From positions 1-30,337 of the IMG/VR virus record IMGVR_UViG_3300027659_000144: a DNA stretch of 30,337 nucleotides. The stretch is one strand, 5' to 3'. The position numbers and the translations under genes were made by a program. Under the pieces are notes generated by a model, which was not told where the DNA came from, ran no database searches, and worked only from the letters and a program-made list of their open reading frames with translations. Below are positions 1 through 30,337 of the stretch, piece by piece. Numbering within the stretch: position 1 is the stretch's first letter; every line of letters begins with the position of its first letter. Origin of the DNA: a virus.

Positions 1-1
1 G

Positions 2-940
2 ACTGACCTTCTGGTAGAAGCAACTGTAGAGGCTTGTAAAGGTGCCATCTTAGCCAAAACCCCTTATGTACTGGTAGATCCCATTAAAAAGGATGTACGG
101 CGTAAGAAGGCAGAAGTAGCAGTTTGGGACATGGGGGACTGGCAGTTCTCCAAAGTTACCACTTCCTACAACTCCGAAATAGCAAGACTTCGGGTATTGA
201 AGTACTGTGAGAAAGCCGTAGAGATCACAAACATTGCTAGAGCTGATCACCCCGTTAAAGAATGCGTAATAATATTCGGCGGGGACATGGTAGAGGGTTT
301 GTTCAATTTCCCTTCGCAACCATTTGAAATTGATAGCACACTGTTTGAACAATATGTTGCGGTGGCTCAATTACTGGTAGATGTTGTTAAGTATGCTCTG
401 GCTAACTATGAGAAAGTGCAAATTGTTCCAGAGTGGGGTAACCACGGTCGCATAGGTTCAAAACGTGACGCGGTACCTAGAGCAGACAACATAGACAGAA
501 TGGCATACGAATTAGCAAGACAACTCTTAGGAGAACAACCGAGGTTAGCGTGGCCCTCGTGCGGGGACGACGTGCAGCAGCTGGAGATCGGCAACTATCG
601 GGCGCTGGTGATCCACGGGGACGAGTTTGGGCGGGGTGGCTATGCTGCTCCTGGAACTCTTGTTCGTCACGCCGACAGATGGGCTTCAGGGGCGTTTATC
701 GTTGATGGTGTGCCTTGGGAGTTCCGTGATCTCTACGTCCACCACTACCACGTACATGCCTCGTATCCTATGGCTAACGGTAGGGGTACGGTTTATCAAA
801 CTGGGTCTACTGAGAGCGACAACAGATACGCTAGAGATGGTATGTCATCTAGCGCTATTCCTAGTCAAAGACTTAACTTTGTTGATCCTGAAAAGGGTCG
901 TGTTACATCGGAATATAAGGTGTTCCTAGATAGCGTGTGA
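2..940 (+). CDS. Calcineurin-like metallophosphoesterase, 5' end cut by window
   Basis: The reading frame is open from the first full codon at base 2, so the gene begins before the window; the ATG at 131 falls inside the first metal motif (WDMGDWQFSK) and is not the true start. Visible motifs in order are DWQ (the D-x-H/Q motif I type), GGDMVEG near 278, WGNHG near 434 (the GNHD/E-type motif), HGDEFG near 614 and HVH at 749-757. This order is that of the calcineurin-like phosphoesterase fold, which binds two metal ions and cleaves phosphodiester or phosphomonoester bonds. Phage members are often compared with SbcD-like nucleases, but the substrate cannot be read from the sequence. The C-terminus has an SEYKVFLD strand. 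It lies upstream of the small genes and terminase. Bases 541-660 are strikingly GC-rich compared with the rest of the gene. Family is fairly sure; exact role is not. Confidence 0.8.
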   Translation, partial: TDLLVEATVEACKGAILAKTPYVLVDPIKKDVRRKKAEVAVWDMGDWQFSKVTTSYNSEIARLRVLKYCEKAVEITNIARADHPVKECVIIFGGDMVEGLFNFPSQPFEIDSTLFEQYVAVAQLLVDVVKYALANYEKVQIVPEWGNHGRIGSKRDAVPRADNIDRMAYELARQLLGEQPRLAWPSCGDDVQQLEIGNYRALVIHGDEFGRGGYAAPGTLVRHADRWASGAFIVDGVPWEFRDLYVHHYHVHASYPMANGRGTVYQTGSTESDNRYARDGMSSSAIPSQRLNFVDPEKGRVTSEYKVFLDSV

Positions 941-991
941 GTAGATGGATTGGATATGCTCTAGGTAGTCCTAGTGAAGGTGAGAGTTCTC

Positions 992-1228
992 ATGAACAGC
1001 GATTTATCTATATCATACAGATATGACGATTTGTGCTTAGAAATTGTTCATGAAGGACAAGCTGGAAACTTAGCCCTATTGCAAGCCACCCTTTTACAAA
1101 CCGCTGAAACTTGGCGCGACATGGTTAATCAAGCTATGTTAATTGAAGCGCAAAATGCAGAGCAAGAAGAAGTTATTAGCGAAATTGAAGATGAGGAGCT
1201 TGAAAATGAATTTGGTGAAGAAGAGTAA
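992..1228 (+). CDS. Small acidic hypothetical protein
   Basis: This 78-residue protein is not recognised. I chose the ATG at 992 because a purine-rich AAGGTGAG stretch at 978-985 sits at Shine-Dalgarno distance before it; an in-frame GTG at 974 would add six residues but has no comparable site. The first half looks like a mixed strand/helix fold (SISYRYDDLCLEIVHE), followed by a helix, and the last 25 or so residues are dominated by Glu and Asp, ending FGEEE. The acidic tail resembles in style the tail of the small protein at 18069-18254. It lies between the phosphoesterase and a zinc-ribbon gene in the same direction. No function is proposed. Confidence 0.75.
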   Translation: MNSDLSISYRYDDLCLEIVHEGQAGNLALLQATLLQTAETWRDMVNQAMLIEAQNAEQEEVISEIEDEELENEFGEEE

Positions 1229-1255
1229 CGTAACTAAGGCTGTTATTTCTTGTTA

Positions 1256-1414
1256 ATGGAATACTCCGGCTTTGTATTATCTGATCCTCAGTATTGCCCA
1301 ACTTGTGCTAAAGTTCGCAATGGTGAGTGGCATAGTCTCGGTCCTTTTACCGTACCCAAATACTGGAAATGCAGTATGTGTAAAACTAAAGTTGAGATGG
1401 ACGATTCTCTCTAG
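1256..1414 (+). CDS. Small zinc-ribbon protein
   Basis: This 52-residue reading frame encodes two CxxC pairs, CPTC near residues 14-17 and CSMC near residues 39-42, separated by about 21 residues with a tryptophan-bearing turn between them. That is the arrangement of a small treble-clef or zinc-ribbon unit, which would bind one zinc ion. Such mini-proteins are common in phages, where they bind nucleic acid or partner proteins, but nothing here says which. The ATG at 1256 has only a distant AAGG at 1236, so translation may be weak or coupled to the gene before; a TTG two codons upstream is an alternative start. It sits 27 bases after the previous stop. The paired cysteines make it unlikely to be a chance frame. 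Confidence 0.6.
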   Translation: MEYSGFVLSDPQYCPTCAKVRNGEWHSLGPFTVPKYWKCSMCKTKVEMDDSL

Positions 1415-1451
1415 TCTTATATAGCTTAGTATATTAAATATAGGAGGATTT

Positions 1452-1625
1452 ATGAATTACCGTGAATGGTTAAATTTTGGAATAGAAAAAGAATGGATTA
1501 GCGAACCATATTGCGCTACGCATGATGGTGGCTATGAATTCTTGAACGAAGCAGAACGTGAAGAATACGATGCTGGTGGAGATCCCTGCGAACCAGTATT
1601 GAGGCTATTACCAGATGGATTATAA
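1452..1625 (+). CDS. Small conserved-type protein (WxSEPxCATHDG)
   Basis: A 57-residue protein with a strong AGGAGG ribosome site at 1442-1447, just before the ATG. It has the pattern NFGIEKEWISEP, then CATHDG at residues 21-26, an acidic middle, and GGDPCEPVLRLLP near the C-terminus. From memory, actinobacterial phages encode many small proteins with the same WxSEPxCATHDG ... GxDPCxxVxRL layout, often close to the terminase gene; their function is not known to me. The two cysteines and the histidine could bind a metal, but this is speculation. Its 3' end overlaps the terminase start by 11 bases, so the two are probably translationally coupled. Confidence 0.8.
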   Translation: MNYREWLNFGIEKEWISEPYCATHDGGYEFLNEAEREEYDAGGDPCEPVLRLLPDGL

Positions 1626-3123
1626 ATTAGGTAGATTACCTGAAAACGACGAAGAGCTGTATTGGGCTGTTCGTGCTATGTGGAATGTCCATCTTCCTAG
1701 ACACACATGCGGTGATCCTACCCATACAGCACCATTCCAAGCCTTCGCTGATGCCTATTTTGGTAGAGGTGAAGGCATTGTGCTATGGCACGGTTCTCGT
1801 GGTCTTTCTGGTAAAAGTTATATGTTATCTATCTTAGGCATTACAAAAGCGTTCCTTAGAGGATGCGATGTAAACATGTTGGGTGGCTCATTAGCCCAAT
1901 CTGCTAACATCCACGAGCACATGCGTATGGCTATGAACTACAAGGATGCCCCACAGTACCTTGTAGAGAAGGAAGCCAATACAATGATCAAGCTGACAAA
2001 TGGGGCTCGCATACGCCCTCTGACGGCTTCTCAGAAGACAGTACGTGGTCCTCACCCTCCATTCCTAATTCTGGACGAAATAGACGAAATGGACATAGAT
2101 ATCCTAGATGCTGCTCTAGGACAACCTATGCCCCAGAAAAACTACTTGAATGAGATAGTAGAACCATTCACAGTTATGTGCTCCACCTGGCAGAACCCTG
2201 TGGGCACATTTACGGAGATTAGAAGAAGATTTGAGGAACGGGATCTACCTATCGTTACATGGTGTTATAGGTGCTCCGCTAATCCCATTGATGGGTGGTT
2301 AAGCCAAAAGACCATTGATGAGAAAAAAAGAACTATTCCCACAGAGATGTGGAGAACAGAATATGAACTTGGTGAACCAGCTATTGGTAACCGTGCATTT
2401 GATCCTGATGCGGTAGAAAAGACCTTCTCTATACCATTTGAACCTATTAGCCAAAATGAATCTAAAGACTTTGAAGAGTATATATTTGAAGAACCTATAG
2501 CTCAAGGTACTTATATAGCTGGTGCAGACTGGGCTAAAGAAAAAGACTATACAGTTATTACAGTTGTTAGAACTGACAAAATGCCTATAAAAATGGTTTA
2601 TTATTTAAGACTAAATAGAAGACCTTATCCTGTAATGATTGATTATTTTAATAAAGCTATTAATGATTATAGTGCTTATGCTATTCATGATGCTACTGGT
2701 TTAGGTAACGTAGTAGATGACTATCTAGATCATAGAGCTAGAAAATTCTTAATGGTTGGCGCTAAAAGAGCTAATATGTTATCTGAATATGTTAACGCAG
2801 TAGAACGTGGAGTATATCAATTTCCTAATGTTAAGACTGCTTATATATCACATAAATATTGTCAGGTTGGTGACTTATATTCTAGTGGAAACGAATTTCA
2901 CTTACCTGACGAAGTATGTGCTTTAGCGTTAGTAAACCATTTAGTACTTAAACATGTACCTGCAGCAGCAGCTATAGTACTGCCTAAAGATAATACTCCT
3001 AGTAAATACGCTCTTGTATTAGATCCCCCAAGGCAGTATTATCAAGGTACACAACAAATTACCGATGGCGAAGTTATCAATAAGACTGAGCGAGAAGCTA
3101 CGCAAATAAGCTTCCTTGCATAA
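1615..3123 (+). CDS. terL: Terminase large subunit (ATPase and nuclease)
   Basis: This 502-residue protein is the DNA packaging motor: it hydrolyses ATP to pump DNA through the portal and cuts the concatemer. The Walker A-like loop GSRGLSGKS is at residues 60-68, Walker B LILDEIDE at 151-158, and a coupling-type stretch VMCSTWQNP follows near 187-195. The C-terminal RNase H-like nuclease has the expected three acidic sites: D305 in GADWAKEKDYT, D359 in HDATGLGNVVDDY and D432 in HLPDEVCAL. Length is normal for the family. It overlaps the previous small gene and is followed two bases later by the portal region, the usual head-module order. No separate small terminase subunit is seen. Composition becomes more AT-rich in the nuclease half, after about 2460. 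A GAGG at 1601-1604 is the likely ribosome site. Confidence 0.95.
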   Translation: MDYKLGRLPENDEELYWAVRAMWNVHLPRHTCGDPTHTAPFQAFADAYFGRGEGIVLWHGSRGLSGKSYMLSILGITKAFLRGCDVNMLGGSLAQSANIHEHMRMAMNYKDAPQYLVEKEANTMIKLTNGARIRPLTASQKTVRGPHPPFLILDEIDEMDIDILDAALGQPMPQKNYLNEIVEPFTVMCSTWQNPVGTFTEIRRRFEERDLPIVTWCYRCSANPIDGWLSQKTIDEKKRTIPTEMWRTEYELGEPAIGNRAFDPDAVEKTFSIPFEPISQNESKDFEEYIFEEPIAQGTYIAGADWAKEKDYTVITVVRTDKMPIKMVYYLRLNRRPYPVMIDYFNKAINDYSAYAIHDATGLGNVVDDYLDHRARKFLMVGAKRANMLSEYVNAVERGVYQFPNVKTAYISHKYCQVGDLYSSGNEFHLPDEVCALALVNHLVLKHVPAAAAIVLPKDNTPSKYALVLDPPRQYYQGTQQITDGEVINKTEREATQISFLA

Positions 3124-3140
3124 TCATGGAGAATAAGTAT

Positions 3141-4835
3141 ATGACAACAAATGATTCGTCGCTAGGTAATTCCGGTGCTGCAGGCAATGCACCACTGGAT
3201 GCAGAGGTGTCTGTCAAATTTAGCCCTATGGTTGAATTAGGACAATCTGGTCTCCGCCGTACTTCCGGTTATGTGTACGAAGAATTTTTGCCTGCCCTTA
3301 AGGGTAGAACTGCTATCCAAGTGTTCCGAGAGATGCGGGAAAATGATCCCATTATCGGTGCTTTGTTATTTGCAATGGACAGACTTATTCGCCAGATTGA
3401 ATGGCGTGTTGAAGCAGCATCCAACTCAAAAGAAGATAAAGATGCTGCTGAGTTTTTAGAACAATGCATGGATGATATGTCTCATACGTGGGATGACTTT
3501 ATGACTGAAGTTTTAACTATGCTTGCTTATGGTTGGTCATGGCATGAGATTGTTTATAAAAAGCGTGTTGGTCCTTGGGAAAAAGATGGATCTAAAAGAT
3601 CTAAGTACACAGATGGAAAGATAGGCTGGAGAAAGATTCCTATCCGTTCTCAGGAAACTTGGTTGCGTTGGATATTTGATGACACTGGTGGCATTAAAGC
3701 TATGATTCAATTAGCTCCACCTGTGTACAAGCAAACTGTTATTCCTATTGAGAAGTCTTTGTTATTCAGAACTTCAATGGTAAAGAATAACCCAGAAGGA
3801 CGTAGTTTGCTTAGAAATGCTTACCGTCCTTGGTGGGTAAAGAAAAGACTTGAAGAGCATGAAGCTATTGGTGTTGAAAGAGACTTAGCCGGTCTTCCTG
3901 TGGCTAAAGTTCCAGCTCGTATGCTTGGCGCTAAAGCCACTCCAGAAGAAAAGCAAATGGTTGAAGCTTTTAAGAAGTTAGTTAAAAGTGTTAGAAGAGA
4001 TGAGCAAGAAGGTATTGTTCTTCCTCAAGAATTTGATCAAGATAGCAAGCAGCCTTTATACGAATTCGAATTGCTATCTAGTTCAGGTGGTAGACAATTT
4101 AATACTGGTGAGATTATTAAGCGATACGAAGAGCGTATGCTTATGTCGGTGTTGGCGGACTTCATCTTGGTTGGTCACCAATCAAGTGGTGGATCTTATG
4201 CTTTGCATACTGATAAAACTGGTATGTTCAGAGCTACTATTAACTCTATAGCTCAAAGTATTGCGGATACTATTAACCGTCATGCAGTGCCTAGATTGTT
4301 CTCTGTTAACGGTTGGAAGCCTAATGAACTTCCTAAAATTGTTCCTGGCGATGTTGATCCTCCAGACTTAACTCAGCTGTCGTCTTTCATGGGTCAGCTG
4401 TCGTCTGCTGGTGTACAATGGTTTCCAGACCCAGAATTGGAAAAATTCTTACGTTCTGCAGCACGTTTGCCGGATCTTGATCCAGAAGCTGAAAAGGTTA
4501 AAGAGCAGCAAGCTAAGCAAGCCCAGATCCTTGCTTTGGCTCAACAGCAGATGGAAGGCATACAAATGCAGCAACAAGTCCAGCAGGGCCTACATGCTAC
4601 TCAGAATAGTGAAATGGGTGTATCTGAGAAGCAGATGACTTTGCAACAACAGCAAGAACAAATGAATAATCCAGATGCTTCACATCAGGCACAAATGCAA
4701 CAATCTGACGAACTTCACGCTCAGAAGATGAGCCAGTCAAATGATACGCACCAGTTGTCTATTAAGCAGAAATTAGAACAAGCTAAAGCAGCACAAAAGA
4801 AAACTCCACCTCCTGCTAGTAAAAAGGGTAAATAA
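3141..4835 (+). CDS. Portal protein (DUF935 / Mu gp29-like)
   Basis: The portal is the dodecameric ring at the head vertex through which DNA enters and leaves, and on which the head assembles. The stretch FREMRENDPIIGALLF, then IEWRVE, a long helical region, AYGWSWHEIVYK, and later FILVGHQSSGGSYALHTDK and SIADTINRHAVPRLF match the DUF935 portal family, which includes Mu gp29. I prefer the ATG at 3141 (564 residues) because GGAGA at 3128-3132 is well placed for it; the ATG at 3126 would add five residues without a ribosome site. After about 4490 the protein becomes a long Gln/Met-rich, probably coiled-coil tail ending in a Lys/Pro stretch. That tail is longer than I expect for the core fold. 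The stop codon overlaps the next start as TAATG. Confidence 0.92.
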   Translation: MTTNDSSLGNSGAAGNAPLDAEVSVKFSPMVELGQSGLRRTSGYVYEEFLPALKGRTAIQVFREMRENDPIIGALLFAMDRLIRQIEWRVEAASNSKEDKDAAEFLEQCMDDMSHTWDDFMTEVLTMLAYGWSWHEIVYKKRVGPWEKDGSKRSKYTDGKIGWRKIPIRSQETWLRWIFDDTGGIKAMIQLAPPVYKQTVIPIEKSLLFRTSMVKNNPEGRSLLRNAYRPWWVKKRLEEHEAIGVERDLAGLPVAKVPARMLGAKATPEEKQMVEAFKKLVKSVRRDEQEGIVLPQEFDQDSKQPLYEFELLSSSGGRQFNTGEIIKRYEERMLMSVLADFILVGHQSSGGSYALHTDKTGMFRATINSIAQSIADTINRHAVPRLFSVNGWKPNELPKIVPGDVDPPDLTQLSSFMGQLSSAGVQWFPDPELEKFLRSAARLPDLDPEAEKVKEQQAKQAQILALAQQQMEGIQMQQQVQQGLHATQNSEMGVSEKQMTLQQQQEQMNNPDASHQAQMQQSDELHAQKMSQSNDTHQLSIKQKLEQAKAAQKKTPPPASKKGK

Positions 4836-7800
4836 TGACTTCTAAGAATGAGTTCTTTGGAGTGTCGGACAACGATCCACATTTCGATGCAGATGCCGCT
4901 ATGGCTACTTATAATGTCATCATGAAGATGAGCAATAACGAAGCGTGGGCTTTTTCTTCCATGCTGTTGTTGGATCACTACCCTAATATGTTGCGTTTCC
5001 ACGGTAAAGAATTACAGCAGACTATTGACGCTACTGTAAGCAAGAAGCTTGAAGAGTTTAAGATTTCTAGTGCTAGAGCCATTGTCAGCAAGTCTAGAAA
5101 TGGCGAAGATATTGATGGAATCTCTAAAGCGGTAGAGGTTATCTCTAAGGACTTCTACGACGCGTGGGAAAGATCTTTAAACGCTTCTAAGCAACAGCGT
5201 GGTCCTGGTGGTCAATTCCGTCGTTACAAGACTAAGATTGATTATGTTGATTCGAGACCTTTGACTCCAAAACATGCTGAAGCTAAGAACATAGCTCCTG
5301 CAAATAATAATCCTGACTCTAAAAATAAAAGAACGCCAGTTAAATTAAAACCTGAAGAAGAATCTCAAAGGCAGCAAGCTTATTTACAATTACAGCAAAC
5401 TCTTTCTCCGTTTATGAACGCAGGAGAAGCTGGTGTTGTTGAACTTAAAAGAGAAAATGGTTCTTCTACTCTTCATGATCTAGAATCAACTCTTGAGGAA
5501 TTTAATGATTCATACAAGAGTCCTGCAAATAGAAAAAACCCTGTTACTTCAGCTACTTTAGTTATTAACCCAGATATTAATGTTGCTGGAGCATCTTACG
5601 ACATGCTTGGATCTCCTACTCCATATAATGTTGCAGCGACTATCCCTGCAGCTGTTAGTAGAGAAGAAGGCAGTTTTGCTTCTAAATGGAATAAGCGAGA
5701 AGAAGACGACAAGTACAATCCTACTAATCTTGCTTACCGTAGAATTGGTGCAGCTTCTGAGTTGTCAGATACTTTAGCTACTGCAGCTGGTGTAAACACT
5801 AATCCAAAGGTTAGGCTTGCTATCGCATCAGGCAAGTTTGTTGGTAACAGTGGTCAAGATGTGCAATCCGTTATAGGCCCAACAGCTGATAAAGCAGCTT
5901 ATCGTTACCGTGGTACTGAGAAGACTCCTGAACCACGTTTGCAGGCGATAATTAACACTGCTAGACAAAAGGAAGCTACTATAAAGGGAAGCCCTGATAG
6001 GGCTCGTAATTTTGTTATCTACGGTACTTCTAATGGCGCAGTTGATCCAAGTAATGATGCTAGAGACCCTGGGTACAGATTAGGTAATAAATCATACAAA
6101 GAGTCCCCAATGATTGATTACTTTAAGGGAAGACTTCCTAGTAAAGAGTTAGTGCAGTTACAGGCCAAGAGCGGAACTATAACTCCTTCTGAAGGTATTA
6201 TCATTAACCGCCAAGGTAAGGTTACAACTCAAGCAGTTGGATATGGCGAGGATAACTACCTTCCATTCAACTTGGCTAATCTTAAAGCCTTACGCGGTGG
6301 TGAGTACGTTAGAACTCGCTCTATGGGTGGCCCTACTACTGAAGACGTATACGCTGGATTAATGACTGGTGCTAGAGCAGCTACTGTCGTATCTAACTCT
6401 GGTACGTTTACTATTGAATTTGATCCTACATTTAGAGGGTCTAGAAGATACTCCGATAAAGCTGCGCGTATGATATCTAGATATGGATATCTTTTGGATG
6501 CAGTTGAAAGTGGAGAAGTTACTTTAGGCGATATAGATTCTGCTCGTAAAAAAGAATTAAGAACTGAAGCAGAACAGTACTCTAACGGTGATGATAAAAT
6601 TGCTGAAGATAGGTACAATAAATTATTAGTTAAAGAAAAAAAGAATCCTACGTTATCTAAATTTCAAAAAGATAAGATAGCCGAAGATATTCTTAATGAT
6701 ACGGCCTCTAAATTAAAGATGGCTGATGGTAGTGAAGCTTCTATAGAAGAGTTACTAGGTAACTGGGTTAACACTCGCGCTGGTTCAGATTCCGAAAAAA
6801 GAGATTTTCTCACTAGTCAAGTATCTAATCCAGAGGGTGCTATCAGGGCTCTTAACCTGCAGTCTGAATATGATCAGGCTATCACTCAGGCTACCATTGA
6901 GTACCAAAAAACCTTACGTCCAATTACTCTTAACGGACAAGGTTACGCATACGCTTTATCTGCCTTGCAGGAGCAATTCCCGTATTACATTACTAATATC
7001 TCTTATAGAGACTTAGAAAGTGGATACGATCAAGGATACGTTAAGCCTAGATTTAACCGCCCAGCTAAAGCTCTTTCTGGCTACTTTGATCCTACTATTC
7101 GTGGCGAAGGAGATATTACAGTTGCCGGAGAAAAAAAGACAGGTAAAGTCAGCGCTGATAAAACTCGTTTTCAAAATATTTACGGAAGCAAGCAAGCGCT
7201 TGGAGAAGAAAGCAAGCAATCTGCTAATGCCGTTGATGAATTAGGAAACTCTATTTCTGGTCAAAAATCTGGGGATACAGTAAAAGATTTACAATCTGGC
7301 TCTGGTTCTTTAAAGGTTAATATTACTCCAGATCCTATTGAAGTATTAAAATCTGTAGAACAAATACACGCAAATGATATTATTACTGTTAATGGTGAAC
7401 CTGTTTCTTTAAAGAAAAATGGTGATTGGGACCCAGCGTTAAAGAAAAGATATCCTGCTTTGTATGGAACTACATTAGAAGATCTTAGTATGGCTTTTGA
7501 AGGAAACACTTCTGCTGATATACAGCTAATAGATCAACTCAGAAAAGATGTTATTAACATCCAAGAAAATAACCAGCAAATATCTTTTGGTTCAGTAACT
7601 GGAAAACTAAATATTAGTCCAGACGCTTTAAGAAGCGCATCTGGTCAGATTTCGTTGTCTCCATTTAATCCTAGTAGTTCCTTAAGTAGAAGAAATATAT
7701 TAGAGAATAAAAACGCTTATTATAATCTTGGTCCTGATTTAAATCCTGGTGGAACATCTAATGATTATAGAAGAGTAATTCAAAGTGATTATAGTACTTT

Positions 7801-8149
7801 ATTAGATCCAACTTTTGACGTACTAGACGACGCATCTGTAAACGCTCAATTAGCTACTGCAGATACAATGCTAAAAACTACTATTACTAATTTAGGAAAC
7901 GCCGTTGATTTCAGAACAAGGCAACAAAGAAATCAATTAAAGCCTGATGAAAAACCACCGATGAATACTGATGTTGAGCAGCTTAATAACGACGCTAGAA
8001 GATATGCTGGGCTAAGACAAGCTTTGCGCTTGTTTAAAGAAGCTCAAAAACGAGAAAATAGAAATATAGAACCAGGTTTAATTGATCCTAAAACAACTAT
8101 TGATGATATGGATGATACAGATTTATTCGCGTTTTGGCAGAAAAATTAA
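4835..8149 (+). CDS. Giant head-module protein of unknown function (1104 aa)
   Basis: I do not recognise this protein. It begins on the last base of the portal stop codon, so the two are translationally coupled. Residues 1-120 look largely helical. Residues 122-131 read RGPGGQFRRY, a basic Gly turn like the D-A-R-G-R-W turn in the MuF protein downstream. After this come a polar, probably disordered stretch and a large mixed region. Distinctive motifs are FDPTFRGSRRYSDKAAR near residue 530, QEQFPYYI at 712-719 and GYVKPRFNRPA at 734-744, followed by FDPTIRGEG. The C-terminus is polar and ends DLFAFWQKN. There is no signal peptide or membrane helix. Its place between portal and MuF suggests an internal or portal-associated virion protein, possibly ejected with the DNA; this is inference from position only. 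Confidence 0.9.
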   Translation: MTSKNEFFGVSDNDPHFDADAAMATYNVIMKMSNNEAWAFSSMLLLDHYPNMLRFHGKELQQTIDATVSKKLEEFKISSARAIVSKSRNGEDIDGISKAVEVISKDFYDAWERSLNASKQQRGPGGQFRRYKTKIDYVDSRPLTPKHAEAKNIAPANNNPDSKNKRTPVKLKPEEESQRQQAYLQLQQTLSPFMNAGEAGVVELKRENGSSTLHDLESTLEEFNDSYKSPANRKNPVTSATLVINPDINVAGASYDMLGSPTPYNVAATIPAAVSREEGSFASKWNKREEDDKYNPTNLAYRRIGAASELSDTLATAAGVNTNPKVRLAIASGKFVGNSGQDVQSVIGPTADKAAYRYRGTEKTPEPRLQAIINTARQKEATIKGSPDRARNFVIYGTSNGAVDPSNDARDPGYRLGNKSYKESPMIDYFKGRLPSKELVQLQAKSGTITPSEGIIINRQGKVTTQAVGYGEDNYLPFNLANLKALRGGEYVRTRSMGGPTTEDVYAGLMTGARAATVVSNSGTFTIEFDPTFRGSRRYSDKAARMISRYGYLLDAVESGEVTLGDIDSARKKELRTEAEQYSNGDDKIAEDRYNKLLVKEKKNPTLSKFQKDKIAEDILNDTASKLKMADGSEASIEELLGNWVNTRAGSDSEKRDFLTSQVSNPEGAIRALNLQSEYDQAITQATIEYQKTLRPITLNGQGYAYALSALQEQFPYYITNISYRDLESGYDQGYVKPRFNRPAKALSGYFDPTIRGEGDITVAGEKKTGKVSADKTRFQNIYGSKQALGEESKQSANAVDELGNSISGQKSGDTVKDLQSGSGSLKVNITPDPIEVLKSVEQIHANDIITVNGEPVSLKKNGDWDPALKKRYPALYGTTLEDLSMAFEGNTSADIQLIDQLRKDVINIQENNQQISFGSVTGKLNISPDALRSASGQISLSPFNPSSSLSRRNILENKNAYYNLGPDLNPGGTSNDYRRVIQSDYSTLLDPTFDVLDDASVNAQLATADTMLKTTITNLGNAVDFRTRQQRNQLKPDEKPPMNTDVEQLNNDARRYAGLRQALRLFKEAQKRENRNIEPGLIDPKTTIDDMDDTDLFAFWQKN

Positions 8150-8157
8150 GGTTATAA

Positions 8158-10554
8158 ATGCCTACTTATGCAGACTATCAGAAGCAGGAAAACTTTCTAT
8201 CTGATAATACCCCACCATCAGTATTGCCAGATCCTGCTGCGTTAAAAGATCCTCTTGAGGATATAGCTAATGGTATTAGCGCTAGTTTTATAACCTACAA
8301 CACTGCTGCCCAAAAACAGATCAAAGAAGAAAAAGCTCCAGTTTCTATTGCTGAGGCGATAGCTATAACTGTAGCGGTTGCTATTGGATTGCGGTGGGTA
8401 TTTAAAAAGAACGCTACAGATCTAGTATCTCAAGCTATGATGTTGAACGCACCAGGTTTGCCTAAAGAAACTGCTGATCAATTGTCAGAGGTATATCTAG
8501 ACCAGCTTTTAGACGAGTTGGACGAAACTACAATTGATGCGGTAATTAAAGCTTTTGAAGCTGAGTTAGCTAATAACACTGTACCCAGTATTGCCTGGGA
8601 AAGAGTTCTTAAAGGATATGGTTTAGATGAACGTTCATTACGTGCTTATATGGATGCTTACGCTAAAAACCAATATAGATCGAATACAAATTTAGATAAT
8701 AAAGTATTTGACGCTTTGTTTAAAAGATCTATGGTCATTGGGGAAAATGAAGCTTTTGCTGCTTCTCAAACAGGTAAATCAATTTCTTGGTTAGTATTGC
8801 AGAGCAATGGAGTCATTCCCGAGGGCTCAGGGAAGCGCTGGGTTACTTCTAATGATGAACTAGTCTGTCCCATCTGTAGGCCGTTAGATGGCGTTGTAGT
8901 GGGTTTAAGCGACCAATTTGATACTGGTCAAGGAAAAGTATGGGCACCAGATGCTCATGTAAATTGCCGGTGTGATATTGAGCTGGATATACCTGAAGAA
9001 ATTGAAAAGGCTGGGTCTGTTAGCTATATGCAAAGATCCCAGACTATTACAAACGATGATCATTGGAAAGATCAACGTAGAGACGCTCGCGGTCGCTGGA
9101 TTGATATGAATCAGAATGCTCCTAAGCTTAAGACCTTAGAACCCCCTGGGGCTATTTCATATAGACCCGATACAGATACGCTTTTAATGATGGCAGATTT
9201 AGACTCTATTAATACCGCTAATAGAGAGACTGCTATTACTAGCACTTCTCAATTACAGCAAACTAAAGCGCCATTAGTTAAAACTTTAGACTCGGTTATA
9301 CAATCTGCTAGAGATGAATACTTACAAACTATTTCTTCTATAGCTACTGACGCATATCAGAAATCTTTAGTTGACCAAGCTATCTTTATGAAAGCTATGG
9401 TTGAAGTACGAGCCCAACAGATTGCTGAAGCTAAAGTACAAACGGTTAGTGCAGAACCAGAAGCTGAAGTTGAAGCTGAAGTCGAAGTTGAAACTGAGCT
9501 TAGTACAACACCAGATAGTCCTATTCCTCCGGCTAAAACTAATACTGGTTTAGTTGTGGCAATACCTGCTGCTTATTTTTTGAATTTAAGACAAAAAGCT
9601 ATAGATGAAAAAATAAACGCTTACGACGAAAATATTGATACTGATATATATAGCTTGCCTAAAGATTCAAAAGATTTAGAAATAGGCTCCGTTATAGATT
9701 TTGATGCAGCTAAAAAAGTTAGCGATAGAATATCATCAGATCGAATTGGATTTGATATGGATATATCTAGCCCTGAAGAATTAAAAAGATTACGCGATGC
9801 AGCTAAAACAGACTATGCTTTGCAAGGTATGACTATTAACAATGGTTCTATTTTAGACGTTATTAGTAGAGCTAATGCCGATAGAAAAGATTACCTAGAA
9901 GGTAGAAATATAGAAAGCCTAGACGATCAAATATTAAACGCTATCAAAAGAGAAGATCATATTGGTTTTGTTCGGGACGAAGATTCTATGTATTACGAAG
10001 ATTTATCAGAAGCTGCAGATAGATTTAGAAGTCTTGAAGAAGATAGAAAAGAACTACGCCAAGATATGTACGACCAGTTATCTGATACAGTAATGTCTTC
10101 TGGAAATAGTGTGGATGCTTATGTGAGACAAATGAGCAACGATGATATTATGGAAGTTTATGGGAATGCTGGTATAAATCCTCCAGTTGATAATCTACGA
10201 GAAGAATTTATTAACGCTTTGCCTGAAAGTTTTGAATCAAACTCCCCATTGTTCGCTAGTTTAGATGACTGGAACTTCGAAGCTAATGCTCAAGATTTTG
10301 CTGCTAGTTCTCAATCTTACGGTAGAGTTTCTGATTATTTAGATAGTGAGATAGCTAGTACATTAGCTGGTTCTACAGTTCCAGTGTTTATTTTTGAAAC
10401 TCCAAATGGTACAACTACAGTAGGAGACGACATAGCTGACGTTAATGGTAGATACAAAGTTAGCAATATATCTATTCAGCCATTGTATGACTTTGATATT
10501 GATGCTGAAAAAAGTATTACATATACTTTAACTCCATTAGAAGATAACGACTAG
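8158..10554 (+). CDS. MuF-like minor head protein with long C-terminal extension
   Basis: Residues 1-270 are a Mu gpF-type minor head protein, which normally sits near the portal and is needed for head assembly or DNA ejection. The hallmark is at residues 227-272: RWVTSNDELVCPIC, then PDAHVNCRCD, placing C237, C240, H267, C270 and C272 in a probable metal site. Residues 301-314 (DHWKDQRRDARGRW) form the basic turn often seen in MuF fusion proteins between the MuF domain and a variable cargo domain. The last 480 or so residues are acidic and mostly helical, with a Glu-Ala-Val run at 433-448 and a beta-rich final 60 residues; I see no catalytic motif. An AAGG at 8148-8151 serves as ribosome site. 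In other phages MuF C-terminal domains can be toxins or enzymes delivered with DNA; whether this one is cannot be told here. Confidence 0.9.
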   Translation: MPTYADYQKQENFLSDNTPPSVLPDPAALKDPLEDIANGISASFITYNTAAQKQIKEEKAPVSIAEAIAITVAVAIGLRWVFKKNATDLVSQAMMLNAPGLPKETADQLSEVYLDQLLDELDETTIDAVIKAFEAELANNTVPSIAWERVLKGYGLDERSLRAYMDAYAKNQYRSNTNLDNKVFDALFKRSMVIGENEAFAASQTGKSISWLVLQSNGVIPEGSGKRWVTSNDELVCPICRPLDGVVVGLSDQFDTGQGKVWAPDAHVNCRCDIELDIPEEIEKAGSVSYMQRSQTITNDDHWKDQRRDARGRWIDMNQNAPKLKTLEPPGAISYRPDTDTLLMMADLDSINTANRETAITSTSQLQQTKAPLVKTLDSVIQSARDEYLQTISSIATDAYQKSLVDQAIFMKAMVEVRAQQIAEAKVQTVSAEPEAEVEAEVEVETELSTTPDSPIPPAKTNTGLVVAIPAAYFLNLRQKAIDEKINAYDENIDTDIYSLPKDSKDLEIGSVIDFDAAKKVSDRISSDRIGFDMDISSPEELKRLRDAAKTDYALQGMTINNGSILDVISRANADRKDYLEGRNIESLDDQILNAIKREDHIGFVRDEDSMYYEDLSEAADRFRSLEEDRKELRQDMYDQLSDTVMSSGNSVDAYVRQMSNDDIMEVYGNAGINPPVDNLREEFINALPESFESNSPLFASLDDWNFEANAQDFAASSQSYGRVSDYLDSEIASTLAGSTVPVFIFETPNGTTTVGDDIADVNGRYKVSNISIQPLYDFDIDAEKSITYTLTPLEDND

Positions 10555-10576
10555 ACTAGATAGGTAACCTAGAGAT

Positions 10577-11698
10577 ATGAATAATGTTGATCCAGTCTTC
10601 TCAGCCGTCATTGACGAGCTTTTTGATGGTGCAATTGATTCTAGTGAGTTGCAACACGAAATCACTAAAATGAATCCAGATGGCGCTGATATGCATATCA
10701 TGGGTCCATTAGGGGCTGAAAATAAGCGTAAGCTTAAGAAAAAAACTACCCGTAGATATATATCTAAAGCTGGCGCTGCTATGCCTCCCATGACAGGTCC
10801 TATGACACCTAAACAGGCTGAACAAAGAAAAAAGGTAGCAAACTTCGGATTAGCTGGTAATGCCGTTGCTACAGCTGGTGGATTACATGCTATGCATTTA
10901 ACTTTGAAAAATCCTAATCTTCCTGGCATTAAAAGAGTTAAAACAATGACAAATACGTCTTCTAATAAGCACAGAAAGATATTTGAAGAGGTAAAGCCTA
11001 AAAACCCTGGAACGCGCAGAGGAAATCCTACTAAAATAAATAGAGCTGTAATAACTGCTGGCAAAAAAATGGCTCAAATACCTGGCATTAAAACAGTAGC
11101 TAGTAATCCTAAAAAAGTACTAGCTGCAAGTGCATCTGGATGGGCAGCACTACACGGAACTGAATTGGCTGCTGACTATGTTGCGAATAGATCCCTAGCG
11201 AGAGATAGAAGACAAGCTATGGCTGTTATAAATGCAAATAAGCCAAAAAAGATTTCTAAGAATAGCGATGTTTTTGATGTTACTTGGACCGGAACTATCT
11301 CTAAAGTAAACAAAGAAAAGCGCCAAGTATTTGGTTGGGCTTCCGTTACTCACGTTGACGGTCAGCCTGTTGTGGATAGACAACTTGATTTCATGCCATT
11401 GGACGAGCTAGAAAACGCTGCTTATCAGTATGTTATTGAATCTCGTACAGGTGGAGATATGCACCGTAGAGTATCTAAAGCTGCCGATGCTCCAGTTCAC
11501 GTATCAGACATGATTGAGTCTTTTGTTGTTACGCCTGAAAAACTGGTTGGAATGGGTCTTCCTGGGGATGCTATTAATCCTGGTTGGTGGGTTGGTTACA
11601 AGATCAACAATGACGAGCAATGGGAATTAGTTAAGGCAGGTAAGCGTACAGGTTTTAGCGTCCACGGTGCTGGTAAAAGAACTTCTAAAGAGATATAA
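10577..11698 (+). CDS. XkdF-type head maturation protease with basic N-terminal extension
   Basis: The C-terminal 145 residues match the XkdF/S78-like phage serine protease that cleaves scaffold and capsid proteins during head maturation: VFGWASVTHVDGQPVVD at 251-267, ELENAAYQYV at 277-286, GGDMHRRV with H296, MIESFVVTPEKL with S315, GWWVGYKI and a closing GFSVHG at 359-364. H296 and S315 are the likely catalytic pair. The first 225 residues are unusual: an acidic start, then a strongly basic, Gly/Ala-rich stretch with hydrophobic patches near 89-106 and 182-202, like the two proteins that follow. The protease may release this part as an internal head protein or use it for targeting. No strong ribosome site precedes the ATG; only AGAG at 10571-10574. 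The next gene starts two bases after its stop. Confidence 0.85.
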   Translation: MNNVDPVFSAVIDELFDGAIDSSELQHEITKMNPDGADMHIMGPLGAENKRKLKKKTTRRYISKAGAAMPPMTGPMTPKQAEQRKKVANFGLAGNAVATAGGLHAMHLTLKNPNLPGIKRVKTMTNTSSNKHRKIFEEVKPKNPGTRRGNPTKINRAVITAGKKMAQIPGIKTVASNPKKVLAASASGWAALHGTELAADYVANRSLARDRRQAMAVINANKPKKISKNSDVFDVTWTGTISKVNKEKRQVFGWASVTHVDGQPVVDRQLDFMPLDELENAAYQYVIESRTGGDMHRRVSKAADAPVHVSDMIESFVVTPEKLVGMGLPGDAINPGWWVGYKINNDEQWELVKAGKRTGFSVHGAGKRTSKEI

Positions 11699-11700
11699 AT

Positions 11701-12531
11701 ATGATATATACTCTAATTAGCAAAGCTTCTAATAAACCGTACACTAACCAGTACGGGCAATCAAAGACTAAAAATGTTACTGTAGAGCAGCCTCAACCAC
11801 CTAAAATGTCCCCCGAAAGAACTTCTGGGCAGACTACTGCTTTAGTTGGTGGAGCAGGTGCTGTGGGTGCAGGTTTAGGAACATATGCTGGATTAACCCC
11901 TAGAACTAAAGCTAACTACCAACAACGTGTTGCTGAAAGAACTAATGTAAGACAAATGCCTAAATTTGGCACTAAAAAAATGAAAGCTAAGCAATGGAGC
12001 GCTAAGAACGTTTCTGGGGCTTTATCTCCAGCTACACGAACAGAATTTATTAGAACAAACAAATTAAATAGACGATCTCTAGGAGTTGCTGCTCTTGGTG
12101 GCGCATCTATGTATCTATCGCGTAGATCAAGACTAAAAAGCCAAAAGAATAATGCTATGGCTGGGTCTAGTTCTTATACTGTCCAAAAGCCATCTACTCA
12201 ATATACTGTTACTAAAAGAAATTTTACTGGTACTAACTGGGATTCTAAAGACCTTAAAAGCGCAAAAAAATTAAATTCAAATGTTTTAATGACTGGCTCT
12301 ACATTAGGTTTAACTGCTTTATCCACAAAAGGAGCCTCTGCTAAATATTTTAAACAAGCCTCTAATGCTAGAAAATTAGGCAATCCTATAAAAGCTAGAT
12401 TAGCTACTAAAAAAGGTATAGAAACCAAAAAAATATCTGAAGGAGCTTTGTACACTGGATCAGGTTTAGGTGGAGTTGGCGGTTACAACTTCGCAGCAAT
12501 ACAAAGAGCTGAAAGTAGACAAAAGCGTTAA
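11701..12531 (+). CDS. Basic Gly/Ala-rich head-module protein of unknown function
   Basis: This 276-residue protein is not recognised. It is rich in Lys, Arg, Ser, Thr, Gly and Ala. It begins MIYTLISKASNK, so it carries an ISK tripeptide near the N-terminus as two neighbours do, but lacks the SAFGVDH part. Four short hydrophobic, glycine-zipper-like patches are visible: about residues 44-63 (ALVGGAGAVGAGLG), 126-138 (LGVAALGGASMYL), 194-208 (VLMTGSTLGLTAL) and 248-265. They are separated by strongly basic linkers. The gene is AT-rich with low use of C- or G-ending codons, unlike the capsid genes downstream. It begins two bases after the protease stop and has no clear ribosome site, so translation may be coupled. 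An internal head protein or a membrane-active, DNA-binding virion protein fits, but that is inference. Confidence 0.8.
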   Translation: MIYTLISKASNKPYTNQYGQSKTKNVTVEQPQPPKMSPERTSGQTTALVGGAGAVGAGLGTYAGLTPRTKANYQQRVAERTNVRQMPKFGTKKMKAKQWSAKNVSGALSPATRTEFIRTNKLNRRSLGVAALGGASMYLSRRSRLKSQKNNAMAGSSSYTVQKPSTQYTVTKRNFTGTNWDSKDLKSAKKLNSNVLMTGSTLGLTALSTKGASAKYFKQASNARKLGNPIKARLATKKGIETKKISEGALYTGSGLGGVGGYNFAAIQRAESRQKR

Positions 12532-12557
12532 TATTATATTAAACGATTGGGAAATAT

Positions 12558-12968
12558 ATGTCTGATTTTATTATTTATAAAAGCGCGTTTGGTGTTGACC
12601 ATGAAGTCATCTCCAAGCGTTCAGACGTGTATAATCCAGAAGCAAGACGAATGAGCAGAAATAAAGCCGAAACTGGTGCGCTAGCTACTGGTTCCGCTGT
12701 TGCTGGAACTATAGCAACTAGAGGCGCAATAAATAGTGGAATACCCTCAAAAGTTAAAAATGTGGCAGGTCGTTCTATAAATGTTGATAACTATGTTCGT
12801 AGACAAAAACCTGTTTTAACAAACCCAAAGATAAGTTTGAAGAGTTTAAAAATAATACGTAAACCTGCTGCATATGCTGCTGGAGCTGCTGCTCTAGGAG
12901 CTGGTGCTGTATTGAATGCAAAAGACCGTTCTAGAGGCGGTAGACCATATAAAACGTGGTACTCATAA
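12558..12968 (+). CDS. Basic protein with SAFGVDHxxISK N-terminus
   Basis: This 136-residue protein is not recognised. Residues 9-20 read SAFGVDHEVISK, matching residues 3-14 of the protein at 15728-16234 in ten of twelve positions, while most shared codons differ synonymously. The rest is basic with two hydrophobic Gly/Ala patches, residues 40-57 (GALATGSAVAGTIATRGA) and 103-119 (PAAYAAGAAALGAGAV), which could form a helical hairpin. The Arg/Lys-rich segments on either side would suit contact with DNA or membrane. It lies between the basic 276-residue protein and the scaffold gene, at the edge of the strongly expressed capsid cassette. GGGAA at 12549-12553 is a weak ribosome site. I recall similar SAFG-type short N-termini in other actinophage head-region proteins but cannot name a function. 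Confidence 0.8.
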   Translation: MSDFIIYKSAFGVDHEVISKRSDVYNPEARRMSRNKAETGALATGSAVAGTIATRGAINSGIPSKVKNVAGRSINVDNYVRRQKPVLTNPKISLKSLKIIRKPAAYAAGAAALGAGAVLNAKDRSRGGRPYKTWYS

Positions 12969-13050
12969 ATCACACATTAATAGTTAGAATATTAGTTTAT
13001 AAGAGACTTGCATCATAATAGATGATTGTAAGAACAAGGAGGCAATAAAT
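12969..13050 (+). promoter_or_regulatory. Leader region ahead of the scaffold-capsid cassette
   Basis: This 82-base gap is the longest in the window and stands directly before the codon-biased capsid genes. It is AT-rich, contains a short inverted repeat (ATCAT at 13012-13016, ATGAT at 13022-13026), a -10-like CATAAT at 13014-13019 and a very good AAGGAGG ribosome site at 13036-13042. The nine bases AAGAGACTT at 13001-13009 recur at 18254-18262 ahead of the tail tube gene. I see no convincing -35 box, so a promoter here is only a candidate. Confidence 0.3.
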
Positions 13051-13824
13051 ATGCCGCGTATCAATGAATTGACGAATATGTCATTTGACGAGGTTTCACT
13101 CGTTGATGTACCAGCCAATCAGCACGCAAACATAGTTATTGCTAAACGGGCTACCAAGGAGGAAACTGTGCCTGAGATCTATGACGAAGATGGCTACGCC
13201 ATTGACGTTGATGACCTTGAAGAAGGTGACATTATCGTTGATGAAGACGGTAATGAATACGAATGGGTCATTGACGAAGAATCTGCTGATGTGCCAGAAC
13301 TCATCAGCGTCGGTAAGAGCTACACCTTTGCGGACCAGGTACGTGAGGAGCTGTCTAAGGCTCTTGACTCCACTGACCGCGATGCTCTTATTGCTAAGGC
13401 TGCAGACGAAATTGCTGCTGCTGACTACCGTGCAAACCAAGCAGTTGAGATTGCTAAGGCTGAGCGCGACTTGCGCTTAGAGCGCGAGTATGTTGAAGTT
13501 GCCAAGCAGTACAACGTGCCGATTGATGAGGACGAATTGGGTCCAGTCTTGAAGCGCTGTGCAGAAAGCTTGAGCTACGAAGACTGCGCCGTTATCCACA
13601 AGGCACTCAGCTCTGCTGGTGAAATGATTTATGCCGAGGTTGGTGTCCAGGGTTCTGGTTCCAACAACGACATTTTCAATGAAGTTGACTATTTTGCTGA
13701 GGAAGCTGTTTCCAAGGCATTTGGCAACGACGAAGAGATTTCAAAGGCTGAGGCCATTGAAAAGATCTTCGAACTCAATCCTGCCGCCTACGACGAGTAC
13801 TTAGCTACTCGCTACTCACGATAA
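13051..13824 (+). CDS. Putative capsid scaffold / assembly protein
   Basis: This 257-residue acidic protein lies just before the decoration and capsid genes, where scaffolds usually lie. The N-terminus (NELTNMSFDEVSLVDVPANQ, residues 5-24, followed by an AKR basic turn) is the EVSLVDxPANxHA motif found in phage prohead proteases and protease-associated scaffold proteins. A very acidic beta-like stretch spans residues 40-85, then a long charged helical region, about 95-150, suited to a coiled coil. It has several S/A-K-A sites (for example VSKAFG and ISKAEA) that the maturation protease might cut. Codons are clearly biased to C- and G-ending forms, as in the capsid gene, which suggests high expression. 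A perfect AAGGAGG site at 13036-13042 fixes the start. Scaffold function is inferred from position, length and composition. Confidence 0.8.
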   Translation: MPRINELTNMSFDEVSLVDVPANQHANIVIAKRATKEETVPEIYDEDGYAIDVDDLEEGDIIVDEDGNEYEWVIDEESADVPELISVGKSYTFADQVREELSKALDSTDRDALIAKAADEIAAADYRANQAVEIAKAERDLRLEREYVEVAKQYNVPIDEDELGPVLKRCAESLSYEDCAVIHKALSSAGEMIYAEVGVQGSGSNNDIFNEVDYFAEEAVSKAFGNDEEISKAEAIEKIFELNPAAYDEYLATRYSR

Positions 13825-13839
13825 AGGGAGGGAACCAAA

Positions 13840-14274
13840 ATGGCATATGATGAGAATCTAGTAACTATTACCCTTCCTGCTGCTTCTGGTATTGCGTCTA
13901 AGACTGGTGTTTCCGGTGTTGACACTCCTACTGGATCAGATCATGGAGGAAAGCAATACTATTTCGTGAAGGTAGACTCTTCAGGAAACGCCGCATTGGG
14001 AGCAAGTGGAACCTCTGAAGTCATCATTGGTGTTCTTCAGAACAAGCCACAGGTTACTGGTGCTGCAGCTACTATTGCTACTGGTGGAATTAGTCGCGTT
14101 GTTGTTGGAACTGGCGGTGTCACTGCTGGTGACGCTATTAAGGTTTCTTCAACCGGAGCTGCCGTTCCTGTTGGAACGCTCGCAACTGATCTCGCTGCTG
14201 GTATAGTCGTTGGTGTCGCACTCAAGACTGGTGTTGCTGGAGCAATTGTTCCTGTTGCACTGAGAATTTCATAA
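13840..14274 (+). CDS. Head decoration protein (DUF2190-like)
   Basis: This 144-residue protein is rich in Gly, Ala, Val and Thr, with almost no charged residues after residue 50, and its beta pattern is typical of small capsid cement or decoration proteins. The order FVKVDSSGNAALG, then EVIIGVLQNKPQ, then SRVVVGTGGVTAGDAIKVSS and GIVVGVALKTG resembles the DUF2190 family (capsid decoration). It is directly followed by the major capsid gene. GGGAGG at 13827-13832 is a strong ribosome site. Codon use is C- and G-biased, as expected for a protein needed in hundreds of copies. It should coat the outside of the mature head. Confidence 0.85.
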   Translation: MAYDENLVTITLPAASGIASKTGVSGVDTPTGSDHGGKQYYFVKVDSSGNAALGASGTSEVIIGVLQNKPQVTGAAATIATGGISRVVVGTGGVTAGDAIKVSSTGAAVPVGTLATDLAAGIVVGVALKTGVAGAIVPVALRIS

Positions 14275-14286
14275 GGAGGATAGACA

Positions 14287-15321
14287 ATGCCGAACCCCAC
14301 ACAGAGCGATCTGCACGTTAATGCTCCTTTAACTAACGTCAGTATTGCTTACATCCAAAGCACTGACCTTTACATCGCGGACAAAGTGTTCCCGAAGGTC
14401 AATGTTGCTAAGCAGTCTGACCTGTACTGGAAGTACAGCAAGTCTGACTGGCGTAGAACTGACGTTGAGCGTCGTGCTCCTAGCACGGAGTCGAAGGGAA
14501 CTGGTTGGAAGACCACGACCGATTCGTACTTTGCTCACGTCTATGCTGTTCACAAGGATATTGATGACCAGCTTCGTGCCAACGCTGACTCTAACTTCAG
14601 CCTTGACTCGGATGCAACCAAGTTCATCACTAACCAACTGTTGCTGAAGCGCGACATTGACTGGGTAAACACCTACATGAAGACTGGTGTTTGGGGTACT
14701 AACTATGTTGGTACCACTAACTTCGTCAAATGGTCGGACACTGCTTCAAACCCTGTTCAAGATGTTAACACCTGGATTATGAACTTCCGTGAGATTAACG
14801 GATATGCTCCTAACTTCATGGTTGTTGCTCCGCAGGTTATGAATGCGCTGAAGGCCAACAAGGATATCCTTGACCGTATTCGTTACACCCAGCGTGGTGT
14901 CATTACTGAGGATCTCATTGCGAGCCTCCTTGGTGTTGGTAAGATCTATGTGGCTTGGGCAACCAAGGCAACTGATGTTGACGACTCGACTCCTCCGATT
15001 GCTGCAGGCCCTGAACTCAACGACGTTGAGGCCCAGGATGCTGCTACTGGATACAAGTTCCTTACTTCTTCGGAAGCAGCTTCTACTGCAACCCAGAAGA
15101 GCTTGTTGCTTGGTTACGCTCCTTCTGGACCGTCCTTGCTCACGCCTTCTGCTGGTTACACGTTCGTTTGGAACGGTTACCAGGGTGGAAATGGAAACGG
15201 TATCAAGGTCTCCACATTCCGTCAGGAACTTATTAAGTCTGACAGAATCGAAGGCGAAATGACCTATGACCAGAAGATTGTTTCTGCTGACATGGGAATC
15301 TTCGCTTCCGACGTTATCTAA
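14287..15321 (+). CDS. Major capsid protein
   Basis: This 344-residue protein is the probable shell subunit. The segment ADKVFPKVNVAKQSD, then WKYSKSDWRR, RAPSTESKGTGW, AVHKDIDDQLRANAD, LLLKRDIDWVNTYMKTGVWG and the C-terminal WNGYQGG with a final EGEMTYDQKIV are characteristic, from memory, of major capsid proteins in a broad group of actinophages; the fold is presumably HK97-type. AAGGAGG at 14273-14279, overlapping the previous stop codon, gives a very strong start. Codons are markedly biased (Gly, Thr, Asn and Lys with C or G endings), the strongest sign of high expression in the window. A stable hairpin follows the stop at 15335-15369. No N-terminal delta domain is evident, in agreement with a separate scaffold gene upstream. 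Confidence 0.93.
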   Translation: MPNPTQSDLHVNAPLTNVSIAYIQSTDLYIADKVFPKVNVAKQSDLYWKYSKSDWRRTDVERRAPSTESKGTGWKTTTDSYFAHVYAVHKDIDDQLRANADSNFSLDSDATKFITNQLLLKRDIDWVNTYMKTGVWGTNYVGTTNFVKWSDTASNPVQDVNTWIMNFREINGYAPNFMVVAPQVMNALKANKDILDRIRYTQRGVITEDLIASLLGVGKIYVAWATKATDVDDSTPPIAAGPELNDVEAQDAATGYKFLTSSEAASTATQKSLLLGYAPSGPSLLTPSAGYTFVWNGYQGGNGNGIKVSTFRQELIKSDRIEGEMTYDQKIVSADMGIFASDVI

Positions 15322-15334
15322 TTAATATAGAGAA

Positions 15335-15369
15335 AGGGGGCCAGTTTCCATATAGGTTTCTGGCCCCCT
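15335..15369 (+). terminator. Strong hairpin after the major capsid gene
   Basis: AGGGGGCCAG at 15335-15344 pairs perfectly with CTGGCCCCCT at 15360-15369, giving a ten-base-pair, GC-rich stem with a 15-base loop. It starts 14 bases after the capsid stop codon. No run of T follows, so it is not a classic intrinsic terminator; it may be a partial terminator or may protect the capsid mRNA 3' end. The next gene's AAGGAG ribosome site begins eight bases after the stem. Confidence 0.6.
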
Positions 15370-15388
15370 AACTCATAAGGAGATACTA

Positions 15389-15721
15389 ATGCCATTTTAT
15401 GCAAACGGATCTTTTATCTGCAACGGTACTGATTACAACCGTGGTGATATTATGAAACTTGAAGATGTTAATGCCCTCAATGTGCTTGAGCGTATGGTTG
15501 ATTCTGGTCTTATTGTGACCGATGAAGATCTAAGTTCGCGCGGTTGGCTTACACACGTTATTGCTGGTAGCGCTATTCACTTTGATGAATTTAAGCGTAA
15601 CACTGGTGCAGTTGCTGCTAAGACCACTCCTGAAGCTCCTGTGGCCGTTAAGAAAGCTGCAGTTCCTGTCAAGAAAGCAACTCCTGCTCCGGTTAAAAAA
15701 GCTACTCCAGAGTCAAAGTAG
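15389..15721 (+). CDS. Small head protein with lysine/proline/alanine-rich tail
   Basis: This 110-residue protein has two parts. Residues 1-70 look folded: a beta start (MPFYANGSFICNGTDYNRGD), a helix containing LNVLERMVDSGLI, and a second hydrophobic part ending HFDEFKR. From residue 71 on it is a disordered basic tail with three VKKA units spaced by Pro/Ala/Thr, like a histone H1 tail. Small proteins between the capsid and connector genes are often head-tail or capsid accessory proteins. The tail could bind packaged DNA or the acidic surface of another virion protein. AAGGAGA at 15377-15383 is a strong ribosome site and the gene follows the capsid hairpin directly, so its expression may depend on read-through. 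Function is not known. Confidence 0.8.
   Translation: MPFYANGSFICNGTDYNRGDIMKLEDVNALNVLERMVDSGLIVTDEDLSSRGWLTHVIAGSAIHFDEFKRNTGAVAAKTTPEAPVAVKKAAVPVKKATPAPVKKATPESK
15647..15703 (+). repeat. Three VKKA(x)P units in the basic tail
   Basis: Codons 87-105 of the gene contain VKKA three times, at residues 87-90, 94-97 and 102-105, separated by VP and TPAP. The Lys-Ala-Pro pattern resembles the tail repeats of histone H1 and of some bacterial nucleoid proteins. Confidence 0.7.
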
Positions 15722-15727
15722 TAAGCC

Positions 15728-16234
15728 ATGCTTAGCGCATTTGGCGTAGATCACGGCTCTATTAGCAAGGCTGATAGAAAGCGTAGAGTAGGTCCTTCTA
15801 CTGTGCCAGATTCTTTAGCTGCTATTATTCCTGGTAGTACTGTTAGATCTTATGAATACTCCCCACCAGGTAAAAAATTAAAGAACGCTTCTAGAAACTT
15901 TGGCGCTATTACTGCTGGTGGTTTAGCAGGTGGTGCAGTTGGAGCAACTTTAGCTGCGCCTTTAATTAGAAAAATACCTGTAAAAAGTGTTGTAAACGCC
16001 CCTAAATTTTTGCAGGGTAGAGGTGGCAACAAATTATGGGGTAACTCTAAAGCGTTAATTCCTAATGGTGTACAGCCTAAAGGATCACGAGCTAAACCAA
16101 TACAGATAGAAGGTTCAGCTCTTAAAAATTACGCCCAAGCTGGAGCGTGGGGTGCGGGAAGCACTGCAGGTTCTACATTGTTAGGAACTAAGTCTTATAG
16201 AAAGATACGTAACGAAAATAGACAGTACCAGTAG
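15728..16234 (+). CDS. Second basic protein with SAFGVDHxxISK N-terminus
   Basis: This 168-residue protein is not recognised. Residues 3-14 read SAFGVDHGSISK, the same peptide and spacing as in the protein at 12558-12968, followed by a basic ADRKRR. Two hydrophobic Gly/Ala patches occur at residues 58-80 (FGAITAGGLAGGAVGATLA) and 136-153 (AQAGAWGAGSTAGSTLLG). Apart from the N-terminal peptide and this general design, I see no clear alignment with the other protein. It begins six bases after the previous stop without a clear ribosome site, so translation is probably coupled. Codon use is again AT-rich, in sharp contrast to the capsid gene just before. A structural or internal head role is likely from position; a membrane or DNA contact is a guess from composition. 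Confidence 0.78.
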   Translation: MLSAFGVDHGSISKADRKRRVGPSTVPDSLAAIIPGSTVRSYEYSPPGKKLKNASRNFGAITAGGLAGGAVGATLAAPLIRKIPVKSVVNAPKFLQGRGGNKLWGNSKALIPNGVQPKGSRAKPIQIEGSALKNYAQAGAWGAGSTAGSTLLGTKSYRKIRNENRQYQ

Positions 16235-16259
16235 TATTATTGTATAGATAGGAGAAGCA

Positions 16260-16733
16260 ATGTCTTTTTCATATACTGGCGATCCTACTGATAGTCAAGT
16301 AAACTCGGTCAGATTTTATATCCAAGATACAGTATCTACGGATGTTTTACTTCAGGACGAAGAAATACAGTTTCTTATAACTCAGTGGTTTCCGCTTTCT
16401 AATTCTTTAATATATGTAGCAGCTGTTTGTGCTGAAATAGTAGCTTCTAAGTTTGCTAGAGAAATATCTACTTCAGCAGATGGTGTCAGTGTTGGTGCAG
16501 AAGCATTGCAACAAAAATACCAAACTTTGGCTGAGCAACTTAGAAAGCAATACATTAGAGAAGTTAGCGCTTCTTCTAGTGTTGAGTTTGCTTCTAAAAT
16601 TTGGGATTTAGCATACGACGACTCAATTAAGCCATTGTCATTTTCTGTTGGTATGGACGATAATCCTGACGCTGGAACACAGCCCCCACCACGGGGATAT
16701 GCGTCATATTACAACTATTACTACGGACATTAA
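16260..16733 (+). CDS. Head-tail adaptor (gp6-like connector)
   Basis: This 157-residue protein has the layout of the actinophage and HK97 gp6-like head-tail adaptor, which forms a ring under the portal. The N-terminal YTGDPTDSQVNSVRFYIQD, then LLQDEEIQFLI at residues 30-40, an alanine-rich helix carrying EIVASKFARE, and a second helix with QKYQTLAEQLRKQY are all typical. The C-terminus is Pro/Tyr-rich (PPPRGYASYYNYYYG) and probably extended. GGAG at 16252-16255 is the ribosome site. The next gene begins on the base after its stop, so the connector genes form one translation unit. Confidence 0.85.
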   Translation: MSFSYTGDPTDSQVNSVRFYIQDTVSTDVLLQDEEIQFLITQWFPLSNSLIYVAAVCAEIVASKFAREISTSADGVSVGAEALQQKYQTLAEQLRKQYIREVSASSSVEFASKIWDLAYDDSIKPLSFSVGMDDNPDAGTQPPPRGYASYYNYYYGH

Positions 16734-17168
16734 ATGGCTAGGCCAATAGGAGCGTGGTCTAAGCAGTACGCTAAAGAGTCTGCTGAAATCCACATGGACT
16801 CCGTTGTATCTATAGTAAAGCCGTCAGAAGTGTTCGCCCCTGATTTGACTGATGGTTATGCTACTGTTCAAGAGCCTATTGAATACATATATGAAGGACC
16901 AGCTCGTGTATGGGGAGCTAGTCAGTCTGGCGATTTTTCTATCGGTGAAAATGCTAGTTTTGCAACTAAATCTATTAATATCTCTATTCCTTGGGATACT
17001 GCACTTATCCCTAATGTGGATAATGTGTGCGAAATATTATCCTGCCCAGAAGATCAAGATCTAGTAAATAGGGCTTTTAGAATCACTGGAGTCACTGCTG
17101 GAGGATCAATTATGGCTACAAGGCGTTTAACGGGCGTTATGCTGGACGAGAACCGCGCATGGGGGTAG
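16734..17168 (+). CDS. Head-tail stopper-type connector protein
   Basis: This 144-residue protein starts immediately after the adaptor stop codon and overlaps the next gene by ten bases. It has beta-rich segments, including PARVWGASQSGDF, and a late FRITGVTAGGSIMATRRL, which resembles the DUF6093 family of actinophage neck proteins. By position it would be the stopper that closes the connector and binds the tail terminator. There is no clear ribosome site; translation is probably coupled to the previous gene. The family call rests on pattern memory, while the role is inferred from gene order. Confidence 0.72.
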   Translation: MARPIGAWSKQYAKESAEIHMDSVVSIVKPSEVFAPDLTDGYATVQEPIEYIYEGPARVWGASQSGDFSIGENASFATKSINISIPWDTALIPNVDNVCEILSCPEDQDLVNRAFRITGVTAGGSIMATRRLTGVMLDENRAWG

Positions 17169-17617
17169 CGGGTCAGGCTGACCTTACAAGCCTCTTAAAT
17201 AACCTCTCAGGGGCTTCTGAGGGTATAGATAGAGCTGCTGCCATGCTAGTGTCAAAAGTGGCTGAACAAGTTAAGGTAAATGCAGTAGCTTTAGCCCCTA
17301 GAAAAACCGGAACTTTGGCTAATTCTATCCAAGCTAGATATGAATCTAGTACTAAAGCCATAATTGAACCATCTGTACCATATGGCAAGTACTTAGAATT
17401 TGGTACAAAAGGACCTTATAAAATAAGTCCGCGTAAACCTGGTGGAGTATTACATTTCAAAGTAGATGGGAAATGGGTGTATGCTAAGTCTGTTATGCAC
17501 CCTGGAATTAAAGCTCAACCATATATGAGACCAGCGTTAGAACAAGCTCTAGGCGATAAAGTAGAAGAATTGACTAAAAGCGGGGCTTTATTAATAGTTA
17601 AAGGAAATATCAATTAA
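17159..17617 (+). CDS. HK97 gp10-like tail completion protein
   Basis: This 152-residue protein has the clear HK97 gp10-like signature: APRKTGTLANSI at residues 46-57, PYGKYLEFGTKG at 74-84, then MHPGIKAQPYMRPALEQA at 113-130. Members of this family act at the head-tail junction or in tail completion. The start ATG lies inside the previous gene, ten bases before its stop ends, and the stop overlaps the next gene's ATG by one base (TAATG), so all three genes are coupled. Length is typical for the family. Confidence 0.9.
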   Translation: MGVAGQADLTSLLNNLSGASEGIDRAAAMLVSKVAEQVKVNAVALAPRKTGTLANSIQARYESSTKAIIEPSVPYGKYLEFGTKGPYKISPRKPGGVLHFKVDGKWVYAKSVMHPGIKAQPYMRPALEQALGDKVEELTKSGALLIVKGNIN

Positions 17618-18069
17618 TGGCTTTTGAAAGAAGACTACTTACTAAAAAAGTCCAACAGGTAGCTGAAGGAATAGCCCCTGTTGGGTTAATTGATATACCC
17701 CCAAACGTTGGTTGGAACTCCAAAAGTACTAACACACAAAGTACTAAATTTAGACCTTTTGCCATTTTAGCCCCTGGATCAGCCTCGGTACTAAATACTG
17801 GTGGATATAGCAGGGATGAAAACGATTGGCGTTGTACATATACTTTAGCTTCATATGGCGTGAGTGTAGACCAAACTGAGCTTGTAGCCGATAGTATGAG
17901 GAACGCTATTGAAAAAATGACTAGTATTAGATTAGTATTAGAGAATAACTATTTAGTACAACAAGTAAGAGTTTCCAACGTAGGTTCAGTACAATCTGTT
18001 AATACAGCAGATTTACCGTACTATTTACAATTAGATACATACGAAATATGGATATCCAAGGAGATGTAA
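17617..18069 (+). CDS. Tail terminator-like protein
   Basis: This 150-residue protein is placed between the gp10-like protein and the tail tube, where the tail terminator (the ring that ends tube growth and binds the head) is usually encoded. It has a mixed alpha/beta pattern compatible with that fold: PFAILAPGSASVLN, then NDWRCTYTLASYGV as strands, a helix with TELVADSMRNAIEKM, and closing strands LPYYLQLDTYEIWI. It starts on the last base of the previous stop codon and ends on the first base of the next ATG, both as TAATG. The role is assigned mainly from position and fold pattern. Confidence 0.72.
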   Translation: MAFERRLLTKKVQQVAEGIAPVGLIDIPPNVGWNSKSTNTQSTKFRPFAILAPGSASVLNTGGYSRDENDWRCTYTLASYGVSVDQTELVADSMRNAIEKMTSIRLVLENNYLVQQVRVSNVGSVQSVNTADLPYYLQLDTYEIWISKEM

Positions 18070-18254
18070 TGATTCAACCTGAAGAAGTAGTTCCCGTTTT
18101 TGATTTAGTAGCAAACCATGAAAAGGTTATTGCGATGTTAAATGCTTTAGATGCAGCTCAAGAAGTACAACCAAATACGGAAGAAGCAATCGAAGCTATA
18201 GAAGAAGACTTCTTTGATATAGAAGAAGAAGAAAACGAGTACGAAGAAGAGTAA
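18069..18254 (+). CDS. Small acidic hypothetical protein
   Basis: This 61-residue protein is not recognised. I chose the ATG at 18069 because AAGGAG at 18058-18063 is well placed for it and its first base is the last base of the previous TAA; an in-frame ATG at 18048 lies upstream of that ribosome site. The N-terminal half is a short amphipathic helix (FDLVANHEKVIAMLNALDAA), and the last 25 residues are mostly Glu, ending YEEE. A similar acidic ending occurs in the small protein at 992-1228. It could act as a charge mimic or small chaperone near tail assembly, but nothing specific supports this. Confidence 0.7.
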   Translation: MIQPEEVVPVFDLVANHEKVIAMLNALDAAQEVQPNTEEAIEAIEEDFFDIEEEENEYEEE

Positions 18255-18288
18255 AGAGACTTTACAGGTCTGTCATTATAGTTATACG
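18254..18288 (+). promoter_or_regulatory. Candidate promoter or shared element before the tail tube gene
   Basis: The gap before the tail tube gene contains TTTACA at 18261-18266 and TATACG at 18283-18288 with a 16-base spacer, a plausible -35/-10 pair. The element AAGAGACTT at 18254-18262 overlaps it and is identical to nine bases at 13001-13009 before the scaffold gene. In AT-rich DNA such matches can occur by chance. Confidence 0.3.
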
Positions 18289-18315
18289 AAGACTCACGTT
18301 CCTTAAGGAGATATT

Positions 18316-18804
18316 ATGGCTAGGATTATTCCTAATGCTAATACATGGATAGGTTTTTATCCATCTACTACTGGTACAATTTCCACTATTACGGCACCAA
18401 CAACAACTCAAGTTAATGCTGCCATTAACTTAACACCTTTTGTTATTAGCCTTAACGCAAGCGCTCAGGGTAACACTGTTCCTACCCCGTCGTTTGACAC
18501 TTTGTTTGAAACCACTATAGTTGGTACGTCTCAGGCCACCTTCACGGGTGACTTTTACCGTGATTCAACTACCGACAGTGCGTGGGCCGCGTTGGCTCGC
18601 ACCACCACCGGCTGGTTTATTATTTCTCGCTTTGGTGGTGGAGGTACCTACAAGGAACCTAACGTCGCTACTAACAAGTGCGAAGTGTGGCCTGTGACCG
18701 TCACCTCAAGAGCTATGACTAACATGGCTAACAACGCAGTGATGACCTTCACTGTGAATTGCGCAGTAACCGCTGCACCAGCTGAAAGCGCTGTTGTAGT
18801 CTAA
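18316..18804 (+). CDS. Major tail (tube) protein
   Basis: This 162-residue protein is the probable tail tube subunit, stacked in rings along the tape measure. It is rich in Thr, Ala, Asn and Val with alternating beta strands (TSQATFTGDFYRD, then AWAALARTTTGWFIISRFGG, then CEVWPVTVTSRAMTNM and VMTFTVNCAV). It stands just before the two-part tail assembly chaperone and tape measure, its usual place. AAGGAG at 18305-18310 is a strong ribosome site. From about 18460 on, codons turn sharply GC-rich and C/G-ending, like the capsid genes, while the first 50 codons remain AT-rich. No Ig-like C-terminal domain is visible. Confidence 0.88.
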   Translation: MARIIPNANTWIGFYPSTTGTISTITAPTTTQVNAAINLTPFVISLNASAQGNTVPTPSFDTLFETTIVGTSQATFTGDFYRDSTTDSAWAALARTTTGWFIISRFGGGGTYKEPNVATNKCEVWPVTVTSRAMTNMANNAVMTFTVNCAVTAAPAESAVVV

Positions 18805-18820
18805 TTGAAAGGAATCGTCA

Positions 18821-19261
18821 ATGCCCAAGGCGACTGAAGGAACTACGGTTGAAGCACGCGCTGCCCAGCGTGCTGATTCCAAAGCAACAACTCTCTCATT
18901 ATTGAGAAACAAGAAAAGAGCTCAACGGGAAATAGTCTTCGAACTGTCCGGTGAGGATGGTAAGCCCGTTGAAGTTACGTTGGTGTTTAGAGCTATTGGT
19001 ACGCAAGATTATGATCGTTTGCTGACCAAGTTCCCTCCAACTATTGAGCAAAAAGCTGAAGGATCTAGTTACGATATTAACAGATTCGCCCCTGAATTAA
19101 TGTCTAAAGTATGCATTGAACCAGAAATGTCCTCTAAAGAATGGGCAGAGATCTGGAATTCTCCTGATTGGAACCGTGGGGAAACTATGGACCTGTTTGT
19201 GGCTGCAGTGGAGATCTGCAGCAGAGGTCTGAAAGCGGTCCCTACTTCAGAGCTAGGCTGA
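18821..19261 (+). CDS. Tail assembly chaperone, short form (gpG-like)
   Basis: This 146-residue protein lies between the tail tube and the tape measure, where siphoviruses encode the lambda G-like chaperone that coats the tape measure during tail assembly. It has a charged N-terminal helix (RADSKATTLSLLRNKKRAQR), a central strand pair with EVTLVFRAIG, and a helical end with SSKEWAEIW and MDLFVAAVEIC. The reading frame ends at TGA 19259-19261 while a second frame (-1) runs open from 19168 to 19617 and holds the T-type extension, so a share of ribosomes must shift frame to make the long form. AAAGGA at 18808-18813 is the ribosome site. Confidence 0.88.
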   Translation: MPKATEGTTVEARAAQRADSKATTLSLLRNKKRAQREIVFELSGEDGKPVEVTLVFRAIGTQDYDRLLTKFPPTIEQKAEGSSYDINRFAPELMSKVCIEPEMSSKEWAEIWNSPDWNRGETMDLFVAAVEICSRGLKAVPTSELG

Positions 19262-19617
19262 GGTACGACTCTCAGTTCTGGCTCGAAATGAGTTATTGTA
19301 GCGAACATGGCATACCACATTCAGAGTTTATGGAGTGGGATAGTGATGATAGAGAAAAAGCTATTGCCTACAATATGGAGAAAAATTCTCGTTGCCAAAT
19401 GTGCGGTACAGCACCTTGGGAATGGGACGAAGATAAGCGAGCATACGAACCAGTAGAAGACATTTGCTGGGGTTGCTATTATAAAGATATAGCGCAGGAA
19501 GAGTCAGGTAAAGGATTACCTGGTACATCAATAAACCTAAAGCCCACAGGTGGTGTAGAACACGCTCAACGACTTGTAGCCTCGCAACAAGCTATGGAGG
19601 AACCAGATGGCGACTGA
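19168..19617 (+). CDS. Tail assembly chaperone, -1 frameshift extension (gpT part)
   Basis: This frame is open from the base after a stop at 19165-19167 and has no start codon with a ribosome site, so it should be made as a -1 extension of the chaperone at 18821. From about 19250 it reads RARLRYDSQFWLEMSY, then HGIPHSEFMEWDSDDREKA, the pattern of actinophage GT products (GIPHSxFxxWxxxDRxKA). It continues with two CxxC pairs, CQMC at 19393-19404 and CWGC at 19465-19476, which should bind zinc. The end overlaps the tape measure start by 11 bases. The true protein is the fusion from 18821 to 19617 with a slip somewhere before 19259. Confidence 0.85.
   Translation: MEPWGNYGPVCGCSGDLQQRSESGPYFRARLRYDSQFWLEMSYCSEHGIPHSEFMEWDSDDREKAIAYNMEKNSRCQMCGTAPWEWDEDKRAYEPVEDICWGCYYKDIAQEESGKGLPGTSINLKPTGGVEHAQRLVASQQAMEEPDGD
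19226..19261 (+). other. Probable -1 programmed frameshift zone
   Basis: The frames overlap only between 19168 and 19261, so the shift must occur there, and conserved extension sequence begins close to the end of the first frame. No standard X-XXY-YYZ heptamer is in register. The best site I can see is GTC-CCT-ACT at 19238-19246, where a proline tRNA can slip from CCT to CCC. The zone is certain by logic; the exact site is a guess. Confidence 0.5.
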
Positions 19618-22600
19618 CGAGCAAACTAATGCTCAGATTGTCGTATCTGCCGATACAACTCAATATCAACAAAGTGTCCAAGCTGCGACTCAAGAAACCA
19701 GTAAGCTTAATGAAGCTGTTGGTTCCTTGGGTCGTAGTCTTGATGGTATAACTAGTAAAATAGGAAAGCGCCTAATATTTGGTGGTGGCGCAGCTCTTGT
19801 AGCTATTGCAGCTGCAGCAAAGACTGCTGCTGATTATGACAAACAACTTTTTGCGCTTAAAGGTACTGCAGCTTATGCTGGAGAAAGTGTAGATAAATTA
19901 GGTAAATCTATTACAGATATATCTAAAAAGTTTCCGGTAGCACGTGGCGAAGTAATAGGCTTATACGAGAGCTTTACAAAATTAGGACAAAAAGCTCCAG
20001 CAGAATTAGAAAAGCTTTCTAAAGCGTCTATTCTTCTAAGTGGCGCTACTGGTGAAAATGTAAACGCTCTAGCGTCTTCCCTTGGTGAGTTAAACCGTTC
20101 TTTTGGAACTTTAAACTCTACTCAATTCGAACGTTTTGGATCAGCTTTAACAAATGTAAGCAAATTATCAGGATCTTCTGCTGTTGGAATTGCTTCCTTC
20201 GCTCAGTCTCTTGCCCCTATTTCTAAAGCAGCAGGAATAACTGAAACTCAAGTATTGGGTATATCTGCAGCATTCAGCGCTGCTGGCGCTGATGGTTTTG
20301 CAGCAAGCAACACGTTCAACACTATCGTTGCGGATATTACTAGACAAATTCAGTATGGATCGCCAGACATAGCAAAATATGCAAACTTGCTTGGTAAAAC
20401 TTCTAAAGAATTTAAATCTTTAGGAACTACTGAAGGTGTTACTCAGTTATTTGAATACATTAGCAAGCAAGGTCCAGCTAGCATTAAAATTCTTGATCAG
20501 CTGGGTATTGATGGAATTAGAGCCTCTAAAGCTATTACAGCCGTTGCTCAACAAGGTGGTATCAGAAAATACATTGCTGGCGCTGAAGCCGGATATGACA
20601 ATCCAGATAAAATGAAAGAAATTGGTGCTAAAGCTTTTGAGAATTTAAATACCTCAGTAGATGGAATTAAAAAATCTTTTCAAGAAATTGGGGAGGCGAT
20701 TGGGTCTACATTTTTACCTGCTGTTGCATCGGTAGCAAAAGTAATAGACAAAATATTGCAACCTATAGCTTCTATAGTTAGATTATTGTTTGATAATCCT
20801 ATTGCTAAAGCATTTGGTTCTGCGACTACAGCTATTGCTTCTGCTGTAGTAGTTTTAGGAACTTTTTTAACTGCACAAAAAGCTTTAAACGTTATTGCTA
20901 GTGTAGGATTTGTTGGAAAAAGCACACCTGTACAATCGCTAATTGGTGGCTTTAGAGAAGGTAGAGCAGGGGCTGCAGGTCTTCCATTCGTACCAAGAAA
21001 TGCTACTGAAGCAGGTGGGGCAAGCGGATTACTGGCTGAAAGAAGACCTTATAGCGGTGTTCCATTTTGGAGATTAGGAAACGCATTTGGAGGAGCTAGC
21101 GAACCTGGTGGCGCAGTTACAGCTGGTGGTCTAGCAAGAAGAGCTCTAGTAGGAACCGCTAATTTAGGTACTGCAGCAGTTAATACTTTTGGAACTCGTT
21201 TTTATAATGATTCTGCAAATGATGGTATTAATAGAAACGGAACTTTATTCGGCGGGGATAAAATACAAAGAGATCCTCTATCGTTTAGAACTGGTTTACA
21301 AAATGGTTTAAATGTTGCTAGAAGTAATGCTGGAAGTTTTATATCTAACGCTACTGATAGTACAAGCACTAGTATTATTTCTACTGCTTCTAGAGTTTCA
21401 AATACAGCTGGAAGCGTATCAAAAAACGCTGCTACAGCTGCGAACACATATACAGGTATAGCAAAAAACGCTGCAGCCGGTGTAGAAAAATCAGCTAGTG
21501 CTTTGGCAACTGAAGCAGATTTATTAAAAGCTAAAGCTGCTACTTCTGCTGCATCTGCAGATTTACAAAAAACAAAAGCCGCTGCGGGATTTACTACCGA
21601 ATTAGCTAAAGACCAACTTAGATTAACTGCTACAACTACCGAAGTTAACGCTGCTTTATTAAGATTGGCAGGAGCAGCTACTAAAGCAGCAGGAGCTCAA
21701 CTTGCTGGTGCAGGTAAAAATGTTGCTACTCTTGGATCTACTCTTGGCGCTTTTGGCTTAAATAATCCATATCTAGTTGGAGCAGCAGTAGCATTTGCTG
21801 GTTTTCAAACTTATAAAAATATGGAAAAAGCAAAAGAAGCTACTACTGATCCAGAAAAGCTATTTGGTTTAACAAAATATGACCAAGCTCTTGGTATTTC
21901 TTCTAAATCAGTTTTTTCGTTTACAGATACTTTAGATAAAGCTAGGGCAAGTCTTGAAAGTGTTAAAGGGACAGAACAAAAATATCAAGAATCTAAAACA
22001 GTCACTAATCTTGATGTAGTTTCTTCCAATAAACAAAAAGACTATACAAATGCGCAAGTAAAAGAATTAAAATCTGTAGATCAAGCAAAAGCTTTTTTGA
22101 GTTCTTTAGGAAATATTACTCCTGAAGAATTAGCTCTAATTAAATTGGATCTTCTTAAGAATAAAGATCTAGGTGGCGCAAAAGGCGTTGAGTCTATATT
22201 ATCAAGTTATTCTCCTAATAAAACTTTTAATGATTATGTAAAAAATATTTCTGTTGGTAAAAATTTAAACGCTGCTTATGCCGCTCAAGGGGAGCGAAAT
22301 TTCTTCAAACGTGGTTTTATAAGTGGAGACGCGCGTACTTCTATTGATGCTGGTTTTGGTGGAATAGATACGGGCGCTACTGCTATTGAAAACCAATTTG
22401 GAGCCCAAGCAGCTACAGCTTATAGACAGCAATCTTATAGGGATGCTTTCGGTGCTATAACAGCTAACCAAGGTACGGCAGGCAAGAATAACGCTTCTGG
22501 TGGTAAATCTACTGTAACAGAAGTTGCGCTAAAACAATTTGCTAGTAGTATCGGTCTTAAATCTGGAGAATTAAGAACTAATGTTATTGGGGGAGAGGGC

Positions 22601-24862
22601 GGTAGTTTATTTGCTAATGACGCTAAAACCCCTGAAGAATTAGCTCGTATTCTTCTTGAGGCTAATAAAGACAACGCAGAAGTAACTGACAAACTTGTCG
22701 CTGCAGGTTTAGGAACGGTTGATGCTCAAGGAAAAGTCACTGTAACAACTGGCGCGGATTTACAAAAAAATCTTCAAAAAGCTTTATTAGGTAGCGATGT
22801 AGGAAGTTTTGATAGTACTTTAGCTAAAACCTCAATAGGCAAAACTTTATTAGGCGATAAAAATATACAAACAGGCCAATATGATAATAAAAATGCGGCT
22901 TTATCTGCGTACCAAGAAGCTTCTTTAAACCCAGAAAATATTAGAAATCTTTCCAGCGCGATTTTAACTGCTGGTGGTTTTAATCAAAGCACTAATGATA
23001 CAACTAAAATACAATCTTCTTTAATAGAGCTTGCTAACGGAATTAACGATACTACTAATGCAACTTATAAATTTGCTTTAGCTCTTAGAGATGCAGTTGT
23101 ACAAATAGCTAGTTTAAGACTAACTGGTACCTCTAGCTCGTCTACACAACAAGGCGCTCGTTTAAATAACTTCACGCAAGCTGCTTATAACCAAAACGAT
23201 CCTAACGCTTTTCTTACTTTTCAAACTAATGCAGAACAAGAAGCTGCAAACTTACGACTCATGTTTATTAATCAAATTAAGCAATACGAAGCTTATAATA
23301 GGGCAAGAGCTAATTCAGAAGCAGATTTTCAAAAAGGTGTTACCAGAGCTAAAAATAGTTTTAATCTATCTTTGGCTAGACAAGACGAAGATTATCAACT
23401 TTCTAAAGATCGTCAAGAAGAGGATTATAATTTACAGCGTAAATATTCTATAGAAGATTATAATCGTGCTCGCGCAAGGGCTGAAGAAGATTTTCAAAAA
23501 GGACAAGCTAGAGCTATAGAAGATTTCAACAAGTCTCGTATGCGTTCAATGCGAGATTATAATAAGCAGCTAGCTAGAATGGTTGAAGATTCTGCTTCTA
23601 GCATGTACGACCCTTATCAAAGAATTACCGCTAGAGTAACTTGGGATGGTCGTAATTTAATAGCTAATATGCAAGAGCAAGCAAGAAAAATTAGAGAACA
23701 AGTAGCTAATATTGAAAAGCTTAAGCAAGCTGGATTAAGTCAACAAGCTATTGACCAATTAGGCTTAGCGGATGCTTCAAACGCTCAACAAACTGCTTCT
23801 TTAGCTAGCCAAGTTGGAGCTGATCCAACATTAGCTGCTGGTCTAAATCAGGCAGCTGGTTCTAAGCAAGCATCGGCTCAGGAATTATTAATTAATGATT
23901 CCAATAAAACTTACCGGCGCATGCGAGACGACTTTAATCAATCGTTAGCAGATTCTGCATCAGACTTTAAAAAAGCTATGGAGCGCCAACAGGCAGATTA
24001 CTCGTTGGCTCTCACAAGACAAGACAGCGATTTTAATAGAGGACTTGAAAGAGGATCTAGAGCGTTCAATAAAGCTAGAGAACGTTCTGATGCCGACTTT
24101 ACTAAAAATAGAGAAAGAGCAATTAGAGATCAGCGTTTAGCTTTAGCCCAGCAAAGAACAGATTACTTAACTGCTTTAGCTAGAAATAAAACTGAATTTG
24201 ATGCTGCTAATGAAGAAATATTTGGTTCTCTTGAAACGCTAGCTGCAAGATCAGGTAGAGCAATTAAAGCTTCTAATACTAATACTAAAAATGCAGTTAT
24301 AGCCAATAATGATGCTATGGTTAAAAATACTCAAAAAGCTATACAACAAGTACAAGCTTTTCAAGATGTTAATACCTGGAACTCAGATCCAAAAAACGCT
24401 GGTTTTGGAAATAAAGTAATCTGGTTACCAGGCCCAGGAGGCGGTACTAAGGGAGGTTCTTGGTATTATCCACCAGGTTATTCTGGAGGAAGATTAAATA
24501 GAGACCGAAATGGAAATCCTTTAGACGATAACGGTAGAGGTATGGCTAAGGGTGGCATTATGACCAATAGGCAAAGAGTTAACTTTGCTGAAGATGGTCC
24601 TGAGTTAGCTATACCTTTGAACCAGCAAGGTATTAACTTTCTCAAATCATACATAACTCAATCTGTTTCTAAAGATGCGATTAAGCAGATGATGGTTGGA
24701 AGCTATGGCTCCCCAGTAGAATTTAAGGGACAGGGCAATGTGTACAATGACAACTCTACGCAGGTTAATGGTCCTATAACAGTTGTTAGCAATGATCCTA
24801 ATGATATGGCTAATAAGATAGCTGCTAAGGCTCGTTACAACCGACTAACTTCAAGGAAATAA
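19607..24862 (+). CDS. Tape measure protein
   Basis: This 1751-residue protein is the internal ruler of the tail; at about 0.15 nm per residue it predicts a tail near 260 nm. The N-terminus (QIVVSADTTQYQQSVQ), then a membrane-like patch at residues 55-73, then AADYDKQLFALKGTAAYAGE and FASALTN-like helices correspond to the TP901/PhageMin_Tail type. Further hydrophobic segments are near 405-425 and 721-733, perhaps for channel formation on ejection. Two blocks of 11-residue repeats lie at residues 1240-1327 and 1442-1540. The C-terminus carries the usual GGIM ... EDGPELAIPLN motif near 1649-1671, which may contact the tip complex. I see no peptidase or lysozyme domain. GGAGG at 19596-19600 is the ribosome site. 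The tape measure ends one base before the next gene. Confidence 0.95.
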   Translation: MATDEQTNAQIVVSADTTQYQQSVQAATQETSKLNEAVGSLGRSLDGITSKIGKRLIFGGGAALVAIAAAAKTAADYDKQLFALKGTAAYAGESVDKLGKSITDISKKFPVARGEVIGLYESFTKLGQKAPAELEKLSKASILLSGATGENVNALASSLGELNRSFGTLNSTQFERFGSALTNVSKLSGSSAVGIASFAQSLAPISKAAGITETQVLGISAAFSAAGADGFAASNTFNTIVADITRQIQYGSPDIAKYANLLGKTSKEFKSLGTTEGVTQLFEYISKQGPASIKILDQLGIDGIRASKAITAVAQQGGIRKYIAGAEAGYDNPDKMKEIGAKAFENLNTSVDGIKKSFQEIGEAIGSTFLPAVASVAKVIDKILQPIASIVRLLFDNPIAKAFGSATTAIASAVVVLGTFLTAQKALNVIASVGFVGKSTPVQSLIGGFREGRAGAAGLPFVPRNATEAGGASGLLAERRPYSGVPFWRLGNAFGGASEPGGAVTAGGLARRALVGTANLGTAAVNTFGTRFYNDSANDGINRNGTLFGGDKIQRDPLSFRTGLQNGLNVARSNAGSFISNATDSTSTSIISTASRVSNTAGSVSKNAATAANTYTGIAKNAAAGVEKSASALATEADLLKAKAATSAASADLQKTKAAAGFTTELAKDQLRLTATTTEVNAALLRLAGAATKAAGAQLAGAGKNVATLGSTLGAFGLNNPYLVGAAVAFAGFQTYKNMEKAKEATTDPEKLFGLTKYDQALGISSKSVFSFTDTLDKARASLESVKGTEQKYQESKTVTNLDVVSSNKQKDYTNAQVKELKSVDQAKAFLSSLGNITPEELALIKLDLLKNKDLGGAKGVESILSSYSPNKTFNDYVKNISVGKNLNAAYAAQGERNFFKRGFISGDARTSIDAGFGGIDTGATAIENQFGAQAATAYRQQSYRDAFGAITANQGTAGKNNASGGKSTVTEVALKQFASSIGLKSGELRTNVIGGEGGSLFANDAKTPEELARILLEANKDNAEVTDKLVAAGLGTVDAQGKVTVTTGADLQKNLQKALLGSDVGSFDSTLAKTSIGKTLLGDKNIQTGQYDNKNAALSAYQEASLNPENIRNLSSAILTAGGFNQSTNDTTKIQSSLIELANGINDTTNATYKFALALRDAVVQIASLRLTGTSSSSTQQGARLNNFTQAAYNQNDPNAFLTFQTNAEQEAANLRLMFINQIKQYEAYNRARANSEADFQKGVTRAKNSFNLSLARQDEDYQLSKDRQEEDYNLQRKYSIEDYNRARARAEEDFQKGQARAIEDFNKSRMRSMRDYNKQLARMVEDSASSMYDPYQRITARVTWDGRNLIANMQEQARKIREQVANIEKLKQAGLSQQAIDQLGLADASNAQQTASLASQVGADPTLAAGLNQAAGSKQASAQELLINDSNKTYRRMRDDFNQSLADSASDFKKAMERQQADYSLALTRQDSDFNRGLERGSRAFNKARERSDADFTKNRERAIRDQRLALAQQRTDYLTALARNKTEFDAANEEIFGSLETLAARSGRAIKASNTNTKNAVIANNDAMVKNTQKAIQQVQAFQDVNTWNSDPKNAGFGNKVIWLPGPGGGTKGGSWYYPPGYSGGRLNRDRNGNPLDDNGRGMAKGGIMTNRQRVNFAEDGPELAIPLNQQGINFLKSYITQSVSKDAIKQMMVGSYGSPVEFKGQGNVYNDNSTQVNGPITVVSNDPNDMANKIAAKARYNRLTSRK
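23324..23587 (+). repeat. Eight tandem 11-residue repeats in the tape measure, block 1
   Basis: Each 33-base unit encodes a peptide of the form D-[FY]-[NQ]-x5-[R]-x2, for example DYQLSKDRQEE, DYNLQRKYSIE and DFQKGQARAIE. Eight units run without a gap; the second begins with S rather than D. The regular aromatic residue at the second position suggests a hendecad coiled coil packing along the tail axis. Confidence 0.85.
23930..24226 (+). repeat. Nine tandem 11-residue repeats in the tape measure, block 2
   Basis: Nine 33-base units of the same design as block 1 follow, for example DFKKAMERQQA, DYSLALTRQDS, DFNRGLERGSR and DYLTALARNKT. The seventh unit has lost the aromatic residue (DQRLALAQQRT) and the last has E for D. 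A 114-residue non-repeat linker separates the two blocks. Confidence 0.85.
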
Positions 24863-24863
24863 A

Positions 24864-25337
24864 ATGGCTAGCAAACAAGTTGACCCAATAGGTCTCAATG
24901 TCTTTGATGTAGCTATAGAAGAGGCAGACGGTAACTGGTTGAGCTTGAACGACCATTCTTCGTACACTATCGGCGGGGATAGTTTTCAGTCCTCGTCTCA
25001 GCAGTTTAGAAAGCAAACAGTATCTTCACCATACGTAGATGGAACTTACCAAATTAGCGCTAGACCTGAAAATGCTACTGAAAGAATTGTAGTCTATGTC
25101 GGAGGCGATACTTGGCAAGATTGCCAGAACAATATATACCGCCTAATAGAAGCTTTCACTCAGAATAAATATCTTGTCCGAAGGGATATTGAGACTAACA
25201 GAGAGACTTGGACTTGTTGGACAGCGGAATACGAAGTACAGTCTGGTAGGGTGTATGTACACAACAGATATGTACCTGTTAGTCTATCTGTCCCAAGATT
25301 ACCTGGAATTGTAGTGTCGGAGAGAACTTATGAGTAG
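24864..25337 (+). CDS. Minor tail protein
   Basis: This 157-residue protein follows the tape measure after a one-base gap, where distal tail or minor tail proteins are encoded. The segments YTIGGDSFQSSSQQFRKQ, then SPYVDGTYQISARPEN and ERIVVYV, a helix with NNIYRLIEAFTQ and a final RYVPVSLSVPRLPG match, from memory, a minor tail protein frequent in actinophages. AAGGAA at 24853-24858 is the ribosome site, inside the end of the tape measure gene. The next gene begins eight bases before its end. It may be the ring at the base of the tube, but the exact part is inferred. Confidence 0.78.
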   Translation: MASKQVDPIGLNVFDVAIEEADGNWLSLNDHSSYTIGGDSFQSSSQQFRKQTVSSPYVDGTYQISARPENATERIVVYVGGDTWQDCQNNIYRLIEAFTQNKYLVRRDIETNRETWTCWTAEYEVQSGRVYVHNRYVPVSLSVPRLPGIVVSERTYE

Positions 25338-25740
25338 CATTTCTAATTATGGTAGAGGTTACATAACCAAAACCTTGTTTGGTAGATCTTTAAATCCAAA
25401 CGGTACTTACTTTATCGCAGCTCTTAAAAGCTCGCCAAACTCGGCTAGTACTGGGTCTACCTTGAATGAGCCAACCGCTGTTTCTTATGCTCGGGTAGCT
25501 TACGCTAACACTTCTGCAAACTGGTCTGCATCAGGATCGGGTTCAATAACTAATACTAACAAAATCAAATTTAACGTAGCTACTCAAGATTGGGGCTTGA
25601 TAACTCATTACGCATTATGTGACTCTTTTTCTGGCGGTAATTTGTTTATATTTGGTACGTTAACTACTAAATTGTTTATAGCTAACGGGGATAATTTAAT
25701 TATTGATTCTTATGGAATAACTATCTCGGTAAATAGCTAA
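25330..25740 (+). CDS. Minor tail protein, small beta-rich type
   Basis: This 136-residue protein overlaps the previous gene by eight bases and has GGAG at 25319-25322 as ribosome site. The pattern LFGRSLNPNGTYFIAAL near the start, SYARVAYANTSANWS in the middle, then FNVATQDWGLITHYALCDSFSGGNLFIF and a last IIDSYGITISV is that of a widespread group of small phage tail or tail-fibre-associated proteins. The partial gene at 30007 appears related in design, with a similar YNR ... WSGLP ... FIGAWED layout. Its stop overlaps the next start as TAATG. Confidence 0.78.
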   Translation: MSSISNYGRGYITKTLFGRSLNPNGTYFIAALKSSPNSASTGSTLNEPTAVSYARVAYANTSANWSASGSGSITNTNKIKFNVATQDWGLITHYALCDSFSGGNLFIFGTLTTKLFIANGDNLIIDSYGITISVNS

Positions 25741-26684
25741 TGACTAACAAAAATACAAAAGCTACTGCTGTAGCCCTATCTATGTCGGTTCATTGTAACG
25801 CAGAAAAAATAATAGAATATGTTCCTTTAGAAATAGAACCTATAAAAGCAGTTCGTTTCAGCACTACGGATTATAGAATAGAGCAGGGAGTAGCTAAAGA
25901 TGCTCCATATTCAGAGGTAAATGCTCAGGTATTAATTAGCGCTACTGGGGAATATATAAACTCTGATAGACCTCTACCTGTAGAAGTAGACACAGCATCG
26001 GATTATAGATTCCTACCTGGTACTAATGTTTCTAGCACCGAATGGAAATCTGAGGAAGCATCTAATATCAAGTTTACCTACACTTCTTTGAAAGCTCCTG
26101 AAAGTGTTGATTTAACTTGGAATTCGGGCAAAGAGGAAATTACTAGAACCGGATTACGGCTTGATAGTAACAACTCAGAATTACTAACCTCAGACTTTAG
26201 TATTATGGGAAGTCAAACAGATTATGCTATTTCTATCGTTTACCACGCTAGACCAACAAGTGGTAACACGTCTTGTACTTTAATTAGCACTAACGGTTCG
26301 TCTAATCCTTGGTTAGTAAAACTGATAGCGGAACGGGTTATTTTAACGTCAAGCGAAAATCCATCAGACTTATCTAATTCTACAACGGTTAAGAACCCAA
26401 ACTGTTTTAGGCAAAGTACACCACAGATATGTGTTATTTTAGTACAGAAAGAATATATTAAATTACATTTTTTATCTAAGACCCAAGGTTACACTACTAG
26501 TAGTATTAAAGTAAACTATTCTAATGAACAGCCTTTAAGTTTTTTGATAGGATCTGACGTAAACGATTTGACTGATTACGCAGATTTAGTCATACACGAA
26601 ATAAATTTTTATAATTCTACATCCTTTAACTTCAGCACATCTTATTTGATTAAAAAAATTGAGCAAGCTTACGGAGTTGCATAA
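25740..26684 (+). CDS. Putative minor tail protein with lectin-like C-terminal half
   Basis: This 314-residue protein starts on the last base of the previous stop and ends on the first base of the next ATG. The first 130 residues are polar beta-type sequence. From about residue 140 the order TGLRLDSNNSELLTSD, then DYAISIVYHARPTSG and CTLISTNGSSNPWLVKLIA, with a late LSFLIGSDVNDL and DLVIHEINFYNST, looks like a LamG or concanavalin-type jelly roll, in which a strand with an E-x-x-F/Y closes the sandwich. Such domains in tails often bind sugars on the host surface. I am sure of the gene but only moderately of the fold. Confidence 0.65.
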   Translation: MTNKNTKATAVALSMSVHCNAEKIIEYVPLEIEPIKAVRFSTTDYRIEQGVAKDAPYSEVNAQVLISATGEYINSDRPLPVEVDTASDYRFLPGTNVSSTEWKSEEASNIKFTYTSLKAPESVDLTWNSGKEEITRTGLRLDSNNSELLTSDFSIMGSQTDYAISIVYHARPTSGNTSCTLISTNGSSNPWLVKLIAERVILTSSENPSDLSNSTTVKNPNCFRQSTPQICVILVQKEYIKLHFLSKTQGYTTSSIKVNYSNEQPLSFLIGSDVNDLTDYADLVIHEINFYNSTSFNFSTSYLIKKIEQAYGVA

Positions 26685-29600
26685 TGGTAATGCTAAACAT
26701 AGAGGAGTATTACTCCCTGGGTAGATTTGCTCTTGTAGTTACTACAGATGGGCAATCTGAAGACATTACTTTGTTTAGAGAAATAGCTACTCAAATTTCT
26801 GACTACAGTAAATCAGATCCATTTGGTGATAAAAGTTTGCAATTTAATCTTCCACAAATTTCTTCGCTTGATACTCTTGGTATCGGTGATTTGTGGTGGT
26901 GTAAGCCTTGGTCGGATATTAACTTGTATTGGATACCAAAAGACGATGAAGCTTTGCTGCAGGCGTGGGTGGATAAGTTAGAAGATGACGGATACGCTCC
27001 AGATAGCGAAGACACTTTATTGTACGCTCAACAACTGATCAGCGAAGGCCAATACCCAGCAGGATATGATTTTAATAGAACTTTGGTATGGGCTGGTTTT
27101 ATAGCTTCTTTTGCTAGAGAAAGCAGTGAGTCTAGTTCGTCTTTAAAGATTGAATGTAAAGGTGCTTTATATCAACTGGATAATTACGTATCACAACCAA
27201 CTAACCCAGTAAGACCAGTGCCTTATGAAATAATTATAAAAGACGCGTTTAGTAGATCAGATAAACCAGACTTAAAAACAAAAGAACTAACCACTACGTT
27301 TCCAAGCAATTGGACCACTACGGCCCCCACGTATGCACCAGAGTTAAACTATCTAGCGCCGTTAGAAGTTAACCCAGGCGATAAATGGTCTGGATTGGCT
27401 ACTAGATCAACTGGTGACTGGAGCCCATTATTAACTGGGTATGTTCAAAACCTGTTATCTGTAATGTACACTGGCACTGGTAGCCAATGGACTATAACTA
27501 ACAAGAACGGTAGAGAGCCACATTTATTTGTTCGTGAGCGGATTAATAACCCCGACTCTGAAACTTTGTTTGTTGATGTTATTTCACCAGGAGTTACAGC
27601 TAGCTTAAGCCAAGATTTTTCGCAGGTAGCTAACGTTGTATACGGGCAAGGCAAGGACTACGCAGGAAGTGAGTTTTCTAACGCTGTAGGCATAGTGCCG
27701 TCTAATGGTGAAAACACTATGAAATCTTCGGAAACTGTGGCTTACGACCCATTTATAGCCATCCCAAAGGTATATCCAGCTTCTTCAGATAATTTAAAAT
27801 ACGATCCTAGTTCGATAAGAAAAGAAGTGCATCAGACATTTCAGGATGGTCTAACTTATGTAGAGGCTACCGAAGTAGCCCGCCAGTATTTAACTCGTTT
27901 TAGTGAACCTGGATGGGTTGGTAACATCACCTTAAAAATTGATCCCGTACTGGACACAAATAAAATTTTTGCTCGTTTTCTTATACAACCAGGTATGCGT
28001 ATAGTACTCAAAAACTTTAATGGTAGCGAAAAAACTATTATGTTTCACATAGCGGATGTTTCTATTAACGTAGATAGCGCTACGGTCAGTTTAACTGTTG
28101 ATACAAAATATAGAGATCTTCTTACTATTGAAGAAGTAAGGGAACGAGGAAGAGACGCTCTTGAAATAAGACGGTTCTTAAAAAATAATAGATTAAGACT
28201 TCCTTTTGATGATTATTTAAAACCTTGGGACTATAACCAGGGTTCTGGTTTAATCCCATATTACGCAAAGCCTTTGTTTGACAAAATACCTAACTCGTCT
28301 AGATTTCCGTGGACAGAGTTTACTAAACAATATCCACCTAAAGATAAACCGCAATATTACATAAAAGTTGGTAAAAAAAATGTTGTTGACTCATCCTATA
28401 ATTGGGGAGGAGATTACAACGCAAATGAAACTGCGGATGGAGATAGCCTTGTAACTGCTGCCCCAATTTTACTGGCAGCTAAAGGAACTGTTGATCTAAC
28501 CCAAATAGCTGCATACGATAAAGACGGTAATGTTAAACCTGTCAGTTTCCACGCTAGTATTTATAAAGTAAAACAACTATCTCCTCAAGCTCTACCAAAA
28601 ATACCAATAGTACAGTTGTGGGCAAAAACATTAACGTCAACTTCTTCACATAATATTACTACTGGTAGTAAAACATTTCTTACTTCTGATACTAGTTATG
28701 CTTCAGCGGGTCAATCTGTTTTAGTTACTTTTGCAGGATCTATTATTGGAGTTCCAACACTTAGATCTTCTACTGGGACCACTAGAACTATAACTATTAG
28801 TAGCCACAAATTTAATACGGGCGAAACTATTACCGTTCAGTTGGAGCCATATAATTCTAGCTACGATGGCTCGTTCACCATTACTGGTACTACAGCAAAT
28901 ACAATTACTTACTCGGGAACTGATGAATTGGTTGAAGAATCTACTTCAGCTACAGGAAATGTTTATCTTGCTTCATCTAAAACACTAACCGGAACGATAA
29001 CTAGTTTAGTAGCAGATACTTCTATTACCGTTAACGTTACATCAGTTGTAGGTTCTGGAACCGCGTTATATCCTTGGGATATTAAACCTACTTCTGGAAT
29101 TGGATCTACAGACACTAATATTTTAGTAACTGGAAACGCTAATAACTGGCCTAGAGTTTATCCATTTAATGCGGTTATAAACCCAGACAGCACAAATCCT
29201 GAAGAAATTACTGTTAGTAGCATGTCTTCTTATAACTCAGATGGCGTTAGATTTAATGTAGTTAGAGGACAAAATAGTACTACTGCAAGAGCTCACTCTT
29301 TTGGATCTACAGTGCATAATAAGGCTATTCCTTATCGCCCACGACAATTAACTGCTACACCTGTTGCTGGTTCAACTTTTCCAAATGTTGCGTTTAGTAA
29401 TAAAACTACTACAGGTAAAACTTATACTGTAGATAGCACTGCTGGTTTTCCTGATAAAGGACATTTTTATTTAGACTATAATAAAAACACAAATGTTGAC
29501 GGTATACTTGTTGTAGCTTATACAAGTAAAACAAGCACTACTTTTGTTAATTGCAAGCTGGTAGATTTTTATACCAATGGGCAAAATTTATTCCAAGACT

Positions 29601-30004
29601 ATGGAAGTACGGCTATGCCAGATCCAATAATTCGTTTGGATATTACACAACCATACCCATTTTACCCAGGTGCTTTTGAAAGCATTAACGAAGACGGTAC
29701 TCAAAAGAGCGAAACGCTTTCTACGGCCCCAGACAGCCTTGTAATCGGATGGGGCAACTATTACCAACGATCTGGCTATTACCCTGGTCTAATGACCTCT
29801 GGATCGCCTAAAACAGGCAAATTGGTAGATGAAGAAGACTGGGCGTTTGATACTACTGAATTCCTGGACCCAACTAAAGTTGGTAATGGTATTAATGACT
29901 CTCCAGCTATGCACTATATTTATATATATTGCGACGATCATACAATAGACGAAGACGTATATTTTCTAGGTAGATTATTCAAGAAACAAACTACAGGTGG
30001 TTAA
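26684..30004 (+). CDS. Large minor tail / tail hub protein
   Basis: This 1106-residue protein has GGAG at 26673-26676 as ribosome site. Residues 1-200 form a beta-rich start with QISDYSKSDPFGDKSLQF, which describes the directional properties of a hub domain, followed by LVWAGFIASFAR. Residues 300-480 (SQDFSQVANVVYGQGKDY, then GLTYVEATEVARQYL and QPGMRIVLKNF) resemble gp27-like tail hub proteins, in which the ring surrounds the tape measure end. After 520 come a Pro/Tyr-rich linker and several Thr/Ser-rich beta modules, about 646-790, like Ig or fibronectin domains (TITISSHKFNTGETITVQL, then GSFTITGTTANTITYSG). The C-terminus ends in a beta-type DDHTIDEDVYFLGRLF. It probably joins hub and fibre functions in one chain. 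Confidence 0.75.
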   Translation: MVMLNIEEYYSLGRFALVVTTDGQSEDITLFREIATQISDYSKSDPFGDKSLQFNLPQISSLDTLGIGDLWWCKPWSDINLYWIPKDDEALLQAWVDKLEDDGYAPDSEDTLLYAQQLISEGQYPAGYDFNRTLVWAGFIASFARESSESSSSLKIECKGALYQLDNYVSQPTNPVRPVPYEIIIKDAFSRSDKPDLKTKELTTTFPSNWTTTAPTYAPELNYLAPLEVNPGDKWSGLATRSTGDWSPLLTGYVQNLLSVMYTGTGSQWTITNKNGREPHLFVRERINNPDSETLFVDVISPGVTASLSQDFSQVANVVYGQGKDYAGSEFSNAVGIVPSNGENTMKSSETVAYDPFIAIPKVYPASSDNLKYDPSSIRKEVHQTFQDGLTYVEATEVARQYLTRFSEPGWVGNITLKIDPVLDTNKIFARFLIQPGMRIVLKNFNGSEKTIMFHIADVSINVDSATVSLTVDTKYRDLLTIEEVRERGRDALEIRRFLKNNRLRLPFDDYLKPWDYNQGSGLIPYYAKPLFDKIPNSSRFPWTEFTKQYPPKDKPQYYIKVGKKNVVDSSYNWGGDYNANETADGDSLVTAAPILLAAKGTVDLTQIAAYDKDGNVKPVSFHASIYKVKQLSPQALPKIPIVQLWAKTLTSTSSHNITTGSKTFLTSDTSYASAGQSVLVTFAGSIIGVPTLRSSTGTTRTITISSHKFNTGETITVQLEPYNSSYDGSFTITGTTANTITYSGTDELVEESTSATGNVYLASSKTLTGTITSLVADTSITVNVTSVVGSGTALYPWDIKPTSGIGSTDTNILVTGNANNWPRVYPFNAVINPDSTNPEEITVSSMSSYNSDGVRFNVVRGQNSTTARAHSFGSTVHNKAIPYRPRQLTATPVAGSTFPNVAFSNKTTTGKTYTVDSTAGFPDKGHFYLDYNKNTNVDGILVVAYTSKTSTTFVNCKLVDFYTNGQNLFQDYGSTAMPDPIIRLDITQPYPFYPGAFESINEDGTQKSETLSTAPDSLVIGWGNYYQRSGYYPGLMTSGSPKTGKLVDEEDWAFDTTEFLDPTKVGNGINDSPAMHYIYIYCDDHTIDEDVYFLGRLFKKQTTGG

Positions 30005-30006
30005 AA

Positions 30007-30337
30007 ATGTCTGCAACATTTAGCGACAAGCAAGTAAACAACTGGTTTAGCGATATATCTAATGTATGGCTAAGTTTGCATTATGATGACCCAAGTGAGA
30101 CTAGTGGTGTGTATAACGAGGTATTTGGGGGTTCGTATAACCGACAGAACGCCTCTTTTGGAGCTAGTTCTAGTAGAACCATCTGGAACTCTAACCGAGT
30201 TACTTGGAGTGGATTACCAGCCAGCGAAATAGCTTTTATAGGAGCTTGGGAAGACGATGAATCTGGTGATTTAATATGGTCTTGCCCAGCTCCATTAGAT
30301 CCTAACGGTAGAATTATCAAAGTGGAAACTGGAAAGA
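30007..30337 (+). CDS. Tail fibre-type minor tail protein, 3' end cut by window
   Basis: The ATG at 30007 follows the hub stop by two bases and has AGGTGG at 29995-30000 as ribosome site. The 110 visible residues include WLSLHYDDPSETSGVYNEV, then GGSYNRQNASFG, WSGLPASEIAFIGAWED and LIWSCPAPL, a pattern of small phage tail fibre or tip proteins (SLHxxDPxxxGxxEVxGGxYxR). The gene runs past the end of the window, so its length and C-terminal domains are unknown. It belongs with the minor tail cluster before it. Confidence 0.78.
   Translation, partial: MSATFSDKQVNNWFSDISNVWLSLHYDDPSETSGVYNEVFGGSYNRQNASFGASSSRTIWNSNRVTWSGLPASEIAFIGAWEDDESGDLIWSCPAPLDPNGRIIKVETGK

Follow-up and report, generated by a model that had tools for sequence, protein, structure and literature searches.

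Encapsulins load their cargo by means of a peptide, in a setting that is not viral head assembly, and we know of no protease that removes this cargo peptide. The gp21 protease of phage T4 cleaves after Glu. The T4 capsid-targeting peptide (CTS) is a short peptide common to divergent internal head proteins, which overlaps or adjoins the maturation-protease site; targeting needs no more than the first 10 residues of IPIII, and the targeting and processing residues are separate (PMC9026906). In phage P1, a capsid targeting sequence of DarB directs a reporter protein into the head (PMC9024508), and DarA is a co-packaged protein that is processed (PMC12810830); within the portions of these sources that were available, no short tag common to many proteins is reported. 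Dedicated loading of cargo is also described for the HK97-fold shell of encapsulins (PMC8346489). Finally, the HK97 capsid protein loses residues 1-103, its scaffold domain (PMC10275583), and the HK97 genome record reads FNK/SLG at the residue-103 boundary, i.e., a cut after hydrophobic-x-Lys. In HK97 the protease acts on a scaffold domain that belongs to the capsid protein itself, and no cargo tag is involved.

The locus studied here resembles the T4 system in that one short terminal peptide, SAFGVDH, is found on several unrelated head-module proteins. It does not fit T4 with respect to cleavage after Glu by a gp21-type protease, the last residue of the element beside the peptide being Lys and the protease belonging to the XkdF type. 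Furthermore, the tag differs from the T4 CTS in phage lineage and in peptide, occurs at C-terminal and internal positions as well, and marks dozens of cargo clusters rather than a handful.

The window, i.e., the whole stretch of DNA that was analysed, is an uncultured viral contig of 30.3 kb with 40% G+C. It encodes a terminase, a Mu-type portal, a Mu F-like protein, an XkdF-type protease, a scaffold-like protein, a capsid protein (phrog_1005), a connector and tail proteins, the terminase, connector and tail genes being named by gene order and content (Table 1). The two tagged genes flank the scaffold-capsid block, as an earlier note made from the sequence alone had observed, with the scaffold-like, decoration-like and capsid genes lying between them. 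The decoration-like protein is kept in relatives and has no match to any database family.

Table 1. Features of the window, in order of position
Feature	Coordinates	Strand	Basis or remark
Mu-type portal protein	3126..4835	+	PF06074, E 2.6e-36
Mu F-like head morphogenesis protein	8158..10554	+	PF04233, E 1.9e-8
XkdF-type maturation protease (Peptidase_S78_2) with basic Gly/Ala-rich N-terminal extension	10577..11698	+	PF14550, E 1.2e-15
Tagged basic protein 1 (136 aa)	12558..12968	+	Cargo domain homologous to C-tagged domains of relatives
Hydrophobic-x-K before tag 1, I-Y-K (residues 6-8)	12573..12581	+	Context IIYK/SAFGVDH/EVISK
Tag copy 1, SAFGVDH (residues 9-15 of ORF 12558)	12582..12602	+	Sequence
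Putative cut site after tag 1, I-S-K	12609..12617	+	Hydrophobic-x-K position class tested across the tag set
Scaffold-like protein with several conserved hydrophobic-x-K sites	13051..13824	+	[ILVF][SAE]K enrichment in homologues
Small decoration-like protein	13840..14274	+	Between scaffold and capsid genes; function inferred from position
Major capsid protein (phrog_1005)	14287..15321	+	E 1.6e-75
Tagged basic Gly/Ala-rich protein 2 (168 aa)	15728..16234	+	Tagged relatives found
Tag copy 2, SAFGVDH (residues 3-9 of ORF 15728)	15734..15754	+	Sequence
Putative cut site after tag 2, I-S-K	15761..15769	+	Hydrophobic-x-K position class tested across the tag set

ORF 12558 begins with MSDFIIYK-SAFGVDH-EVISK and ORF 15728 with ML-SAFGVDH-GSISK, so that the shared peptides are SAFGVDH-EV-ISK (12582-12617) and SAFGVDH-GS-ISK (15734-15769), the first copy having a hydrophobic-x-K on either side. 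Peptides, coordinates and residue numbers were found to be as the note had given them, with 10 of 12 residues identical, and its codon count was likewise correct: five of the seven SAFGVDH codons differ, at synonymous positions only, as do two of the three ISK codons, including AGC versus TCC for Ser. Overall, 23 of 36 bases are identical between the two coding stretches. Shuffled pairs of these proteins reached at best 8 identities in a 12-mer (60 shuffles) versus the 10 observed, and a degenerate DNA form of the pattern occurs in the window at these two sites only (0 of 100 shuffles). BLASTP aligned the two proteins over this 12-mer alone (E 5e-4; next segment E 5.2), confirming that the rest of the sequences bears no significant likeness. 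Full-length paralogy of the pair, which would have refuted the proposal of a shared signal, was excluded on the same grounds.

To survey the tag in uncultured viral contigs, DNA-pattern scans were performed either with Ser-Lys required downstream (75 stretches), with M-x-S(AGY)AFG[VIL][DE]H and nothing required downstream (110 stretches), or with a stop codon right after His (6 stretches). Part of the tag set stems from the scan requiring Ser-Lys, a requirement that was imposed neither on the 110-stretch scan nor on loci selected by their capsid gene. After removal of duplicates, 236 distinct copies of [SN]AFG[VIL][DE]H were obtained, with up to about nine per contig. Relatives of ORF 15728 that carry the tag were found in L009, L015, L022, L031, L066 and L178, while L169 has a tag variant. 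These relatives also led to contig L004, in which five small genes downstream of the capsid gene start with M[LI]SAFGV[DE]HG and a larger protein encoded upstream of it ends with SAFGIDHSH.

The tag proved to be confined to head-type loci. Homologues of the window's head or tail genes are also present in 100 of 112 strict-tag loci; of the remaining loci, those on longer contigs mostly have such homologues elsewhere on the contig. In loci holding a capsid gene, 125 tag copies lie on the strand of that gene versus none on the opposite strand, most of them no more than 4 kb away. The same bias was observed in 74 loci chosen by their capsid gene only (66 tags on the capsid strand, 0 opposite), where a reversed-peptide control gave no match and all 66 tags are flanked by hydrophobic-x-K. 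An open search of the capsid-selected loci for other N-terminal repeats returned this tag and a few unrelated local paralogues. The earlier note had asked whether the pattern is always N-terminal and always in head modules; the tag does recur in head modules, and it is mostly rather than always N-terminal, since C-terminal and internal copies exist. No recognisable tag was found in roughly 44 of the 74 loci with a related capsid gene, some of which are too short, while others perhaps use a different tag. Moreover, no relative of the window's capsid or portal was found in some tagged contigs (e.g., L025), the contigs being fragments. In the capsid tree, 34 tagged members group together in one strongly supported clade and the rest of the tree is mixed, so that the device seems to be old in this phage lineage.

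Outside uncultured viruses, full-length searches with both window proteins gave nothing significant in cultured phages, Pfam or PHROGs, and when three versions of the tag served as short-peptide queries against cultured phages, nothing matched at E 10, such queries detecting near-perfect copies only. The heptad is likewise missing from the stretches examined in five cultured phages whose capsid proteins are the nearest, and the tag letter strings were not found in the open literature, subscription papers and preprints being outside the scope of this search. A scan of bacterial and archaeal genomes (257 billion bases) with a slightly narrower pattern yielded three hits, none of which starts a plausible gene; random occurrence in host proteins, which would have counted against the proposed signal, was thus not observed. 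The tag was thus found in none of the cultured phages, curated families and open papers searched.

The proteins carrying the tag share a character rather than a sequence. Once tag and cut element were removed, 184 complete N-tagged proteins formed 79 clusters at E 1e-3 and 98 at E 1e-5, the largest family having 20 members, and in 46 of the 49 loci with two or more tagged proteins every cargo belongs to a different cluster. With only the 12-mer aligned in the window pair and 79 cargo clusters in the set, the tagged proteins fail the whole-length alignment expected of an ordinary paralogous family. An alignment of 54 diverse members leaves essentially M-x-SAFGV[DE]HGxISK, with a mean column identity of 6%, and family matches among these members are limited to one GNAT acetyltransferase, one Gly-zipper model and one unnamed PHROG. 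By contrast with this lack of common sequence, the cargo is uniformly basic and mostly Gly/Ala-rich; the median length is 117 residues for the whole protein, and the cargoes have a net charge of +14 per 100 residues, with Gly and Ala making up one third. The 112 SAFGVDH copies are encoded by 99 distinct 21-mers, which indicates that selection acts on the peptide, and this diversity, spread over many unrelated cargoes, supports the earlier suggestion of selection on a short peptide rather than a fresh DNA duplication.

A second element accompanies the heptad. The motif [ILVFM][SAETN]K occurs within 9 residues after the tag (spacing 0-9) in 178 of 189 N-terminal tags, and the other 11 have near variants such as IYK, VYK, IVK, VDK and IHK, compared with 6% in shuffled cargo (maximum 10.6%) and 0.5% in the stretch at +20-33 residues. 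All 30 C-terminal and internal tags have hydrophobic-x-K ahead of the heptad, at a distance of no more than 10 residues (shuffle mean 5.3, maximum 12), and most internal tags have one on either side. Examples are PYAKRDAV-SAFGIDH-SH-stop, KVSK-SAFGVDH-E-stop and KVSK-SAFGVDH-EVSK. Hydrophobic-x-K is thus present beside every tag examined, where it matches the sites in the scaffold and in HK97, cleavage itself not having been observed, and it is always placed between tag and cargo. The resulting arrangements (tag-site-cargo, cargo-site-tag and cargo-site-tag-site-cargo) are those expected if the tag must be removed, and the element is likely to be a maturation-protease site serving this removal.

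The scaffold, too, is rich in this kind of tripeptide: 76 of its homologues average 6.96 copies of [ILVF][SAE]K per protein versus 0.96 expected (7.25-fold), while replacing Lys by Arg gave 0.61x and swapping the first two positions 0.07x. Capsid, connector and tail tube proteins are at or below 1x, the protease protein is at 2.66x, and milder excesses were seen in the tape-measure protein (2.2x, with control patterns raised too) and the terminase (1.6x). The positions are conserved, K32 and K103 being found in 56 of 56 scaffolds and K116 and K222 in 52 of 56, and in five cultured relatives the scaffold-position proteins are enriched in [ILVF]xK and not in [ILVF]xR. By its letters, [ILVF][SAE]K resembles the HK97 cut FNK/S. 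The XkdF protease matches the Peptidase_S78_2 profile at 58.1 bits versus a curated cut-off of 24, and its His296 and Ser361, invariant in 27 homologues, are inferred to be catalytic. Outside the catalytic domain, K31 and K228 are among the few near-invariant positions, both within hydrophobic-x-K and at the edges of the variable basic extension. The AlphaFold model of this protein is of too low confidence (mean pLDDT 63) to confirm a herpes/HK97-type protease fold, and a fold search gave no PDB match.

Several explanations that assign no role in packaging to the peptide can be weighed against these data. Were the copies paralogues or products of a recent exchange of gene starts, the N-terminus would have been inherited with the 5' end and would be functionless. 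Some tagged cargoes do form families, but nearly every copy has different DNA, the window pair has no other similarity, and this account, which we regard as highly improbable, is contradicted both by C-terminal and internal copies and by a homologous domain tagged at opposite ends. It is scarcely conceivable that the heptad acts at the nucleic-acid level, as a promoter, ribosome-binding or packaging element, and is translated merely by chance: the location of most copies directly after the start codon would suit such an element, yet synonymous codon variation, including the two spellings of Ser in ISK, contradicts it, and the C-terminal copies stop right after the tag.

Explanations at the protein level deserve more attention. 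The heptad could be a docking motif kept on the mature protein, anchoring it to the inner capsid wall, the portal or the DNA, with hydrophobic-x-K as an uncut part of the binding site. Such a permanent anchor would be modular too, and the tag is indeed head-linked. However, anything from 0 to 9 residues may separate the heptad from hydrophobic-x-K, the element switches side at C-terminal tags and stands on both sides at most internal ones, and the scaffold, which many phages remove by means of a protease, is where this tripeptide accumulates; we consider permanent docking unlikely, while keeping it in mind. Alternatively, the tag might send proteins not to the capsid interior but elsewhere, e.g., to the host membrane, the terminase/portal motor or the tail, given that some tagged genes adjoin terminase and portal genes and that many cargoes have Gly/Ala-rich stretches that could be membrane-active. 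We give this possibility little credence, as the scaffold is full of this cut element, tagged genes in capsid loci mostly sit near the capsid gene and the cargo is uniformly basic, as expected of proteins packed with DNA.

We thus favor, with good though incomplete confidence, a reading in which SAFGV[DE]H directs proteins to the capsid and the maturation protease removes it by cutting at hydrophobic-x-K, packaging and cleavage both being inferred. As far as sequence comparison can establish, there is a tag, it is modular and restricted to head-type loci, a hydrophobic-x-K intervenes between it and the cargo, and the same tripeptide recurs in the scaffold; capsid entry, the cut, the receptor and ejection into the host are inferences from these features. 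The earlier proposal of a capsid-targeting or protease-recognition signal is accordingly supported by the recurrence in head modules and by the separate element concentrated in the scaffold, without any packaging or cleavage data. No virion proteomics and no cultured representative were found for the tagged lineage. According to this reading, a protein tagged at its N-terminus, its C-terminus or internally would be taken up during head assembly by attaching to one of the head's components, the scaffold and the inside of the capsid being the most likely candidates. The XkdF-type maturation protease, which would also cut the scaffold at similar sites, would then cut after the Lys of hydrophobic-[S/A/E]-K and free a small basic cargo within the head, where it would probably be stored alongside the DNA and ejected together with it. 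The mode is best read as resembling that of the T4 CTS, while being unrelated in sequence, with a presumed cut after Lys and no fixed place in the protein, both ends and internal positions being possible.

The presence of the tag on unrelated small proteins suggests a general way to load the head and then remove the label. Whether it amounts to a position-independent capsid-entry code, in which heptad and hydrophobic-x-K load any protein into the prohead, where the protease frees it for delivery into the host, we judge to be an even question; this broader proposal includes that subtypes (S-AFGV[DE]-H, S-VWGVD-H and D-AFGVE-R) may co-evolve with a scaffold or capsid receptor and that the code marks some hundred kinds of injected proteins. 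Phage proteins packed and injected with DNA are hard to spot, being small, fast-changing and unlike database entries. A tag that can be read from sequence could list such proteins across uncultured viruses; the tagged set already spans at least 79 clusters, hardly any of which match Pfam or PHROGs, and includes an acetyltransferase-like protein. It could also predict the cut rule of the protease, and would give a second, independently evolved case of T4-style capsid targeting, usable at either protein end.

The tag also appears able to switch protein ends. An HMM built from eight C-tagged domains of relatives scored 21.7 bits against the cargo of ORF 12558, the best of 3000 shuffles reaching 18.0, and the C-tagged protein of L004 occupies the same gene slot as ORF 12558, between the protease and scaffold genes. 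The tag would then be N-terminal in ORF 12558 and C-terminal in homologous domains, the homology being modest and serving as supporting evidence only. Variants of the heptad were found in sister capsid lineages (SVWGVDH, SAWGVEH or SYWGIDH). Uniformity of the F/W variant within a genome, considered as a sign of receptor co-evolution, was dropped because some contigs mix variants, L025 combining S..H and D..R types. Heptad positions 1 and 7 tend to pair, S or N with H and D with R, and other lineages carry DAFGVER-[ST]DISK on up to six or seven genes per contig.

The N-terminal extension of the window's XkdF-type protease, the proposed remover of the putative capsid-targeting tag (SAFGV[DE]H), is basic and Gly/Ala-rich and resembles the tagged cargoes. 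This extension is bounded by near-invariant hydrophobic-x-K motifs (K31 and K228), the form of the putative cut element, as if it were itself a cargo freed through self-cleavage. Larger basic proteins at two other uncultured viral loci, L070 and L017, look like polyproteins, with distinct segments set apart by several hydrophobic-x-K sites and internal tags. An 827-residue protein of L136 is tagged at both ends, with SAFGVDHHFEVSK at its N-terminus and the variant VAKSASSAFGIVHD at its C-terminus. The N-tagged ORF of L038 encodes a protein matching GNAT acetyltransferase (PF00583, E 1.9e-6); this candidate for a packaged enzyme is similar in concept to T4 Alt.

The capsid-related loci L174 and L168 lack a recognised tag, and basic proteins there begin near the cut element (MVAKAYRDLEE, MISKAQREIEK); these proteins may carry a different tag or none. 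On contig L025, where no relative of the window's capsid or portal was found, consecutive genes carry the variant tag M[LI]DAFGVER.DISK, as in its relatives L235, L249, and L245, with D..R replacing the usual S..H; internal tags on L025 take the form SAFGVEH.

Coordinates of the protease extension and of features in the compared loci
Locus	Position	Strand	Feature
Window	10577-11260	+	protease N-terminal extension
L136	6350-8830		doubly tagged protein
L070	5877	-	polyprotein-like protein
L017	2454		polyprotein-like protein
L174	8018-8596		basic protein
L174	9822-10145		basic protein
L168	9279-9803		basic protein
L025	2299-5559		consecutive variant-tagged genes
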